Below, one piece after another: positions 1 to 64,000 of a stretch of DNA of 64,000 bases (position 1 is the stretch's first letter; every line of letters starts with the position of its first letter). Made by a program: the position numbers and the translations under genes. The notes under the pieces were generated by a model. It worked only from the letters and a program-made list of their open reading frames with translations, did no database searches and was not told the DNA's origin. This DNA is from Leucobacter chromiireducens subsp. chromiireducens (GTDB taxonomy: Bacteria; Actinomycetota; Actinomycetes; Actinomycetales; Microbacteriaceae). The stretch covers positions 496,001 through 560,000 of the forward strand of contig NZ_QYAD01000002.1 in NCBI RefSeq assembly GCF_016758255.1, given 5' to 3'.

Positions 1-1
1 C

Positions 2-355
2 GCCGATGACATGTCGCTCGCGCGCCGGCTCCTCGCGCGTGGGGTGACAGTCGAGGCGGACTTCTTGGGCACGACGGGGAGCCCCTGGGGCACGCTCTTC
101 CCGTTCACCGACCGCGGGGTCGCCCGCGGGTTCGCGGAGCTCGTTGCCGATGGTTGGGGCGCGCAGCTCGTGCTCGGGGGCGACGTGTGTCAGAGTGTGC
201 AGTTGCGGCGGTACGGGGGCCACGGCTACGGCTACATTGTCGACCACTTCCTCCCGACCCTCGCGGAGTTCGGGGTGTCTGAACGCGCGCTCCAGCACAT
301 CATGGTTGACAATCCGGCCCGGGTGCTCGCGTTCCGCGCGCCGCGAGGCGCGTAG
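2..355 (+). CDS. Phosphotriesterase-family hydrolase, C-terminal part (5' end outside window)
   Basis: Open from the first bases in the frame that ends at 353-355, so the gene begins upstream of the window. The visible 117 residues contain GGDVC, whose Asp corresponds to the last metal ligand of the amidohydrolase-fold phosphotriesterase family, followed by RRYGGHGYGYI and a tail ending DNPARVL, both typical of the C-terminus of phosphotriesterase-related proteins and lactonases. Family members are two-metal hydrolases acting on lactones, esters or phosphotriesters; the substrate here cannot be told from this fragment. Its stop abuts the stop of the convergent TetR gene with no spacer, so no separate terminator fits between them. 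Confidence 0.85.
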   Translation, partial: ADDMSLARRLLARGVTVEADFLGTTGSPWGTLFPFTDRGVARGFAELVADGWGAQLVLGGDVCQSVQLRRYGGHGYGYIVDHFLPTLAEFGVSERALQHIMVDNPARVLAFRAPRGA

Positions 356-952
356 CTACGGCGTGCGCCGCAGCCGCGCGATGAACTCGGTCACCTGCGC
401 GTTAAGGGACTCCGCGCTCAGGCGATCGGGGCTCACCACGCGAATGACGGTCGCCCCAATGTTCATCATGACGATCTCATCGGCGAGCTGCGCGTCGGAG
501 AGCGGGGAGTGGATGTCGCCATCGGCGCGTCCCTCGGCAAGGTAGCGCAGGCACCCCTCGCGCCAGCTGTCGAGGTGGGCGTCGTAGCCGCCAGCGAGCT
601 CCGTGCTGAACGCGCAGCGCTCCCAGAACGAGAGCAGCACGCGCGCGGCGGTCGCATCCTCTTGTTCGACGGGCAGTGTGTACCGCATGAACATCTCGAG
701 CGCCGCGATTCCGCGTGCGTCGCCCACGTGGGCGACGAGTCGTTCGCCAAGGCTCGTGAGGGAGCGCTCGTAGGCGCCCTGGATGATTTGGTCTTTGCCG
801 GTGAAATAGTGCTTGAGTGCACCGTTCGCGAATCCCGCGCGGCCAGCGATCTCGCGCATCGTTGCGGCCTCGATGCCGCCCTCCACGATCAACTGCCAGG
901 TCACGTCGACAATCTCTGCGCGGCGCTGATCGTGATCGATGATTTTGGGCAT
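356..952 (-). CDS. TetR-family transcriptional regulator
   Basis: 198 residues, normal for TetR proteins. The N-terminal helix-turn-helix reads TMREIAGRAGFANGALKHYF at about residues 31-50, the usual TetR recognition pattern with the Tyr-Phe end of helix 3. The C-terminal ligand domain is not diagnostic. The gene is divergent from the GMC oxidoreductase across about 200 bases, so it is a likely repressor of that gene and of itself (inference). The ATG is preceded by GAGAGGACAGGGC as ribosome site. Other TetR roles are equally possible. Confidence 0.9.
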   Translation of the reverse strand: MPKIIDHDQRRAEIVDVTWQLIVEGGIEAATMREIAGRAGFANGALKHYFTGKDQIIQGAYERSLTSLGERLVAHVGDARGIAALEMFMRYTLPVEQEDATAARVLLSFWERCAFSTELAGGYDAHLDSWREGCLRYLAEGRADGDIHSPLSDAQLADEIVMMNIGATVIRVVSPDRLSAESLNAQVTEFIARLRRTP

Positions 953-985
953 GCCCTGTCCTCTCGCCGGCGTTGGTTATCCTCC

Positions 986-991
986 ATTGTA
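986..991 (-). promoter_or_regulatory. Candidate -10 box for the TetR gene
   Basis: On the minus strand the hexamer is TACAAT, 34 bases upstream of the TetR ATG, with a ribosome-binding stretch between. No convincing -35 was seen at the standard spacing. The rest of 953-1153 shows no clear palindrome. Confidence 0.35.
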
Positions 992-1153
992 GACGGAAAA
1001 ATCCCAGATCACCTGAGTGCGGCGGCTTGTCGCAAACCGCAGAGGTCTTGACTGAGCGGGCACGCCTCTCCGCCCGCCCTCGTGCACGGCGCAACCGCGT
1101 GCCAGCCTCAGAAAGGAAACGCGTGCGATGGTGCCGCGTCGGAGAGGATTCCT

Positions 1154-2749
1154 ATGTCGGCTCAGTCACCCGCTTCCCCTGTTCCCCGGAGCGTCATCGT
1201 TGTGGGGGCCGGCTCCGCCGGTTCCGTGGTGGCCCGCCGCCTCGCCGACGCGGGGGTCTCGGTCACCGTGCTTGAGGCTGGCGGCGAGGACACGAACCCT
1301 GCGATCCATGACCTGAGCCGCATGGGGGAGCTGTGGCACAGCGCGGACGACTGGGACTACTACACGACCCCGCAGCCCGGCGCAGCTGGGCGCCGGATGC
1401 ACCTGCCGCGCGGAAAAGTGCTCGGGGGCTCGCACGCGCTCAACGCGATGATCTGGGTGCGCTGCGCCCCGCAAGACTTCGACCACTGGGCGGAACTCGG
1501 CAACGAGGGCTGGGCCTGGCGAGATGTGCTGCCCGTGTACCGCGAGATCGAGAACTTCTCGGGCGGCGCGTCTGAGCTTCGCGGGGCCGGCGGGCTGCTC
1601 GACGTCACGGATGACTATGCGCTCGCTCCGATCCAGCAGTCGATCATCGAAGCGGGAGTGCAAGAGGGCCTTGAGCACAACCCGGACTACAACGGTACCT
1701 CGCTCGAGGGGATCTCGCAGCAACAGATCACCGTGCGCGATGGGGAGCGCCTAGACACCTACATGGCGTACCTGAAACCAGTGCGGGATCGCGTGACCGT
1801 TGAGGTCGGCGTGCGCGTGGATGAGCTGATCTTTGCGCCGCGGGAGTCGGGCGACGCTGGCGATGCTGCCGGCGAAGGGCCCCGCGTCGTGGGGGTCCGC
1901 GTCACGCAGAACGGCGCGGTGCGAGAGCTGTTCGCGGACGAGGTGATCCTTGCCGCCGGCGCGATCGACTCGCCGCGGGTGCTGCTTCGCTCAGGGATTG
2001 GCCCGGCTGCAGAACTGCGAGAGATTGGGATCGAACCGCGCGCCGATCTGCCCGGCGTCGGGAAGAACCTGCACGACCACCTGCTTTCGCCGGTCATCTT
2101 CGAGACGGACACGCCAGTGGGCCCACCGCAGTCGGGGGTCTCCGTGACGCAGACGCACCTGTTCTGGCAGAGCCGGCCCGAGCTCGATCGTCCCGACACG
2201 CAGCCCATCAACTTCTCCGTGCCCATGTACGGTGAGACGCTCGAGCCCCGCAGTGGCGACGGCTTCTCGCTCATGGCGGGGCTCGTCACACCGCAGGCGC
2301 GCGGATCGGTCACGCTCTCGGGTGCGGGCAGCGACGACCCCCTCAACATTGATCTCGATGCGCTCGGGCACGAGGATGACGTGGCCTCGCTCGTCGCGTC
2401 GGTGCGGCAGTGTCGCTCGATCGGGCGGCAGCCCGCGCTCGCCGATTCTGCGGCCGACGGCGGCTGGGGCGCGACCGAGGTATACCCGGGACCCGAGGTG
2501 GGCGACGGCGACGATCTCGTCGAGTACGTGCGGCGGACCGTCGCGACTTACCACCATCAGGTGGGCACTTGCAAAATGGGGGTCGACGAGTTTGCCGTCG
2601 TTTCGCCGCGGCTCGCGGTGCACGGCGTCGCAGGCCTCCGGGTGATTGACGCGTCGATCATGCCGCGCGTCACCACGGGCAACACGAACGCCCCTGCCGT
2701 CTTGATCGGTGAGCTGGGTGCCCGCTTCATCCTTGCGGGGGAGCGCTAG
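1154..2749 (+). CDS. GMC-family FAD oxidoreductase (choline dehydrogenase-like)
   Basis: 531 residues from the ATG at 1154, chosen because GGAGAGG lies 7 bases upstream and the FAD-binding fold starts immediately; an upstream in-frame GTG at 1082 has no such site. GAGSAG at residues 18-23 is the dinucleotide-binding loop. GGSHALNAMIWVRC matches the first GMC signature, GAIDSPRVLLRSGIGP the second, and YHHQVGTCKMG near the C-terminus holds the catalytic His, with the partner Asn in NTNAPAVL. GMC enzymes oxidise primary or secondary alcohols, including choline, sugars and aryl alcohols, to carbonyls. The specificity is unknown; the neighbouring hydrolases and dehydrogenases suggest a catabolic role. 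Confidence 0.92.
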   Translation: MSAQSPASPVPRSVIVVGAGSAGSVVARRLADAGVSVTVLEAGGEDTNPAIHDLSRMGELWHSADDWDYYTTPQPGAAGRRMHLPRGKVLGGSHALNAMIWVRCAPQDFDHWAELGNEGWAWRDVLPVYREIENFSGGASELRGAGGLLDVTDDYALAPIQQSIIEAGVQEGLEHNPDYNGTSLEGISQQQITVRDGERLDTYMAYLKPVRDRVTVEVGVRVDELIFAPRESGDAGDAAGEGPRVVGVRVTQNGAVRELFADEVILAAGAIDSPRVLLRSGIGPAAELREIGIEPRADLPGVGKNLHDHLLSPVIFETDTPVGPPQSGVSVTQTHLFWQSRPELDRPDTQPINFSVPMYGETLEPRSGDGFSLMAGLVTPQARGSVTLSGAGSDDPLNIDLDALGHEDDVASLVASVRQCRSIGRQPALADSAADGGWGATEVYPGPEVGDGDDLVEYVRRTVATYHHQVGTCKMGVDEFAVVSPRLAVHGVAGLRVIDASIMPRVTTGNTNAPAVLIGELGARFILAGER

Positions 2750-2763
2750 CCGGACCCTGCGCC

Positions 2764-2816
2764 CAGCCCAGCGCTGCGCGCGCCGCGGAAGACGCGGTGA
2801 GCGAAGAGCTGGGCTG
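2764..2816. terminator. Weak inverted repeat between convergent genes
   Basis: CAGCCCAGC at 2764-2772 pairs with GCTGGGCTG at 2808-2816 around a 35-base loop. It lies between the convergent GMC and EthD-like genes. The long loop and absence of a T-run make it only a possible terminator. Confidence 0.35.
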
Positions 2817-2839
2817 ATCGACCCCGCTATAAGAACGCT

Positions 2840-3151
2840 TTACTCAGGCGTGAGCGACTCAACCGCGTAGCTCAAGACGGTGGCCCCGCCGGTCGCATAG
2901 TTCGGCACGTCCGCCTCGACGGCCTGGCCCGCGGGGGACTGGAGCGCGGCAGCGAGGTCTGTCGCCGAGTCGAACACCGCCTCAAACACCGCGAAGAACG
3001 GTCCGGCGCCCGGCTCCGTGATCCCAATCGAGAAGGTGATCTGTTGAACCCCGGGCAGCTGCGCGCAGAGCGGGAGATGGGTCTCGCGGTAGTAGGCCTC
3101 GAAAGCGGCGCGATCGGTTGGCTCCGGGTAGAGCACGACGAGCTTGTGCAC
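2840..3151 (-). CDS. EthD-family small protein
   Basis: About 103 residues, beginning MHKLVVLYPEP and containing AYYRETHLPLCAQLPG, the pattern of EthD/dimeric alpha-beta barrel proteins that bind or shuttle aromatic and other hydrophobic metabolites. Two GTG starts compete. The one at 3155-3157 overlaps the upstream stop as GTGA but leaves one base after GGAGG; the one at 3149-3151 gives a 7-base spacing and was chosen. It follows the amidohydrolase directly and is probably translated with it. Family members often have no proven catalytic activity. Confidence 0.8.
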   Translation of the reverse strand: MHKLVVLYPEPTDRAAFEAYYRETHLPLCAQLPGVQQITFSIGITEPGAGPFFAVFEAVFDSATDLAAALQSPAGQAVEADVPNYATGGATVLSYAVESLTPE

Positions 3152-3153
3152 GA

Positions 3154-4815
3154 TCACACCTCCGTCTCGGGAGCCGCCGCGTAGACGCGCCTGCCGGCGA
3201 ACCACGTTTCGCTCACCGTGGTCTGCACGAGCTCAGCCGCCGGATGCGCGAACGGATCTCGATTGAGCAGCACGAAGTCTGCCGACTTTCCGACCTCAAG
3301 GGACCCGGTCTCGTCCGCGAGCCCCATCGCTTCGGCGCCGCGGATTGTGAACGCGGAGATTGCTTCGTCAAGCGTGATCGCCTGCTCAGGCCACAGCGTC
3401 CCCGGGTAGGCGCCGCTCGGATCCTCTCGGGTGACGAGGCCGTGGATGCCCTCCCATGCGTTGGGGGACGGGGACACCGGCCAGTCCGAGCCGCCCGCCA
3501 CGATGGCGCCCGCGTCGAGGAGCGCTCGGTTGGGCTGCATCTGATCGGCGCGCTCGCGGGGCAAGACCTCGCGGATCGCTTCAACGATCGGGCCGGGCAC
3601 CCAGATGAAGGGCGAGATATCTGCTGCGACGCCGAGCGTCGCAAAGCGGGGGATATCGTCCGGATGTACGAACTGCCCGTGGGCCACCTGGTAGCGCGCT
3701 TCGGTGTAGCCAGCCGCACGCACCGCCTCAACCGCGTTCAGGACCGCGTGTACGGAGGCGTCGCCGGTGCAGTGAATCTTCGCGGAGAGGCCCACATCGG
3801 CGACTCGGCGTAGCCAGAGTTCAAGCTCCTCGGGCTGCAAGAGCGTCTCGCCATGGAAGTGCGCGCCGTGCGCGTCATCGGGCAAGTACGGCTCGAGAAA
3901 CGCGCCCGTGCGGGTGGGCGGCACGCCGTCGAGGAAGATCTTCACGAAGTCGGGGCGATGATGCTCGGTGCGGAAACGCTCGCCGTCGAACACGAGCTCT
4001 TCGCCGATCGCCGAGTACCCGAAGATCTCATCGTTGATGAGCAGGGAGGTGACCACCCAGGCGTCGAGATCCCCGGCCGTGTCGAGAGCGTGCAGCGCCT
4101 CGAGAATGTGCGTGGAGACGCCCGCATCCTGGAACGCGGTGACACCGAATGAATTGAGGATCTCGACGCCCCGTTGGGCGGCCGCGCGCTCCTGCTCGGG
4201 GGTGAGGCCACCCGCGGCTTCCTGGGCGCGCGCAACGGGGAGCCCCGCTGCTTCAAGTAGCACACCCGTTGCGCGGCCCCCGGCGAGTGCGTCGGTGAGT
4301 ACGCCGGGCTGGCCAGCCGCGATTCCGGCGAGTGCCATCGCGCGCGAGCTCACCCAGCGATTGTGGTGCGAGTCGTCGGCAAGCATGACGGGTCGGCCGC
4401 CGGCAGCCTCGTCGAGCCGGTCAAGCGCAGCGGCGGAGTTCACATCGCCCAGCCGGTCGCTCGCCCAGGGGCCGCCGACCACCCACGCATCGGCAGGGAG
4501 GCCCTTGGCGTACGCGCGCACTGCGTCGATGATCCCGTCGAAAGTTGCGCCGATCGGCACACGCAGCTCGAACAGCTCTTCCTTCCCCGCGAGGAAGTGA
4601 TGATTGTGCACGTCGACGAGGCCAGGCATCACGAACGCTCCACCGAGGTCCCGCACCTCCGTCTCCGGCCCGGCAAGCGCCGAAACTTCCGCGTGCGAGC
4701 CCACGGCAACGATGCGTCCATCCGAGACTGCGAGCGCTTCCGCCCACGGTGCGTCCGGGGAAACCGTGTAGATGCGTCCTCCGGTGAGCAGAAGTTCAGG
4801 GGCGGGGTGGGTCAT
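3154..4815 (-). CDS. YtcJ-like amidohydrolase (Amidohydro_3 type)
   Basis: 553 residues from the ATG at 4813-4815, which has GGAG 6 bases upstream; longer in-frame starts lack a site. The N-terminal beta-sandwich contains LLLTGGRIYTV, then DVHNHH (about residues 68-73) gives the first metal ligands. DDSHHNRWVSS, KIHCTGD, VAHGQ and GGSDWPVSP follow in the order expected for YtcJ-type metallohydrolases. Known relatives deformylate N-substituted formamides or hydrolyse other amides and carbamates; the substrate here is unknown. It is the first gene of a two-gene operon with the EthD-like protein. A second, separate family member lies at 17695. Confidence 0.9.
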   Translation of the reverse strand: MTHPAPELLLTGGRIYTVSPDAPWAEALAVSDGRIVAVGSHAEVSALAGPETEVRDLGGAFVMPGLVDVHNHHFLAGKEELFELRVPIGATFDGIIDAVRAYAKGLPADAWVVGGPWASDRLGDVNSAAALDRLDEAAGGRPVMLADDSHHNRWVSSRAMALAGIAAGQPGVLTDALAGGRATGVLLEAAGLPVARAQEAAGGLTPEQERAAAQRGVEILNSFGVTAFQDAGVSTHILEALHALDTAGDLDAWVVTSLLINDEIFGYSAIGEELVFDGERFRTEHHRPDFVKIFLDGVPPTRTGAFLEPYLPDDAHGAHFHGETLLQPEELELWLRRVADVGLSAKIHCTGDASVHAVLNAVEAVRAAGYTEARYQVAHGQFVHPDDIPRFATLGVAADISPFIWVPGPIVEAIREVLPRERADQMQPNRALLDAGAIVAGGSDWPVSPSPNAWEGIHGLVTREDPSGAYPGTLWPEQAITLDEAISAFTIRGAEAMGLADETGSLEVGKSADFVLLNRDPFAHPAAELVQTTVSETWFAGRRVYAAAPETEV

Positions 4816-5026
4816 CGGTGACTCCGTTCGATCGTGAAGGAGCGGCCCAGCGCCGGACAACTCCATCCCCAGTATCGCGGGGGGAAGATCCACAAGCGTT
4901 GACTGTGTGTGCTGGGGTGTTGACCAGGCGGGCCGAGTTCTGCCCGGACAGGGAGTTCGCCCTCAGGATGGAAGCATCCCAAAGCAGGGGATCAGTGAAC
5001 GTCAATGAAGACGAAGGGAGCGCGGC

Positions 5027-5854
5027 ATGGCGACTCAGGAATCGGTGCAGGAACGCGTTGTCGTGGTGACGGGCGGCGGAACCGGGATCGGTGCAGCAAT
5101 AGCGGCGCGGTACGCAGCGGACGGTGCGCGAGTTGCGATCGTCGGGCGGCGCAGGGAGCCGCTTGACGCGGTGGCCGCGGAGACCGGCGCATTCCCCGTT
5201 GTGGCGGATGCGGCCGACGGTGCATCGGCTGCGGCGGCGGTCGCCGAGATTCTCGCGCGTTGGGGTCGCATCGACGTGCTCGTGGCCAACGCCGGTGGCC
5301 ACGGCTTTGCGCCGGTGGCTGAGACGAGTGATGAGAACTGGGCGGCCGCGATGTCAGCAAACCTCACCACCGCGTTCGTGATGGCCCGCGAGACGCTGCC
5401 GGCCCTGCTCGCGAGCGCGGAACGCAGTGGCAGCGCTGAGATTGTGATCGTGTCCTCCCTCGCCGGCCTCTTCGCTGGGCCCTCCGTCGCGGGATACACC
5501 GTTGGAAAGCACGCGCTCATCGGACTCACGAAGACGCTCGCGCGGGACTACAGTCGGCGCGGCGTGCGGGTGAACGCGGTGTGCCCGGGCTGGGTACGCA
5601 CGCCCATGGCCGACGCGGAGATGGACGAGTTTGCCTCGCACGCACCGGAGATCGTTGATCGTGCCGCGGGCTACGCGGCGGTGACGCGTGATGTGCCGCT
5701 TGGCCGCCCCGCCGAGGCTGCAGAGATTGCCTCCATCGTGCGATTCCTTGGCTCGAGCGAGTCGTCGTACATGACGGGTTCGGTGCTGGTCGCGGATGGT
5801 GGAGCGCACATCGTCGACCTGCCGACAGTGGCGTTCGAGCACGCCGGGATGTGA
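5027..5854 (+). CDS. Short-chain dehydrogenase/reductase
   Basis: 275 residues, classical SDR length. TGGGTGIG at residues 15-22 is the cofactor loop, NAG follows at about residue 88, IVSSLAG supplies the catalytic Ser, and Tyr157/Lys161 form the YxxxK active site (YTVGK). The C-terminal SSYMTGSVLVADGGAH is the usual SDR end. An Arg-rich stretch after beta-2 (GRRREP) suggests NADP(H), which is an inference. A GAAGGGAG site precedes the ATG. Divergent from the amidohydrolase operon over 211 bases in which I found no clear operator. Confidence 0.92.
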   Translation: MATQESVQERVVVVTGGGTGIGAAIAARYAADGARVAIVGRRREPLDAVAAETGAFPVVADAADGASAAAAVAEILARWGRIDVLVANAGGHGFAPVAETSDENWAAAMSANLTTAFVMARETLPALLASAERSGSAEIVIVSSLAGLFAGPSVAGYTVGKHALIGLTKTLARDYSRRGVRVNAVCPGWVRTPMADAEMDEFASHAPEIVDRAAGYAAVTRDVPLGRPAEAAEIASIVRFLGSSESSYMTGSVLVADGGAHIVDLPTVAFEHAGM

Positions 5855-5870
5855 CGCGCGCCGGCAGGTG

Positions 5871-5957
5871 AGGTCCAGTGAGATGTGTAGCAGAGTGTGC
5901 TGAGAAAGTGCATCCTGATCAGGGATTCAAGCGCTGATAAAGTGGACCTGAGGTCCA
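5871..5957. promoter_or_regulatory. Candidate operator: TGGACCT palindrome and upstream half site
   Basis: TGGACCT at 5943-5949 and AGGTCCA at 5951-5957 form a perfect 15-base inverted repeat centred on G5950, 34 bases before the ATG of the second SDR. The same half site AGGTCCA occurs at 5871-5877. The arrangement looks like a two-site operator controlling the SDR at 5991; which regulator reads it is unknown. Confidence 0.5.
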
Positions 5958-5990
5958 GGCGACCGACGGCTGGGCCGGAAGGGATATGCC

Positions 5991-6800
5991 ATGACTCAGC
6001 AGAACAGTGCCCCTCTTCACGACAACGTTGCCATCATCACGGGTGGTGCCGGCGGGCAGGGTGCGGCGGAGGCCGAGCTCTTTCTTGCGCGCGGCGCGTC
6101 CGTCGTCATCACAGACTTCGCCGTGGAAGCCGGCGAGGCACTCGCGGCGCGCCTCGGCGAGCGCGCAAGCTTTGTGCCGCATGACGTGACGAAGCCCGAG
6201 GATTGGGCGCGCGTCATCGACCACACGCTCGAGCGCCACGGGCGCATCGACACCCTCGTCAACAACGCCGGCATTCTTCGGATGCTGCCGCTCTCTGAGG
6301 AGACGGTCGACGCGCTCGATCGTATCCTTGCGGTGAACGTCCGCGGTGTCTTCCTCGGAATGCAGGCGGTCACGCCAAGCATGCGCGAGCAGGGATCCGG
6401 CTCCATCATCAACATCTCCTCGCTCGCGGGCATCCAAGGCCAAGCGAACGCGACAGCCTACTCGGCGAGCAAGTTCGCCGTGCGCGGTCTGACCCGCTCC
6501 GCCGCGCTCGAGCTCGGGCCGCACGGCATTCGCGTGAACTCGGTGCACCCGGGTACGATCCTCACCCCCATGATCGGTGACCTCGGCGCAGCCGCCGACC
6601 ACTTCCCATTTGCTGCGCTGGGCCGCGCCGGAAAGCCTGAGGAGGTCGCAACCCTCGTCGCGTTCTTGGCGTCGGCGGACGCGAGCTACCTTACGGGCGG
6701 CGAGTACCTCGTCGACGGCGGTTCGGCCGCGGGTGATCCGGTGCAACTGAACGAGGCGCTCGCGCTCGGTGTGCGCACGCCGGATGCCGACGTGGCGTAG
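5991..6800 (+). CDS. Short-chain dehydrogenase/reductase
   Basis: 269 residues. TGGAGGQG (residues 17-24) is the Gly-rich cofactor loop and NNAG sits near residue 90. The Ser is in ISSLAG, and Tyr157/Lys161 (YSASK) complete the active site. The Asp ending beta-2 (VITDF) is typical of NAD(H)-preferring classical SDRs. GAAGGGA lies 6 bases before the ATG. It resembles the 3-alpha-(20-beta)-hydroxysteroid dehydrogenase and glucose dehydrogenase group, but substrate cannot be deduced. It has its own 136-base upstream region with a palindrome, so it may be regulated separately from the preceding SDR. Confidence 0.92.
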   Translation: MTQQNSAPLHDNVAIITGGAGGQGAAEAELFLARGASVVITDFAVEAGEALAARLGERASFVPHDVTKPEDWARVIDHTLERHGRIDTLVNNAGILRMLPLSEETVDALDRILAVNVRGVFLGMQAVTPSMREQGSGSIINISSLAGIQGQANATAYSASKFAVRGLTRSAALELGPHGIRVNSVHPGTILTPMIGDLGAAADHFPFAALGRAGKPEEVATLVAFLASADASYLTGGEYLVDGGSAAGDPVQLNEALALGVRTPDADVA

Positions 6801-6832
6801 CCGTTCGCGCCGCGTGACCTCGCGTACACGTT

Positions 6833-6864
6833 GGAGGCCCGCACCCGATGGGGTGCGGGCCTCC
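6833..6864. terminator. Strong bidirectional terminator hairpin
   Basis: GGAGGCCCGCACCC at 6833-6846 is perfectly complementary to 6851-6864 with a GATG loop. It lies between the convergent SDR and livF genes and probably ends both transcripts. There is no T-run, common in high-GC actinobacteria. Confidence 0.85.
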
Positions 6865-6880
6865 GCTCGTTCTCCCGGAG

Positions 6881-7576
6881 CTACCCGCCGAGGTACGCGG
6901 TGCGGAGCAACTCGGGATCTGCCGCAAGCGCATCTGCCGCCCCCTGCGGGTGGCTCACGCGCCCGCTTGCGAGCACCATCGCCTCGTCGGCGATGCCGAG
7001 CGCGAGGTGCGTGAACTGTTCGACGAGCAGCACGCCCACGCCAGAGTGCGCGATGCTCTGAATGACGGGAAGCAGTCGCATAAACACCACCGGTGCGAGG
7101 CCGAGCGACATCTCGTCGATGAGCAGGAAACGCGGTTTCGAAGCGAACGCGCGCGCGAGGACCACCATCTGCTGTTCACCGCCGGAGAGCAGCACCGCCG
7201 CAGAGTCGATGCGTTTCTCGAGTTCGGTGAACGAAGCGAGCACCTCGGTGAGCACCGCCTCGCTCTTGGCCGTGAGCATGATGTTCTCGCGCACCGTGAG
7301 CGACGGAAAGATCGCTCGCCCCTGCTCGATGTGCGCAATTCCGGCGCGTGCCCGCTGGACGCGTGTGCGTCGCGCAACCGAATCGCCGTCGACGCTAATC
7401 TCGCCCGCGGTGTGCGGGATCACTCCCGACACCGACTCGAGCAGGCTCGTCTTGCCCGCGCCGTTCGGTCCCACGAGTGCGAGCACTTCGCCGGCGCGCA
7501 GCGTGAGATCGACATCAGAAACGACCGGGCCTGCGCCGCGTGCGACCGTGACTCCGGTGAGCTGGAGTTCGCTCAT
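6881..7576 (-). CDS. livF: Branched-chain-amino-acid-type ABC transporter ATPase, LivF type
   Basis: 231 residues from the ATG at 7574-7576, which overlaps the stop of the upstream LivMG gene (ATGA) and so is translationally coupled. GPNGAGKT is the Walker A motif, LLSGGEQQMVVLARAF the signature and FLLIDEMSLGLAP the Walker B region. These are the usual LivF features; LivF ATPases are short and end near HLALGIADEAMVLASGR. It powers the importer formed with LivH and LivMG. It is the last gene of the operon and is followed by the strong hairpin at 6833. Confidence 0.93.
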   Translation of the reverse strand: MSELQLTGVTVARGAGPVVSDVDLTLRAGEVLALVGPNGAGKTSLLESVSGVIPHTAGEISVDGDSVARRTRVQRARAGIAHIEQGRAIFPSLTVRENIMLTAKSEAVLTEVLASFTELEKRIDSAAVLLSGGEQQMVVLARAFASKPRFLLIDEMSLGLAPVVFMRLLPVIQSIAHSGVGVLLVEQFTHLALGIADEAMVLASGRVSHPQGAADALAADPELLRTAYLGG

Positions 7577-9336
7577 GAGTTGACCTCCGCATCTCCCATG
7601 TACGCCGCGATGACGGCGGGGGTATCGAGTACTTCGGCGGTGGGGCCCTGAGCGAGCACCTTGCCAAAATCGAGGACGGTGAGCTCGCCGCACACCGTGC
7701 GCACGAGATCGAGATCGTGCTCGATCAACACAATCGCGGTATCGAAGCGTGATGGAATCCGTGTGAGTCGGTGACCAAATTGCACATGCTCCTCGTGCGA
7801 GAGCCCGGCGGCCGGCTCGTCGAGGATGAGCAGGCGAGGGCCTGCGAGTACTGCAGCGGCAACTTCGATGAGGCGGCGCGTTCCCACATCCACGACGGTC
7901 AGCGGGGTTTCCGGCGGCGGACAGCCCAGGAACGCGAGCGCATCGGCGAGCTCATCGTGATCGAGACGACGGCGCGCCACAAAGCGCACGTAGGCCTCGA
8001 CGGTGAGCTGCGGCGGTACCCGATCTTGCTGGAACGTGCGCCGCAGGCCGCGCCGTGCGCGCTGCACGGGGGAGAGCGTGCTGATGTCCGCGCCGTCCAG
8101 CAGCGTGCGGCCGGTGTGCTGCGGAAGGAACCCGCTCACCGCGTCGACGAAGGTGGACTTGCCCGCACCGTTGGGGCCGATGAGGCCCATGATGCTGCGC
8201 GGTCGCACCGCAAGCGTCACGTGGTCGAGTGCCGTGAGCGCGCCGAACTGAACGGTGAGCTCGGAGACCTCAAGGACGGGGGGAGCGTCGGCCGGGACAG
8301 GGTCGGCGGCCTCGGGCACAGCGAACACGTCGAGCACGCTCGTTGCCACCTCCGGGGGTGCTGCTGCCGCGGCTGCGGCAGCGCGCCGAGTTGCCCGCCT
8401 GCGGAGCACGCTGCGGATGCCCTCGCCGAGGTTCGACCCGCTCGTGAGCGCTTGAATGCCCAGCAGACCGAAGACGACGAACCCCCAGTCTTGTGGCACC
8501 CCCCACTTCTTGAGGAGCTCGGGAACGACGACCCAGAGGATGCCACCGAAGATCGCCATGTCAATGAGATACGCGCCGCTCATCACCGCGAGGATGTAGA
8601 GCGCGAGCGACTGCAGCGGCGCGAAGCTCGAGGCGAAGGGGAGCTGCACTTGCCCGGCGAGGAGCCCGCCCGAGATTCCGCCGAGCGCCGCGCTCACCGC
8701 GAACGCCGAGAGCTTTGCGGCAGACACACTTTGCCCCACCGCGGCGGTGCCGCGCTCGGAGAATGCGACCGCCTTCCACCCGCTCCCCATGCGGCTGCCC
8801 TGCAGCCACGAGACGATCAGGGCGCACAGGATCATCACGATCGCCGCGAAGAAGAAGTACTCGCGGTCGCTGGAGAAGGCGCCCGGGCGCGTCACGGCAA
8901 TGCCGTCAACCGAGCCGGGGAACTGAATCTGTACAAGCATCACATCGAAAGCTGCAGCGAAGCCAAGGGTGACCACTGCGAGGTTCACCCCGCGCAGACG
9001 GAGCGCGGGGAGCCCGATGAGCACACCCGCGAGGCCGCCGGCGAGGCCGCCGAGGAGGAGCCAGACGATGAAGCCGCCCGGCGCCTCGTTCGTGCTGAGC
9101 CAGGCCACCACCCACGCACCGATCGCGGCAAACGTGAGCTGAGACAGCGCAATGATCCCGGCTGAGCCGGTGACCACGCCGAGTCCGAGCACGGCGATGA
9201 TCGCGGTCAGCGCGCTGATGCCGAGGAAGACGTAATAGCCAGACAAGCCGACGCTGAGCGCCCAGGCGAGGGCGACCCCCGCGACGGCGATAGCGATGGG
9301 CAGGACTGTGCGAAGACGGCGATTAGCGAGCAGCAT
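7573..9336 (-). CDS. livMG: Fused LivM permease and LivG ATPase
   Basis: 587 residues from the ATG at 9334-9336 with GGAGG upstream; it overlaps the end of livH by 14 bases. Residues 1 to about 330 are a LivM permease with repeated hydrophobic segments (for example the GLGVVTGSAGIIALSQ region). An Ala-rich linker follows, then a LivG-type ATPase from about 355. Walker A is GPNGAGKS at 387-394, Walker B is LLILDEPAAGLS, and IEHDLDLVRTV is the His-switch region. The ABC signature is degenerate: DVGTRR at 483-488 stands where LSxGQ is expected. LivMG fusions occur in actinobacteria. Substrate is unknown; such importers also carry amides, urea and aromatic compounds. Confidence 0.93.
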   Translation of the reverse strand: MLLANRRLRTVLPIAIAVAGVALAWALSVGLSGYYVFLGISALTAIIAVLGLGVVTGSAGIIALSQLTFAAIGAWVVAWLSTNEAPGGFIVWLLLGGLAGGLAGVLIGLPALRLRGVNLAVVTLGFAAAFDVMLVQIQFPGSVDGIAVTRPGAFSSDREYFFFAAIVMILCALIVSWLQGSRMGSGWKAVAFSERGTAAVGQSVSAAKLSAFAVSAALGGISGGLLAGQVQLPFASSFAPLQSLALYILAVMSGAYLIDMAIFGGILWVVVPELLKKWGVPQDWGFVVFGLLGIQALTSGSNLGEGIRSVLRRRATRRAAAAAAAAPPEVATSVLDVFAVPEAADPVPADAPPVLEVSELTVQFGALTALDHVTLAVRPRSIMGLIGPNGAGKSTFVDAVSGFLPQHTGRTLLDGADISTLSPVQRARRGLRRTFQQDRVPPQLTVEAYVRFVARRRLDHDELADALAFLGCPPPETPLTVVDVGTRRLIEVAAAVLAGPRLLILDEPAAGLSHEEHVQFGHRLTRIPSRFDTAIVLIEHDLDLVRTVCGELTVLDFGKVLAQGPTAEVLDTPAVIAAYMGDAEVNS

Positions 9337-10198
9337 CCCACACCTCCTTCCGCTGCGACCAGAGCAGCAACACGACAATGAAGAGGAACGGGATGAAGTT
9401 GCGGACGAAGGAGACCGCTGGGATCTGCGCGACGACTCCCGAGATCACCCCGAGCAGTAGTCCGCCAACCACCGCGAGGTCGAGACGTCGGAAGCCGCCG
9501 AGCAGCGCCGCAGCAGAAGCCGGGATGATGAGCATCGACAGGCTGATCGCATCGTTTGACTGCGAGGGGGCGATCACCATCACAGTGATCGCCGAGATTG
9601 CGCCGGTGACCGCCCAGACGCCTATCGACAGCGGCTTGGCCGCGATCCCGATCAGCTCAGCGGTCGTGGGGCGCTCGGAGAGCGCGCGCAGCTGCGTGCC
9701 CACGGTCGTGCGCCGGAGCAAGATCGCGCAGCCCGCAGCGACGACCACCGCGAGGAGCACCATGACGACGGTGACCCAGCTCACCACCACGCCCGCAATA
9801 GTGAATGCGGGCCCCTGGAGAATCGGCGCGAACGGCTGCGGCTTGTTGCCGAACAGGATGAACGACAGCGAGATGAGCATGAGGAGTGGGGCGACAGTCA
9901 TCGCGGATCGGAGCGTCACGGATGCCTCCGAGAGCCACGTCGCGGCGATCCAGCCAATCGCGCCGTTGAGCGCGGCGCCGATGACGACGCCCAGGATCGT
10001 GGCCGCCCACACGGGAAGCCCGAGCGAGCTCGCGCACCACACGGCCGCGAACGCCGCGAACATGCCCGTGGCGGCCTGCGCGAAGTTCACGACTCGGACG
10101 AGGCGGCTCATGAGCGTGAGTGTGACCGCGAGGACCGCGTAGAGACCGCCGGAGGCAAGGCCCGCGAGGGCGCCCTGCAGAAGCGCGCCACCGTTCAT
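9323..10198 (-). CDS. livH: Branched-chain-amino-acid-type ABC transporter permease, LivH type
   Basis: 291 residues from the ATG at 10196-10198 (GGAG 7 bases upstream). It begins with GGALLQGALAGLASGGLYAV and VVNFAQAATGMFAA, the conserved LivH start, and continues with about eight hydrophobic segments. It forms the membrane channel with the LivM half of the next gene. A 162-base gap containing a strong hairpin separates it from the binding-protein gene upstream, so it is probably expressed at a lower level from the same transcript. Confidence 0.92.
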   Translation of the reverse strand: MNGGALLQGALAGLASGGLYAVLAVTLTLMSRLVRVVNFAQAATGMFAAFAAVWCASSLGLPVWAATILGVVIGAALNGAIGWIAATWLSEASVTLRSAMTVAPLLMLISLSFILFGNKPQPFAPILQGPAFTIAGVVVSWVTVVMVLLAVVVAAGCAILLRRTTVGTQLRALSERPTTAELIGIAAKPLSIGVWAVTGAISAITVMVIAPSQSNDAISLSMLIIPASAAALLGGFRRLDLAVVGGLLLGVISGVVAQIPAVSFVRNFIPFLFIVVLLLWSQRKEVWDAAR

Positions 10199-10274
10199 GC
10201 GGAGGCTCCGCGGCGCTGCGAGAAAGGGGACAAAAAGCGCATGAGACTCCTCTGCGTGGAAGACGATGGGTGTG

Positions 10275-10306
10275 GCGCCCGGCGCGGCAACTGCCGCGCC
10301 GGGCGC
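10275..10306 (-). terminator. Attenuator hairpin between binding-protein and permease genes
   Basis: GCGCCCGGCGCGGC at 10275-10288 pairs perfectly with 10293-10306 around AACT. It lies between the stop of the binding-protein gene and the start of livH, inside the operon. Such hairpins usually stabilise the upstream message and reduce read-through, giving more binding protein than permease. Confidence 0.75.
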
Positions 10307-10360
10307 TGCGGGGAGTGAGTTCGCGGGCACCTCACCCGAGGAGAACTCGCTCGCGGGGAG

Positions 10361-11545
10361 TTAGCTGGCGGGGAGCAGCCAGTCTTCCGCGGCCTTCTCC
10401 CAGGCCTTCGTGCCCGACTTCAGGACGACCGGCCAGCCGCCGGGGGTGTAGTCCTGCGCGGCGATCTTGTCGAACTGGTACGGGAACGCCACCATCGGGC
10501 TCTCGATCGGGGCCATGTCATGGAGGGCCTTCGAAACGGACTCGCGCGTGTAGTCGCCGTCCATGCCCGTGAGCACCTCAACGAAGTTCATCGCTGCGAG
10601 GTAGCCCCCCTGGCTGAACGAAGTGAGCGCGATGTCGTTCTCCTCCATCAGCGACTTCCAGTCGGCGTTGATCTCGTTGTCATCGGTGAACGGGTAGAAC
10701 TCGGCGGGAACGTGGACGCCCGCGCCCGTCCAATCGAGCGCGGAGGCGAAGTTCTCGCTGTACACGGCGGTGAGCAGCAGGAAGGAGACGTCGTCCCACC
10801 CCTGCGACTGAGCAGCCTTGACCTGGCCGATGCCGTCGGGCTCAATCGAGTTCACCGCAATGGCCTTGCAGCCCGCGTTTTTCGCCTTCACGATGTAGGG
10901 CGTGTAGTCCGAGCCACCGTAGGGCAGGCTGTCGTCGACAAGCAGCGGCTTCTTGCCCGTGATCTCGGTCCACTTCTCAACGCCGGCCAGGTACGCGGGC
11001 TTCGTGGATCCCGCAATCTCGAGCAGCACGCAGATGTCGTCGAGCCCGAGGTTCTCGGAACCATTGAGCAGGGTGAGGGTCATGTCGTTGAACGGGCCCA
11101 GATTCACCGGGGCGATGTTCGGGGAGTTGAAGCAGCCCGTGTCCACGCCAATGCCGGGCATCGAGAGCACGCTCTCCTGCGTGTAGTAATCCTGGTTGAT
11201 CTCGCACTCGATGAGCGAGGCGCCGCCCACGAGAGCGACGACCTCGTCGCTGCCGACAAGCTCGCGCGCTGCGGCCGTCGCCGACGCGGGGTCCCCCTTG
11301 TCGTCGACGGTCTTGTACTCGATCTGGTGGCCGTTCACACCGCCGTCGGCGTTGACGCGATCAAACACGGCCTGCGCAGCAGCGCTCGCTTCGGGGAAGG
11401 TGGCTGCGCCGCTCAGGGTATTGACGGAGCCAATCTTGATGGGGGCGCCGTCGCCGCCACCGGTTCCGCCGCTGCCGGCGCAGCCGCTGAGGGCCAGGGC
11501 GGCGACCGCGGTGAGTGCCGCGGCGCCGAGAATGCGTGATTTCAT
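10361..11545 (-). CDS. Substrate-binding lipoprotein of the Liv-type importer
   Basis: 394 residues from the ATG at 11543-11545 (AAAGGA upstream). The signal peptide ends with the lipobox LSGC, giving lipidated Cys22, followed by a Gly/Ser linker. IKIGSVNTLSGAATFPEASAAAQAVFDRVNADGGVNGH is the start of a Peripla_BP_6 fold and is described here only in outline. The protein captures the solute outside the membrane for LivH and LivMG. It follows the moaF-like gene by 49 bases, so both probably share a promoter near 12590. The ligand cannot be read from sequence. Confidence 0.93.
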   Translation of the reverse strand: MKSRILGAAALTAVAALALSGCAGSGGTGGGDGAPIKIGSVNTLSGAATFPEASAAAQAVFDRVNADGGVNGHQIEYKTVDDKGDPASATAAARELVGSDEVVALVGGASLIECEINQDYYTQESVLSMPGIGVDTGCFNSPNIAPVNLGPFNDMTLTLLNGSENLGLDDICVLLEIAGSTKPAYLAGVEKWTEITGKKPLLVDDSLPYGGSDYTPYIVKAKNAGCKAIAVNSIEPDGIGQVKAAQSQGWDDVSFLLLTAVYSENFASALDWTGAGVHVPAEFYPFTDDNEINADWKSLMEENDIALTSFSQGGYLAAMNFVEVLTGMDGDYTRESVSKALHDMAPIESPMVAFPYQFDKIAAQDYTPGGWPVVLKSGTKAWEKAAEDWLLPAS

Positions 11546-11594
11546 GAGGGGTCCTTTCGAAAGGGAACGAAATGTTTGGGAGGGGCGTGCCGAG

Positions 11595-12422
11595 CTACAC
11601 CGGCTGAACGTCGGGGTAGTCGACCGAGCCGATCGGATAGATGTAGCCGCCCGCACGAGAGTGCTCGGCTTCTCCTGCGCCGTTGATGCCCAGGAACGCG
11701 CCCGTGGTGCGGAGCGCATAGCCGAGATCGTGCAGCCACACACTCGCCACTGCGATGCGGAATTCGCGGAAGCAGAACAGGTAGAGCCCGTCCTCGAACT
11801 TCCACACCGTCGACATGTCCATGTCACAGTGGCCGCGCTGCACGCCCTGCACGCACTGCCAGGCGTACCGCTCGCTCGAGATGTAGACGTGCTCGTAGAG
11901 GTGGAAGGGGCTGTAGCGGTAGAGGTTGCGCTTGCCGATCAGATCGCGTGACGGGCCGGGAATCTCACCGCTGGGCACGCCGCCGCCCGTCACGGCCGAC
12001 CAGAACGTCTGCGAGACGCGCGGCTCATCCCCATCGACGCCCACGCTGTCCGCCGGTCCGATCTCAGAGCGTGTGACGAGCGCGCGGTGCGAGGTGTCGG
12101 AGTACACGATCGTGAGGGCCTCGTGCTCACGGGAGCTGAGCGGGAGGTGCACGAACACGACGTCGTCGCGCACACGCACCGCCTCGTACGGGTCGTGATG
12201 TTCGGAAGCGGTCGCAAGCGCTCCGGTGCCGCTCCACGCCACCTCGTCCGCGCCGAATTCGAAGGCAAGCTCGCTGCCGTCCTCCAAGGTGAGCGTGAGC
12301 GCCACACCCGCGAGCGAGGTGTCGGGCAGACGGAACGTGTCAATCCCCGCGGCGAACTCGTCGTAGCTGCGCCACTCGCTCGGATCGGCCGCGGTGAGGT
12401 CGTCGCTGCGTGTCTGGGTCAT
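11595..12422 (-). CDS. moaF: MoaF-family protein
   Basis: 275 residues from the ATG at 12420-12422 (AAAGGAG 8 bases upstream). The C-terminal half contains LIGKRNLYRYSPFHLYEHVY, then HCDMDMSTVWKFEDGLYLF and ALRTTGAFLGI, the conserved core of the two-domain MoaF family. The name is from the monoamine (moa) regulon of Klebsiella and the later label of molybdenum cofactor protein is probably misleading. From memory, relatives have been tied to breakdown of beta-hydroxylated phenylethylamines; I cannot verify this here. Its place at the head of the importer operon suggests it acts on the imported compound. Confidence 0.8.
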   Translation of the reverse strand: MTQTRSDDLTAADPSEWRSYDEFAAGIDTFRLPDTSLAGVALTLTLEDGSELAFEFGADEVAWSGTGALATASEHHDPYEAVRVRDDVVFVHLPLSSREHEALTIVYSDTSHRALVTRSEIGPADSVGVDGDEPRVSQTFWSAVTGGGVPSGEIPGPSRDLIGKRNLYRYSPFHLYEHVYISSERYAWQCVQGVQRGHCDMDMSTVWKFEDGLYLFCFREFRIAVASVWLHDLGYALRTTGAFLGINGAGEAEHSRAGGYIYPIGSVDYPDVQPV

Positions 12423-12589
12423 CGGGTCCACTCCTTTGTGTCGCACGAAACTGCAGACAGCGGTGGCCCAGCCCATCCTCGAGCCTGCCGGGCAACGCTG
12501 CCCGTCCTTCGCTCAGAACTGTACGCAGCGTATAGATTTCCCGCACCACATCGAGGGCGGCCTTGCCGTCAGAATCAATGCCCGTGCTC

Positions 12590-12605
12590 TGCGAGTCAAC
12601 TCGCA
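12590..12605 (-). promoter_or_regulatory. Palindromic operator overlapping a -35 box upstream of moaF
   Basis: TGCGAGT at 12590-12596 and ACTCGCA at 12599-12605 form a perfect 7+2+7 inverted repeat. On the minus strand its centre contains TTGACT, a good -35, followed 17 bases later by GATTCT as a poor -10. A regulator bound here would block the moaF/importer promoter. A short hairpin (CGGGCA arm at 12489-12494, partner at 12499-12504) lies downstream in the leader. Confidence 0.5.
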
Positions 12606-12675
12606 TCACGGAATGATTGCGGCCACGCCAGAAAGCGCCCGGCGCTCCGAAGGTGGTGCGGGAGCGTGCGCCGGC

Positions 12676-13638
12676 CTAGCTGAGGCGCAGCTCGCTCGGG
12701 GAGACGCCGTACGCGGACTTGAACACGCGGCTGAAGTGCGCGGCGTCCGCGAAGCCCCACCGGCTCGCGATCGCGGCAACGGTGCGGTCTGCGAGCACGG
12801 GGTCGAGCAGGTCGGTGCGGCAGCGCTCCAGTCGGCGCTCGCGGATCCACGTCGAAACAGTTGTTTCGGCCTGCCGGAACAACGCGTGCAGGTGCCGCGT
12901 CGAAATATAGTGCGCCGCAGCAATCGTGCCGGGGGAGAGCTCCGGCGAAGCAAGGTGAAGCTCGATGTATGTTGTGATTTTCTGGAGCAGCATCTGGTGG
13001 GGATCACGCTGGGCAGGATCCGCATCGAGAATGCTCGAGAACAGCGTGCCCATCAGATCGAGGCTGGTGTGCGCAAGCTTGGTGCGCACCCGGTCGTCGA
13101 GCGGGGTGAGCTGCGCGGGGAACTGCGCGAGGAAGGCGGAGACCACCGAGGCGAGGCCCTGGTGCGCCTGACTCAGCGACACCGCGGTGAGCTGTTCTGT
13201 GAAGGGGATGGGCAGTTCCAGCCGATCCTTCGGGAACATCATGATGAGGTTGCGGAAATCCTCACCAAAGAGGAGTGAGTAGGGGCGCGAGGTGTCGTAC
13301 ACCGAGAGGTCGCCCGCCCGCATAATGACCTCGCGGCCATCCTGCACGAGGATGCTGGAGCCCGCGAGCAGCAAACTCACCTTGTAGTAGCCACTGCCAC
13401 CATCCGCGATGTTCTCGGGGGTGCGCTCAACGAGGTGCGGGCGCGCGGCGATCTCCGTGAACACGACGTCGTCGGCCTGCGCTGAAGCGGAGCGAGCTGC
13501 GAAGGGTTCGTCGCGCTCGGTGGTGATCTTGAGTGGCACAAAGGCCGAGCTGACGAGCGTGCGGAAGTCTGCAAGCCCGTCAACGTGTGTGGGGCGCTGT
13601 CCCGGATCGGACGCGCGCTGCGGCTGGGCCGTCTGCAT
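12676..13638 (-). CDS. AraC-family transcriptional regulator
   Basis: 320 residues. The N-terminal part has an AraC-binding-domain-like cupin pattern (RPHLVERTPENI, VSLLLAGSSILVQDGREVIMRAGDLSVYDTSRPY), the style of the NtcF/FeaR group. The C-terminal two helix-turn-helix unit contains STRHLHALFRQAETTVSTWI and VAAIASRWGFADAAHFSRVF, ending GVSPSELRLS. FeaR-type relatives activate aromatic-amine catabolism. The gene sits between the moaF/importer operon and the PLP enzyme, all on the same strand, so it is the natural candidate activator of both (inference). Confidence 0.92.
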   Translation of the reverse strand: MQTAQPQRASDPGQRPTHVDGLADFRTLVSSAFVPLKITTERDEPFAARSASAQADDVVFTEIAARPHLVERTPENIADGGSGYYKVSLLLAGSSILVQDGREVIMRAGDLSVYDTSRPYSLLFGEDFRNLIMMFPKDRLELPIPFTEQLTAVSLSQAHQGLASVVSAFLAQFPAQLTPLDDRVRTKLAHTSLDLMGTLFSSILDADPAQRDPHQMLLQKITTYIELHLASPELSPGTIAAAHYISTRHLHALFRQAETTVSTWIRERRLERCRTDLLDPVLADRTVAAIASRWGFADAAHFSRVFKSAYGVSPSELRLS

Positions 13639-13728
13639 GCCTCATCACCTCACTGCGTCGCTGCGGTGGCGTGTGTGTAGGGCCCACATCTGGAGCCGCG
13701 CTGCCACCCTGTGCCCAGAGACTACACC

Positions 13729-15009
13729 CTAGAGCGTCGAACTTGCCTCGTCGAGTGCCTCGCCCAGTGCGCCGAGGAGTGCGGGAAGTTCGGCGTGGCC
13801 GAACGCGAGCGGCGGGCGAACCTTCAGCACGCTCTCGTGGCGCCCGATGCGCGAAATGAGCACGCCCCGGCGCTTCACGCCCTCGACCACCTGCTTCGCG
13901 AGCTCGGGCGCGGGGTGGCCGTCGAGCGCAAACTCGAGCCCGAGGAACATGCCGACGCCCTTCGCCGCGCTCACGAAGTCGTGGCGCGTCGCGAGCGAGT
14001 CGAACGCACTCCGGGCCTCCGTGCCGAGGCGCTCGGCGCGGGCCATCAGCTGTTCCGCAGCCATCTCGTCGAGCACAGCCTGGCCCACGGCGGCCGACAC
14101 CGGGTTTCCCGCGAACGTGTTGAAGAACTCGTTCCGCGAACCGAACTCGTCGAGCACGCGCTCGCTGGTCACGACGGCGGACATGGGGTGGCCGTTGCCC
14201 ATCGGCTTTCCCAGGGTCACCAGATCGGGATCCATGCCAGCCCATGCGTGCCCCCACATGTGGCTGCCCGTGCGGCCGAAACCGCTCTGCACTTCGTCCG
14301 CGATCACGAGTCCGCCGGCGTGGCGCACGCGGTCAACGAGGCCCGCGACGTAGCCCTCCGGCACACGCGCCATGCCCTCGGTCGAGAAGAGTGGGTCGAA
14401 CAGGCTCGCGGCAAGGCCGAAGCCCGCCTCCTGGAGTTCGGCGATCGCGTCGTCGACGTCCTGCAGCGCGGCGGCGAGTACGAGTTCCGCGGGGCGCGGG
14501 TCGGAGTCGAGGTCGGGTACGCGGATCGCGCGCACGTGCGGGGCGAGTGGTTCGCGGGTGCGGAGGCCGGTGGTCAGCTGAGCGAGGGTAATCGTTGTGC
14601 CGTGATAGCTATAGTCGGAGACCAGCATGCCGGTCGCACCAGTGAGCTGGCGCGCAATGCGGATGGCGAGCTCGTTCGCCTCCGATCCCGAGTTGCCGTA
14701 GAGCACCCGGTCGAGGCCCGGGGCGAAGGTGGCGAGGAGCTGTTCCGAGTAGTCGAGCACGCGCTCATTGAGGTAGCGCGTGTGGATGTTGAGGCACGCC
14801 GCTTGCTCGGTGAGCGCCTGCACCACGCGGGGGTTCGCGTGGCCAACATGCGGCACGTTGTTGTATCCGTCGAGAAAGCGCGCGCCTGATGCCTCAGTGA
14901 GCCAGACTCCCTGGCCGGACACGAAGTGGAGGGGCTCGTCGTAAAAGAGCGGTGAGTACGGGCCGATGGTGCGGGCGCGGCGGGCGATGAGTGCGTCGTT
15001 CGTGGTCAT
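13729..15009 (-). CDS. Class III PLP enzyme, ethanolamine-phosphate phospho-lyase-like
   Basis: 426 residues from the ATG at 15007-15009, which overlaps the stop of the kinase gene as ATGA. PLP-binding Lys268 lies in TLGKPMGNG, preceded by IADEVQSGFGRTG. The N-terminal SPLFYDEPLHFVSGQG and DGYNNVPHVGHANPRV match the ETNPPL/PHYKPL group, which removes phosphate and ammonia from phosphorylated amino alcohols, rather than ordinary omega-transaminases. Being coupled to a kinase gene fits that chemistry: the kinase would make the O-phosphate and this enzyme would eliminate it to an aldehyde. The exact substrate is unknown; a normal aminotransferase activity is not excluded. Confidence 0.85.
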   Translation of the reverse strand: MTTNDALIARRARTIGPYSPLFYDEPLHFVSGQGVWLTEASGARFLDGYNNVPHVGHANPRVVQALTEQAACLNIHTRYLNERVLDYSEQLLATFAPGLDRVLYGNSGSEANELAIRIARQLTGATGMLVSDYSYHGTTITLAQLTTGLRTREPLAPHVRAIRVPDLDSDPRPAELVLAAALQDVDDAIAELQEAGFGLAASLFDPLFSTEGMARVPEGYVAGLVDRVRHAGGLVIADEVQSGFGRTGSHMWGHAWAGMDPDLVTLGKPMGNGHPMSAVVTSERVLDEFGSRNEFFNTFAGNPVSAAVGQAVLDEMAAEQLMARAERLGTEARSAFDSLATRHDFVSAAKGVGMFLGLEFALDGHPAPELAKQVVEGVKRRGVLISRIGRHESVLKVRPPLAFGHAELPALLGALGEALDEASSTL

Positions 15010-16067
15010 GGCTTCTCCGTGGCGGGTGGTGCGTCGTGTTTCAGGGGCGAGGTGGTGCGGGGAGCGGTGTCCGCGAGAAGCTCCCGTGCGAGGCGGACCA
15101 CGTGGGGGAGTACCTCGGTCGCATGCCACTCGGCGGTTGGTTCCCCGCGCCGATCGGCTGCCCAGCCGAGGTAGGTGAGTCCGCGGGCCAGGAGCATCGC
15201 GGGGAAGGCCGCGTGATCGGCCTTGTCGAGTGGGCGCACGGACTCGTAGCCTGCGAAGAGCTCCGCGCGGTACTCGGTCGCCCGCGGGTGTGGGGTGAAG
15301 AAATAGATCGCTGTGGCGAGGTCGAAGAGGTGCCACCCTGCCGCGAAGTCGTCGAAGTCGATGAGCACGAGCCCTGCCGGTGTGCGCAGCACGTTTTCTG
15401 GTGTGAGGTCGGCGTGGATCGGACCAAAGCGGTGCTGTGGCGTGCCGTAGGCGGTGAGTACCTCGCGAATACGGACGATCGCGCGGCGCACCGTGTCGAG
15501 ATCGTCGCCGTCGAGCTCAGCGAGTCGAAGCGGGTCGCCCCACGCGGGGTCGTCGCCGACCAGGCCCTCGATGTCCCAGTCGTCGCGCGGCACCGCCATC
15601 GTGTAGCCCGAGCGGACGCTCGCGGCGTGGACTTCGGCGGTCAGGCGACCGAGCTCCCGAAAGTCCTCCGGGGAGAGTTCCGCGGTTCCCGCGACGGCGG
15701 TGCGCTCGTCGCCAAAGTTGCCCGAGTTCTGGATGCGCAGCTGGAGATCCACCTGGTGCGGGCCCGCGGGGTGATCGTCGCCGACCACGCAGAACCCCAG
15801 ACCGTCGCGGGCTGGGATGAAGTGCGGCACGGCGACGCCCTCAGTGGACAGCGCGCGCACGAAGTCGAGCTCGCACGCGAGCTCCGCGTCCGAGTGGTAC
15901 CCGCGGCGGTGCACCCGCAAGACGTACTCGCGACCTCCCGAGCTGAGCGCGAAAACAACGTTTTCCCGCTGTTTCAGCAGGGTGAGTGGGATGTCTGTGG
16001 GCAGCTCGTACAGGGGCAAGGCGGCGCGGGCCAGTTCGATCGCGACGGCGCGCTCGTGGTCGCTCAT
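15006..16067 (-). CDS. APH-fold small-molecule kinase
   Basis: 353 residues. QRENVVFAL and EYVLRVHRRGY form the N-lobe nucleotide site, IHADLTPENVL (His218, Asp220) is the catalytic loop and LIDFDDFAAGWHLFDLATA carries the metal-binding Asp. The arrangement is that of homoserine, choline and hydroxylysine kinases and SrkA rather than a resistance enzyme. First gene of a two-gene operon with the phospho-lyase-like enzyme through an ATGA overlap. It probably phosphorylates the hydroxyl of an amino alcohol (inference from context). A palindrome at 16108 lies 41 bases upstream of its start. Confidence 0.88.
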   Translation of the reverse strand: MSDHERAVAIELARAALPLYELPTDIPLTLLKQRENVVFALSSGGREYVLRVHRRGYHSDAELACELDFVRALSTEGVAVPHFIPARDGLGFCVVGDDHPAGPHQVDLQLRIQNSGNFGDERTAVAGTAELSPEDFRELGRLTAEVHAASVRSGYTMAVPRDDWDIEGLVGDDPAWGDPLRLAELDGDDLDTVRRAIVRIREVLTAYGTPQHRFGPIHADLTPENVLRTPAGLVLIDFDDFAAGWHLFDLATAIYFFTPHPRATEYRAELFAGYESVRPLDKADHAAFPAMLLARGLTYLGWAADRRGEPTAEWHATEVLPHVVRLARELLADTAPRTTSPLKHDAPPATEKP

Positions 16068-16107
16068 GGGGCTCCTTTGTGCAGGGGAGTCGGCGGCATC
16101 GCCAAAT

Positions 16108-16124
16108 CTATACTCAGAGTATAG
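16108..16124. promoter_or_regulatory. 17-base palindromic operator between kinase and TetR genes
   Basis: CTATACTC at 16108-16115 and GAGTATAG at 16117-16124 are perfect inverted arms around A16116. The site is AT-rich in a GC-rich setting and lies in the 107-base divergent region. It is the likely binding site of the adjacent TetR protein and would cover a TATACT -10 reading either way. Confidence 0.7.
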
Positions 16125-16162
16125 AAAATGGATTCCAGGTACACAAGGCTCGAGTTCGGCTC

Positions 16163-16168
16163 TAGACT
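16163..16168 (+). promoter_or_regulatory. Candidate -10 box, leaderless TetR gene
   Basis: TAGACT ends 6 bases before the GTG at 16175, the distance expected if transcription starts at the first base of the start codon. No ribosome site is visible before that GTG, which supports leaderless translation. Confidence 0.5.
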
Positions 16169-16174
16169 GAGCGT

Positions 16175-16789
16175 GTGACCGAAGAGACTGCTGCCCCGGG
16201 AACGACGCTCCGCGAACGGCGGCAAGCGCGCACCCGCCAGGAACTGGTCGATGCAGTGCTCGTGGTCATCGCAAGTGATGGGCTCGAAGCCGCCACGATT
16301 GACCGCGTCTCCGCGCAATCTGGCATCTCTCGGGGAACGGTCTACGCACACTTCCCGGGCGGGCGCGATGAGCTGCTTCGTGCAGCGTACGCGCGGCTCG
16401 GCACCGACCTCGTTGCGCGCACGCGTGCCGCGGTCTCGGGTGCGGCCGACTGGCGCGGGCGCCTTTCGGCCCACGCGCACGAAATGATCGCGCTCGCCGC
16501 AGACCCGAAGCTGGGACACTTCTTCAATGTGTCTGGCCCGACGCTGATTGTGTCGGGGGCGGAGCGCGGAATCGGCTCGGGTGCGAGTGTCGCGATGATC
16601 GAGGGAGACCTCGAGGCCGCGCGCGCAGGTGGTGAGGTGGCTCCCGATGTGGATCCGGCTGCGACCGCGGTGCTGCTCGTGGGTGCCCTCCGTGAGGGGG
16701 CCATTCGCGTTGCCGGCGGGAGTCGCCCTGACGTCGTGACTGCGGCGTTCGCTCGCCTGGTGGCCGGGCTTGGACCCGCCGCGTCCTGA
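16175..16789 (+). CDS. TetR-family transcriptional regulator
   Basis: 204 residues starting at GTG. The DNA-binding helices are ATIDRVSAQSGISRGTVYAHF (roughly residues 36-56), a clean TetR pattern. The remaining domain has the helical ligand-binding composition usual for the family. Divergent from the kinase/phospho-lyase operon with a perfect 17-base palindrome between them, so it is very likely the local repressor, released by the amino-alcohol substrate or a product (inference). The start appears leaderless. Confidence 0.92.
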   Translation: MTEETAAPGTTLRERRQARTRQELVDAVLVVIASDGLEAATIDRVSAQSGISRGTVYAHFPGGRDELLRAAYARLGTDLVARTRAAVSGAADWRGRLSAHAHEMIALAADPKLGHFFNVSGPTLIVSGAERGIGSGASVAMIEGDLEAARAGGEVAPDVDPAATAVLLVGALREGAIRVAGGSRPDVVTAAFARLVAGLGPAAS

Positions 16790-16813
16790 TCGAGGACTGG
16801 CCTGTGCGGGATC

Positions 16814-17524
16814 CTAGCGCCCCGCGGCCCGCCCCGCGGTCTGCTCGGCGGAGTCGAGCAGCGTTGTGACGCCGAGCATAAACGTCTTGCGGTCCTCGAG
16901 ATCAGCGAGGGGGCCGGTGAACCGCGCGATCTGTGGATACGTGCGCGGGTCGGCGAGGATGGGGCCATCAAACCAGGGCGAGGTCTCCGGGGACGGGTCG
17001 AGCTCACCGCTCTCGATGCGCGCGCGGGCGATTCCAGAGGCGGTCGACAGGATGTACGACGACAGTAGTGCGTAGTGCTGCACGACGTCGGCGGGTGGGA
17101 GCCCAGCGCGGTCGAGTGAATCGAGAAGCAGCTCTATGGCCCCGAGCTCGCCCGGTCCGTGTGTGGTCAGCACCATTGCCTCGGCGGCGATGGACGGGTG
17201 CGCAGCGTATTCGCGCAGTGTTCCCTCGGCGAGCTCTATCACGCGACCACGCCAGTCCTCGGCCGGGGCCTCGATTGTCGCGAGGGCGCGAACGTGCAGC
17301 TCGTCGAGGAGCACCTCCATCAGGTGGCCTTTGCTGCGGAAATGGCGGTAAATCGCGGAGGGGTCCACTCCGAGGCTCAGCCCCAGAGCCTTTGCCGAAA
17401 ACTCGTTCGATCGGGTTTCGGCGGCAACAGCGAGGCCGGCGGCGACGATCATGTCGACGTCGAGGCGCACCTTTCGTGCGCCGGACCGGCCTCGCGTTGG
17501 TGCGGTGGCGGGCGTCGTGGTCAT
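16814..17524 (-). CDS. TetR-family transcriptional regulator
   Basis: 236 residues. Helix-turn-helix FSAKALGLSLGVDPSAIYRHF (around residues 42-62) follows a short basic N-terminus; the larger C-terminal domain resembles the TetR/AcrR group with a TetR_C-like ligand pocket. It is divergent from the amidohydrolase/importer operon, with a 31-base palindrome in the 170-base gap. It almost certainly represses that operon and itself. Convergent with the preceding TetR gene (24-base gap), but the two are not closely similar. Confidence 0.92.
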   Translation of the reverse strand: MTTTPATAPTRGRSGARKVRLDVDMIVAAGLAVAAETRSNEFSAKALGLSLGVDPSAIYRHFRSKGHLMEVLLDELHVRALATIEAPAEDWRGRVIELAEGTLREYAAHPSIAAEAMVLTTHGPGELGAIELLLDSLDRAGLPPADVVQHYALLSSYILSTASGIARARIESGELDPSPETSPWFDGPILADPRTYPQIARFTGPLADLEDRKTFMLGVTTLLDSAEQTAGRAAGR

Positions 17525-17609
17525 TCGATTCCTTCCCTCGGCCCAGCGTAGAGCATCTCGTGCGGGAGGCGGGGCATTGTGGGCGGCGGGCTAGAAAAAC
17601 ACGGTGACA

Positions 17610-17640
17610 CCACCTTTGTCAAAGGCTTTGACAAAGGTGG
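17610..17640. promoter_or_regulatory. 31-base nested palindrome covering two divergent -35 boxes
   Basis: The arm CCACCTTTGTCAAAG at 17610-17624 is perfectly mirrored at 17626-17640 around G17625. Each arm also contains its own small palindrome, CTTTGTCAAAG and CTTTGACAAAG. TTGACA occurs on both strands: at 17628-17633 on plus, followed after 18 bases by TACGCT (17652-17657), and as TGTCAA at 17617-17622 for the minus direction. Occupancy would shut both the TetR gene and the operon. Confidence 0.8.
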
Positions 17641-17694
17641 CCGTTCTCCCGTACGCTCCATCTCATTCCGATTCAAAGTCGAACAAGGAGTGAG

Positions 17695-19350
17695 ATGCCG
17701 AGCGAAGTATTGTTCATCGGAGGGGCCGTCTTCACCGGGAGCGGGGAACCGCAGCGCGGTGTCGCCGTCGCGGTGACCGGCGGTCGCATCACCGCGGTGG
17801 TGCCCGAAGCTGATGCTGAGGCGCTGGCCGGACCGGATACCCGCAGGGTCGACCTGGCGGGGGCCCTCCTCTCGCCCGGGTTTCAAGACGCGCACATCCA
17901 CCCGATCAGCGGCGGTGTCGAATCGCTGCAGTGCGATCTGACCGCGTCGGAGAACGCGGCGGATGCCGTGCGCTTGATCGCGGAGTATGCGGCGGCCGCA
18001 CCGGCGGAGCCCTGGATTCTGGGCGGTGGCTGGTCCATGGACCACTTCCCTGGAGGTGCGCCAACGCGCGGGCTCATCGACGCGGTGACGCTCGATCGCC
18101 CGGTGCTGCTGATGAGCCGTGACCACCACAGCACGTGGGCAAACACCGCGGCGATCCGCGCGGCGGGGCTCGACGCCGAGACGCCGGACCCCGAGGACGG
18201 ACGCATCGAGCGCGAAGCCGACGGCTTCCCCGCCGGCACCTTTCACGAGGGCGCTGGAGCACTGTTCGATCACGTGAAGCCGGCGCTCTCGGAAGAGCTC
18301 ATCTACCGTGGTCTGTTGCGGGCACAGGATGACCTGATCGCCCAGGGCATCACCGGCTGGCAGGACGCCTGGGTCGGTGCAGACGGGCCGGGCGCCGGCA
18401 CACTCGAAGCATACGAGCGCGCAATTGACGAGGGCACCCTCAAAGTCCACGTGGTCGGCTCCCAGTGGTGGGAGCGTGATCGGGGGATCGAGCAGATCGC
18501 CGAAAAGATTGCTCGTCGTGACACGCGCGAGGCGAGCGGAACGGCAGATCGCTTCTCGCTCGGCACCGTCAAAATGATGGTCGACGGGGTCGCCGAAAAC
18601 TTCACCGCCGCAATGATTGAGCCGTACCTCGACGAACAGGGACACAGCACCTGCAACCACGGGATCTCCTTTATCGCTCCCGAAATTCTCGAGGCGGCGG
18701 TGACCCAGCTCGACGCCGCGGGCATGCAGGTGCACTTCCATGCGCTCGGGGATCGCGCCGTGCGCGACGCACTCGACGCGGTGGCTGCGGCTCGTGCCGC
18801 AAATGGCGTGAGCGATGCGCGCCACCACCTCGCCCACCTCCAGGTGGTCACCGAGGAGGACGCGAAGCGCTTCGCCGAGGTCGACGCAACGGCCAACATG
18901 CAGATGCTCTGGGCTACGCATGAGGAGCAACTGGACACGCTCACACTCCCGTTCCTGCAAGACGGAGCCGTGAACCGGCAGTACCCGTTCGGTGACCTGG
19001 AGCGCGGCGGCGCCCGCCTCGCTGCCGGCAGCGACTGGCCCGTCTCGACGGCGGACCCGCTCGCCGCGATCCACATCGGTGTCACACGGGTCGGTCCCGA
19101 GATTGATGCGGAGCCGCTCGGCGGAGCCACGCAGCAGCTCGCGCTCAGCACTGCGCTCGCGGCATACACCTCCGGCACGGCGTACGTGAACCATCGAGAC
19201 CACGACACAGGCAGCATCCGCGAGGGCTATCTCGCGAACCTGGTGGTTATCTCGCCCAACCCGTTCGATCTGGATCCCGAAGCGCTGCACACCGCACGCG
19301 TCCGGGAGACCTGGATCGAGGGCGACCTCGTCTACGCACGCGCCGAATAG
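17695..19350 (+). CDS. YtcJ-like amidohydrolase (Amidohydro_3 type)
   Basis: 551 residues; AAGGAG lies 5 bases before the ATG. FIGGAVFTGSGEP opens the fold, DAHIHP at residues 65-70 gives the first metal ligands, followed by SRDHHSTWANT, VHFHALGD, HHLAHLQ and AAGSDWPVS, and a C-terminal NLVVISPNPFDL. These define the N-substituted formamide deformylase/YtcJ group. It is first in an operon with a complete ABC importer and a flavin monooxygenase, so it probably hydrolyses an imported amide, carbamate or formamide (inference). Only moderately similar to the 3154 paralog; different motif spellings argue against recent duplication. Confidence 0.92.
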   Translation: MPSEVLFIGGAVFTGSGEPQRGVAVAVTGGRITAVVPEADAEALAGPDTRRVDLAGALLSPGFQDAHIHPISGGVESLQCDLTASENAADAVRLIAEYAAAAPAEPWILGGGWSMDHFPGGAPTRGLIDAVTLDRPVLLMSRDHHSTWANTAAIRAAGLDAETPDPEDGRIEREADGFPAGTFHEGAGALFDHVKPALSEELIYRGLLRAQDDLIAQGITGWQDAWVGADGPGAGTLEAYERAIDEGTLKVHVVGSQWWERDRGIEQIAEKIARRDTREASGTADRFSLGTVKMMVDGVAENFTAAMIEPYLDEQGHSTCNHGISFIAPEILEAAVTQLDAAGMQVHFHALGDRAVRDALDAVAAARAANGVSDARHHLAHLQVVTEEDAKRFAEVDATANMQMLWATHEEQLDTLTLPFLQDGAVNRQYPFGDLERGGARLAAGSDWPVSTADPLAAIHIGVTRVGPEIDAEPLGGATQQLALSTALAAYTSGTAYVNHRDHDTGSIREGYLANLVVISPNPFDLDPEALHTARVRETWIEGDLVYARAE

Positions 19351-19443
19351 CGCGTCCCGGCCTGATCCACTCTTTCCGCTATTTCCTCACCTTTTCATCC
19401 CCGCACGCGCCTGGCGCTGCACCCACACCCAAGGAGAACACTG

Positions 19444-21087
19444 GTGTTCACACTCTCGAAGCGGAGCCGCGCCCGCGGCGCCGCGCTCATCGCGGGCCTC
19501 GCTGTCGCAGGCGTTACCCTCACCGCCTGTTCAGGCGGCGCCACCTCTGCTGGTCCGATCGAGTGGTCGGTGACGGATCATACGGCGGCGCCGTCGGGTG
19601 AGATTGATCAGGTGACGTGGGCGAGTTACGCGGAGCCGTTCTCGTTGGATTATGCGTATGCGTTTGATTACGCGGATAACCAGGTGCTCGCGAATGTGTG
19701 TGAGTCGTTGTTGCGGTTGAATCCTGATTTTTCGTTGTCGCCGGGGCTTGCGGAGTCGTTTGCGAATCCGACGCCGACGACGTGGGTCTATCAGATTCGT
19801 GATGGGGTGCAGTTTCATGATGGGGCGGTGTTGACGGCTGCGGATGTGGTGGCGTCGATGCGGCGTCATGTGGATCCTGCGGTGGGGTCGTCGTGGGCGA
19901 GTGTGTACCAGAACGTGGTGTCGATTGAGGAGACGGGGCCGCTTGAGGTGACGGTGACGACGAAGATCCCGGATTCTCAGTTCAATTTGGGGATGGGGGG
20001 TTCTGCGGGTGTGGTGGAGTCGGCTGCGACGCTTGCTGCGGCGGGTGCGGATTATGGGAATTCGTCTGGTGGGGTGAATTGCACGGGGCCGTTCCGGTTT
20101 GATTCGTGGAAGTCGGGGGAGAAGATTTCTTTGAGTCGGTTTGATGGGTATTGGGATGCGGGGTTGCGGGCGAAGTCTGAGAAGTTCGACTTCGTCTTCA
20201 TGGCGGACGCGACTGCGCGCACCAATGCACTGAAATCGGGCGAGGCGGATGGCAGCTGGGTGCTGCCACTCGATGCCGCGCGGAATCTCGAGGACGCTGG
20301 CAAGGGCGACGTGCTCTTCGGCATGAACACTGCGGTTTCGAACCTGGTGGTGTCGAACCTAGAGGGGCCGCTCGGCGACCCGCGGGTGCGCAAAGCGCTC
20401 CTCATGGCGATCGACCGGCAGGGGATCCTCGAGGCAATGACGAGCGGCGTGGGCGAGCCCACGGATGTGTTTACGACCGAGTCGGTGTGGGCCGATGGTG
20501 ACCCTGCGGCAACACAGGCCGCGTTCACGGACATCGAGGCGTACCCCTTCGACATCGAGGCCGCCAAACAGCTGATTGAGGAGGCCGGCGCGACCGGTCA
20601 GGAGATCACGATCGCCACTGCGCCGATTAACCAGGAGTTTGCAGTTGTATCGCAGGCCACCGCGGCCGCGGCGAAGGCCATCGGGCTCGAGCCGAAGATC
20701 AACACGGTCACCCCGGCCGCCTACACCACGCTCTTCTCGGACCCGGCCGCGCGCGAGGGCGTCGACCTCTTCTACACGGTCTGGTACCTCTCGAGCCCAG
20801 ACCCGCTCGAGATGTACTCGGTGCTGCGGACCGGTGAGTTCAGCAACTACGGCAACTGGTCGAACCCGGAGTTCGATCAGCTCGTCACCGACGCGGTCTC
20901 GACGATGGATCCCAAGGAGCGCAGCGCGCTCACCGCGCAGGCGCAGCAGCTCGCCAACGCCGAACTGCCCTGGCTGCCACTCGCCGCAGTGCCGAACGCG
21001 ATGTACCTCGGGGAACGAGTCACTGGCCTCTCGCCGTCGATCGCGTTCCTCTACTACCCGTGGGCCGCAACGCTGGGCGCCCGCTAA
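19444..21087 (+). CDS. Peptide/opine-type ABC binding lipoprotein with mosaic codon usage
   Basis: 547 residues from a GTG with AAGGAG 6 bases upstream. The signal peptide ends LTAC, giving lipidated Cys29. The rest is an SBP_bac_5 fold (ANVCESLLRLNPDFSLSPGL, WVYQIRDGVQFHDGAVLTAADV, GTGPF-type motif as CTGPFRF). It binds the solute for the following permeases. Codons 40-247 (19561-20184) almost never end in C (12 of 208 by hand count) whereas codons 1-39 have 23 C-endings and the remainder also favours C. The protein reads through without interruption, so the gene looks like an in-frame recombinant. Confidence 0.93.
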   Translation: MFTLSKRSRARGAALIAGLAVAGVTLTACSGGATSAGPIEWSVTDHTAAPSGEIDQVTWASYAEPFSLDYAYAFDYADNQVLANVCESLLRLNPDFSLSPGLAESFANPTPTTWVYQIRDGVQFHDGAVLTAADVVASMRRHVDPAVGSSWASVYQNVVSIEETGPLEVTVTTKIPDSQFNLGMGGSAGVVESAATLAAAGADYGNSSGGVNCTGPFRFDSWKSGEKISLSRFDGYWDAGLRAKSEKFDFVFMADATARTNALKSGEADGSWVLPLDAARNLEDAGKGDVLFGMNTAVSNLVVSNLEGPLGDPRVRKALLMAIDRQGILEAMTSGVGEPTDVFTTESVWADGDPAATQAAFTDIEAYPFDIEAAKQLIEEAGATGQEITIATAPINQEFAVVSQATAAAAKAIGLEPKINTVTPAAYTTLFSDPAAREGVDLFYTVWYLSSPDPLEMYSVLRTGEFSNYGNWSNPEFDQLVTDAVSTMDPKERSALTAQAQQLANAELPWLPLAAVPNAMYLGERVTGLSPSIAFLYYPWAATLGAR

Positions 21088-21099
21088 CCTCACCCCGTC

Positions 21100-21128
21100 T
21101 CGGGCGGCGGCAGCACGCCGCCGCCCGA
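21100..21128 (+). terminator. Attenuator hairpin between binding-protein and permease genes
   Basis: TCGGGCGGCGG at 21100-21110 pairs perfectly with 21118-21128 around a 7-base loop, in the 63-base gap after the binding-protein stop. As in the Liv-type operon at 10275, it probably lowers expression of the downstream membrane genes relative to the binding protein. Confidence 0.7.
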
Positions 21129-21150
21129 AACCCTGATCGGAGAAACGACG

Positions 21151-22107
21151 ATGATGTACGTGCGCCGTATCGCATCCAAACTGGGTGCGCTCCTGCTCAC
21201 GCTGTTTCTCGCCTCCCTGCTCGTCTTCTTCTCGCGCTTTATCGTTCCGGGCGATCCCGTCCGGTTCCTCTTGCGCGGGCGGAAGCCGAGCCCGGAAGCG
21301 GTTGCCGCGGTGACTGAGCAGTATGGACTCAACCTGCCCCCCTGGGAGCAGTACTTTAACTGGCTGTTCGGTATCTTCCGGGGCGACTTCGGCCGCTCCC
21401 TGCAATTCCGTCAGGATGTATCGACGGTCATTGGCGACCGCCTGTCTGTCACCCTGGGGCTCGTCGTCATGGCCGGCCTGATGATCGCGATCGTGGGCAT
21501 CAGCTCCGGCGTCATCGCTGCGCTGAACAAGGGAAAGCTTGCCGACCGGGCCACGCTGATCTTCCTCACGGTGCTCGGTGCGATCCCCTCGTTCGTTGGG
21601 GCCATCGTGCTCATCTCGGTGTTTGCCGTGACGCTCGGGTGGTTCCCGACCTTCGGCTCGGGAACCGGCTTCTGGGACACGGTGTACCACCTGTTCCTGC
21701 CTTCCCTCGCGTTGGCCATCTCCTTCGTCGTGCTGATCGGCAAGGTGACACGGTCCTCCATGGTCGAACAGATCGGCCGCGAACACGTCGAGGTCGCACT
21801 GAGCCGCGGAATCAAGCGCGGCACGGTGATCCGCCGCCACGTCTTCCGAAACTCGATCGGCCCGATTGTCACGGTGAGCGGCCTGCTTGTCGCGGGTCTG
21901 CTTGTCGCGAGCACGATCGTTGAGTCCGCCTTCGGTATTTCGGGGCTGGGCTCGCTGCTCGTGCAGTCGGTCGACCGACTCGACTTCCCGGTTGTGCAGA
22001 TGATTGTCCTCCTTGTCGTCACCGCCTTTGTAGTGGTGAACGCTGTGGTCGACCTGCTCGAACCCCTCATTGACCCCCGTGCCGCCGCAGGAGCTGATGC
22101 GCGATGA
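21151..22107 (+). CDS. ABC transporter permease, DppB type
   Basis: 318 residues with about six membrane segments. The first helix (ALLLTLFLASLLVFFSRFIV) is followed by VPGDPVRFLLRG and the EAA loop (EQIGREHVEVALSRGIKRGTVIRRHVFRNS, described in outline), typical of DppB/OppB. It pairs with the next gene to form the channel. Its last codon overlaps the start of the next gene as ATGA. Two adjacent ATGs at 21151 and 21154 are both possible starts. Confidence 0.92.
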   Translation: MMYVRRIASKLGALLLTLFLASLLVFFSRFIVPGDPVRFLLRGRKPSPEAVAAVTEQYGLNLPPWEQYFNWLFGIFRGDFGRSLQFRQDVSTVIGDRLSVTLGLVVMAGLMIAIVGISSGVIAALNKGKLADRATLIFLTVLGAIPSFVGAIVLISVFAVTLGWFPTFGSGTGFWDTVYHLFLPSLALAISFVVLIGKVTRSSMVEQIGREHVEVALSRGIKRGTVIRRHVFRNSIGPIVTVSGLLVAGLLVASTIVESAFGISGLGSLLVQSVDRLDFPVVQMIVLLVVTAFVVVNAVVDLLEPLIDPRAAAGADAR

Positions 22108-22970
22108 CGATCCCTAATCCCACGACCGCGGTGCGCGTGATGCGCGCGCCGCGAGTGCGACGCTCGAGCTGGCTCTTTCTGTCCAGCGTGATCGTGCTCG
22201 GCGCAGTGACGCTCGCCGCGGCACTCGCCCCGTTTGTTGCTCCCTACGACCCCGACGCGGTCGACTTCATGGCATTCAACGGCGGGCCGACCGCCGCCCA
22301 CTGGCTGGGCACCGACGGTCTCGGCCGCGATATCCTCAGCCGCATGATCTGGGGCGCGCGCACCGCGCTCCTTGGCCCGCTGCTCGTTGTCGTGTTCTCC
22401 ACGATCGTCGGCATCCTGCTCGGCCTCCTCGCCGCGTGGCGCGGCGGGTGGGTCGACGCCGTGCTCGGGCGCATTTTCGACGTGATCTTCGCGTTCCCCG
22501 CGCTCTTGATCGGGATCATGGCTGTCGCGCTGTTCGGCAAGGGCCTCGTCGCCCCGGTCATCGCGATGAGCCTCGCCTACGCGCCCTTCGTCGCACGCCT
22601 GACGCGCTCGCTCATCACCGCCGAGCGCAACCGTCCATACGTTGCGGCGTACCGGGTGCAGGGCTTCAGCGGCTCCTGGATCGCGCTTCGACGCGTGCTT
22701 CCCAACGTCGTGCCCATCGTCGGCGCGCAGTCGACGCTCAACTTCGGCTACGTGCTCGCCGAGCTCGCTGGCCTTTCCTTCCTGGGCCTCGGTGTCCAGG
22801 CGCCCACGGCCGACTGGGGCGCGATGATCAACGAGGCGCAGCCAGGCATCGCTGGCGGGCATTTCTTGCCCGCGGTGGTGCCGGCGATCGCGGTTGTCAT
22901 CGTCGTGGTTGCCGTCAACATCATCGGCGAGGAACTCTCGGAACGAATCGGAGGGGGTGTGTCCGCATGA
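22104..22970 (+). CDS. ABC transporter permease, DppC type
   Basis: 288 residues. It has a cytoplasmic basic N-terminus, a first helix, then HWLGTDGLGRDILSRMIWGAR, the conserved DppC/OppC entry loop, and the EAA loop near RPYVAAYRVQGFSGSWIALR. Coupled by ATGA overlaps both to the DppB-like gene before it and to the ATPase after it, so all three are made together. Confidence 0.92.
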   Translation: MTIPNPTTAVRVMRAPRVRRSSWLFLSSVIVLGAVTLAAALAPFVAPYDPDAVDFMAFNGGPTAAHWLGTDGLGRDILSRMIWGARTALLGPLLVVVFSTIVGILLGLLAAWRGGWVDAVLGRIFDVIFAFPALLIGIMAVALFGKGLVAPVIAMSLAYAPFVARLTRSLITAERNRPYVAAYRVQGFSGSWIALRRVLPNVVPIVGAQSTLNFGYVLAELAGLSFLGLGVQAPTADWGAMINEAQPGIAGGHFLPAVVPAIAVVIVVVAVNIIGEELSERIGGGVSA

Positions 22971-24589
22971 CACTGCTCAACATCGAAGACCTGACCCTTG
23001 ACCTGCCGAACGGCAAGCGCCTGCTCGACGGCATCTCGATTCGCGTCGAGGCAGGCGAAACGATTGGCCTCGTGGGGGAGTCCGGCTCGGGGAAGTCGCT
23101 CACCGCGCGCTCTGTGCTCGGTCTCCTTCCCGGCGGGGCGATCACCGGGGGCAGCGTGAGCTGCGATGGCCGGGAAGTGCTCGGCGCCTCGAAGCGCGAG
23201 CTGCTGTCGGTGCGACGCTCGAGCGCGGCGATGATCTTCCAGGATCCGCGAGCGGGGATCAACCCGATGCGCACGATCGGCGACCACATGACCGAGTCGT
23301 TGCGGCTGTGCCAAGGGGTCTCGTCGAGTGCGGCTCGCATCAAGGCGCTCGAACTGCTTCGCGCCGTTCGGCTCCCGCGACCCGAGGACCACCTGGGACA
23401 GTATCCGCACGAGTTCTCGGGCGGCATGCTGCAGCGCGTCATGATTGCCGGCGCGCTGTCGAGCGAGCCGAAGCTGCTCATCTGCGATGAGCCGACCACC
23501 GCGCTCGACGTGACCACGCAGGCCGAGATCATCCAGGTGCTCCAGGAGCAGCGCGCGGCGCGCGGCATGGGCATGCTCTTCATCACGCACGACCTCAACC
23601 TGGCCGCCTCGATCTGCGATCGCGTGTACGTGATGAGCGGCGGCAGCGTCGTCGAGCAGGGCGGCGCACGTGAGATATTCACAGCGCCGACCGCCGACTA
23701 CACGAAGCGGCTCATCGCGGCGACGCCGAGCGTCGAGGTCGACCCGGCGGAAACTGTGGCGTCGCGTGCCGGCGTTGCCTCCGAGGGTGCGGCCGCGGCT
23801 GGGGGCGACTCCCCGCTGGTGCTCGTGGAGGGGCTCTCGAAGACCTACCACCCGCGTGGCCGCGAGGCGGTGCACGCGGTGCGCGATGCGTCACTCACGA
23901 TCCCGCGCGGCGGATCCCTCGGCGTCGTGGGCGAGTCCGGTTCGGGCAAGTCCACCCTCGCGCGCATGATCATCGGGCTCGAGCAGGCAGACTCGGGCGT
24001 GCTGCGGATCGGCGGCGCCGAGCGCACCGCGGTGCCGAAGGGGCGGGACGCGCGGCTGGCCCGCGCGCGCAGCGCCCAGATGGTGTTCCAGGATCCCTAC
24101 CTTTCGCTCGATCCCCGCATTCCTGTGGGCCGCGCGATTGAGGACACGCTTCGGTTGCACACCGGGCTGACGCCGGCGGAAGCGACGCGCCGGGCGCTCG
24201 CGCTGCTTGACGACGTCGGGCTCCAGGCGGAGCACGCGCAGGCGCTGCCGCGGACCCTCTCGGGCGGGCAGCGACAGCGCGTGGCCATCGCGCGCGCGAT
24301 CGCGATCGAGCCGCAACTGCTCGTGATGGATGAGGCGACAAGCGCGCTCGATGTCTCGGTGCAGGCGCAGGTGCTCGATCTGCTCGCCCGCGTTCGTGCG
24401 GAGCAGGGGCTGACGATTCTCTTCATCAGCCACGACCTCGGCGTGGTGCGGCGGGTGTGCGACGAGACCCTCGTGATGCGTCGCGGCGAGATCGTGGAGA
24501 GCGGTCCGACCGAGGCGCTGCTCAGCACGCCGCAGCACGACTACACCCGAATGCTCATCGACTCGGTGCCGCGCCCAGCCTGGGCCTGA
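22967..24589 (+). CDS. Fused DppD-DppF-type dual ATPase
   Basis: 540 residues from the ATG at 22967 (GAGGGGG upstream, ATGA overlap). It contains two complete ABC domains: Walker A GESGSGKS at 37-44 and again at 322-329, signatures FSGGMLQRVMIAGAL and LSGGQRQRVAIARAI, and Walker B in LLICDEPTTALDV and LLVMDEATSALDV. Both halves keep their catalytic motifs, so both sites should work. Peptide, nickel and opine importers usually have two separate ATPases; this fusion is known in actinobacteria. It is the energy unit for the 19444-22970 importer. Confidence 0.93.
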   Translation: MTLLNIEDLTLDLPNGKRLLDGISIRVEAGETIGLVGESGSGKSLTARSVLGLLPGGAITGGSVSCDGREVLGASKRELLSVRRSSAAMIFQDPRAGINPMRTIGDHMTESLRLCQGVSSSAARIKALELLRAVRLPRPEDHLGQYPHEFSGGMLQRVMIAGALSSEPKLLICDEPTTALDVTTQAEIIQVLQEQRAARGMGMLFITHDLNLAASICDRVYVMSGGSVVEQGGAREIFTAPTADYTKRLIAATPSVEVDPAETVASRAGVASEGAAAAGGDSPLVLVEGLSKTYHPRGREAVHAVRDASLTIPRGGSLGVVGESGSGKSTLARMIIGLEQADSGVLRIGGAERTAVPKGRDARLARARSAQMVFQDPYLSLDPRIPVGRAIEDTLRLHTGLTPAEATRRALALLDDVGLQAEHAQALPRTLSGGQRQRVAIARAIAIEPQLLVMDEATSALDVSVQAQVLDLLARVRAEQGLTILFISHDLGVVRRVCDETLVMRRGEIVESGPTEALLSTPQHDYTRMLIDSVPRPAWA

Positions 24590-24613
24590 CCGACGGACCA
24601 CAAGGACACGACC

Positions 24614-25861
24614 ATGCAGACGCTCATCATCGGGGCCGGGGTCGGCGGGCTCATGACCGCGCTGAGTCTCCACGCGGCCGGACACACGGACATCGTCATC
24701 GCCGAGCGCAGCTCGGAGTTCCGCGGCCTCGGTGTCGGGCTCAACCTGCTGCCGCACGCCGCGCGCGAGCTTGACGAACTGGGGGTTCTTGACCGGGTGG
24801 CTGAACTCGGCGTGGAGCCCGAAACGCTCGCCTACTACACACGGCGCGGGCAGCTGATCTGGGAGGAACCGCGCGGCACACGGGCCGGCTACCGTTGGCC
24901 CCAACTCTCCGTGCACCGCGGCAAGCTGCAGTTGCTGCTGCGCGACCTCGTGACAGAGCGGCTCGGCGACGTGATCCGGCTTGGGCACCGCCTGGTCGAG
25001 GTGGCCGAGGATGGGCGCAGGGCGACTTTCGAGACCGCGGACGGTGAGCGCACGCTTGCGGCTGAGCTCATCGTCGCTGCCGACGGGATCCACTCGGCGG
25101 CGCGTGCGCAGCGCTATCCAGAGGAAGGGGCGCCGGTGTGGAGCGGCCTCACGCTCTGGCGTGGCACCGCCATCGTCGATCCCATCCTCGGTGGGCGCAC
25201 GATGTTCATGATGGGAGATGCCGAGCAGAAGTTTGTGGCGTACCCGCTGGGCGCGCCGCTCGCGGACGGGCGGCAGCGCATCAACTTCATTGCCGAGCGG
25301 CGCGTGGCAGGTTCGCCGTCAGCCGACTGGAACCGGCAGGTGGAGCGCGGCCCGGTCGCGGCGCTCTTCGCGGGCTGGGAGACCGACTGGCTGGACATTC
25401 CGGCGATCATCGCAAGCGCGGAGGAGCTGCTCGAATACCCCATGGTGGATCGAGATGCGATCCCGCGGTGGACGTTTGGTCGGATGACGCTGCTCGGTGA
25501 TGCCGCCCACGCGATGTACCCGAACGGCTCGAACGGTGGCTCGCAGGCCACACTCGATGCGCGCACGCTGGTGCACGCGATTGGCGCTGCTCCCGATCCC
25601 GATCTCGACAGCGCACTCGCGACGTACGAGGCCGCACGGCGCCCAGCAACCGCGCGACTGCTCGACATGACCCGGCAAACGGGGCCGGAGCGCGTGATGC
25701 AGCTTGCGCGTGAGCGTGCTCCCGAGGGCTTCGCGCACATCCACGACGTGATTCCCGAGGCTGAGCTCGAGGCGATCGCCGCAGACTACAAGCGCGCCGC
25801 CGGATTCGATCCTGCGAAGCTGAATGAGCGCACCTCGCTGAGCGTCGAGCCGCGCGCGTGA
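24614..25861 (+). CDS. FAD-dependent monooxygenase (salicylate hydroxylase/PhzS-like)
   Basis: 415 residues. GAGVGG at 7-12 is the FAD fold, the conserved LIVAADGIHSAAR contains the DG motif, and LLGDAAHAMYPNGSNGGSQA is the second FAD contact of group A flavoprotein monooxygenases. Such enzymes hydroxylate aromatic rings or related substrates with NAD(P)H and oxygen. It follows the importer ATPase by 24 bases in the same operon, so it probably oxidises the product released by the amidohydrolase (inference). Confidence 0.92.
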   Translation: MQTLIIGAGVGGLMTALSLHAAGHTDIVIAERSSEFRGLGVGLNLLPHAARELDELGVLDRVAELGVEPETLAYYTRRGQLIWEEPRGTRAGYRWPQLSVHRGKLQLLLRDLVTERLGDVIRLGHRLVEVAEDGRRATFETADGERTLAAELIVAADGIHSAARAQRYPEEGAPVWSGLTLWRGTAIVDPILGGRTMFMMGDAEQKFVAYPLGAPLADGRQRINFIAERRVAGSPSADWNRQVERGPVAALFAGWETDWLDIPAIIASAEELLEYPMVDRDAIPRWTFGRMTLLGDAAHAMYPNGSNGGSQATLDARTLVHAIGAAPDPDLDSALATYEAARRPATARLLDMTRQTGPERVMQLARERAPEGFAHIHDVIPEAELEAIAADYKRAAGFDPAKLNERTSLSVEPRA

Positions 25862-26310
25862 TCACCGCATCGCACGCGGGGTCGCCGCTCTCGCTCAAGC
25901 CAGCGTGTCAGATCGCGGTCACGTTGGGTGCTCCGCTCACGTTTGGGGTGACTCGCGACGGTGAACGACGTGTCACCCCGATTCTGGGCGGCACGCTGCT
26001 CGGAATCGGGGAATCGTTCGCGGGCCTCCGGGCTGCGGTGCTCCCCGGTGGCTCGGACCGGCAACTCGTGCGCGCGGACGGCACGGTCGAAATCGATGCG
26101 CGCTACGAGGCGCGCACTGACGCCGGTGAACTGATCGGCATTCACGCCAGTGGCATTCGGCGTGCGACGCCGGACGGCGTGTACTTTCGGGCCGTGCTCC
26201 GCTTCGAGGCGGCGTCAGCGACGTGGGCCGCTCTGCAGGACGCCGTGTTCCTCGCAGACGGTGCGCGCGAGGCCAACGCGGTGCGGCATACCGTGTTTCG
26301 GGTGGGCTGA
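25858..26310 (+). CDS. DUF3237-family protein
   Basis: 150 residues from the GTG at 25858, overlapping the monooxygenase stop as GTGA and therefore co-translated. LGGTLLGIGESFAGLRAAVLPGGSDRQLVR, then IDARYEARTDAGELI, GIHASGIRR and GVYFRAVLRFEAAS are the conserved DUF3237 blocks, described in outline. The fold is a small beta-barrel and no reaction is established for the family to my knowledge. Tight coupling to a monooxygenase suggests that it handles the oxidised product. Confidence 0.85.
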   Translation: MITASHAGSPLSLKPACQIAVTLGAPLTFGVTRDGERRVTPILGGTLLGIGESFAGLRAAVLPGGSDRQLVRADGTVEIDARYEARTDAGELIGIHASGIRRATPDGVYFRAVLRFEAASATWAALQDAVFLADGAREANAVRHTVFRVG

Positions 26311-26410
26311 TCACTCGCGCCCCTGGCCTCCCAGCGCACTGCCGGAAAGTGCAGTGGCCGCGCACAGGCAATCTCGCTAGCATCGGATCCACCGCATGAG
26401 AGGACCCGAG

Positions 26411-26869
26411 ATGGCTCGAGGACGCATGACCACCCGTCGCGCTGGCGTGATCGGCGCAACTGCCGCCGCCGCTGCCGTACTCCTCCTCGCGGGCTGCGCA
26501 AGCGGCAGCCCAGCGGGCGAGGACACGAACTCTGGGGGAGACGGCGGCGAAACCTCGACCGCTGGGCCGAGCGACACCGCCCCCACGACCGCCGAACTTG
26601 AGAGGCTTATCGCCGACGGGGTGCTGCCCGCAGACTTCCCCGCCGCCGCGGAGCGCGTGCGACTCATTCAGGATGGCGACGAACTGGCCGCGTCATGGAC
26701 CGGCGCCGCGTTGAGCGAGGGCTGCTCAGCGGCAGATTCCTCCCCGGGATCCATCGCCTCGATGCTGCTGCTGCAAGATGTGGGGATTACCGAGGTGCAG
26801 CAGTGCGGCGCCGTGTGGCAGGCGACCCAGGCAGACGGCTCGCACGTGCTCTGGAACACTGAGCGCTAG
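26411..26869 (+). CDS. Small secreted lipoprotein of unknown function
   Basis: 152 residues from the ATG at 26411, chosen because GAGAGGA lies 6 bases upstream; an in-frame ATG at 26396 is the alternative. A Tat/Sec-like start (TTRRAGVIGA) and the lipobox LAGC give lipidated Cys29. A low-complexity Gly/Ser/Thr linker follows and then a compact domain with three Cys residues (EGCSAADSS, VQQCGAVWQ), which could include one disulfide. No family was recognised. TAGCAT at 26378-26383 is a possible -10. Confidence 0.8.
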   Translation: MARGRMTTRRAGVIGATAAAAAVLLLAGCASGSPAGEDTNSGGDGGETSTAGPSDTAPTTAELERLIADGVLPADFPAAAERVRLIQDGDELAASWTGAALSEGCSAADSSPGSIASMLLLQDVGITEVQQCGAVWQATQADGSHVLWNTER

Positions 26870-26903
26870 GTGATCCCGCACGACTGGCACAACCGAGTGT
26901 CGT

Positions 26904-26930
26904 GTGGGCGGCCGGGGTCCGGCCGCCCAC
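26904..26930. terminator. Bidirectional terminator hairpin
   Basis: GTGGGCGGCCGG at 26904-26915 pairs perfectly with 26919-26930 around a three-base loop. It lies between the convergent lipoprotein and ThDP-enzyme genes and probably serves both. Confidence 0.8.
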
Positions 26931-26937
26931 CCACGGC

Positions 26938-28710
26938 CTAGTGCTCGGGCACCTCGAGCCCGTTGACCCGCTGAATCTCGCGCTGGTACTCTGCGACCAC
27001 GCTGCGTGAGACGCGGCAGTCGAGCAGGATCGTGCCGCTCGCGCCCGCTGCAGTCCAGTCCGCGAGCGCGTCGAGGTCGGCGAGCGACTCCACGCGCACG
27101 CCCTGCGCACCGAGCGCCGAGCCGAGCGCGGCAAAGTCGACATCGGGGATGAGCATCGGCGCCTCATCGAGCCCCATGAGGCCGTACAGGTGCACCTCTG
27201 CGCCGTACGCGCCGTCGTTCCACACCACGATCACGCCGCTCTGCGCCGTGCGGATTGCGGTCTCGAGGTCGGCCAGTGCCATGAGGCCGCCGCCGTCGCC
27301 GGTGCTGAGCACCGTGGTGCTCTCCGGAGCCGCGGCAGCGACGCCTGCAACGGTCGAGAAACCCAGCCCGATCGTCTGGTAGGCCGTGCCCACCATGATC
27401 ATGCGCTCCGGCGAGGCCACCGGCCAGTACATGTTTGCCCAGCCGAGGAAGTGCCCGCCGTCGGTCGTGACGTGTCGGTTCGCGGGCAGCAGCTCGCCGA
27501 TCCGCGAGGCAACCGCGCGCGGGTCGAGACGCCCGTCTGCGCACACCCCGTCCGGGTGCTCCTCGAGCCCCGTGCTGCGCACACGGAGCACGCCGCCCGG
27601 CTCAAGACCCGCGACGCGGTCTCGCCAGCCGCCCGTTCGGGCGCCCGCGTCCTCGAGCGCGCCGAGCAGGGTCGTGAGGGTGGCCTTCGCGTCGCCCTGC
27701 AGCAGAAGGTGCGTGATGGGGTGGTTCGTCTTCGGTGCGGCTACCTGCTCGGCGTCGATGCGAATCACCGTCGTGCCGGCGCCAAAGAGGTCGCCGAAGC
27801 GCATGGTGAACTGGTTGAGCGCCGCGCCGACAACAAGCACCACGTCGGCCTGTGCGATGACCTCCATTGCGGGGATCTGGCCGAAGCCGCCCGTGACCCC
27901 GAGGTCGAATTCGGCGGCGGGGAAGATCCCACGCGAGAGGGCGGTCGTCGAGGTAAGCGCTCCGAGTGCGTCCGCAATGCGGCCCAGCTCTGCCGCGGCG
28001 CCGGAGACGTGGGCGCCACGGCCCGCGAGCACGAGCGGGCGCTCGGCCTCGAGCAGCGCACGGGCTGCGGCCTCAAGCTGGTGCCCGGCGAGGGCCGCGA
28101 TGGGCTCGCCCTCGGGGGCCGCGTAGCTCGGTGCGGGGGCGGGAGCGTTGGCGACGGACGCGGAGAGTGCTGCGAGAACCGCAGGGTCGCTCATGTCGAT
28201 CCCGGTCTCAGGTGCGGCAACAGGGGCAGTGACGAGGTCGTACGGGATGCCGAGCACCACGGGGCGCCGGAAACGCATCGCGTACGAGACCGCGCGGTCG
28301 ACCGTGCGCTCGATGTTCGTCACCGTGAGCATGTGCGTGCGCACGCCCAGCGCGGCAGCGAGCATCTCCTGGTCTACGTCCCAGGGGCGCGGGCCCGAGC
28401 TCGGGGCGTCGCCCACGACGACGAGCATCGGAATACGGGCCTGCGCGGCCTCGGCGAGCGCGGTGAGCGTGTTTGTGAACCCCGCGCCGTACGTGGTCGT
28501 GGCAATCGCGAGCTTGCCGCTCACGCGAGAGTAGGCGTCCGCGGCGGCGACCGTGCCGGCCTCGTGGCGCACCGCGGTGTAGGGCACGCCAACGTCGGCG
28601 AGGCTTTCGATGAGGTGGGCGTTGCCGTTGCCCATGAGGCCGAAGCTGCGATCAGCATGGCGGGCCAGGGCGGCAGCGAGAGTACGCGTGAGCGTGGACG
28701 GAGTAGACAT
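26938..28710 (-). CDS. Thiamine-diphosphate enzyme, acetolactate synthase/decarboxylase-like
   Basis: 590 residues from the ATG at 28708-28710 with GAAGGA 7 bases upstream. The N-terminal domain has GNGNAHLIESL and RHEAGTVAAADAYSR, where Glu is the ThDP-activating residue. The C-terminal domain has STGDGGGLMALADLETA and WNDGAYG, the GDG...N ThDP/Mg motif. The family includes acetolactate synthases, benzoylformate decarboxylases and 2-hydroxyacyl-CoA lyases; I cannot choose among them. Upstream lie a 16-base palindrome and a decamer shared with the IclR promoter, so the neighbouring IclR protein is the likely regulator. Confidence 0.9.
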   Translation of the reverse strand: MSTPSTLTRTLAAALARHADRSFGLMGNGNAHLIESLADVGVPYTAVRHEAGTVAAADAYSRVSGKLAIATTTYGAGFTNTLTALAEAAQARIPMLVVVGDAPSSGPRPWDVDQEMLAAALGVRTHMLTVTNIERTVDRAVSYAMRFRRPVVLGIPYDLVTAPVAAPETGIDMSDPAVLAALSASVANAPAPAPSYAAPEGEPIAALAGHQLEAAARALLEAERPLVLAGRGAHVSGAAAELGRIADALGALTSTTALSRGIFPAAEFDLGVTGGFGQIPAMEVIAQADVVLVVGAALNQFTMRFGDLFGAGTTVIRIDAEQVAAPKTNHPITHLLLQGDAKATLTTLLGALEDAGARTGGWRDRVAGLEPGGVLRVRSTGLEEHPDGVCADGRLDPRAVASRIGELLPANRHVTTDGGHFLGWANMYWPVASPERMIMVGTAYQTIGLGFSTVAGVAAAAPESTTVLSTGDGGGLMALADLETAIRTAQSGVIVVWNDGAYGAEVHLYGLMGLDEAPMLIPDVDFAALGSALGAQGVRVESLADLDALADWTAAGASGTILLDCRVSRSVVAEYQREIQRVNGLEVPEH

Positions 28711-28765
28711 CACAGCATCCTTCAATGAAGAGAATTGAATGGGTGGGAACCGTGTATGTCTCGCG

Positions 28766-28781
28766 AGAGCATCGATGCTCT
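28766..28781. promoter_or_regulatory. 16-base palindrome upstream of the ThDP enzyme
   Basis: AGAGCATCGATGCTCT is a perfect 8+8 inverted repeat 56 bases upstream of the ThDP-enzyme ATG. It could be an operator, or a hairpin at the start of the leader. Confidence 0.5.
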
Positions 28782-28848
28782 GCAGCAGCGCCCCTTTTTC
28801 GCGCGCCTTAGCCGGCCGGGTCTGAGAGTCTCGACCGAGCTGGACAGA

Positions 28849-28858
28849 TTTATCCTAG
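28849..28858 (-). promoter_or_regulatory. Shared decamer, candidate -10 (CTAGGATAAA on the minus strand)
   Basis: TTTATCCTAG on plus, CTAGGATAAA on minus. TAGGAT is a good actinobacterial -10 for the ThDP-enzyme gene. The same decamer occurs upstream of the IclR gene at 29651. Confidence 0.45.
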
Positions 28859-28873
28859 TGGGTTGCCGGGCGG

Positions 28874-29593
28874 TTAACGGTAGTTCTGCGTGATGCGGTC
28901 GGCCGCGTCCTTGAGCGCGGTCACCACCTCGTCGACGGACTCGGGCAGGTTGAAGTGGACCACGGCGAGCGCGGCGGGCGGTTCGCCCTCGATGCGCAGC
29001 GGTACCGCGATGGCCGTGACGCCGTCGATCACCTCGTTGCGGCTGATCGCGAACCCTTCACGGCGCGCGTCGAGCGCGGCCTCGCTGGGGTCGGGGCTTC
29101 CGAATGCGGCGGTGCGCTCGGCGGGGGTGAGGATCGCCTCGATCGCGTGGCCGGGGGCGCCGCGATCGACCGGGTGTCGCACGCCGGGGTTGCGGGCGAT
29201 CGTTGCCGACACGTTCGATGGCTCCACCGAGACGAGGGTCACGACCTCGTCGGCGTCGAGCACCGTGACGAACACCGTCATCCCGAGTGCGTATGCGAGC
29301 TCGGACACGGTGGGCGTTGCTGCGGTGTGGAGCATCGGCGCGACGCCGCGTGCCAGGACCGTGAGTTTCGGGCCGAGGCGGATCCGGCCAGCGGCATCGC
29401 GCACGACGAAACGGTGCTGCTCGAGCGTGCGCAAGATTCGGTACGCGTTCGAGCGGTGCACGCCGAGGCCCTCGGCGAGTTCGGTGATGGACATCGGCGA
29501 GTCCGCATCGGCGAGGATCTCGAGTGCGCGCAGGCCGCGCGAAAGGGTCTGGGAGCCGGCGGTTGGTGCGCCGGTCTCTCGGGGGGTCGTCAT
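28874..29593 (-). CDS. IclR-family transcriptional regulator
   Basis: 239 residues. The N-terminal winged helix is SITELAEGLGVHRSNAYRILRTLEQHRFVVRD (roughly residues 34-65, given here as key pattern), and the effector domain contains the typical IclR end NEVIDGVTAIAVPLR and AALAVVHFN. IclR regulators commonly control aromatic and small-acid catabolism. It is flanked by the ThDP enzyme (same strand) and the MobA-like monooxygenase (divergent); both have matching decamer or palindrome sites upstream, so it probably controls both. Confidence 0.92.
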   Translation of the reverse strand: MTTPRETGAPTAGSQTLSRGLRALEILADADSPMSITELAEGLGVHRSNAYRILRTLEQHRFVVRDAAGRIRLGPKLTVLARGVAPMLHTAATPTVSELAYALGMTVFVTVLDADEVVTLVSVEPSNVSATIARNPGVRHPVDRGAPGHAIEAILTPAERTAAFGSPDPSEAALDARREGFAISRNEVIDGVTAIAVPLRIEGEPPAALAVVHFNLPESVDEVVTALKDAADRITQNYR

Positions 29594-29650
29594 GCCTCCA
29601 TTGTGGCCTGATACTTGAGGCGCGGGATGTTGTGTGTTCGCGCGCCGCGG

Positions 29651-29660
29651 TTTATCCTAG
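29651..29660. promoter_or_regulatory. Shared decamer in the IclR/monooxygenase divergent region
   Basis: TTTATCCTAG on plus, identical to 28849-28858 and in the same orientation. On minus, TAGGAT would be a -10 for the IclR gene; alternatively the decamer is an operator half site common to both promoters. Confidence 0.45.
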
Positions 29661-29680
29661 ATGTGCGATATTCAAACTTC

Positions 29681-29699
29681 GTGTTCAAATGGTGAACAC
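29681..29699. promoter_or_regulatory. Inverted repeat, candidate IclR operator
   Basis: GTGTTCA at 29681-29687 and TGAACAC at 29693-29699 form a 7+5+7 inverted repeat between the divergent IclR and monooxygenase genes. The spacing fits IclR-type operators. Confidence 0.55.
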
Positions 29700-29734
29700 C
29701 GCCGGGCGGAAGCGCGGCAGAGTGAGGAGAAACA

Positions 29735-31639
29735 GTGCAGTTCCACCACCACGGATATGTCTCCACGGACCCTCGGGTTCAGCCGGCAGCGGGTATTGGT
29801 CTCGACCGGCCGAGTGAGCTGCCGGATGAAATCGATGTGCTCATCGTGGGCTCGGGCCCGGCTGGCATCGTCGCCGCCGCGCAGCTCGCGCAGTTCCCGA
29901 ACGTTGTGACGCGCGTCGTTGAGCGTCGCGACGGCCGTCTGGTGCTCGGCCAAGCCGACGGCATTCAGGCCCGCAGCGTTGAGACCTTTCAGGCCTTCGG
30001 TTTTGCCAACGCGATCATCGACGAGGCGTACCAGATCACCGAAACGGCGTTCTGGTCGGCGGATCCCGAGGATCCGAGCCACATCACGCGCACGGGCCAC
30101 ACTGACGACGACCCGAACGGCATCAGCGAGTTCCCGCACCTGATCGTCAACCAGGCGCGCGTCATTGACTACTTCGCAGAGTACGCGCGTCGCGCACCCG
30201 CCCGGGGCGACATCGACTACGGCTGGGAGTTCGTCGACCTCGAGGTGGGTGAGGGGGAGTACCCCGTCGCGGTCACGCTGCGCGAGGTCACCGGCCAGAG
30301 CGGTGCGGGCATCAACGCGGCCACCGCGGACAATGCCAGCGTCGGCCCCACCCGCGTGGTGCACGCGAAGTATGTGATCGGCGCCGATGGTGCTCGCTCG
30401 CAGGTGCGCCGCTCAATCGGTGGCTCACTGCAGGGCTCCACATCGCTCCACGCCTGGGGCGTCATGGACGTGCTCGCCGTCACGGACTTCCCCGACTTCC
30501 GCAAGAAGTGCATTATTCATTCGGAGGCGGGGTCGATCCTGCACATCCCGCGTGAGGGCAACCACCTCGCGCGCATCTACGTCGATCTGGGCGAGACGGA
30601 TGAGAACGATGGCGGCAAGGTGCGCGACACCCCGCTCGAGGCGGTGATCGCGCAGGCAAACGCGATCCTGAGCCCGTACACGCTCGACGTACGAAACGTG
30701 CCCTGGCACAGCGTCTACGAGGTGGCGCACCGTTTGACCGATCGCTTCGACGACGCGGAGACCGCACCCGATGGGAAGCAGCGCGTGTTCCTGATGGGCG
30801 ACGCCTGCCACACGCACAGTGCAAAGGCTGGCCAGGGCATGAACGTCTCGATGCAGGACGGCTGGAATCTCGGCTGGAAGCTCGGCTACGTGCTCGAGGG
30901 CCTGAGCCCTGACTCGCTGCTGCAGACCTACTCCGAAGAGCGCCGTGTCACCGCGAAGAACCTCATCGACTTCGACAAGGAGTGGTCGACGCTCATGGCG
31001 AAGAAGCCGGAGGAGTTCGCGTCGCCGAAGGAGCTCGAGGAGTTCTACGTGCAGACCGCCGAGTTCCCTGCGGGCTTCATGACCGAGTACACGGAGTCGC
31101 TGCTCACGGGGGACAACGAGTATCAGGAGCTTGCGGCCGGGTTCCCGATTGGCAAGCGCTTCAAGTCGGTGCGGACGACCCGTGTCTCGGACGCCGTCGA
31201 TGTGCACCTGGGCCACCACCATCGTGCGGATGGGCGCTTCCGCGTGTACGCATTCGCGGACGCCGCGGGCACGCAGCTGGAGAGCTGGGCGAACTGGATG
31301 CTCTCGAACACCGCCTCGCCGCTGCAGCGCTTCACCCCGCTCGGCGCCGACATCGATGCGCTGTTTGACGTGAAGGCCGTGTTCCAGCAGGAGCACCACG
31401 GGGTGGACATCTCGCAGGTGTCGAAGCTGTTCCTGCCGCTCGTGGGCCCGTTCCAGCTGGTCGACTACGAAAAGATCTACGCGGCAAAGCCGGGCGAGGA
31501 CATTTTCGATCTGCGTGGGATCAGCCGCGACGGCGCCGTGGTGATCGTTCGCCCCGACCACTACGTGTCCGCGGTGCTGCCGCTCAGTGACCCGGCCGCG
31601 GTGGCCGCGTTCTTCGAGCCGATCTTCCTGGCGCGCTAG
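29735..31639 (+). CDS. FAD aromatic hydroxylase, MobA/phenol 2-monooxygenase-like
   Basis: 634 residues, the length of the 3-hydroxybenzoate 4-monooxygenase (MobA) and phenol hydroxylase group, longer than ordinary PHBH-type enzymes. GSGPAG begins the FAD fold near residue 39, GADGARSQVRRSIG is the DG motif, and LMGDACHTHSAKAGQGMNVS the second FAD contact. A C-terminal thioredoxin-like domain (from about residue 440) ends DGAVVIVRPDHYVSAVLP, as in that group. It adds a hydroxyl next to an existing phenolic one. Divergent from the IclR gene. GAGGAG lies 7 bases before the first in-frame start. Confidence 0.92.
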   Translation: MQFHHHGYVSTDPRVQPAAGIGLDRPSELPDEIDVLIVGSGPAGIVAAAQLAQFPNVVTRVVERRDGRLVLGQADGIQARSVETFQAFGFANAIIDEAYQITETAFWSADPEDPSHITRTGHTDDDPNGISEFPHLIVNQARVIDYFAEYARRAPARGDIDYGWEFVDLEVGEGEYPVAVTLREVTGQSGAGINAATADNASVGPTRVVHAKYVIGADGARSQVRRSIGGSLQGSTSLHAWGVMDVLAVTDFPDFRKKCIIHSEAGSILHIPREGNHLARIYVDLGETDENDGGKVRDTPLEAVIAQANAILSPYTLDVRNVPWHSVYEVAHRLTDRFDDAETAPDGKQRVFLMGDACHTHSAKAGQGMNVSMQDGWNLGWKLGYVLEGLSPDSLLQTYSEERRVTAKNLIDFDKEWSTLMAKKPEEFASPKELEEFYVQTAEFPAGFMTEYTESLLTGDNEYQELAAGFPIGKRFKSVRTTRVSDAVDVHLGHHHRADGRFRVYAFADAAGTQLESWANWMLSNTASPLQRFTPLGADIDALFDVKAVFQQEHHGVDISQVSKLFLPLVGPFQLVDYEKIYAAKPGEDIFDLRGISRDGAVVIVRPDHYVSAVLPLSDPAAVAAFFEPIFLAR

Positions 31640-31655
31640 GCGGCGTCGGAACTCA

Positions 31656-31691
31656 AAAGGGGGCCCGGATCGAAAGATCCGGGCCCCCTTT
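31656..31691. terminator. Strong bidirectional terminator with A/T tails
   Basis: AAAGGGGGCCCGGATC at 31656-31671 pairs perfectly with 31676-31691 around a GAAA tetraloop. The A-run on one side and T-run on the other make it a good intrinsic terminator in both directions for the convergent monooxygenase and aldehyde dehydrogenase genes. Confidence 0.92.
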
Positions 31692-31720
31692 AGCTGCGCG
31701 GGGTGTACCCCGCGTGCGGC

Positions 31721-33079
31721 TTACTTCGCGGCGAAGCGGAAGAGCTTCTTGTTTGCGAACTCGAGCATGCCGACCTTGCCGAGCTCACGGCCGTAGCCGG
31801 ACTTCTTGACGCCACCGAAGGGCACGTCAGCGCCCTCGAGGCCAGCGCCACCGATGAAGACCATGCCCACGTCGAGCTGGTTACCGACCTGCTCCGCACG
31901 ATCCAGGTCGTCGCAGATCACGACGGAACCCAGGCCGTAGGGCGAGGAGTTTGCGAGCTCGATTGCCTCGGCGTCGCTCGACACCTTGTAGAGCTGCGCG
32001 ACGGGGCCGAAGAGCTCCTGGCTGTACACGTCCATCGCGGGGGTGATGTTCGTGATCACCGACGGGGTGTAGAGGTTCCCCTCGGGCGAGTTGTCGCCCA
32101 CGAGCACCTCGGCGCCCTGGTCGAGCGCACCCTGCACCTGAGCGGTGAGCGTCTTGGTGGCAGCAGCCGAAGACATGGGACCGAAGTCGCCAGCCTCGTA
32201 CGACTGGCCAGCGATCGCAGCCTTGAACTTCTCGCTGAACTCGTCGAAGTACTTGTCCATGACGACAATGCGCTTCGAGCCGTTGCACGCCTGGCCGGTG
32301 TTCTCCATGCGGCCGCCAACTGCGTGCTCGACCGCGTGGTCGAGATCGTCGGTGTCGAGCACGAGGAAGACGTCCGAGCCACCCAGCTCGAGCACGCACT
32401 TCTTCAGTGCGCGGCCGGCCTGCTCAGCAACGATGGCGCCTGCGCGCTCCGAGCCCGTGAGCGAAACGCCCTGGACGCGATCGTCAGCAATGATGTCCGA
32501 GATCTGGTCGTGCGTCGCGAAGATGTTGACGTACGCGCCCTTCGGGAAGCCTGCGTCGAGGAACAGCTGCTCGAGCGCGAGTGCCGACTCGGGGCACTGT
32601 GCGGCGTGCTTCAGGACGATGGTGTTGCCGAGGATCAGGTTCGGCACTGCGAAGCGCGCAACCTGGTAGTAGGGGTAGTTCCACGGCATGATGCCGAGGA
32701 TCACGCCGGTGCCCTGGAAGCGGAAGAAGGTCTTGAGGCCGTCCTCGACCTCGAGCTCCTCGTCTGCGAGCCACTTCTCGGCGTTGTCCGCGAACGCTGC
32801 CGTGATGGCGCCCGAGAACTCTGCCTCGCCGACCGACTGCTCGAGGGGCTTGCCCATCTCGCGGTTGATGATCGCGCCGAGCTCATCCTTGCGCTCGTCG
32901 AAGAGTTCTGCGGCGCGCTTGGCGAGTGCGGCGCGCTCGGCGACGGTGGTCTTGCGAGCCCACTCCGTGTACGCCTGCTGGGCCGCGGCCAGCGAGGCCT
33001 CGATCTCCTCCGTGGTCGCGTCGGGGTACTCGGCGATGGTTTCGCCCGTAGCCGGGTTAATTACGGCGAACGTGCCCAT
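31721..33079 (-). CDS. NAD(P)-dependent aldehyde dehydrogenase, succinate-semialdehyde-type
   Basis: 452 residues from the ATG at 33077-33079 with AAGGAG upstream. LELGGSDVFLVL holds the catalytic Glu, NTGQACNGSKR the catalytic Cys, and GIMPWNYPYYQVARFAVPNL the Asn of the oxyanion site. FGGVKKSGYGRELG at the C-terminus is typical of the short GabD/SSADH group. It oxidises an aldehyde to an acid; being divergent from an amine permease and amine oxidase it probably removes the aldehyde that the oxidase makes. Codon use is strongly biased, suggesting high expression. Confidence 0.93.
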   Translation of the reverse strand: MGTFAVINPATGETIAEYPDATTEEIEASLAAAQQAYTEWARKTTVAERAALAKRAAELFDERKDELGAIINREMGKPLEQSVGEAEFSGAITAAFADNAEKWLADEELEVEDGLKTFFRFQGTGVILGIMPWNYPYYQVARFAVPNLILGNTIVLKHAAQCPESALALEQLFLDAGFPKGAYVNIFATHDQISDIIADDRVQGVSLTGSERAGAIVAEQAGRALKKCVLELGGSDVFLVLDTDDLDHAVEHAVGGRMENTGQACNGSKRIVVMDKYFDEFSEKFKAAIAGQSYEAGDFGPMSSAAATKTLTAQVQGALDQGAEVLVGDNSPEGNLYTPSVITNITPAMDVYSQELFGPVAQLYKVSSDAEAIELANSSPYGLGSVVICDDLDRAEQVGNQLDVGMVFIGGAGLEGADVPFGGVKKSGYGRELGKVGMLEFANKKLFRFAAK

Positions 33080-33455
33080 AAATGACTCACTCCTTAGTGA
33101 CTTCGTCGGGGATAGTGACAACTCTTAGTGTCCCACACCGCGATGCCCCGCACTAGCGCGGCGCGCACCGAGTTCGCGTGGATCCAGTGTGTCTCTGCTG
33201 CTGATTCCGATACCGTATGGGGCGTTTCGCCGCGGAATTCGTTGCAATTGCGGTGCTCCACCCGCAGAACGGGGGAGTCTTCCCGCGTGCCCGGACGCAA
33301 GCTGGGCAGCCCCTGGGCGAGCGCTGAGTCCCGGAGTGGCGCACAAGGTGCCGAGGATGGTGCAGAATGTCAGTGTGCATGACAGTGGCATTGAGTTCTG
33401 CACGTGACGTAATGAAGCGCCTGGCGACGCCGCCAGAATCGAGAGAAGTACTGCA
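33080..33455. other. 376-base divergent control region
   Basis: Between the aldehyde dehydrogenase and the permease. It holds TAGTGAC repeated at 33095-33101 and 33113-33119 (18-base period) and a partial third copy at 33126. A nested inverted repeat lies at 33360-33403. No gene is convincing here; short frames on both strands have no ribosome site. Confidence 0.6.
33360..33403. promoter_or_regulatory. Nested inverted repeat upstream of the permease
   Basis: GTGCAGAA at 33360-33367 pairs with TTCTGCAC at 33396-33403. Inside it, TGTCA at 33368-33372 faces TGACA at 33380-33384. It lies 53 to 96 bases upstream of the permease start and may be a regulator site. Confidence 0.4.
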
Positions 33456-34976
33456 ATGACGAAGCACACCTTGGACAATGCGACCGAGACCGGTCACATC
33501 CACGTCGGTAAAGGGCTCAACGAGGGCGCGCTCGGCGTTGTCGGGTCGACCATGATCGGGCTCGCGTCGACCGCGCCGCTCTACTCGCTCGCGGCCACGC
33601 TCGGCTACGTGATTGTCGCGGTCGGGGCGCAGGCCCCGCTCGTGTTCATCGTCGCGTGTATCCCGATGGTCTTCGCCGCGTTCGCCTACCAGGAGCTGAA
33701 CCGCGAGATTCCAGACTGCGGCACCACCTTTGTGTGGGGGACCAAAGCGTTCGGGCCGGTGGTCGGCTGGATTGGCGGCTGGGCTGTGGCCGTCGCCTCG
33801 ATCATGGTGCTCGCGAACGTCGGAGAGATCACGGGCCAGTACTTCTGGCTGCTGCTCGGGAACGAGGAATTCGCCGCCAACCGGGGCATCGTCATCGCGA
33901 CGTCCGTCGTCTTCATGGCGCTCATGACCTTCGTGAGCACGATCGGTGTGCAGATCGGTGAGCGCCTGCAGATGGTGCTCGTCGGCATCCAGATCGTCGC
34001 GATGGTGCTCTTTGGCGTGCTCGCGCTCATGCACGCGGGCGCCGGCACGAACCCCGGCTCGGTCTCCTTTGACTGGAACTGGTTCAACCCCGCTGAGCTC
34101 GCCTCGTGGTCGGGCTTCATGCAGGCCGTGCTCCTCGCGCTCTTCATCTACTGGGGCTGGGACACCTGCCTCGCCCTCAACGAGGAGACGAAGAACCCGC
34201 GCAAGACCCCGGGCCGCGCGGCGCTCTCGAGCATCGTCGTGCTGATCATCCTCTACGTCGGAGTCTCGGTCGCGGTGATGATGTTCGCCGGCTTTGGCGA
34301 CACCGGCTTCGGCCTCACGAACGCCGAGAACCTCGATGACGTGTTCACAGTGCTCGGCAACGCGCTGTTTGGCCCGTGGGGCTGGTTCCTGATCCTCGGC
34401 GTGCTGCTCTCGGCCGCGTCGTCGACCCAGACCACGATTCTGCCGACGGCGCGCGGCACCCTCTCGATGGCCGTGTACCGCGCGCTCCCCGCGAAGTTCG
34501 CCGAACTGCACCCCAAGTTCAAGACCCCGTGGTTCTCGACCACGGTGATGGGCATCGCCGCGATCATCTACTACGTCGGAATGTCACTCCTGTCCGAGGA
34601 CATGCTCGCCGACTCGCTCACCTCGATGGGCCTCGCCGTGGCGCTCTACTACGCAATCACTTCGTTCGCCTGCGTCTGGTACTTCCGCGACACCCTGCGC
34701 GACAGCGCACGCAACCTGTGGATGCGCGGCATCCTGCCCGCGCTCGGCGGCCTCATGCTGGGCTACGCCTTCGTGCAGTCGGCAATCGACATGTGGGCGA
34801 AGGACTACGGCGAGACCGTGCTCCTCGGTGTGGGCGGCGCGTTCGTGATCGGCGTTGGCGCGATCCTCATCGGGTTTGTGTTCATGGCGATCTGGTGGCT
34901 CCGCCCCGACTCGAAACCGTTCTTCCGCGGCGAGAGCCTGAACCGCGACACCGAGGTGCTCGTTCCCGACGAGTAG
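33456..34976 (+). CDS. APC-family amino acid/amine permease
   Basis: 506 residues with about twelve membrane segments. The N-terminal LNEGALGVVGSTMIGLASTAPLYSLAAT is the conserved first helix of APC-superfamily permeases (outline only), followed by AYQELNREIPDCGTTFVWGTKAFGP. It imports an amino acid or amine across the cytoplasmic membrane. The downstream flavin amine oxidase and divergent aldehyde dehydrogenase point to an amine such as putrescine, though any amine is possible. GAGAGAAG is a weak ribosome site before the ATG. Confidence 0.92.
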   Translation: MTKHTLDNATETGHIHVGKGLNEGALGVVGSTMIGLASTAPLYSLAATLGYVIVAVGAQAPLVFIVACIPMVFAAFAYQELNREIPDCGTTFVWGTKAFGPVVGWIGGWAVAVASIMVLANVGEITGQYFWLLLGNEEFAANRGIVIATSVVFMALMTFVSTIGVQIGERLQMVLVGIQIVAMVLFGVLALMHAGAGTNPGSVSFDWNWFNPAELASWSGFMQAVLLALFIYWGWDTCLALNEETKNPRKTPGRAALSSIVVLIILYVGVSVAVMMFAGFGDTGFGLTNAENLDDVFTVLGNALFGPWGWFLILGVLLSAASSTQTTILPTARGTLSMAVYRALPAKFAELHPKFKTPWFSTTVMGIAAIIYYVGMSLLSEDMLADSLTSMGLAVALYYAITSFACVWYFRDTLRDSARNLWMRGILPALGGLMLGYAFVQSAIDMWAKDYGETVLLGVGGAFVIGVGAILIGFVFMAIWWLRPDSKPFFRGESLNRDTEVLVPDE

Positions 34977-35005
34977 GCCGGCGACGCACCCCGGATCCCG
35001 CGTCT

Positions 35006-35034
35006 TTCGATCGGGATCCGGGATCCCGATCGAA
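35006..35034. terminator. Hairpin between permease and amine oxidase genes
   Basis: TTCGATCGGGATC at 35006-35018 pairs perfectly with 35022-35034 around CGG. It lies in the 95-base gap of the same-strand pair. No T-run follows, so it may be a partial terminator or attenuator. Confidence 0.5.
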
Positions 35035-35071
35035 TCCTCACCCCGCTCCGTTCCACCCGCAGGAGGGCACC

Positions 35072-36415
35072 ATGTCAGCCATCACCCCGAACCGATTCGA
35101 CACGATTGTTGTGGGAGCGGGGGTGTCGGGCCTCGCGGCCGCGCGCCTGCTCACCCGCGCGGGGCAGCGCGTCGTGGTGCTGGAGGCACGCGACCGCGTG
35201 GGCGGCCGTCTGCACACCGAGCGCGCCGACGGACGGGTCACCGACCTTGGCGCCTCGTGGATTCACGGCATCGATGACAGTGCGGTGCACGCGGTTACGC
35301 AGGCGTTCGGCATGCCCGACATTGAGTTCACAATGGGGAGCTTCCAGGCCGGCGGTCGGCCGGTTGCGTACTACGGGCCGGCGGGCGAGCGCCTGAGCGA
35401 CGACGCTGCGAACGCCTTTATCGCCGATGTTTCCGCGTTCGATGAGCGGCTCGTTGCAACGGTGGCGCGCAGCGCCTCGGGCGCCTCGTACGCGGATGTC
35501 GTTGCGGAGACCCTCGCAGAGCTCGGTTGGGAGGCTGAGCGGGGCGAACGGGTACGCGAGTACCTGCAGCACCGCACCGAAGAGCAGTACGGTGCGTGGA
35601 TCGCGGATCTCGACGCGCACGGACTCGACGACGATGCCGTCGACGGCGACGAAGTGGTGTTCCCGGAGGGCTACGATCGGCTCGCCTCAGGGCTCGCGAA
35701 CGGGCTCGATGTGCGACTCGACACCGTTGTGACGGGGATCGACTGGAGTGCAGACGGCGTTACCGTGACCGCGGGCGGGGAACGCTTCACCGCAGCGCAC
35801 GCGGTGCTGACCGTGCCCGTCGGGGTGCTCAAGGCCGGGGAAATTGAGATCACCCCGCCCCTGCCCGAGACGAATGCCGCCGCGCTCGCGGGGCTCACGA
35901 TGAACGCCTTCGAGAAGGTGTTTCTCCGGTTCCCCGCGAAGTTCTGGGACGAGGGCGTGTATGCGATCCGTCGACAGGGCGAGGCAGGCACCTGGTGGCA
36001 CTCTTGGTACGACGTCACTGCGCTGAGCGGTGAGCCCACGCTGCTCACTTTCGCGGCCGGGCCGTGCGCGCGGGCGATCCGTGAGTGGGACGATGCCCGC
36101 GTGGTCGAGTCCGTGCTCGGTGCCCTGCGTGAGATCTACGGCCCCGATGTGCCGGCCCCCGCGCACGCACACATCACCCACTGGCAGGACGACCCGTTCT
36201 CACACGGTTCATACGCCTACATGACGGTGGGATCCGAGCCAGCCGACCATGTCCGGCTCGCCGAACCAATCGGTGGTGTGCTGCACATCGCGGGGGAGAC
36301 CACGTGGGAGGAAGACCCCGCGACCGTGACCGCTGCCCTCATGTCGGGTCACCGCGCCGCCGAGCGGATTCTCGGCTCCGTGATCCCGATCGCAGAGCTC
36401 AGCGCTGCCCTATAG
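35072..36415 (+). CDS. Flavin-containing amine oxidase
   Basis: 447 residues from the ATG at 35072 with AGGAGGG 5 bases before it; the frame is open far upstream but overlaps the permease. GAGVSG near residues 15-20 and VLEARDRVGGRLHTE form the FAD fold of the monoamine/polyamine oxidase family, with LGASWIHGI next. The C-terminal HIAGETTWEEDPATVTAALMSGHRAAERIL is the family end, described in outline. It oxidises an amine to an aldehyde, ammonia and peroxide. Together with the permease and aldehyde dehydrogenase it completes a pathway. Its stop overlaps the convergent DUF4349 gene by 6 bases. Confidence 0.92.
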   Translation: MSAITPNRFDTIVVGAGVSGLAAARLLTRAGQRVVVLEARDRVGGRLHTERADGRVTDLGASWIHGIDDSAVHAVTQAFGMPDIEFTMGSFQAGGRPVAYYGPAGERLSDDAANAFIADVSAFDERLVATVARSASGASYADVVAETLAELGWEAERGERVREYLQHRTEEQYGAWIADLDAHGLDDDAVDGDEVVFPEGYDRLASGLANGLDVRLDTVVTGIDWSADGVTVTAGGERFTAAHAVLTVPVGVLKAGEIEITPPLPETNAAALAGLTMNAFEKVFLRFPAKFWDEGVYAIRRQGEAGTWWHSWYDVTALSGEPTLLTFAAGPCARAIREWDDARVVESVLGALREIYGPDVPAPAHAHITHWQDDPFSHGSYAYMTVGSEPADHVRLAEPIGGVLHIAGETTWEEDPATVTAALMSGHRAAERILGSVIPIAELSAAL

Positions 36416-37408
36416 CGCCCGCTCGTCCCGGGGCGCGGCGGGGGTGGACGCGTCGCCCGTCGCGACGGGGGTTCCCGTCTCGTGAGGCACGCCGGGTGCC
36501 GCCGGGGCCTCGATGTGTGCTCGGCGTCCGCGTCGGCGCACCGCACGGACGATGAGCAGTACCGCCGCGGTGATGATGCCGCCGATCGCTGCCCACGGGA
36601 GCAGGATCCCGAGCACCACGAGCCCCCCGGAGGCCGCCGCGCCGATCGAGCGGAGCCCGGCGAGCACGCCGTCCCAGAAACTCGTCGGCCCGCCGGGGAG
36701 CGCGGAGGGGCTCGTGAGCGAGACCCAGATCGTCGCCTGATCAACCTGTGAGTCGAGCCACTTGAGCTGAGCACTCAGACCGTCAAGCTCCTGCTGGCGT
36801 GCGGCAAGCGCGGACTCGGCTTCGAGGAGCTCGCTCGTGGTGTCGGCCTCGGCCATCAACTTGGTGAGGCGGTCAATCGATTGCTGCAGGGCGGCGACGC
36901 GTGCGGTGAGGTCGACGTGCTCGGTGGTGACGTCGGTCGCGGTCACCGTGCGCGTGGTCACCTCGCCCAGCGCGCTGAGCTCGTCAAGCGTCGCGTCGAG
37001 CCGCTCTGACGGCACGCGGACTGTGAGCGAGCTGCCCGCCGGAGTTGCGCCGAGCGCAGCGTTGTCTGAACGCGACTCGACCGTGCCACCCGCGGCCTCC
37101 GCGATCGACGTGACGCGATCGGCAGCGCCGGAGACATCGCTCACGTGGAGCGACAAGTCAGCACTGCGCGTGATCGAGCGGGAGTCGCCCGGAGCCGCCT
37201 CGGCGCGGGAGACGGACCCGTCCCCGCCGATCGCCGCGCCGCCCAGATCAAACGGCTCAGCCGGCAGCGACTGCACGTCAGGGCTGGCCGCGGCATTGCT
37301 CGAACCACCGGACTCATGGGCGCCACCGGGCAGCGCCGCGCAGGCGCTGAGCGGAGCGAGCAGGAGCCCGGCCGCGGCGAGCAGGGCGAGGGAGCGTCGG
37401 CGCATCAT
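36410..37408 (-). CDS. DUF4349-family lipoprotein
   Basis: 332 residues. The signal peptide ends LSAC (lipidated Cys23). A domain with SLHVSDVSGAADRVTSIAEAAGG, then LTVRVPSERLDATLDELSALGEVT, a coiled-coil (LTARVAALQQSIDRLTKLMAEADTTSELLEAESALAARQQEL, outline), and ATIWVSL is the DUF4349 pattern. A C-terminal membrane helix (GLVVLGILLPWAAIGGIITAAVLL) and a charged tail follow. Function is unknown; an envelope role is likely. TAGGGT 7 bases upstream of the ATG suggests a leaderless message. Confidence 0.9.
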   Translation of the reverse strand: MMRRRSLALLAAAGLLLAPLSACAALPGGAHESGGSSNAAASPDVQSLPAEPFDLGGAAIGGDGSVSRAEAAPGDSRSITRSADLSLHVSDVSGAADRVTSIAEAAGGTVESRSDNAALGATPAGSSLTVRVPSERLDATLDELSALGEVTTRTVTATDVTTEHVDLTARVAALQQSIDRLTKLMAEADTTSELLEAESALAARQQELDGLSAQLKWLDSQVDQATIWVSLTSPSALPGGPTSFWDGVLAGLRSIGAAASGGLVVLGILLPWAAIGGIITAAVLLIVRAVRRRGRRAHIEAPAAPGVPHETGTPVATGDASTPAAPRDERAL

Positions 37409-37415
37409 GGTGATT

Positions 37416-37421
37416 ACCCTA
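37416..37421 (-). promoter_or_regulatory. Candidate -10 box, leaderless DUF4349 gene
   Basis: On minus it is TAGGGT, ending 7 bases before the ATG at 37406-37408. No ribosome site lies between, consistent with transcription starting at the start codon. Confidence 0.5.
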
Positions 37422-37450
37422 GTGCGGGCGCTGGAGGCTCACGCCGCTAG

Positions 37451-38653
37451 TCAGCTGTGAACTGTGCTGTCCCGTCGCCACGCGCTGAACGCGAGCGCGA
37501 GAAGTGCGATGTCGCTCGGGTGCGCGAGTGAGAGCCCGGTGAGGTTCTCGATCTGGGCAAGGCGGGCGCGGACCGTGTTGCGGTGGCGAAACGCGGCCTG
37601 ACTCACCTCGGTGATCGTTCCGTTCGTGCTGAGGAACGCGGTGATGACTCGAGTTAACTCCTCGCGCACGTGGTCGCTGAGCTCGGCGAATCCTGCGAAC
37701 ACCTGCTCGGCGAGCGCTCCGGTGATCTCGGGTTCGGCGGAGGTCACGGCCTCGAGCCAGTGGTTGCGGAGCTGGCGCACCCCGGGGCTCGTCGCAGTGG
37801 TGACCAGCTGCCGCGCGCCGTGGAGTGCGCGTCCGACCGCTCCCGGTGTAGGGACCTCCGCGAGCGCGGTGCGGTGTTCGCCGAGCTCCGCGATGAGCGG
37901 CGCAAGGTCGTCGGCCCGGTGGGCCGCGTCGCGAGCCGGAACTTGGATGAGCCCAACGAGCGACTGCTGCTGCCACCCGAAGTAGCTTCGCGCACCGTGG
38001 CGCGAGAGTCGGGTCTGCACCACCGAGATCGCCGAGTAGTCGCCCTCGCGAAGATCGGACACGAGCACGAGAAAGGGGCGGCGGGGATCGAAAGCGAGTG
38101 TGGTGAGCTGCTTGGCGACGCCGGCGGGATTTCGGCTCTCGCCCAGGTCGAGGAGGCGCTGGAAAGCTGCCGTTCGAATCTCGGTGTGCTGCTGCCGGAG
38201 GCGCTCGGCTGTGCGGCGGTACGCCTCCGTCATCTCGTTGATGTTCGCCTCGACTGCCTCCCACACTTGCAAGAGGCCCGCGAGATAGTCGGCGTTGGTT
38301 TCGAGGCCGGCGCGGCGCGCATCATCGAGGAATGCTTCCCAAAGCAGCTGCAGGTCGATCCGAAATGAGCGCGACACCGCGAGCAAGTCCACCTGCTGCG
38401 CGGCGCGAATCTCACCGGTTTCGGCGGCCGCGTGGGCAAACTCGGGCGCCGGGGGATCGCCGGCGATGCGTGCGAGGGTGAGTGAGAGGTTCTTGCGCAT
38501 CTGCTCTGCGAGCGTCTCGCCGCCGAGCGAGCGGTACGAAGGCTCAACCTCGATGAGCCGTTCGGTAGAGACAGCGACGAGATGCTCGAGTTCGTCCGCG
38601 AGCAAGCGGCGCGCGGTGGCAGAGACCTGCGGGTGACGCGACGGTGAGTGCAT
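37451..38653 (-). CDS. PucR/CdaR-family transcriptional regulator
   Basis: 400 residues from the ATG at 38651-38653. The middle and C-terminal parts contain the GGDEF-like/PucR region and the terminal helix-turn-helix: FLSTNGTITEVSQAAFRHRNTVRARLAQIENLTGLSL, given in outline. An N-terminal helical domain (RsbT-like, LADELEHLV...) precedes it. PucR proteins often activate purine, amine or amino-acid use. Divergent from the second kinase gene, it is the natural regulator of that gene. Upstream TAAAGT suggests a leaderless start; a GTG three codons earlier is the alternative. Confidence 0.9.
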   Translation of the reverse strand: MHSPSRHPQVSATARRLLADELEHLVAVSTERLIEVEPSYRSLGGETLAEQMRKNLSLTLARIAGDPPAPEFAHAAAETGEIRAAQQVDLLAVSRSFRIDLQLLWEAFLDDARRAGLETNADYLAGLLQVWEAVEANINEMTEAYRRTAERLRQQHTEIRTAAFQRLLDLGESRNPAGVAKQLTTLAFDPRRPFLVLVSDLREGDYSAISVVQTRLSRHGARSYFGWQQQSLVGLIQVPARDAAHRADDLAPLIAELGEHRTALAEVPTPGAVGRALHGARQLVTTATSPGVRQLRNHWLEAVTSAEPEITGALAEQVFAGFAELSDHVREELTRVITAFLSTNGTITEVSQAAFRHRNTVRARLAQIENLTGLSLAHPSDIALLALAFSAWRRDSTVHS

Positions 38654-38660
38654 GCTGCAC

Positions 38661-38666
38661 ACTTTA
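38661..38666 (-). promoter_or_regulatory. Candidate -10 box, leaderless PucR gene
   Basis: TAAAGT on minus ends 7 bases before the ATG at 38653, as in the DUF4349 gene. Confidence 0.45.
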
Positions 38667-38729
38667 GGGCACGATGTCGGGGCTGCGGGGATCTGGTCCT
38701 GTGCGTCAGAGCATGGTCAGATGGGTGAT

Positions 38730-38745
38730 GACGCGATAGTGCGTC
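38730..38745. promoter_or_regulatory. Short inverted repeat before the second kinase
   Basis: GACGC at 38730-38734 faces GCGTC at 38741-38745, 39 bases before the kinase ATG, in the PucR/kinase divergent region. Short arms make this only a candidate operator. Confidence 0.35.
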
Positions 38746-38784
38746 GAACGCGAAGTTGTGAGCGACGCACGCAAAGGAGCCGCG

Positions 38785-39837
38785 ATGGCACACACCCCTG
38801 ACCACCCTGCAGGCCTGAACGAAGCCCAGCTGGCGGAGCTCGCTAGTGTGCTGGAGGTGCACTATGGGCTGCGCGGGGCGCGCTTCACGCAGCTCGGCGG
38901 GGAACTCGATCTGAACTACCGGGTGACCGATCACACCGGGGCGCATCGTTTTCTGCGAGCGTCGCCCGCCCCACTCGATCGGTCGGCGATCGAGTGGCAA
39001 GACGCCGTACTGCGCGCGCTCGAGCAGCGCCCGCTCTCGGTGGCAAGCCCACGCCTCCTTCCTGCTCGTTCGGGAGAGCCCGGTGTGCACGTGACCCTGG
39101 GCGGCGCGTGGGCTGGGCTCATTCGTGTGACCACGTGGATCGGCGGTCGTGACGTCTCCGAGTTCGGGGCGACGGGCACCGCGTATCGCCGACAGTTGGG
39201 GAGCCTTGCCGCCGAGGTGGTGGACCGCCTCGCGGTGCTGAACGACCGCGCAGCCGGGTCGCCGGGCCACCATTGGCTCATTGAGCGTGCGGGCGACGCG
39301 ATTCGCGCGACGGTCCCCGCGGTGACTGATCCCGTGCAGCGTGCGCTGATCGAGCGTGCGCTTGCGGGCTTCGACGCGATCGCGCACGTGCTCCCCGCCC
39401 TGCCGCGTACGACCGTGCACCAGGACCTGCACGACTTCAATCTGCTGGGTGAGCGCGGCGCTGATGACGCGCTGCGGATTACCGGGGTGGTCGACTTCAA
39501 CGACGCGGTGTTCACCCTGCGCGTCGCCGAGCTCGCGGTCGCTGCCGCGTACGCCACGCTCCGGCAAGACGACCCGGCCGCAGCGTTCTGCGACGTGGTG
39601 GGCGGCTATCTGGAGCGGGCGGCGCTCACGGAGGCGGAGCTCGACGTGGTGTTTCCGCTCGCGGTCGCCCGGTTGGCCGTGAACGCGAGCACGTGGACCG
39701 AGCGGAGTGTGGGGGAGAACGCGTCGTACGCGCGTGCGCGGATGGCCGCAACCTGGCCCGCGCTCGAGCGTCTGCTCGAGGAGTCCGCGCCGCGGATGGC
39801 AGAGCGCGTCGCCGCGCCTGCCACCCCCGCGGGGTAG
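38785..39837 (+). CDS. APH-fold kinase, hydroxylysine kinase (HYKK)-like
   Basis: 350 residues from the ATG at 38785 (AAAGGAG 5 bases upstream); a GTG at 38758 in frame lacks a site. GELDLNYRVT is the nucleotide loop, VHQDLHDFNLL has catalytic His212, Asp214 and Asn219, and GVVDFNDAVFTLRVAELAVAAAY is the metal site with Asp237. The last block resembles eukaryotic hydroxylysine kinase. In that family the product is cleaved by a class III PLP phospho-lyase; such an enzyme lies convergently next to it. The substrate is therefore probably an amino alcohol (inference). Confidence 0.87.
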   Translation: MAHTPDHPAGLNEAQLAELASVLEVHYGLRGARFTQLGGELDLNYRVTDHTGAHRFLRASPAPLDRSAIEWQDAVLRALEQRPLSVASPRLLPARSGEPGVHVTLGGAWAGLIRVTTWIGGRDVSEFGATGTAYRRQLGSLAAEVVDRLAVLNDRAAGSPGHHWLIERAGDAIRATVPAVTDPVQRALIERALAGFDAIAHVLPALPRTTVHQDLHDFNLLGERGADDALRITGVVDFNDAVFTLRVAELAVAAAYATLRQDDPAAAFCDVVGGYLERAALTEAELDVVFPLAVARLAVNASTWTERSVGENASYARARMAATWPALERLLEESAPRMAERVAAPATPAG

Positions 39838-39850
39838 ATTCGCCGCAGCG

Positions 39851-39880
39851 GGGCAGGGTTTATCGCGCGAGAGCCTGCCC
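39851..39880. terminator. Bidirectional terminator hairpin
   Basis: GGGCAGG at 39851-39857 pairs with CCTGCCC at 39874-39880, extended by flanking CGCC and GGCG. It lies in the 56 bases between the convergent kinase and phospho-lyase-like genes. Confidence 0.6.
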
Positions 39881-39893
39881 TCTGGCGGAGAAG

Positions 39894-41231
39894 CTACCCT
39901 GCGAGGGGCGCAGCCAGCGCGGCGTCGAGCGCGTCGAGCAGGCGAGGGGCGTCGGACTCCGCGAACACGAGCGGCGGCCGCACCTTGAGCACGTTCGCTG
40001 AGACCCCGGATGCGGAAATCAGTACGCGGTTCTCGCGCATGTGATTGACGATCGCGGCGGCACGGGCCGCGTCGGCAGCCCCCGTCGCCGGATCAGTGAT
40101 CTCGAGTGCGAGGAAGAGGCCCGACCCGCGCACCGCGGAAACTCCGCCATGTGTGCCCGCGAGCGCAGTGCACTCGCGGAGCAGAAGATCGCCCACCGTG
40201 CTCGCGCTCGCGAGGAGCCGCCGATTCTCGAGCTCGTCGAGCACGGCGCCCGCCGCGGCGATACTGACGGGGTTCCCGCCGAAGGTATTGAAGTAGCGCA
40301 CGTCGCGGCCGAACACCTCGAACACGTCAGGTCGCCCAATCACGCCCGCGATCGGGATCCCGTTGCCCATCGGTTTGCCGAGCACCACGAGGTCGGGGCG
40401 CACCCCCTGATGCGGGTAGCCCCACCACGCACCCGTGCGCCCAAAACCAGCTTGCACCTCATCGGCGATGTATAGGGCGCCGGCCGCCCCGGCTACGGCG
40501 GCCGCGGGTTCGAGCACCCGAGCGGCGGTGCCCTGCAGCCCATCGCTCGACATGACGGAGTCCACGATCAACGCCGCGGGCTCGTGCCCCCGCGCGCGCA
40601 GCGCGGTGATTGCCTCGGTGACTCGAGCGGCAAACGCGGCCGCCGCGCTCGCAGGGTCTTCACGCGCGAGATCGGGTGCGGCGACAAGTTCGACCTCGCC
40701 GGGGATCGGGTTGTTCGGGCCGAGGCTCGGCGAAATCGCCGCGGCTGCCTCCGTGGTGCCGTGGTAGGCATGCGCCGTCGCAATGACTCCGCGCCTCCCG
40801 GTCACGTGCCGCGCCATGCGCAACGCGAGATCCACCGCCTCGCTCCCGGTGCACACGAACACCGCCTGCGCATCGGCAATGTCGAACAGCCCGGTGAGGC
40901 GCTCCGCGTAGTCGACCACCGCATCAGTGAGGTATCGGGTGTGGGTGTTCAACACGTCGAGCTGTGCCGAGACCCGCTCCCGCACCTGCGGATTCGAGTG
41001 CCCCACGACGGGCACATTGTTGTACGCATCGAGGTAGTCCAGGCCCGCCGCGTCGTAGAGCAGCACCCCATTCCCGCGCACCGCGTGCACGGGGCGCTCG
41101 TAGAACAAGCGGTACGGCGCGCCCAGCACACGCGTGCGCCGCGCGAGAAGCTCTCGGTCAGCCACGTCAAGCGCGCTGGCTCCCCGCGGATCGAAGCTGT
41201 TGGCCATGTGCATGGTGTTGTCTGCGGACAC
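39894..41231 (-). CDS. Class III PLP enzyme, phospho-lyase-like
   Basis: 445 residues from a GTG at 41229-41231, which has GGAGG 5 bases upstream; an ATG four codons earlier lacks a site. PLP Lys286 is in VLGKPMGNG, after IADEVQAGFGRTG. RLFYERPVHAVRGNG, DAYNNVPVVGHSNPQV and FVCTGSEAVDLALRMARHVTG again match the ETNPPL/PHYKPL group. It is related to, but clearly different from, the enzyme at 13729. Convergent with the HYKK-like kinase rather than in one operon. An ordinary aminotransferase role is not excluded. Confidence 0.85.
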   Translation of the reverse strand: MSADNTMHMANSFDPRGASALDVADRELLARRTRVLGAPYRLFYERPVHAVRGNGVLLYDAAGLDYLDAYNNVPVVGHSNPQVRERVSAQLDVLNTHTRYLTDAVVDYAERLTGLFDIADAQAVFVCTGSEAVDLALRMARHVTGRRGVIATAHAYHGTTEAAAAISPSLGPNNPIPGEVELVAAPDLAREDPASAAAAFAARVTEAITALRARGHEPAALIVDSVMSSDGLQGTAARVLEPAAAVAGAAGALYIADEVQAGFGRTGAWWGYPHQGVRPDLVVLGKPMGNGIPIAGVIGRPDVFEVFGRDVRYFNTFGGNPVSIAAAGAVLDELENRRLLASASTVGDLLLRECTALAGTHGGVSAVRGSGLFLALEITDPATGAADAARAAAIVNHMRENRVLISASGVSANVLKVRPPLVFAESDAPRLLDALDAALAAPLAG

Positions 41232-41402
41232 GCACCCCTCCACTGATCGCTGTGACGTCGGTCACTCCAGTGTGGCGCAGCCGCGCGGATCCAGCCCCGT
41301 TCTCGGTGCACGGTGCCTGATCTGCGGGTCAGGCCGGTGCAGCGGGTCGGCCCGGGGCGGGCATCGCGCCTCCGGATCCCAAGCTGCATGCCGTTCGTGA
41401 GA

Positions 41403-42068
41403 TTAGGGGCGTACGCGAACCGGCCAGGGTTGCCAGTTTCCCGCAGGGTGCGCGCGCCGCAGCTCCGCGAGCCGCGCTTCGGCCGTGGCGAGGCGCTCCG
41501 CGGGCACCGTGCCCTCCTGAACGGAGCCGCTCTCCGCCCAGCTCCCGTCGGGCGCACGAAGTTCCCGCCAAGGGGACGGCCATGCCCGCTCCGTGAACCC
41601 GCCCGCAACGATCGCGAGCACGTGGTCCTCGAGCCGCGCACCCTCCTCTTCCCAGGTTTCATCGCAGGCGCTGCAGCCGCATGAGGGAAACGCGGTGTCC
41701 GAGTAGTAGCCGGAAGTGAGCATGACGCCGGGGAGGTCCGTGAAGGTCAGCGTGATCGGCGCGCAGTGCGGATCGCGCGGCGTGATGCGCACGGCACGCG
41801 TCGACTCGTCGATCCCGGGGGCGTTGAGCAGCTCAGAGAACGAGGCCGTGCCCTCCCAAACCGCCACATCGTAGGCGTCGCGGAGATGCGCGATGAGCGC
41901 CTCGGCGATGGTGTGCAGCGGCGCGAAGCGCTCCGGGTGTTCCTCGCGCGAATACGCGTCCTCGGGCGGCCCGTCGTCGCGATCCGCCCAGCGCTCCCCA
42001 AACGGGATCACCGCGCCCGCAGCATCGCGAAACTCCAGGCTCCGGATCTCGGGTCGTGTGTACCCCAT
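41403..42068 (-). CDS. DUF6226-family protein
   Basis: 221 residues from the ATG at 42066-42068 with GAGGAGG 9 bases upstream. It contains FPSCGCSACDETWEEEGARLEDHVLAIVAGGF, whose paired Cys residues suggest a metal or disulfide site, and LTSGYYSDTAFP just before it. This matches the small actinobacterial DUF6226 group as I remember it. Soluble, no signal peptide. Function unknown. It follows the MFS gene by 38 bases on the same strand and may be co-transcribed with it. Confidence 0.75.
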   Translation of the reverse strand: MGYTRPEIRSLEFRDAAGAVIPFGERWADRDDGPPEDAYSREEHPERFAPLHTIAEALIAHLRDAYDVAVWEGTASFSELLNAPGIDESTRAVRITPRDPHCAPITLTFTDLPGVMLTSGYYSDTAFPSCGCSACDETWEEEGARLEDHVLAIVAGGFTERAWPSPWRELRAPDGSWAESGSVQEGTVPAERLATAEARLAELRRAHPAGNWQPWPVRVRP

Positions 42069-42106
42069 CGTCTGCGGCCTCCTCGGTGCGCGACCCCGCA
42101 GGGACG

Positions 42107-43333
42107 CTAGTTCAACGGGATGGTGATGGTACCGGTCTCCGGCGGCGACTCGATTGCGCGACCGCGAAGGTCGGGCAGCCAACGCAGCGTGGTGGCCGCG
42201 ACGATCGCGCAGATTCCGAGCAGGATCGAGGACACCACGATCGCGCCGTGCGCGCCCGCGACGTCGATCGCAATGCCGGCGAGCGCCGAGCCCGTGGCCA
42301 CGCCGACGAGTTGGCCCGTGCCGACCCAGCCGTAGGCCTCGGCAGTCTCCGAGAACTTCACGGTGGAGCTCACGATGCTCGAAATCGCGGCGAAGGCGGG
42401 AGCGGTGCCGAGGCCGCCCAGGAAGAGCACAGCGCCGAGCCACCAGATGTTCAGGCTGACGAGGCAGGCGAGGGTGCCGGCCAGCACCACGAGGATGCGC
42501 AGCAGGAGCGAGGTGGGGCGCAGTTCGCGGTGACCCATGAGCAAGCCGCCCACGAGCGAGCCGCCGGCGAAAAGTGCGAGCACGATGCCTGACTCCATGC
42601 TCCCGTGGCCGGCGCCTTCGCCGCTCGAGAACGCGGCGACAATGCCTGCCTCAATCGCGGCGAACGAGGCGACGAAGAAGAAACCGACGATGGTCGAGAT
42701 GATGACGGTGGGGTAGCGGAGTACCGCGCCGAAGCCGCGCTTCGACGGCGGGATCTTCACCTGGGCGACCGGCTTCGAGAGGATGAACCATGCGCCACCG
42801 AACACCATGAAGCCAGCCGCCACACACAGGCCGGCGGTGGTGCCGAACTGCGAGGTGACGAACACGGCGACGACCGGGCCGAGCACCCAGATCAGCTCCT
42901 GCGCTGCGGCGTCGAGTGAGAAGAGGCCCGCGAGCTGCTTGCTCGGCACGAGCTTCGGGTAGATCGTGCGCACCGCGGGCGTGATCGGCGGGGTGGTGAG
43001 ACCCACGAGCAGCGCGAGGCCGGCGACCACGAAGAGCGGCAGGTGCACGAACGCGATCGTGACGAGCAGCACGGCGCAGATCACCGAGGTGACCGAGAGC
43101 ACGGGGCGCATGCCGAGGCGGCCCATGAGGCGGCTGCTCAGTGGTCCGGAGACGGCCTGGCCGAGGCTCTGCGTCGCTAGGACGAGGCCGGCCGAGGTGT
43201 AGTCACCGTACGAGACCTGGATGTGCAGCAGCAGGATGATCGAGAGCATCCCAAACGGGAATCGGGCCAGCAGCTGCGACACCAACACCCGAAATACGCC
43301 GGGGTTCTTGCCCAGCTCCCCGTAAATACCCAT
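42107..43333 (-). CDS. MFS transporter
   Basis: 408 residues with about twelve membrane segments. SRLMGRLGMRPVL is the conserved loop after helix 2 of major facilitator proteins, and GLTTPPITPAVRTIYP resembles the helix 5 region of drug/sugar exporters. The second half starts near residue 200 after the charged PSKRGFG loop. It probably exports a small molecule; the substrate is unknown. The start is 169 bases downstream of the helicase stop on the same strand. No regulator gene adjoins it. Confidence 0.9.
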   Translation of the reverse strand: MGIYGELGKNPGVFRVLVSQLLARFPFGMLSIILLLHIQVSYGDYTSAGLVLATQSLGQAVSGPLSSRLMGRLGMRPVLSVTSVICAVLLVTIAFVHLPLFVVAGLALLVGLTTPPITPAVRTIYPKLVPSKQLAGLFSLDAAAQELIWVLGPVVAVFVTSQFGTTAGLCVAAGFMVFGGAWFILSKPVAQVKIPPSKRGFGAVLRYPTVIISTIVGFFFVASFAAIEAGIVAAFSSGEGAGHGSMESGIVLALFAGGSLVGGLLMGHRELRPTSLLLRILVVLAGTLACLVSLNIWWLGAVLFLGGLGTAPAFAAISSIVSSTVKFSETAEAYGWVGTGQLVGVATGSALAGIAIDVAGAHGAIVVSSILLGICAIVAATTLRWLPDLRGRAIESPPETGTITIPLN

Positions 43334-43377
43334 CAGAAAAGTATATGGCCGCGGCGGCCGTGCGTGCTATCGCGGAA

Positions 43378-43427
43378 CGCCGAAGTTCGGCGCGAAATTT
43401 GGTGGAACTGGCGCGCGTCGGCGCGCC
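43378..43427 (-). terminator. Two small hairpins after the helicase gene
   Basis: CGCCGAA at 43378-43384 is mirrored at 43386-43392, and GGCGCGC at 43410-43416 pairs with 43421-43427. They lie downstream of the helicase stop and before the MFS start. Either could end the helicase message; the first could be an operator for MFS. Confidence 0.4.
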
Positions 43428-43502
43428 GCATTCTCGGAGGTGGAATCAGCGGGGAACCCGCGGGCTGCGTGCGCCGCGCGGATCCCCGCCGCTCCGACGA
43501 GG

Positions 43503-45113
43503 TTAGGAGCTCGTCGAGTAGACCGGGCCGCCGCCCTGTGCGCGCCGGCCCGAACGGCGCTGGCCGCCCTGTTGGCCCTGCCCGCGGCCCGCGCTCTGAT
43601 GGCCCTGACCCTGCTGGCCGCGGCCACCCTGGCGCTGGCCGCCCTGCTCGCCCTGCGACTGAGCGCCGCGACCCTGACCGCCCTGGCCGCCGCGCCCACG
43701 ACCGCCGCCGGACTGCTGCCCGCGGCCTGCGCCACCCGCCTGGGTGGGAGTGCCGCTCGCAGCCGCACCGTCGCCGCGCCCGCGGCCGCCACGTGAACGC
43801 TTCCGCTTTGCGTTTGCGCCCGTCGACTTGCCCTGCCCCGAGGGGTTGTGGCCGGCAGCGCGCTGCTGCGCGGCCTGTGCCTCGGCGCGACGGCGCTCGG
43901 TCTCGCGAGCGTCGACGCGCGGCGCGACCTCACCGATCAGAGCGAGCACCTCGGGATCAATGCTCGCAGCGTTCGGGTTGACCGGACGCGGCGTGACGCG
44001 GATCTTTGCTGCGCGCATGATCTGGCGCATCTCGCCGCGCTGCTCGGGCAGCACGAGCGTGACCACGTCGCCCTCATTGCCGGCGCGTGCCGTGCGGCCG
44101 GAGCGGTGGAGGTACGCCTTGTGCTCGACGGGCGGGTCGATGTGCACCACGAGCTCGACGCCGTCGACGTGCACACCGCGGGCGGCAACGTCGGTCGCGA
44201 CGAGCACCTTCGCGTCACCGCTGACAAACTCGGCAAGGTTGCGATCACGCGCGTTCTGCGAGAGGTTGCCCTGCAGCTCTACCGCAGGAATCCCGCGCGA
44301 CGTGAGCTGCTTTGCGAGACGCTTCGCCTGGTGCTTCATTCGGGTGAAGAAGATGCGACGCGCGGTGCCCGAAGCGAGCGCCTCAATGAGTGCATCCTTG
44401 TCGTCCTTACCGGCCACCTCGAACACGTGGTGCGTCAGCTGCGGCACGGGGGACTCTGCCGAATCAACGGAGTGCAGAATCGGGTTGTGCAGGTACTTCT
44501 TCACCAGCGCGTCCACCCCGTTGTCGAGGGTGGCGCTGAAGAGGAGGCGCTGCCCCATCTTCGGGGTCTTGTTCAGGATTCGCGTGACGACGGGCAGGAA
44601 GCCCATGTCGGCCATGTGGTCGGCCTCGTCGAGCACGGTGATCTCGACGCCGTCGAGCGAGACGAGACCCTGCTTCATGAGGTCGTCCAGGCGACCGGGT
44701 GCGGCCACGACGATATCGACACCGCCCTCGAGCGCGACCTCCTGGCGACGCTGCGGGATCCCACCGAAGATGGTGGTGACCTTCACCCCGACGGGGTCGG
44801 CGAGCATCTTCACCGTTTCGGCGATCTGCGTGACGAGCTCGCGAGTCGGGGCGAGCACGATAGCGCGCGGACGGCTGGGGCGACGCTTCGCCACGACATC
44901 CTCGGCGAGGTTCGCCACCAGCGGGATGCCAAAGGCGATGGTCTTGCCGGAGCCGGTGCGGCCGCGGCCGAGCACGTCGCGGCCGGCAAGCGTGTCGGGG
45001 AGGGTGTCGCGCTGGATCGGGAACGGCGCGGACTTTCCGTTCTTCGCGAGTGCGTCAGCAATGGCTGCCGGGACGCCGAGCGATTCGAACGTGGGGGTGG
45101 TGGTCTCGGTCAC
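43503..45113 (-). CDS. DEAD-box RNA helicase with Gly/Gln/Arg-rich tail
   Basis: 536 residues from a GTG at 45111-45113 with AAAGG 5 bases upstream. The Q motif (FESLGV...FPIQRDTLP) is followed by GRTGSGKT, PTRELVTQ, DEADHMADMGF, SATL and HRSGRTARAG, all helicase motifs intact. From about residue 430 the protein becomes low-complexity with repeated RG, GQ and GG units, a disordered RNA-binding tail. It resembles RhlE/DeaD proteins acting on ribosome assembly, mRNA decay or cold adaptation. The start is preceded by a 14-base palindrome. Confidence 0.93.
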   Translation of the reverse strand: MTETTTPTFESLGVPAAIADALAKNGKSAPFPIQRDTLPDTLAGRDVLGRGRTGSGKTIAFGIPLVANLAEDVVAKRRPSRPRAIVLAPTRELVTQIAETVKMLADPVGVKVTTIFGGIPQRRQEVALEGGVDIVVAAPGRLDDLMKQGLVSLDGVEITVLDEADHMADMGFLPVVTRILNKTPKMGQRLLFSATLDNGVDALVKKYLHNPILHSVDSAESPVPQLTHHVFEVAGKDDKDALIEALASGTARRIFFTRMKHQAKRLAKQLTSRGIPAVELQGNLSQNARDRNLAEFVSGDAKVLVATDVAARGVHVDGVELVVHIDPPVEHKAYLHRSGRTARAGNEGDVVTLVLPEQRGEMRQIMRAAKIRVTPRPVNPNAASIDPEVLALIGEVAPRVDARETERRRAEAQAAQQRAAGHNPSGQGKSTGANAKRKRSRGGRGRGDGAAASGTPTQAGGAGRGQQSGGGRGRGGQGGQGRGAQSQGEQGGQRQGGRGQQGQGHQSAGRGQGQQGGQRRSGRRAQGGGPVYSTSS

Positions 45114-45429
45114 AGGGACCTTTCTGCATCGATGCAGCGCGCGGCGGACGGATGCCATGCCGAGAGGCGGACGCGGGCTGCGGGAATCGGCGAGTGCGCG
45201 GGATCGCGCAGTCGTTCGCCGCGAATGCTCCGGCGGCCCGCGACCAGAGTCCGGGCGGCTGAACGTCAGCGACGCGGGGCGGGAAGAACACGCCCTGTGC
45301 CCACCAGTCTAGTGGGTGTCGCCGAGAAAGCGCCGTGGATCGGGAGATTCGCGTGAATGTCGGCGGCGCGCGATACCGTCGTCTGAACGGCGGAATCGGC
45401 CGCGCGGGCAAATAAACGAAGGGGGTCCC
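45114..45429. other. 316-base divergent region between helicase and nuclease-helicase genes
   Basis: It holds the palindrome at 45124-45137. TAGACT on minus at 45306-45311 is a possible -10 for the helicase, which would give it a leader of about 190 bases, long for this window. No further gene was found. The plus-strand frame here is open but only continues the next gene upstream of its start. Confidence 0.5.
45124..45137. promoter_or_regulatory. 14-base palindrome in the helicase leader
   Basis: CTGCATCGATGCAG is a perfect 7+7 inverted repeat just upstream of the helicase ribosome site. In the message it could fold over or beside the site and affect translation, or it may be a protein site in DNA. 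Confidence 0.5.
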
Positions 45430-48400
45430 GTGTTTCTGCAGCAGCGAAGCGACGGCGGCGAGCGCATTATGACGAGCGCGAGTGACCTGACGGCGGCCAG
45501 CGCGTGCGAGTTCGCGTTTTTGCGTCGGGCTGATGCGAAGTTTGGACGCGACGTTGTCGTGCCTCCTGACGACGACCCCATGCTGGCCCGTGCCGCACGT
45601 CTCGGCGACGCGCACGAGGAGCGCACGCTTGATGCGTACCGGAGCGAGTTCGGCGCGGGCGCTGTCGGAGAGTCGGGCGGCGTGGTGGAAATTCCGCGGC
45701 CGAAGAGCGTTGCCGAGCCAGACCTGATCGCGGTGGCCGAGCTCACGCGATCCGCACTCCTGGGAGCTGCGGAGGTTGTTTTTCAGGCAACCTTCTTCGA
45801 ACCAGATCAGCGCGCTGCTCGGCCGGGTGAGCCCGAGATCGGCTTTGTCGGGTTCGCCGACTTCCTGCGCCGCACCCCTGATGGAGCATTCGAAGTGGAA
45901 GACACGAAGCTCGCGCGAAAGGCCCGCGTCTCTGCGCTCATGCAGCTCGCCGCGTATGCCGAGCAACTGGAGCGCATCGGGGTGCCGGTTGCGCCGACGG
46001 CGACGCTCATCCTGGGCGATGGGGCTCGCTCGAGCCATCGGGTTGCAGACATCGCGCCGGTCTTCCGCGCGCGTCGAGCGCGGCTGCATCGGCTCATCCT
46101 TGACCGGGCATGCGAGACCGGCCCCGATGGCACACGGGCCAGCGCGCCGCCGCTCGCCTGGGGCACCCCCGAGATCGCAGCCTGTGGTCGGTGCGAGGTG
46201 TGTGCGCCCGAAATCGAGCGCACGCGCGACCCGCTCTTGATCGCCGGGATGCGCGGCACGCAGCGGGATGCTCTTTGGGTCGCCGGATTCCGAACGATCG
46301 ACGCGGTCGCAGCGGAGCTGCCGCGCATCGTTTCCGGGGAGACGACGGTACCTGGTATCCGCCCGGCGACGCTGACAAAGCTCGCGGCGCAGGCCGAGGT
46401 GCAGGTTGGCGCGCCCAGGCTCGGCCCGCCCCTCGTGCGCGTCGTGGACCCGGCGGCACTCGCCGCGATTCCGGCGCCGAATCCCGGGGACCTGTTCTTC
46501 GACTTTGAGGGGGATCCGCTCTATCGCGAGCCGGGGGACGCCGAATCCGCTCGCTGGGGGATCGACTACCTGTTCGGTTTCGTGGACACGGCAGAGCAGT
46601 TCACGGGGCTCTGGGCGCACGATCTCACGGCCGAGCGGCGAGCACTTGAGCGTTTTCTCGCGCTTCTTGCCGAGCGCCGTGCCGCGTACCCGGGGATGCG
46701 CGTCTACCACTACGCGTCGTACGAGCGCACCCACCTGCTCAGCATCGCGGCCCGCCATGGCGTCGGGGAGGCCGAGGTCGACGCGCTGCTGCGGGATGAC
46801 GTGCTCATCGACCTCTTCCCGATTGTGCGCCGCGCATTGCTTGTGGGCTCGCGCTCGTACTCCATCAAGAAGTTGGAGCCGCTCTACATGGGTGAGGAGC
46901 TGCGCGATGAGGCGGGCGTCACCTCGGCAGCGCAGTCGGTCACCGAGTATGCAGACGCGACCGCGCAGCTTGCGAGCGCAGACCTGGCGGTGAAGGCAGT
47001 GGGGGCCGCGCGATTGGAAGCGATTGCCGACTACAACCGTTACGACTGCGTTTCGACGCTTCGGCTGCGCGATTGGCTCCTGGGGATTGCACGGCAGCAC
47101 GGGGTCGATCCGGCTCCGCGCCCGGAGCCAGACTCCGAGCGCGAATTCGAGGTGAGCGGTCTGGCGGAGGCGCTCACGCAGCACGCCACGCATGCCGCGG
47201 ATCCGCGAGATCGTGTCGCGGCGGCGCTTGCCGGCAGCGCGATCGACTACCACGCGCGTGAGCGCAAGTCGTTCTGGTGGGAGCACTTCGCTCGGCTCAT
47301 CGAGCCGATTGAGGAGTGGGCGGATACTCGCGATGTTCTCGTGGTTGACCCAGCACTCAGTCGCGTCGAGGAAAGCTGGCACACCCCACCACGCGGTCGC
47401 GTGCAGCGGCGAACGCTTCGGCTCGGCGGCGAGCTCGCGCCGGGCAGCTCGGCGAAAGCCGGCGGCGAGGTGTTTCTCGTGTACGCCGCGCCCGGTCCTT
47501 TCCGGGACCCGCGGACCGGCCCCGGTGAGCGCACCGCTCGCCTCGCCCGCGTGCTTGAGCGAGACGAGCGGGGCATCCTCGTTGCAGAAACCCTGCCGCG
47601 TGATGCGGCGAAGTATGCGGTACTTCCCGTTGCCGTGACTCCCGGGCCGCCGCCGAACGAGGGGCAGCAGCGCGTGGCGATCGAGGAGTGGGGTCAGGAG
47701 TACGCTGATGCGCTCGCATCGGGCCTCGAGTATGCCGACCCGGTCGTCGGGCTCCTGCGACGCGACCCGCCGCGACTCACTGGCGGCGTGCCGCCAGTGC
47801 AACCGGATTCAGAGGAGGCGCTGCGCGCTGGCGGCGGACAGGAAGACGCACGAACGATCGGGGCGGTGATCGCGAGTCTCCGCCGCTTAGACCGATCGGC
47901 GCTTGCGGTGCAGGGCCCGCCAGGCACCGGGAAGACATACCTCGCTGCTCGCGTCATCCGGCAGCTGGTGGAACGAGACGGCTGGCGCATTGGGGTGGTT
48001 GCGCAATCACACCGCGTTGTCGAGAACGTGCTCGAGGGGGTTGTCGCTGCTGGCCTGCACCCGGGTGCGGTGGGCAAAGTGCCGCAGGGCGGCGCGCTTG
48101 CACCTGACGCGCCTGAGCCGCCGTACACGGTGATTGGGCGAAACGGGCACGCGGGCTTTCTGCGCGACAACGCCGAGCTCGGTCGGGGCTGCGTGGTGGG
48201 TGGCACGGCGTGGGACTTCAGCAATGGCACGCGTTTCCCGCGTCGTGCCCTTGACCTCCTGGTCATCGATGAGGCCGGCCAGTTCTCGCTTGCGCCAACG
48301 ATTGCCGCGTCCGTTTCCGCGCAGCGCCTGCTGCTGCTCGGCGATCCGCAGCAGCTGCCGCAGGTCTCGCAGGGGACCCACCCCGAGCCCGTGGATACGT

Positions 48401-49131
48401 CCGCGCTCGCCTGGCTGATCGGCAATCACGACACGATTCCCAGCGCGCAGGGGTACTTTCTCGCGGAGACCCGTCGCATGCGCCCGGCTCTCGCGGAGGT
48501 GGTCTCCGAACTCTCGTACGAGGGGCGCCTCCACGCGCACACGAGCGCGAGCTTGCGCAGTGTCACCGGGGCCGGCCCAGAGGGCCTCGTCTGGCATCCC
48601 GTTGCGCATCGCGGGAACGCGACGTTCTCGGTCGAGGAGGCTGAAGTCGTGGTGGAGCTCGTGCGCACGGCGCTCGCAGGGACACTTGACGATGGCGGCG
48701 CCCGCGCTCGCTCCCTCACGGCCCACGATGTCATCGTTGTTGCCGCGTACAACGCGCAGGTCGAGTGCGTGTCCGACGCGCTCGCTGCAGCCGGGCTCGG
48801 GGGCGTACGCGTTGGTACCGTCGACAGGTTCCAGGGCATGGAGGCAGCCATCGCTATCGTCACGCTCGCGGCGTCGAGTGCTGAGGACGTGCCGCGGGGG
48901 CTCGAATTTCTCCTGATGCGCAACCGACTGAACGTGGCGATCAGCCGGGCACAGTGGGCCGCGCACCTAGTCTCCTCCGAACGGCTCGGCGACGGCTTGC
49001 CCGGAAGCGCCGAGGGCGTCGCGGCGCTGTCCGGCTACCTGCGCCTCACTGAGCGAGCCAGTCGCACCACGCACGCAGTGGGTGGTGGCGTCGAAAGCGT
49101 TGGCGGGAAGAGCCGCGGCGCGGCGATCTGA
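45430..49131 (+). CDS. TM0106-type RecB-like nuclease fused to SF1 helicase
   Basis: 1233 residues from the GTG at 45430 (GAAGGGGG upstream). The N-terminal SASDLTAASACEFAFLRRADAKFG is the typical start of this family, followed by a PD-(D/E)XK nuclease region with EVEDTKLAR as probable catalytic motif. FFDFEGDPLYREPGD at about residue 356 is an RNase H-like/YprB-type exonuclease core. The C-terminal SF1 helicase has GPPGTGKT at 829-836, DEAGQF from 947, and late motifs near TVDRFQGMEAAIAIV. It has Dna2-like architecture. Function in bacteria is unproven; repair or phage defence are both plausible. Confidence 0.88.
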   Translation: MFLQQRSDGGERIMTSASDLTAASACEFAFLRRADAKFGRDVVVPPDDDPMLARAARLGDAHEERTLDAYRSEFGAGAVGESGGVVEIPRPKSVAEPDLIAVAELTRSALLGAAEVVFQATFFEPDQRAARPGEPEIGFVGFADFLRRTPDGAFEVEDTKLARKARVSALMQLAAYAEQLERIGVPVAPTATLILGDGARSSHRVADIAPVFRARRARLHRLILDRACETGPDGTRASAPPLAWGTPEIAACGRCEVCAPEIERTRDPLLIAGMRGTQRDALWVAGFRTIDAVAAELPRIVSGETTVPGIRPATLTKLAAQAEVQVGAPRLGPPLVRVVDPAALAAIPAPNPGDLFFDFEGDPLYREPGDAESARWGIDYLFGFVDTAEQFTGLWAHDLTAERRALERFLALLAERRAAYPGMRVYHYASYERTHLLSIAARHGVGEAEVDALLRDDVLIDLFPIVRRALLVGSRSYSIKKLEPLYMGEELRDEAGVTSAAQSVTEYADATAQLASADLAVKAVGAARLEAIADYNRYDCVSTLRLRDWLLGIARQHGVDPAPRPEPDSEREFEVSGLAEALTQHATHAADPRDRVAAALAGSAIDYHARERKSFWWEHFARLIEPIEEWADTRDVLVVDPALSRVEESWHTPPRGRVQRRTLRLGGELAPGSSAKAGGEVFLVYAAPGPFRDPRTGPGERTARLARVLERDERGILVAETLPRDAAKYAVLPVAVTPGPPPNEGQQRVAIEEWGQEYADALASGLEYADPVVGLLRRDPPRLTGGVPPVQPDSEEALRAGGGQEDARTIGAVIASLRRLDRSALAVQGPPGTGKTYLAARVIRQLVERDGWRIGVVAQSHRVVENVLEGVVAAGLHPGAVGKVPQGGALAPDAPEPPYTVIGRNGHAGFLRDNAELGRGCVVGGTAWDFSNGTRFPRRALDLLVIDEAGQFSLAPTIAASVSAQRLLLLGDPQQLPQVSQGTHPEPVDTSALAWLIGNHDTIPSAQGYFLAETRRMRPALAEVVSELSYEGRLHAHTSASLRSVTGAGPEGLVWHPVAHRGNATFSVEEAEVVVELVRTALAGTLDDGGARARSLTAHDVIVVAAYNAQVECVSDALAAAGLGGVRVGTVDRFQGMEAAIAIVTLAASSAEDVPRGLEFLLMRNRLNVAISRAQWAAHLVSSERLGDGLPGSAEGVAALSGYLRLTERASRTTHAVGGGVESVGGKSRGAAI

Positions 49132-49145
49132 CGCGAGCCCGGCTC

Positions 49146-49151
49146 TACACT
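49146..49151 (+). promoter_or_regulatory. Candidate -10 box, leaderless membrane-protein gene
   Basis: TACACT ends 6 bases before the ATG at 49158 and no ribosome site lies between. Confidence 0.5.
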
Positions 49152-49157
49152 GAGCCC

Positions 49158-50315
49158 ATGAACTCCGTCACCCCCACGCGGACGCACCGCGCGCTCGACA
49201 CCGTCTTCCGGCTGCTGTACCCGGGGGAGGAAAGCGTGCAGGATTCGCCGCGGCTGCGTCGCGAAACGCGCGCGTTCGCCGCAGCGCTGATTGCGGCACT
49301 CGTTGCGCTCGTCACGGGGCTCATCGCATTCCACGGCCCCGTGCCGCTCTGGGGTGCGGTCTCGCCCGGCAGCGTCGGGCTGGTGCTCGCAGCCTGTGCG
49401 GCGGCGGTGACATCGGTGGTGGAACACCTGCGCTCACCGATTCCGCCCGTGCCCGGGTGGCGACCAGCAGCGGTCCGAGCGCAGGCCATAGTCAACGCGC
49501 TCGCCATTGCGCTCGTGCACGCGGGCATCGCGATTCTGCTGGTGGGACTCACCACCTCGGTGCTGATGCGCGGTTTCATGGGGCTGCAGGTGGACGCCTT
49601 CACGAGCATCATGATCACCGTGTTGCTCAGCGCCGCGGCGGGGTACGCGGGCACGCTCTCGGGCGGCGACCTCACCACCGCGCGACTGTCCACGCTGTTC
49701 GCGGTGTTCATGACCGGCGGCGTGCTCGTGGCAATGCTCAGCACGAGCGATGCGGAGTGGTGGCGACTGCACTTTAGCGAGTTAGGGGTCGGCGAGAGCC
49801 TCAGCAGCATCGTCTTCAACTCGACGCTCATCGTCGGCGGTCTGCTCATGGCGTCGCTCGGATCGCTGATCGCTGGCTCTTTGACCGTGTGGGCGGCTGC
49901 CGCGCCGCCGAGCCGCACCCGAAACGTGCGGCTCGTCCAGTGGGCGTTTCTCGGCGTCGGCGTTGGTCTCGCCGGTGTGGGACTCGTGCCGGTGAATGTG
50001 AGCCTGCTCGTGCACAACACCTTCGCGACCGGAATGGCGGTGGTGTTCGGCGCGCTGCTCATCGGCCTGCGCTGGATTCTCGACGGCTTTTCACGCGTGT
50101 TCCTGCTGTTCTCCGACGTCGTGCTGATCGGCATCGCGTTCTCCGCGCTGCTCTTCTGGCCGCTTGGATACTACAACCTTGCGGCGTTCGAGCTTGTCGC
50201 AGCCGGCATCATCTTCGCGTGGCTCATCATTTTCCTGCGTCACCTCGACGCGGCAGTTCCTTCTCGTGAGAAGTCGCAGGACTCTCCTGCGATGCAAGAT
50301 AGCGTGGAGGCATGA
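49158..50315 (+). CDS. Multi-pass membrane protein, DUF998-like
   Basis: 385 residues with about eight membrane segments and a short cytoplasmic C-terminus. No catalytic motif is visible. The segment pattern resembles DUF998-type proteins of actinobacteria, but the match is not secure. Function unknown. It begins 26 bases after the nuclease-helicase stop and its stop overlaps the aminotransferase start (ATGATGA), so it is translated together with the aminotransferase gene. Confidence 0.75.
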   Translation: MNSVTPTRTHRALDTVFRLLYPGEESVQDSPRLRRETRAFAAALIAALVALVTGLIAFHGPVPLWGAVSPGSVGLVLAACAAAVTSVVEHLRSPIPPVPGWRPAAVRAQAIVNALAIALVHAGIAILLVGLTTSVLMRGFMGLQVDAFTSIMITVLLSAAAGYAGTLSGGDLTTARLSTLFAVFMTGGVLVAMLSTSDAEWWRLHFSELGVGESLSSIVFNSTLIVGGLLMASLGSLIAGSLTVWAAAAPPSRTRNVRLVQWAFLGVGVGLAGVGLVPVNVSLLVHNTFATGMAVVFGALLIGLRWILDGFSRVFLLFSDVVLIGIAFSALLFWPLGYYNLAAFELVAAGIIFAWLIIFLRHLDAAVPSREKSQDSPAMQDSVEA

Positions 50316-51541
50316 TGACCCCAGGTGGCCCGTTGAAGACTCCGCCCGCCCGGCGCTTGCCCGCGTCGCCCGTGGGCGCCCAGTTGGGTGTTTCCGCCCG
50401 CTCCGAGATTCCTGCCTTTGAAGTGATGCAGATCACCGACGAGGTGGCGCGACGCCGCGCTGCGGGGCACGACATCGTGTCACTCTGTGCGGGGGAGCCG
50501 AGCGCTCGCCCGGCGCCGGGCACCTTCCAACCCGCGGGGTATACCGGCCCGCTGGGGACCACCCCGCTTCGCGAGGCGATCGCTGGTCACTACCGCTCCT
50601 GGTACGGCATTGACGTGGATCCGGGCACGGTCGCGGTAACCACCGGGTCGTCGGGGGCGTTCCAGCTGGTGTTCCTTGCGGCGTTCGACCCGGGCGATCG
50701 TGTCGCCCTTGCGAGCCCGGGATACCCCGCCTATCGCAACATCCTCACGGCGCTCGGCGTCCAGGTGGTGGAGATCCCAACCGGGCCAGAGACCCGGTAC
50801 CAGCCCACGCCTGAGCTGCTCGCTGCAGCGGTGGCGGCCCACGGACCGCTCGCGGGGCTCGTGCTCGCGTCTCCAGCCAACCCGACCGGAACCATGCTCG
50901 GCCGCGCCGCACTCACGGGGCTCGTGGACTGGTGCGTGGCGCACAGCGTCCGCATCATCAGTGATGAGATCTACCACGGGATCACGTTCCCCGAGGCGGG
51001 GGAGCCCGACCCGCGCGGTGTTACCCTACGTGAACTTGACCCCGAAGCGGTGGTCATCAACTCGTTCTCGAAGTACTGGGGCATGACCGGCTGGCGCCTC
51101 GGCTGGGCGATCCTGCCGCAGGCGCTCGTGGCGCCGGTCGAGGCACTCGCATCGAACTTTGCCCTCTCACCCCCCGCGCCCGCGCAGGAGCTCGCGCTCA
51201 CCGCATTCACTCCAGAGAGCTACGCAGAGCGTGACGCGATCGTCTCCGGTTTCGCTCGCGCCCGCACGCTGATTCTTGATGCGGCGCCGCAGCTCGAGTG
51301 GGGTGCCGCTGCTCCGTCGGACGGTGCCTTCTACTACTACTCCGAACTCGGGCCGCAGCTCGAGCGCTTCGGAGACTCCTCGAGCTACGCGCGTGCCCTG
51401 CTCGAGCGTGGCGATGTTGCCGTCGTGCCCGGCACGGACTTCGACCCCGTTGCGGGGAATCGCGCGGTTCGGCTCTCGTACGCGGCCGGCGAGAGCGCTG
51501 TGGCCGAGGCATTGGAGCGCATTCTCAAGTTCCAGGGCTGA
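50312..51541 (+). CDS. Class I/II PLP aminotransferase
   Basis: 409 residues; GTGGAGG lies just upstream and the ATG at 50315 is an equally good start. GEPSARPAPGTFQPAGYTGPLGTTPLREAI, in outline, is the family start; LASPANPTGTM holds the cofactor Asn, and NSFSKYWGMTGWRLGW the PLP Lys (about residue 254). RLSYAAG has the carboxylate-binding Arg. This is an aspartate/tyrosine-type aminotransferase of unknown specificity. It may use amino groups from the amine pathways nearby, but nothing proves that. Confidence 0.92.
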   Translation: MMTPGGPLKTPPARRLPASPVGAQLGVSARSEIPAFEVMQITDEVARRRAAGHDIVSLCAGEPSARPAPGTFQPAGYTGPLGTTPLREAIAGHYRSWYGIDVDPGTVAVTTGSSGAFQLVFLAAFDPGDRVALASPGYPAYRNILTALGVQVVEIPTGPETRYQPTPELLAAAVAAHGPLAGLVLASPANPTGTMLGRAALTGLVDWCVAHSVRIISDEIYHGITFPEAGEPDPRGVTLRELDPEAVVINSFSKYWGMTGWRLGWAILPQALVAPVEALASNFALSPPAPAQELALTAFTPESYAERDAIVSGFARARTLILDAAPQLEWGAAAPSDGAFYYYSELGPQLERFGDSSSYARALLERGDVAVVPGTDFDPVAGNRAVRLSYAAGESAVAEALERILKFQG

Positions 51542-51559
51542 GCCGCGCGGAATGACGAA

Positions 51560-51594
51560 CGGCCCCGGGGCGCACACTGCGCGTCCCGGGGCCG
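51560..51594. terminator. Bidirectional terminator hairpin
   Basis: CGGCCCCGGG at 51560-51569 pairs perfectly with 51585-51594, with a 15-base loop that can pair further. It lies between the convergent aminotransferase and alcohol dehydrogenase genes. Confidence 0.7.
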
Positions 51595-51609
51595 AGTCCT
51601 GTGCCGTGG

Positions 51610-52725
51610 CTACGCGCCGTACTCGATCACCGAACGAATACCGCGGCCCTTGCGCATCTCAGCAAACGCCTCGTTCACCTCGTTGAGGGCGATCCGATCG
51701 GTGACCATCGAATCGAGATCGACGCGGCCCTCCATGTACAGGTCGATGATCTTCGGGAAGTCGATCGACTGGCGACTTGAGCCGTAGTTCGAACCGATGA
51801 GGCTCTTCTCCTGGTCGCTCATCACGAACGGGTCGATCGAGATCTTCACGCCGTCTGCCACCTGACCCACCACGACCGCGGTGCCGCCGCGGCGGATCGC
51901 CTCGTAACACGCTTCGATGGTGAACGGCAGGCCGATCGCCTCAAACGCGTAGTCGACCCCGCGGCCGTCGGTGAGCTCGCGAACCGTGTCGACGAGGTCG
52001 ACCTCACGGCTGTTGATCACGTGCGTCGCGCCGAAGGTGCGGCCGAGCTCAAGCTTCTCCTGGCTCACATCGGCGACGATGATCTGCTTCGCGCCGGCGA
52101 GCCGGGCGCCCTGCACTACGTTCAGGCCGACGCCGCCGCAGCCCACGACGAGCACGGTGCTGCCGGGCTCGACGCCTGCCGTGTTCGTGACCGCGCCGAT
52201 GCCCGTGGTGACTGCGCAACCGACGAGCGCCGCCTGCGCGAGCGGGGCATCCTTGCGAATGCGAATCGCGGCTGACGCGGGCACCATCGCGTACTCACCG
52301 AACGAGCCGACCGCGAGGAAGCTGCGCACATCTTCGTCGCCATCGCGCAGACGGGGCTTCCCGTCGAAGAAGACGTGCTGGTACGCGGTCTCGTTGGCCA
52401 GCTGGCAGAGAACCGGGCGGCCGGAGACGCAGAACTCGCACTTCTGGCAGGACGGGGTCCACGAGAGGATCACGTGATCGCCCTCGGCAAGCTCGGTAAC
52501 CTCGGAACCGACCGCCTGCACGATCCCGGCGCCCTCGTGGCCCAGCACGAGCGGGGCGGGGGTGTCCCAATCGCCGTCGAGCGCGTGCAGGTCGCTGTGG
52601 CACACCCCGGAAGCGGCGAGCTTGACGAGCACCTCCTGCGGGCCGGGCTCGTCGGAGATTGTCAGTTCGCGCAGTTCAAGGGGCTGGTTCGGGCCGACAA
52701 ACACGGCCGCGTTCATGGTGATCAC
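51610..52725 (-). CDS. Zinc-dependent alcohol dehydrogenase (MDR family)
   Basis: 371 residues from a GTG at 52723-52725 with AAAGGA 7 bases upstream; the ATG three codons later is too far from that site. CHSDLH and GHEGAG hold catalytic-zinc ligands, CQKCEFCVSGRPVLC the structural-zinc cysteines, and GCGGVGLNVVQGARL the NAD fold. The spacing resembles class III/aryl-alcohol dehydrogenases. It oxidises an alcohol or aldehyde, perhaps reached via the co-transcribed permease. It is last in a permease, unknown protein, dehydrogenase operon. Confidence 0.93.
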   Translation of the reverse strand: MITMNAAVFVGPNQPLELRELTISDEPGPQEVLVKLAASGVCHSDLHALDGDWDTPAPLVLGHEGAGIVQAVGSEVTELAEGDHVILSWTPSCQKCEFCVSGRPVLCQLANETAYQHVFFDGKPRLRDGDEDVRSFLAVGSFGEYAMVPASAAIRIRKDAPLAQAALVGCAVTTGIGAVTNTAGVEPGSTVLVVGCGGVGLNVVQGARLAGAKQIIVADVSQEKLELGRTFGATHVINSREVDLVDTVRELTDGRGVDYAFEAIGLPFTIEACYEAIRRGGTAVVVGQVADGVKISIDPFVMSDQEKSLIGSNYGSSRQSIDFPKIIDLYMEGRVDLDSMVTDRIALNEVNEAFAEMRKGRGIRSVIEYGA

Positions 52726-52747
52726 GGATTGGTCCTTTCGAGAGAGA

Positions 52748-53392
52748 CTAGGCGGAGACGGGCGACCAGGAGCGTAGCTCCCGAATGATGTCGAGGAGTC
52801 GTTCGGGCTCGCCTGCGGGGAATGCGGTGGCTTTGAACACCGGGGGAATGAGTACCCACACATACGAACCACCCATGGGGGTGAGTGTGAGGCGCCGCGC
52901 ACTGCGAGGGCCAGCGACCGTCCCTGAGAGGAGATCGACCGCGCGCAGTCGCGCGGACACGTTCGTGTTCAGCGCGGCCAGCTGCGGGTCCTTCGTCGCC
53001 CGTGCGGCGCCGCGGTCCGCGCCGCGCACGAAACGGGGGCCGCTCCGCTCGCGATGCGAGAGCACGAGCCCGGTGGGCACGTCGGACGCGGCGGGCAGCG
53101 ATGCCGTGAGCGTCAGGTTGTACACGCGGGAGAAGATGAAGTTTCCCCCGTCGTAGCTGAGGGTCACTTCGATCCCGTCTCCAGTGCGCACGGTGACGCT
53201 CGTCTGATCTTTCCGCACGACCTCGCCGAACTCGGCCGCGGTTCGAACGAGCGCGGCACGTGCGCGATCAACGATCGGCCCAGCGCCCGCGAGCGGGTGG
53301 CGGCGCCTGCGACGCGGGCGGCCGGAGGGTGCGGCCGGCCCCGATCCCAATCCGGGCACAGCGGGCCCGAAGCGCGGTTCGCGGCTGCTCAT
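52748..53392 (-). CDS. Uncharacterised protein co-translated with permease
   Basis: 214 residues; its ATG overlaps the permease stop as ATGA. It begins with a Pro/Arg-rich basic stretch, then a soluble alpha/beta domain with VTVRTGDGIEVTLSYDGGNFIFSRVYNLTL and later YVWVLIPPVFKATAFPAGEPERLLDIIREL, in outline. No membrane segment, signal peptide or cofactor motif was seen and I do not recognise a family. The coupling to both permease and dehydrogenase suggests a partner or regulator of either; that is inference only. Confidence 0.75.
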   Translation of the reverse strand: MSSREPRFGPAVPGLGSGPAAPSGRPRRRRRHPLAGAGPIVDRARAALVRTAAEFGEVVRKDQTSVTVRTGDGIEVTLSYDGGNFIFSRVYNLTLTASLPAASDVPTGLVLSHRERSGPRFVRGADRGAARATKDPQLAALNTNVSARLRAVDLLSGTVAGPRSARRLTLTPMGGSYVWVLIPPVFKATAFPAGEPERLLDIIRELRSWSPVSA

Positions 53393-54792
53393 CGCGCGAC
53401 CTCATCGTCCTCGAGGCTCTCCGAGCGCACCACGATGTTGTTCTGCGTGTGCGTGAGGTCCGTCGGGGTGAACAGCGGCAGCCGGTTGCGCTTCAGCCAG
53501 ATCACCGCGAAGAGCGCGATGGCGCCGAGGATGACGGCGGCGCTCGACCAGATCACGATGCGCTGCGACATCTCGGGAACGATGAACACGATGAGGTAGA
53601 CGCACGATGCGATGCCGAGCACCTGGGGCACCGGGTAGAAGGGCGTCTTGAACGGACGACGCGCGTTTGGGTACTTGCGGCGCAGCACGATCACGTCGAC
53701 CTGCGCGATGATGTAGCTGAACAACCAGGTGGTGCACGCAATGCTAATCAGATTGAGGATCAGCTCGATGCCGCCCTGCGCGAAGGTCGAGTACAGCAGC
53801 ACGGAAGCCATGCACGCTGCAGTGACGATCATGCCGGCCCAGGGCACACGGGTGCGGCGGCTGACCTTCGCAAGCCACTTCGGCAGCAGGCCCTCGTTCG
53901 CGAGGCCATAGAGCATGCGCGGAATTGCGGCGAGGTACGAGTTGCCCGTCGAGAACGAGGCAAGAATCGTCACGACCGTCATGATGAGTCCGCCGGTGGC
54001 GCCGAAGATTGCGGTGGCGCCCACCACGTGCGGGATCGAGGAGCTCGCCATCTCCGCAAGGTCAGCGAATCGCGTCGCGCCCCAGCCGAAGAGCACATCG
54101 ACGAGGAAGATCGTGGTGACGCCGATGATCATGGCAGCGGGAATCGTCTTCCACGGCTTGCGCACCTCTTCCGCGAGCGGCGCAACGAACTCCATGCCGA
54201 TGTAGAGCCAGATCGCCACGGCGCCCATCGACGCGAGCGTGCCCCAATCGGTGTTGAGTACGGGGTTGTCGACGGGGGTCTGCGAGGTGAAGCCGAACAC
54301 GCCGGCGAGCCCCATGACCGCGAGGATGCCCATCATGCCGAACACGACGGGGATCTGCACGCGGGCGAAGATGTCGACGCCGGAGATGTTCAGCGTGAGA
54401 AGGATCCCGAGCAGAATGAAGGAGAAAGCCGGCGCGGGGAAGCCAGTAAGGCCTTCGAAGGAATCGCCCGCAACCATGAGCTGCGTGCCGCCGTCGGCGG
54501 AGACGAGCACGAGGTATCCACCGAGCACCGCAAGGATCGCGGGAAGACGGCCGAGCGCGGGGAGCGTGTACTCGCCGACCATGCCGCCGCCCGGAAGCAT
54601 TGACGCGAGCTCGCCGTACGAGATGGCGACCATCGTGATGATGATGAGGCCGATGAACGCCGGGATCGCGAAGGCGAGGCCGCCCGTGCCAAATCCGTTG
54701 CCGAGCGACACCATGGCGGTGCCGGAGACCACGAGCCCGGTGGACGCCGCGTATGCGGCGCCGAAGCCGAGGCTCCTCTTGAGTTTCGTCAT
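53389..54792 (-). CDS. APC-family amino acid/amine permease
   Basis: 467 residues from the ATG at 54790-54792 (AAAGGAG 6 bases upstream). Twelve hydrophobic segments are visible; LGFGAAYAASTGLVVSGTAMVSLGNGFG opens the protein in the manner of ethanolamine and basic amino acid permeases, in outline, and VAPLAEEVRKPWKTIPAAMI is the conserved APC loop. A charged tail follows. First gene of an operon with the unknown protein and alcohol dehydrogenase, and preceded by a PucR regulator gene; import of an amino alcohol or amine is a reasonable guess. Confidence 0.92.
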   Translation of the reverse strand: MTKLKRSLGFGAAYAASTGLVVSGTAMVSLGNGFGTGGLAFAIPAFIGLIIITMVAISYGELASMLPGGGMVGEYTLPALGRLPAILAVLGGYLVLVSADGGTQLMVAGDSFEGLTGFPAPAFSFILLGILLTLNISGVDIFARVQIPVVFGMMGILAVMGLAGVFGFTSQTPVDNPVLNTDWGTLASMGAVAIWLYIGMEFVAPLAEEVRKPWKTIPAAMIIGVTTIFLVDVLFGWGATRFADLAEMASSSIPHVVGATAIFGATGGLIMTVVTILASFSTGNSYLAAIPRMLYGLANEGLLPKWLAKVSRRTRVPWAGMIVTAACMASVLLYSTFAQGGIELILNLISIACTTWLFSYIIAQVDVIVLRRKYPNARRPFKTPFYPVPQVLGIASCVYLIVFIVPEMSQRIVIWSSAAVILGAIALFAVIWLKRNRLPLFTPTDLTHTQNNIVVRSESLEDDEVAR

Positions 54793-54863
54793 ACATCGCT
54801 CCTTTGCGTGTCGGGCCTCGAACGGGCCACTCACCAGCATGGGCGGTGCAGAGCGTCGGTGCA

Positions 54864-54880
54864 TTCACCAGCTTGGTGAA
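54864..54880. promoter_or_regulatory. Inverted repeat upstream of the permease operon
   Basis: TTCACCA at 54864-54870 and TGGTGAA at 54874-54880 form a 7+3+7 palindrome in the 164-base gap after the PucR gene. It may be the PucR site that controls the operon, or a weak terminator for PucR. Confidence 0.5.
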
Positions 54881-54956
54881 AAATCAGATCGGGATCGACC
54901 GAGCGTCGAAGCTTTCGTGGGTGTGGTTGTTTACAAAGTGTCGAGTGCGCGTGGTG

Positions 54957-56558
54957 CTAGTCGACTGTTTGTTCCGTCTGGAAATAGCGCAGCGCGAGCG
55001 CGAACTCCGCGCGGAGCTGGAAATCCTCGAGGTCCGCGCCTGTGAGCTGCGAGACGAGCTGGAGTCGGTGCGCCAGGGTGTGGCGATGGACCCCCAGCTC
55101 GCGCGATGCCGGGAGCGGGCGCCCGTGGTGCCGCAGCCACACGCTGAGCGTGCGGAGCAGCTCCGTATCGTTCGCGGCGTCGTGCTCCGTGAGCGGCCCG
55201 AGGAGGCGTCGCGCGACGTGGGCAGCGTCTGAGGAGTCGATGAGGTCGGACACCCCGGCCCGCCAAATGTCGGGGAACGCAGTGACCTCAGAGGAGTCTC
55301 GGCGCAGCCCAAACTCTGCGGCCTTCTTCGCTTCCTCGAGCGCAAGTTCGAGCCCCTCCCACCGTTCGCAGCGAGACCTCCCGAGCGTGAGCGCGAAGCC
55401 GCCGAGGTGCGCGATGACGCGATCCGCCTCCGCTTCGCTGACGAGGATGGCCACGTCGCTCCGGTAGCGCGCGAAGAAGATGCGCAGCTCCTCCTGAGCC
55501 TGCAGCGTCTCGAGCGCGGGCAGCACGCGCGCGGCATCGAATTGGTGGGGGACCCCAACGAGTGTGACCAGCGGCAGTCGGGGGAGCGGCCGCCACACGC
55601 TCTCGACAATGTGCGAGGTGACGCCCACGTTGCCGGAGAGCAGGAGCTGCAGCAGCGCCTCGCGCAGGGTGCCGTGAAGCCCCTCGAGTGCCTGGTTCTG
55701 TTCGAGTGAGACGCTCACGAGGGCAAGCACACTCGAGAGCACATTGCGGGACACGTCGTCGAAGGCCTGGCTGAGCGTCAGCACGAGCATACCGCTCGGG
55801 TCGCCGGGCTCCCCGAGAAGCTGCAGCACCGCCTCGACCTCGGGGGTCACCTGCACGGAGCGGAAGCGCTGCCCGCTCGCGAGGGTCTCCTGCACGGCCG
55901 CGGTGAGTTGTGCCTCGCTCACGCGTCGGCCCTCGGGGGAATCGATCACGGTGACCGCGTGACCGAGCGGGTCGTAGAGCGCGACGCCGCAGCCGAGCTG
56001 CCGCGCGGTTTCGCGCAGCGTTGCGTTCAGTCCGTCCCTGCGCGTCGCCGCGTTCGCGATTGCTTTCTGCGCGCGGAGCGAGCGGCCGTAGCGCTCGGTC
56101 TGGTCGCGCTTCAGTACGCGCGCGGCTTCCTGGAGGAGATCCATGAACGAGATCTCGTAGGGCACCTCGAACAGGATGAGTCCGTGCTTCCGGCACGCCT
56201 GGATGAGCGGTTGCGGCACCCCGCGATGCAGCACGTCGCTGCCGAAACCAATGCCGATGACGCCGTGAGCGGCGACGAGTGCCGCGTAGTCGTCGTACAT
56301 GCGTGAGAGGCGTGCGGGGGCGACGCGCACTTCCGGCACCGCGGGATCCGCAGCCTCCGTGACGGGAAACTGCCAGCCGAGCGAGAGGATCACTTCGGCG
56401 GGACCCAGGAAGGGCGTGGGGTCGATCATGTCGGTGGCGTGCAGCCACTCAAAGTCGCGGTCGAGCGCTTCATCGTCGGGGGTCCCCTCTGCGCCGCCAA
56501 CGATGAGGCGCAGGTGCAGTGAGGGGTTGAGAAGCAGCTTCCGCAGACTGAGAGACAC
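54957..56558 (-). CDS. PucR-family transcriptional regulator
   Basis: 533 residues, full PucR length. The N-terminal PucR domain has WLHATDMIDPTPFLGPAEVILSLGW and GVIGIGFGSDVLHRGVPQPLIQACR (outline). A middle GAF/GGDEF-like part follows, and the C-terminal helix-turn-helix is ELLRTLSVWLRHHGRPLPASRELGVHRHTLAHRLQLV. PucR proteins sense amines or purine breakdown products. It lies immediately upstream of the permease/dehydrogenase operon on the same strand and probably activates it. Clearly distinct from the shorter PucR at 37451. Confidence 0.92.
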   Translation of the reverse strand: MSLSLRKLLLNPSLHLRLIVGGAEGTPDDEALDRDFEWLHATDMIDPTPFLGPAEVILSLGWQFPVTEAADPAVPEVRVAPARLSRMYDDYAALVAAHGVIGIGFGSDVLHRGVPQPLIQACRKHGLILFEVPYEISFMDLLQEAARVLKRDQTERYGRSLRAQKAIANAATRRDGLNATLRETARQLGCGVALYDPLGHAVTVIDSPEGRRVSEAQLTAAVQETLASGQRFRSVQVTPEVEAVLQLLGEPGDPSGMLVLTLSQAFDDVSRNVLSSVLALVSVSLEQNQALEGLHGTLREALLQLLLSGNVGVTSHIVESVWRPLPRLPLVTLVGVPHQFDAARVLPALETLQAQEELRIFFARYRSDVAILVSEAEADRVIAHLGGFALTLGRSRCERWEGLELALEEAKKAAEFGLRRDSSEVTAFPDIWRAGVSDLIDSSDAAHVARRLLGPLTEHDAANDTELLRTLSVWLRHHGRPLPASRELGVHRHTLAHRLQLVSQLTGADLEDFQLRAEFALALRYFQTEQTVD

Positions 56559-56607
56559 GACCCCATGCTAGGGGGCGTGCCTCTCGTTTGGTGCGGGGAG
56601 CGTCTGC

Positions 56608-57066
56608 TTAGGCGCCGAGTCGCACGGGTGTGCCCATCGCGAGGCCAGAGCGGCGCTGGAGCGCAGCGTCGACGACGGGCGTCGCTGCGTCGAGACCGAG
56701 CGCGGCGAGCGCTGCGTCGTTGTCCGCGCCGAGATCGAACACGAGCGCAGTCACGGAATCGGAGAGCGGGCTGTCGAGCTCGGCGATCACGCGCGAGATT
56801 GCGGACCGCAGCGCCTTCGCGAATGCGGGCGCATCGTTCGCGTCGGCATCAGCGACGGGCGCGCGGCCGTAGGTGACGGCGTCACCGGAAAGCGCTTCTG
56901 CAACGAGCTCGCCGTCGGCGCGTCGGAGCACCACATCGAGCACGGTGCTCGTCGGGCCGAGCGATACGGGCTTTGCGGACAGTGGGAGGGGGGAGACGCC
57001 CGAAGGGGCGCCACCGTGATCATGCTGATCCGGTGACGCCCCTCCGAAAGTGAACTTCAGATCCAT
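56608..57066 (-). CDS. Uncharacterised acidic protein next to alanine dehydrogenase
   Basis: 152 residues. It starts with a Gly/His-rich stretch (FTFGGASPDQHDHGG), then STVLDVVLRRADGELVAEAL and SVTALVFDLGADNDAALAALGLDAATP in a mixed alpha/beta pattern, ending GTPVRLGA. A distant resemblance to the N-terminal end of FGGY sugar kinases (VFDLG, GTPV) is too weak to use. No membrane or signal segments. It follows the alanine dehydrogenase by 23 bases and is probably in its transcript. Function unknown. Confidence 0.7.
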   Translation of the reverse strand: MDLKFTFGGASPDQHDHGGAPSGVSPLPLSAKPVSLGPTSTVLDVVLRRADGELVAEALSGDAVTYGRAPVADADANDAPAFAKALRSAISRVIAELDSPLSDSVTALVFDLGADNDAALAALGLDAATPVVDAALQRRSGLAMGTPVRLGA

Positions 57067-57089
57067 AGGATCCAGAGTACGCCCTGTGC

Positions 57090-58217
57090 TTACGCGTTGG
57101 CTGCGAGCACGTCCTCAACGGTCGAGAACGCGAGGCCGTCGAACGCGTCGGCGACACCCTTGAAGGTGACCACGCCGTCGTGCGCGTTGAGGCCCTTGGC
57201 CAGCGCAGCGTCATCGTTCAGTGCCTTGACCCAGCCCTTGTCGGCGAGTGCGACGACGTAGGGGAGGGTGGCGTTGGTGAGCGCAGCGGTCGAGGTCTCG
57301 GGGACCGCGCCCGGCATGTTCGCCACGCAGTAGTAGATCGAGTTGTGCACTGCGAAGGTGGGATCGTCGTGCGTGGTGGGGCGCGAGTTCTCGAAGCAGC
57401 CACCCTGGTCGATCGCGATGTCGACGAGCACCGAGCCCGGCTTCATCTGAGCGACCATCTCGTCGGTGACGAGCTTCGGTGCCTTCTCGCCGGGGATCAG
57501 CACGGAGCCGATCACGAGATCGGCGTCCTTCAGCGCCTCGGTGATGTTGTGAGCGTTCGAGGTGCGGGTCTGGATGCGACCGTTGAACTCGTCCTCAAGC
57601 TGCTTCAGTCGGGGGATCGCGATGTCGATCACGGTCACCTCAGCGCCCATGCCGTACGCGATACGCGCAGCCTGCTCGCCGGCAGCGCCGCCGCCGATGA
57701 CGACAACCTTGCCGCGACGGGTCGCGGTGACGCCGCCGAGGAGGACGCCGCGGCCGCCAGCGGCCTTCATCAGCGAGTATGCGCCAACCTGCACGGACAG
57801 GCGGCCAGCAACCTCGGACATCGGGGCGAGCAGCGGAAGCGCGCGGTTTGCGAGCTGCACGGTCTCGTACGCGATGGCGGTGGTGCCGGAGTTCAGGACT
57901 GCATCGGTGAGGGTGCGGTCAGCTGCGAGGTGCAGGTAGGTGAAGAGCACCTGTCCCTTGCGCATCTTGTCGTACTCAGAAGCGATGGGCTCCTTGACCT
58001 TGAGGATCATGTCCGACTCGGCCCAAACCTGGTCCGCGCCCTCGACGATCTTGGCACCGGCAGCAGCGTACTCTGCATCGGTGATGGCCGAGCCGACGCC
58101 AGCGCCGGCCTGCACGAGCACCTCGTGGCCACGACGGGTCAGCTCGAAGACGCCAGCCTGCGTGATGGCGACGCGGTTCTCATTGTTCTTGATCTCGGTG
58201 GGAATACCGACGCGCAT
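57090..58217 (-). CDS. ald: Alanine dehydrogenase
   Basis: 375 residues from the ATG at 58215-58217 with TTGGAGC 5 bases upstream. [22 protein letters not shown] is the conserved start in outline, with substrate-binding Arg15; ILKVKEP holds the pyruvate-contacting Lys and FTYLHLA the catalytic His. [24 protein letters not shown] is the NAD fold and [16 protein letters not shown] the conserved C-terminal block. It interconverts L-alanine and pyruvate plus ammonia. Divergent from an Lrp-type gene, the usual AldR arrangement of actinobacteria. Confidence 0.96.
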
Positions 58218-58319
58218 GACATGCTCCAAAGAAATCAGCGGGTGTGATGGAAGTGGAGTTCCGCCCCAGCTTCGACATGGCAGCACGTCGTACGATGCGG
58301 TGGAACCTACTAATTGTGC

Positions 58320-58327
58320 AGTATATT
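58320..58327. promoter_or_regulatory. Overlapping divergent -10 boxes
   Basis: TATACT on minus at 58320-58325 (for ald) and TATATT on plus at 58322-58327 (for the Lrp gene) overlap, so the two promoters would compete. -35 boxes are not clear, consistent with activation by the Lrp-type protein. Confidence 0.45.
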
Positions 58328-58348
58328 CGTAATCAGTAGAGAAAAGGT

Positions 58349-58366
58349 GAATTCTCTTCGGAATTC
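58349..58366. promoter_or_regulatory. GAATTC inverted repeat, candidate Lrp/AldR site
   Basis: GAATTC at 58349-58354 and 58361-58366 are separated by six bases. It lies between the divergent ald and Lrp-type genes and is AT-rich in a GC-rich region, as Lrp-type sites often are. Confidence 0.5.
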
Positions 58367-58406
58367 GTCGTGACGGTGAGATTTCTGCGAGTGAGAGCGG
58401 TGAGCA

Positions 58407-58895
58407 ATGTCTGAGGGGTCGAAGAATCTGCGCCCAGAGCTGGAATTGGACGAGATTGACCGCAAGATCGTCGATGAATTGCAGTCCAATGGTCGGATGA
58501 CGAATGCGGAGCTTGCGGAACGCGTCGGCGTGGCGGCTTCGACCTGCATCGCCCGCGTGCGCAGCCTCGTGTCTCGCCGCATCATCACTGGGTTTACCGC
58601 GACGGTTGATCCCCGAGCGATGGGGCTGGGGCTCGAAGTGCTCATCAGCGTGACCGTGCGCTCGGGAGCCCGGCAGCGCATTACGGAGCTGAGCGACGAG
58701 CTCCGTGGGTTGCCCGAGGTGATGCAGCTCTTCTTCCTGGGCGGAGTTGAGGACTTCATCATCCATCTCGCCGCGCGTGATTCCGATCACGTGCGCGACT
58801 TCGTTACCGAGCACCTGTCCGCGGACCCGGCGGTCTCCTCGACGCGCACGAGCATCGTGTTCAGCCATCACCAGAACCCGGTCCGCGCGAGCTAG
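58407..58895 (+). CDS. aldR: Lrp/AsnC-family regulator (AldR-like)
   Basis: 162 residues. The helix-turn-helix is LDEIDRKIVDELQSNGRMTNAELAERVGVAASTCIARVRSL (outline, about residues 14-54). The C-terminal RAM domain has VLISVTVRSGARQRITELSDELRGLPEV and FFLGGVEDFIIHLAARDSD, the ligand-binding fold. AldR proteins bind alanine or related amino acids and activate ald. The divergent arrangement with ald and overlapping promoters strongly support this identity. Confidence 0.9.
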   Translation: MSEGSKNLRPELELDEIDRKIVDELQSNGRMTNAELAERVGVAASTCIARVRSLVSRRIITGFTATVDPRAMGLGLEVLISVTVRSGARQRITELSDELRGLPEVMQLFFLGGVEDFIIHLAARDSDHVRDFVTEHLSADPAVSSTRTSIVFSHHQNPVRAS

Positions 58896-58962
58896 CTTCC
58901 ATTTCGTCGCTCGACACGTAGGCTGAGAGCGTTGCTTGTTGACTCGCGAGGTTGGAGGGGCC

Positions 58963-59538
58963 ATGGCCCGTGGGCTCTTGATCGTTGATGTGCAGAACGA
59001 CTTCACGGAGGGCGGTGCGCTCGGTGTCACCGGCGGAAACGCCGTCGCAGCGGGCATCTCCGAGCTTCTGGCGCGCGATCCCGAGCGGTTCGCTCTCGTC
59101 GCCGCATCGCGAGACTGGCACGAGGCGGACTCAAGCAACGGTGGACACTTCGCGGCGCCGGGCTCGGCACCAGACTTTGCGTCCACCTGGCCGCCGCACT
59201 GTGTGCAGGGCACGCCCGGGGCTGAGTACCACCCGGCGCTCGACCTCGGTCACATCGACGTTCACGTGCGGAAGGGCGCGGGGACGCCCGCATACTCCGC
59301 GTTCGAGGGCACCACGCTCGACGGGCGTGGCCTTGCGGAGGTGCTGCGTGAGCGCGGCATTGACGAACTTGACGTCGTGGGTATTGCGACCGACTACTGC
59401 GTTCGTGCCTCCGCGCTCGACGCTGTGGCGCAGGGGCTGCGCGTGCGCGTGCGCTCGGAATTCATTGCTGGGGTCGCTCCCGAGAGCTCAGCGGCGGCCC
59501 TGCGCGAGCTCGCTGCCGCGGGCGTGGAAATTCGCTGA
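58963..59538 (+). CDS. pncA: Nicotinamidase/pyrazinamidase
   Basis: 191 residues from the ATG at 58963 (TTGGAGGGG upstream). Catalytic Asp9 is in IVDVQNDF, Lys104 in VRKGAG and Cys146 in DYCVRAS, the triad of nicotinamidases. SRDWHEADSSNGGHF holds the metal-binding His/Asp cluster and TWPPHCVQGTPGAEYHP the flanking loop. It hydrolyses nicotinamide to nicotinate and ammonia for NAD salvage. It follows the Lrp gene by 67 bases on the same strand without obvious functional link. Confidence 0.95.
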   Translation: MARGLLIVDVQNDFTEGGALGVTGGNAVAAGISELLARDPERFALVAASRDWHEADSSNGGHFAAPGSAPDFASTWPPHCVQGTPGAEYHPALDLGHIDVHVRKGAGTPAYSAFEGTTLDGRGLAEVLRERGIDELDVVGIATDYCVRASALDAVAQGLRVRVRSEFIAGVAPESSAAALRELAAAGVEIR

Positions 59539-59580
59539 CTTTGCTGGACCCCTGATCCGGGAACTCTGGCGATCCTCTCG

Positions 59581-61308
59581 CTAGTGGGTGCCGGGCGGCG
59601 TCAGGCGGGTCTCGTGCGCGTCGAGCGCGAGCTCCGCCGCGTGCAGCGCGTGTGAGCTGTACCGCCCGATGGCTCGCTCTTCGAGAAGGGCCGCGCGCTG
59701 CGCCTCGAGCCCCACTCGGCTCAGCCGCATGTACGCCCGGGCCGGGGTCTCTTCGCTGGGCAGAATAATGCCGCCGGTACCGCCCCGGGTGAGTGTGATG
59801 GGCGTCAGGCTGATCTTCGCGCTTGCCCGTGCACGCTGCACGACTTCCTCGGGCACCATCGGGTGTTCCGGGTCGTCGCTCGCGAGCGCGTCGTCGATTG
59901 CGGCGTTTGCAGCCTCAACGAGATCGCCTTTGAGGGACACGAGTTCAGCCTTGCTCGCTCCGGCCCCGGAGCCATTGGGCCACAGCTTCCGAATGACGAG
60001 CGGGAGCGAGAGCCCGTGCAGGAGCAGCGTGATGACGGCGACCGCGAACGCGATCAGGATGACCTGCGCTCGGTAGGGAATGCCCACCGGGATGGACTGG
60101 GCAGCCGCGAGCGTGACCACGCCACGCATGCCGCTCCAGGAGAGCGCCGCACCGTCGCGCCACCCGAGCGGCTGCGCGCGCTCGTGCTCAAGGTCGGCAC
60201 GCGAGCGTTCCGCAAGCAACTCGACCCGCTGCACGCGCCGCGAATTCGGATCGTCCGTCGCGCGAGCGCGGCGCGCCAATCGCGTGAAGCCATTGCTGCG
60301 CTGCTCGTACCGCCGCGCGGTGCCGCGCATGGAGAGCAGCAGCGGCAGCATGAAGAGCGCCCGACACCCGATCAGCACGCTGACGAGCGCGAGCGCGATG
60401 AGTGCGACGTGCTCGAGGCGGATCGGGCTGTCTCCGACGTGCTCGACCAGCGCGTGGAGCTGCAATCCCATGAGCAAGAACACGCCGTTCTCGAGCGCGA
60501 ACTGGAGGGTGCGCCAGTTGAGCCGCTCATTCATGCGTGCGGTCGCGCTGAAGCGGCGTGAGGCATGGTGCCCCGTGTAGAGCCCCGTGATCACCACCGC
60601 GAGCACACCCGACGCGTGCATGGCCTCGGCCGGAATGAACGCGACGAACGGAACCGTGAACGAGACGAGCGTGTCATACACCGGGTTTCGAAGCTTCGAG
60701 CGGAGCCACACCGTGAGCACACCCATGAGCCCGCCGACGACGATCGCGGTGGTGACAGAGAACGCGAACGAGCCCGCTGCTTCCCAGAACACAAAGCTGC
60801 CGGCAACCGCCGCGACCGCGGTCTTGAGGAGCACGAGCGAGGTTGCGTCGTTGACGAGGCTTTCGCCCTCGAGGATGGCGACCACCCGGTCAGGCATGCC
60901 GAGGCGCTTGCCAATCGACGTCGCGGCGACGGCGTCAGTGGGGCTGATCACCGCGCCGAGCGCGATGGCGACGGGGAGCGGAATCTGCGGGACCGCGAAG
61001 TGCAGCACCGCGCCGATTACCACCGCAGTGATGAGCACCAGCAGGACCGACAATCCGACGACGGGGCGCAGGTTCCGTCGGAAGTCAACGAGCGGCACGT
61101 TCACCGCGGCCGCGTAGAGGAGCGGCGGGAGCACACCGAGCAGGATGAGCTCGGGGTCCACTTCAACGAGCGGCACGAAGGGGAGGTAGCCGATGCCGAT
61201 GCCGACGACGACGAGGAGCAGGGGAGCAGCCACGCCGATCCGGCCACCCAGGATAGACATGCCGACCAAAATGACGACTGCGAGGACCGCGACGAGGGCA
61301 ACTTCCAT
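59581..61308 (-). CDS. CPA1-family Na+/H+ antiporter
   Basis: 575 residues with about twelve membrane segments in the first 420. GAVISPTDAVAATS and EGESLVNDATSLVL carry the conserved motifs of NhaP/NHE-type exchangers, including the Asn-Asp pair of the ion site. GMRGVVTLAAA is the second half-repeat motif. A long cytoplasmic tail of about 140 residues follows. It exchanges sodium (or potassium) for protons for pH and salt balance. Convergent with pncA (42-base gap), and 12 bases downstream of the winged-helix gene. Confidence 0.93.
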   Translation of the reverse strand: MEVALVAVLAVVILVGMSILGGRIGVAAPLLLVVVGIGIGYLPFVPLVEVDPELILLGVLPPLLYAAAVNVPLVDFRRNLRPVVGLSVLLVLITAVVIGAVLHFAVPQIPLPVAIALGAVISPTDAVAATSIGKRLGMPDRVVAILEGESLVNDATSLVLLKTAVAAVAGSFVFWEAAGSFAFSVTTAIVVGGLMGVLTVWLRSKLRNPVYDTLVSFTVPFVAFIPAEAMHASGVLAVVITGLYTGHHASRRFSATARMNERLNWRTLQFALENGVFLLMGLQLHALVEHVGDSPIRLEHVALIALALVSVLIGCRALFMLPLLLSMRGTARRYEQRSNGFTRLARRARATDDPNSRRVQRVELLAERSRADLEHERAQPLGWRDGAALSWSGMRGVVTLAAAQSIPVGIPYRAQVILIAFAVAVITLLLHGLSLPLVIRKLWPNGSGAGASKAELVSLKGDLVEAANAAIDDALASDDPEHPMVPEEVVQRARASAKISLTPITLTRGGTGGIILPSEETPARAYMRLSRVGLEAQRAALLEERAIGRYSSHALHAAELALDAHETRLTPPGTH

Positions 61309-61320
61309 GGGTCTACACTC

Positions 61321-62520
61321 TCATGCTCCGGGTGTTGGCTGGGGCGGCATTGGTGCTGCCGCCATGATCGTGAGCGGCAGCGTGTCGGTCTCGTGGAATG
61401 CGCTCCACTCTTCGACACGAGGCGCGAGGGCCTCCGCGGTGACGGTCTCGCCGGGGAGCGGTGTGACCTCGATGCCGCTGCGCGCTCGAGCACCGCGTCG
61501 CCAGGTAGCGCGTGTGCGGCCGTTCTCCGTCACAGTTGCGAGGAACATCCCGTTGCGGCCTGGCACGATGTGCGCAAAGTGCTCGGGATCGAGCTGCGCG
61601 TCGCGCTCCGTGTAGCCCAGGAGATGCTCGTCGAATGCGGGGAGGAGTTGCCACGCCAGGTCCTCAGCAGAACTCGAACTCGCTGCGGGGAGCAGCGCGC
61701 CGAGCTGCGCCGGGGCGAGCCACAGCTCTGGTCCGTCCGCGCTCGCGAGGCGCACCGCATCGGCCGTGCCCTGCGCCGCCGCGAGCCGGAGTGCGTGCCG
61801 GGCCTCGCGGATCGTGAGACCGGTCCACCACGCGAGGTCCTTCGCGCTGACGGGCCCACGTGCGGCAATATAGCGCGCGGCCAGTTCCGCGAGCGCTTCG
61901 TCGCCCTCAAGCGAGCGCGGGGACGTCACCCACTCATCGGCGCGTACGAGCAGCGGCTCGCTCGCATTGCGGAGCGGGCCAAACGTCGCGAGTCCGTTCT
62001 GGCACAACCACCAGATCACGTGGTACCGCCACCCGCTCTGCCACTCGATCCCCGCGTCCGTCCACACGCTGGCAAGTTCGTCGCGGCTCAGCGCCCGCCC
62101 GCCCGCCAGCGCAGTGAGCGAAATGTCGACGAGCTGATCAAGGGTGGCGTCGCTCAGACCAAGGAATGCGCGCCGCCGCGGAGCACCTGCGAGCACCCGA
62201 TGGTTCGTAGCGCGCTGCAGCCAGGTGATGTCTTCGGCCGCCACAACGTGGATCGTGCCGCGCATCGGCCATGACCGCACGAGGAGTCCGCTTTCGAACG
62301 CCGCGTGCACATCACTCACGGTCGTTCCCGGCGTGCGCACGCCGAGGGCCCACCGCGACGCCCGCCAGTCCTGCCCCTGCACCGCGAGCATACGGCGAGC
62401 GGTCGCCGCGATCCGTGCGGCCCCGTCGCCGTTGCCGTCGTCAGCACTGGTGCCAGCTGCCAAACCCAAAGCGCGCATGCGCACACGAAGCAGATCGTCG
62501 CGGCTGAGGATCTCTGTCAT
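61321..62520 (-). CDS. HTH_42 winged-helix protein, AlkZ/YcaQ-like DNA glycosylase candidate
   Basis: 399 residues from the ATG at 62518-62520. The conserved block AVQGQDWRASRWALGVRTPG contains Gln48-Gly-Gln50; in AlkZ/YcaQ-type enzymes a QxQ pair there is catalytic and removes bulky alkylated bases or unhooks crosslinks. GIEWQSGWRYHVIWWLCQNGLATFG is the winged-helix region (outline) and HIVPGRNGMFLATVTENGRTRATWRRG the C-terminal beta-domain. TATTCT 6 bases upstream suggests a leaderless gene. Assignment to the catalytic subgroup rests on QxQ only. Confidence 0.82.
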   Translation of the reverse strand: MTEILSRDDLLRVRMRALGLAAGTSADDGNGDGAARIAATARRMLAVQGQDWRASRWALGVRTPGTTVSDVHAAFESGLLVRSWPMRGTIHVVAAEDITWLQRATNHRVLAGAPRRRAFLGLSDATLDQLVDISLTALAGGRALSRDELASVWTDAGIEWQSGWRYHVIWWLCQNGLATFGPLRNASEPLLVRADEWVTSPRSLEGDEALAELAARYIAARGPVSAKDLAWWTGLTIREARHALRLAAAQGTADAVRLASADGPELWLAPAQLGALLPAASSSSAEDLAWQLLPAFDEHLLGYTERDAQLDPEHFAHIVPGRNGMFLATVTENGRTRATWRRGARARSGIEVTPLPGETVTAEALAPRVEEWSAFHETDTLPLTIMAAAPMPPQPTPGA

Positions 62521-62526
62521 GGAGTC

Positions 62527-62532
62527 AGAATA
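62527..62532 (-). promoter_or_regulatory. Candidate -10 box, leaderless winged-helix gene
   Basis: TATTCT on minus ends 6 bases before the ATG at 62520, with no ribosome site between. Confidence 0.5.
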
Positions 62533-62599
62533 GACCCCGCCACCGACAGGCACTGCTGCGCGTTCCGCGCGTCCGCCGCGTCCGTGCTCGAGGAACAAC

Positions 62600-62649
62600 C
62601 CCGAAGACCGAACCCGAGAACCGAGCCCGAGAACCGAGCCCTAGAACCG
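62600..62649. repeat. 13-base tandem repeat, nearly four copies
   Basis: Units start at 62600, 62613, 62626 and 62639. The middle two are identical (CCCGAGAACCGAG), the first and last differ by a few bases. The last copy contains the stop codon of the old yellow enzyme at 62641-62643, so the array lies at the 3' end of that message and just upstream of the winged-helix promoter. Confidence 0.85.
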
Positions 62650-63723
62650 CGCGCGGTGATACGGCCCAGGCGTGAGCGACTCGGCAGACGGGGCGCGGAG
62701 TTCGCGGGCCCAGCGCAGCGGCAGGTGCGGGTCGGCGAGCAGCGGGCGGCCGATGGAGACGATGTCGGCCTGCTCCGTGACGAGAATCGCCTCGGCCTGC
62801 GCAGACTCCGTGATCATGCCGACCGTGCCGACGGCGAGCGGGCCACCACGCAACTCAGCTGCGAGCGGCACCTGATATGAGGGGCCAATGGGGATCCGGG
62901 CATCCGGCAGATTCGCGCCCGAGGACGCATCGACGAGGTCCGCTCCGTCCTCGGCAAGCCACCCGGCAACGATGCCGCACTCCTCGAGGGAGAACCCGCC
63001 GGGCACCCACTCGGTGGCCGACACTCGAACCACAATCGGGAGCTCCGGGTGCGCAGCGCGAAGCGCACGCACGGTCTCGCGCAATAGCCGTGCGCGACCG
63101 GCGAGATCGCCACCGTACGCGTCATCCCGGTGGTTGGAGAACGGTGAGAGGAATGAGTGAAGCAGATAGCCGTGCGCAGCGTGAACCTCGATCGCGTCGA
63201 AGCCAGCGGCGACGGCTCGATCGGCCGCAGCAACAAACGCCGCAGTGACGCCGGGAATCTCATCGCGCGTGAGTTCGCGCGGTGTCGCGAGATCTCCAAA
63301 CGGGATGGGGGAGGCACCGACGGTCTCCCAGCCGCCTGCCGCCACATCGACGGACCCCGTGGCGGCGTCCGGCAGCCACGGGTGCGTCGACGCCTTGCGG
63401 CCCGCATGCCCGAGCTGCACCCCAATGCGAGCACCGTGTGCGTGCGCCAGCTCAGCAATCCGCGCGAACGCCGGTACCTGCGCGTCGCTCCACAGCCCGA
63501 GGTCGCGCGGCGAGATCCGCCCTTCTGCGACCACAGCGGTTGCCTCTACCATCACGAGCCCCGCCCCACCCCGAGCCAGCGCGCCGTAGTGCTGCAGATG
63601 CCAATCCGTGGGAACCCCATCGGCCGCCGGCACCGAGTATTGGCACATGGGCGACACCCACAGGCGATTGCGCACCTCAAGGTTGCGGAGACGGAACGGA
63701 CGGAACAGCAGGGGATCGGCCAT
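62641..63723 (-). CDS. NADH:flavin oxidoreductase, YqjM-type old yellow enzyme
   Basis: 360 residues. SPMCQYS (Cys27) is the FMN-redox Cys of the YqjM class, QLGHAGRK and HAAHGYLLHSFLSPFSNHRDDAYGG the FMN and substrate motifs (outline), and SIGRPLLADP the C-terminal FMN loop. YqjM-type enzymes reduce the double bond of enones or related electrophiles using NADPH. The ATG at 63721-63723 has only a weak ribosome site. Physiological substrate unknown. The stop codon lies inside a tandem repeat. Confidence 0.93.
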   Translation of the reverse strand: MADPLLFRPFRLRNLEVRNRLWVSPMCQYSVPAADGVPTDWHLQHYGALARGGAGLVMVEATAVVAEGRISPRDLGLWSDAQVPAFARIAELAHAHGARIGVQLGHAGRKASTHPWLPDAATGSVDVAAGGWETVGASPIPFGDLATPRELTRDEIPGVTAAFVAAADRAVAAGFDAIEVHAAHGYLLHSFLSPFSNHRDDAYGGDLAGRARLLRETVRALRAAHPELPIVVRVSATEWVPGGFSLEECGIVAGWLAEDGADLVDASSGANLPDARIPIGPSYQVPLAAELRGGPLAVGTVGMITESAQAEAILVTEQADIVSIGRPLLADPHLPLRWARELRAPSAESLTPGPYHRARF

Positions 63724-63823
63724 GCCGGTCAGTGTACCGGCGGCCCGGCGCGGGTCGAATGTCGGCGGCCTGTGCCAGGGTGGAGCAGGAAGGTTCAGAC
63801 CGCGAATCCCGAAGGAGGCGCTG

Positions 63824-64000
63824 ATGCGCGAGATCAAGTGCCCGCACTGCGGGAAGTCGTTCACCGTCGACGAGGCAGGCTATGCCGACATCGTGAAGCA
63901 GGTGCGCGACAGCGAGTTTGAGGCGCAACTGCACGAGCGGCTCCAGCTCGCCGAGCAGGAGAAAGACGCAGCCCTCGAGCTCGCTCGCGTCACCTCAGCC
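63824..64000 (+). CDS. DUF2130-family protein, N-terminal part (3' end outside window)
   Basis: 59 codons are visible, open to the window end. GAAGGAGG lies 5 bases before the ATG. MREIKCPHCGKSFTVDEAGY contains the CxxC zinc-type motif and is the characteristic start of DUF2130 proteins; the following KQVRDSEFEAQLHERLQLAEQEKDAALELA is coiled-coil. Full-length members are about 400-450 residues and have a nuclease-like domain further on. Divergent from the old yellow enzyme. Confidence 0.88.
   Translation, partial: MREIKCPHCGKSFTVDEAGYADIVKQVRDSEFEAQLHERLQLAEQEKDAALELARVTSA

Follow-up and report, generated by a model that had tools for sequence, protein, structure and literature searches.

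A substrate-binding lipoprotein gene of Leucobacter chromiireducens subsp. chromiireducens, located in the 64,000 bp stretch of DNA analysed here (the window), carries an internal block of 208 codons (codons 40-247, 19561..20184, + strand) whose third bases are 133 G, 63 T, 12 C and no A, bordered on both sides by ordinary codon usage. Our favoured reading, to which we assign a probability of roughly 0.45, is that a normal gene acquired, by in-frame recombination, an orthologous segment with a history of strongly G/T-biased evolution. Whether imported or made in place, the block splits codon-level from protein-level evolution within a single gene, and it calls for caution in composition-based detection of horizontal gene transfer, as composition shifts strongly here while protein phylogeny hardly shifts at all.

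The gene and its surroundings

The source genome comprises 3.22 Mb in six contigs, and its nearest named relatives are Leucobacter. The gene (19444..21087, + strand) begins with GTG, encodes 547 residues and has orthologs in Leucobacter; its product matches the SBP_bac_5 family (PF00496) with an E value of 6.2e-70 and 236.6 bits, relative to a gathering score of 32.4, and a search of solved structures with the protein confirmed the family and gave nothing beyond it. In its 5' part (19444..19545, the edge being that of the likelihood fit described below) ordinary C-rich codons encode what reads as a signal peptide, together with the motif LTACSGG, which we take to be lipobox-like. Directly 3' of the gene are two BPD_transp_1 permeases (21151..22107 and 22104..22970, the second also with an OppC_N domain) and a double ATP-binding protein (two ABC_tran domains and oligo_HPY, 22967..24589), constituting an Opp/Dpp-type transporter setting; upstream is an amidohydrolase (Amidohydro_3, 17695..19350) that is syntenic in four relatives. 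All are on the + strand. The order of these five genes is conserved in L. sp. PH1c, L. chromiireducens LYC-2, L. chromiireducens subsp. solipictus and L. luti at 78-95% protein identity, and the four neighbour genes (substrate-binding gene excluded) are ordinary in codon usage, having 0.51-0.69 of synonymous codons in common with the same four relatives. For the parts of the substrate-binding gene that flank the block, relatives were obtained from protein searches. As a whole, the gene is best explained as an ordinary Leucobacter gene for a peptide/nickel-type ABC substrate-binding protein, inherited vertically.

No Rfam element or riboswitch was found in 17000-22500, and a promoter and terminator scan returned one promoter-like and two terminator-like sites. 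Flanking repeats were considered as marks of mobility and rejected, since only short, imperfect ones of a chance-like kind are present.

Composition, edges and direction of the change

Third-base composition changes abruptly at both ends of the block. The 39 codons before it contain C 23, G 7, T 6 and A 3 at third positions, and the 301 codons after it (248-548, stop included) contain C 132, G 127, T 23 and A 19; the hand count in the initial annotation, 12 of 208 C-ending codons in the block and 23 of 39 before it, proved exact on recount. The 196 G- or T-ending codons of the block have a binomial log10 p of -48 against the genome G+T third-base rate of 0.471, taken from 547 long ORFs. A three-segment maximum-likelihood fit places the block at 19546-20184 with a gain of 84.5 nats (the best of 30 permutation controls, run on a coarser edge grid, gained 15.3 nats), and ordinary usage returns immediately at codon 248, where five C-ending codons follow in succession (248-252), the same as in PH1c; both results uphold the abruptness claimed in the initial annotation. 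The interior is uniform, with 83-100% G/T-ending codons in every 30-codon bin wholly inside the block and a GC skew of 0.35-0.43 in the three 300-base intervals entirely within it. The left edge falls in a poorly conserved stretch and the right edge in a strongly conserved tract, the right junction occupying a 25-residue stretch (20185..20259, FDFVFMADATARTNALKSGEADGSW) that is identical in the window and PH1c.

Fourfold sites in the block are G 94, T 20, C 2 and A 0 (approximately 81% G, 17% T, 2% C and 0% A), a make-up that to our knowledge matches no known genome; those in the gene 3' of the block are G 82, C 75, A 13 and T 11. Similarly, NNY codons end in T 39 times and in C 9 times within the block, as opposed to 10 and 48 times 3' of it. 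Leucine is encoded by TTG in nine cases, CTT in three, CTC in one and CTG in none, and because the first C of CTG can silently turn to T, the absence of CTG together with frequent TTG is what a bias on bases, not on codons, would produce. The 12 NNC codons that were kept have, by eye, no obvious sequence context.

The change is directional rather than a general hypermutation. Among codons that are identical in PH1c and LYC-2 and whose residue is kept in the window, alteration in the block affects 68 of 77 that end in C and 2 of 26 that end in G; outside the block the counts are 18 of 85 and 19 of 64 (Fisher p = 8e-19 for C-ending and 0.03 for G-ending codons, block versus rest). Six control comparisons of other lineages have no such split at C-ending codons (lowest p 0.052, UBA1945), and at G-ending codons a single one deviates (PH1c, p 0.038), in the opposite direction. 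Silent third-base changes in the block, counted at codons identical in PH1c and LYC-2, are 38 C>T and 30 C>G versus one G>C and one G>T; the block thus has the C>T and C>G changes, coordinated on one strand, that mark deaminase-type clustered mutation. Where the window alone has changed an amino acid, the direction is the same: at codon positions 1-2 in the block, A/C to G/T changes outnumber the reverse 9:1 (p 0.02), rising to 12:1 (p 0.003) when either of two other reference pairs is used, while the corresponding ratios in the rest of the gene are 5:5, 7:5 and 3:12 for the three reference pairs. The numbers in this test are small, one control row out of 14 (block and rest for each of seven comparisons) is itself unbalanced (PH1c, rest, 10:2, p 0.04), and so is the window's own rest with one reference pair (3:12, p 0.035). 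Together these observations point to a bias that acts on the bases of one strand, beyond codon choice alone.

At the protein level the window and PH1c are 0.85 identical in the block and 0.88 identical in the 3' part that follows (20185..21084, ordinary codon use). The block protein is 0.75-0.83 identical to ten other Leucobacter orthologs, and PH1c is 0.74-0.87 identical to those same ten. By contrast, codon identity at residues common to the window and PH1c is 0.36 in the block and 0.64 after it; with the other ten orthologs it is 0.37-0.49 in the block, the higher values belonging to the A/T-richer Leucobacter cx-328 and cx-42. The suggestion in the initial annotation that the block could alter ligand specificity thus goes unsupported, the block protein appearing, on sequence comparison, approximately as conserved as in other species pairs. 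Codon 46 (19579-19581, CAT), which lies within the recoded block, encodes H in the window and Q in the database protein P0002, the sole residue at which the two differ; Q46 is found in all 11 aligned Leucobacter orthologs.

Homologs, comparable segments and candidate donors

The same codon pattern in close relatives, which the initial annotation had named as the finding that would count against it, occurs in none of 107 other homologous loci (at least seven genomes being present twice, and loci L029 and L030 contributing no row). The highest 30-codon bin seen among them is 73% G/T-ending, compared with 83-100% in the block, and a trait shared across the lineage is therefore rejected. Codon log-odds, computed with third-base weights derived from the block itself, are +205 bits for the block and range from -370 to -194 bits for the homologous stretches. 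In Leucobacter cx-328 and cx-42 (L107 and L037) the first six 30-codon bins of the ortholog are 50-70% G/T-ending and later bins 33-57% and 33-63%, respectively; the orthologs of both strains are also A/T-richer at third positions.

A log-odds scan of 2.46 of the 3.22 Mb (~76% of the genome) returned the block as its top segment (208.5 bits) among 346 segments of at least 25 bits. The best 30 of these 346 were inspected by eye and, save for the block and one weak candidate, have translations and base make-up that look like those of non-coding frames over low-complexity genes. Among these 30, from the 2.46 Mb scanned, the block was the one convincing coding case. The weak candidate in the same genome is a candidate start at L250 9334-9537 (42.8 bits). 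The same scan over 1.3 Mb of relatives gave 176 segments, the best at 78 bits (best 30 of 176 inspected). Membership of the block in a genome-wide usage class, such as that of highly expressed or phage-like genes, was considered and is unsupported by the 30 best segments of the 2.46 Mb log-odds scan. Contig C2 contains a run of 3144 N (L131:8954-12097).

Searches for a donor used the DNA of the block. In the genus, 24 of 54 genomes matched, the best match besides the window's own genome being 75% identical and derived from ordinary C-rich orthologs; the family gave matches in 32 of 398 genomes and the order in 18 of 396, none closer than 75%, and many of the matches in the order set were short. 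These sets overlap, each counts the window's own genome, and 10, 2 and 2 candidate places, respectively, were scored per genome. No recoded ortholog was found at the 2 to 10 places scored per genome in any of the three sets. The plasmid search returned a single match of 64.6% to a Streptomyces record, the phage search gave no match, and IMG/VR gave no viral relative. Phylogeny was assessed with quickly built protein trees, each containing 36 rows: the window plus 35 of 119 other listed proteins. In the tree of the rest of the protein, the window and PH1c are joined with an SH-aLRT of 97; in the block tree, the window, PH1c and LYC-2 are grouped with an SH-aLRT of 88 and no supported branching order among the three, and forcing the window together with PH1c is not rejected (p-AU 0.30). 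The block protein appears to remain in the clade that holds the rest. The end branch leading to the window measures 0.16 for the block and 0.065 for the rest, compared with 0.10 and 0.091 for PH1c. The check proposed in the initial annotation, whether best matches of the block and its flanks come from different lineages, turned up no donor: the best genus matches are those C-rich orthologs, and the block protein groups with PH1c and LYC-2, as the rest does.

Origin of the block

We infer both the movement of the block and the nature of its donor. An orthologous segment of approximately 620-640 bp would have entered the gene by in-frame homologous recombination or gene conversion, following long evolution in a context where the coding strand strongly favours G and T at the expense of C and A, a phase in which purifying selection on the protein would have been maintained; its source may have been an unsampled lineage or a strand-asymmetric replicon. 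Two abrupt edges around a uniform interior argue for such an exchange, as do the position of the right edge in a strongly conserved tract, where joints are expected, the directional change with amino-acid changes biased the same way, the lack of CTG alongside nine TTG, and an end branch that is longer in the block than in the rest. The in-frame recombination proposed in the initial annotation is partly supported: it fits the sharp edges, the uniform interior and the longer block branch, but the donor lineage it called for was not found: neither a recoded ortholog nor closer DNA came from the genus, family, order, plasmid, phage or IMG/VR searches. The clade of the block also appears unchanged, which means that a donor would need to sit beside this clade yet differ strongly from it in third bases. 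The left edge lies outside any conserved tract, the fourfold-site make-up of the block is not known from any genome, and no second convincing coding block appeared among the 30 best segments of the genome scan; these likewise weigh against import. If the block was imported, it implies a close relative or a replicon whose coding-strand composition is not known from sequenced genomes.

Since no donor emerged and the clade of the block appears unchanged, strand-directed substitution in situ is a live rival to recombination, albeit a somewhat unlikely one. Here the coding strand would have been repeatedly single-stranded and would have lost C (and A) through C>T, C>G and A>G changes, while purifying selection kept the protein. 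The strongly one-sided C>T and C>G counts, in a mix that resembles a reported deaminase signature, agree with this, as does an amino-acid bias that operates at the level of bases; the sharp edges without a gradient, the excess of G over T at fourfold sites (94:20, unlike plain deamination) and the lack of any other convincing coding stretch among the segments inspected in 2.46 Mb do not. More generally, and rather doubtfully, a bacterial process may rewrite a bounded stretch inside a gene toward G/T on the coding strand, nearly to saturation of silent sites and with the protein kept, either as a fixed kataegis-like substitution island or by conversion from a copy on a strongly strand-asymmetric replicon. 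If made in place, the block would be an island of strand-directed substitution with defined bounds that has become fixed within a bacterial gene.

Selection on the nucleic acid itself, for example for an unstructured and C-rich antisense strand (Rho loading on antisense transcripts) or for a G-rich sense strand (R-loop, G-quadruplex), is improbable. Antisense pieces of 120 nt do have a mean fold energy of -19.5 in the block and -34.6 to -52.3 in 11 orthologs, and the block has one G-quadruplex motif and 21 G-runs where the same orthologs have none and 8-12; however, weak antisense folding and G-runs are both automatic outcomes of a G/T bias, the mean fold energy of the sense strand is ordinary (-40.0, 120-nt pieces), none of the homologous loci compared is alike, no Rfam element was found, and the amino-acid bias would be left unexplained. 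Sharp edges and the fit of 196 of 208 codons to an NNK scheme could also suggest human-made synonymous recoding that got into the sequenced strain, but this is very improbable given mixed codons for each amino acid, the 12 residual NNC codons and 17 amino-acid differences from residues common to PH1c and LYC-2, with nine of the ten class-changing bases at positions 1-2 among those differences sharing one direction; in addition, P0002, which comes from another assembly (longest contig 3,162,189 bases), differs by just one residue. P0002 also has, at the protein level, the same block-specific residues apart from H46, and an assembly or sequencing artefact is accordingly the least probable explanation we considered. 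Misassembly of the block appears unlikely, to judge from the intact frame and protein and its 85% identity to PH1c, and its codons would not arise by joining pieces of the orthologs that were compared.

Among known systems, mosaic alleles formed by intragenic recombination (pneumococcal penicillin-binding protein gene fragments, Campylobacter introgression), as described in abstracts, resemble the block in being sharp in-frame blocks in an orthologous gene with the frame kept. The block is unlike them in that its donor was not found and its protein is hardly changed. In the mosaic alleles known, donors are identifiable relatives, and the alleles differ in sequence rather than in an extreme one-strand base regime. 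Kataegis by cytosine deaminases, again at the level of abstracts, shares with the block a clustered, kilobase-scale loss of C (as T or G) that is coordinated on one strand; unlike kataegis, the block is fixed in a bacterial gene, near silent saturation, filtered by selection on the protein and strongly enriched in G at fourfold sites. Replicon-wide GC skew likewise produces an excess of G and T on one strand, but the block is limited to ~620 bp and the neighbour genes are C-rich or balanced. No matching case was found among the titles and abstract openings that the literature searches returned.

Plain G/T scans of the sequence returned mostly shadow frames, and their sole lead was a pair of adjacent ABC ATPase genes at one end of contig C1 in the same genome (minus strand, L139:6849-7772 and L139:10029-10844). 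In 30-codon bins the two are 69-94% identical over the first 150 aligned codons and 97-100% identical beyond, a pattern resembling gene conversion over a few hundred bases. Within this shared tract, the first 60 codons have a mild shift toward G/T-ending codons (log-odds +6 to +13 per bin, negative thereafter) with frequent TTG, and the pair may be a weaker case of the G/T shift found in the block.
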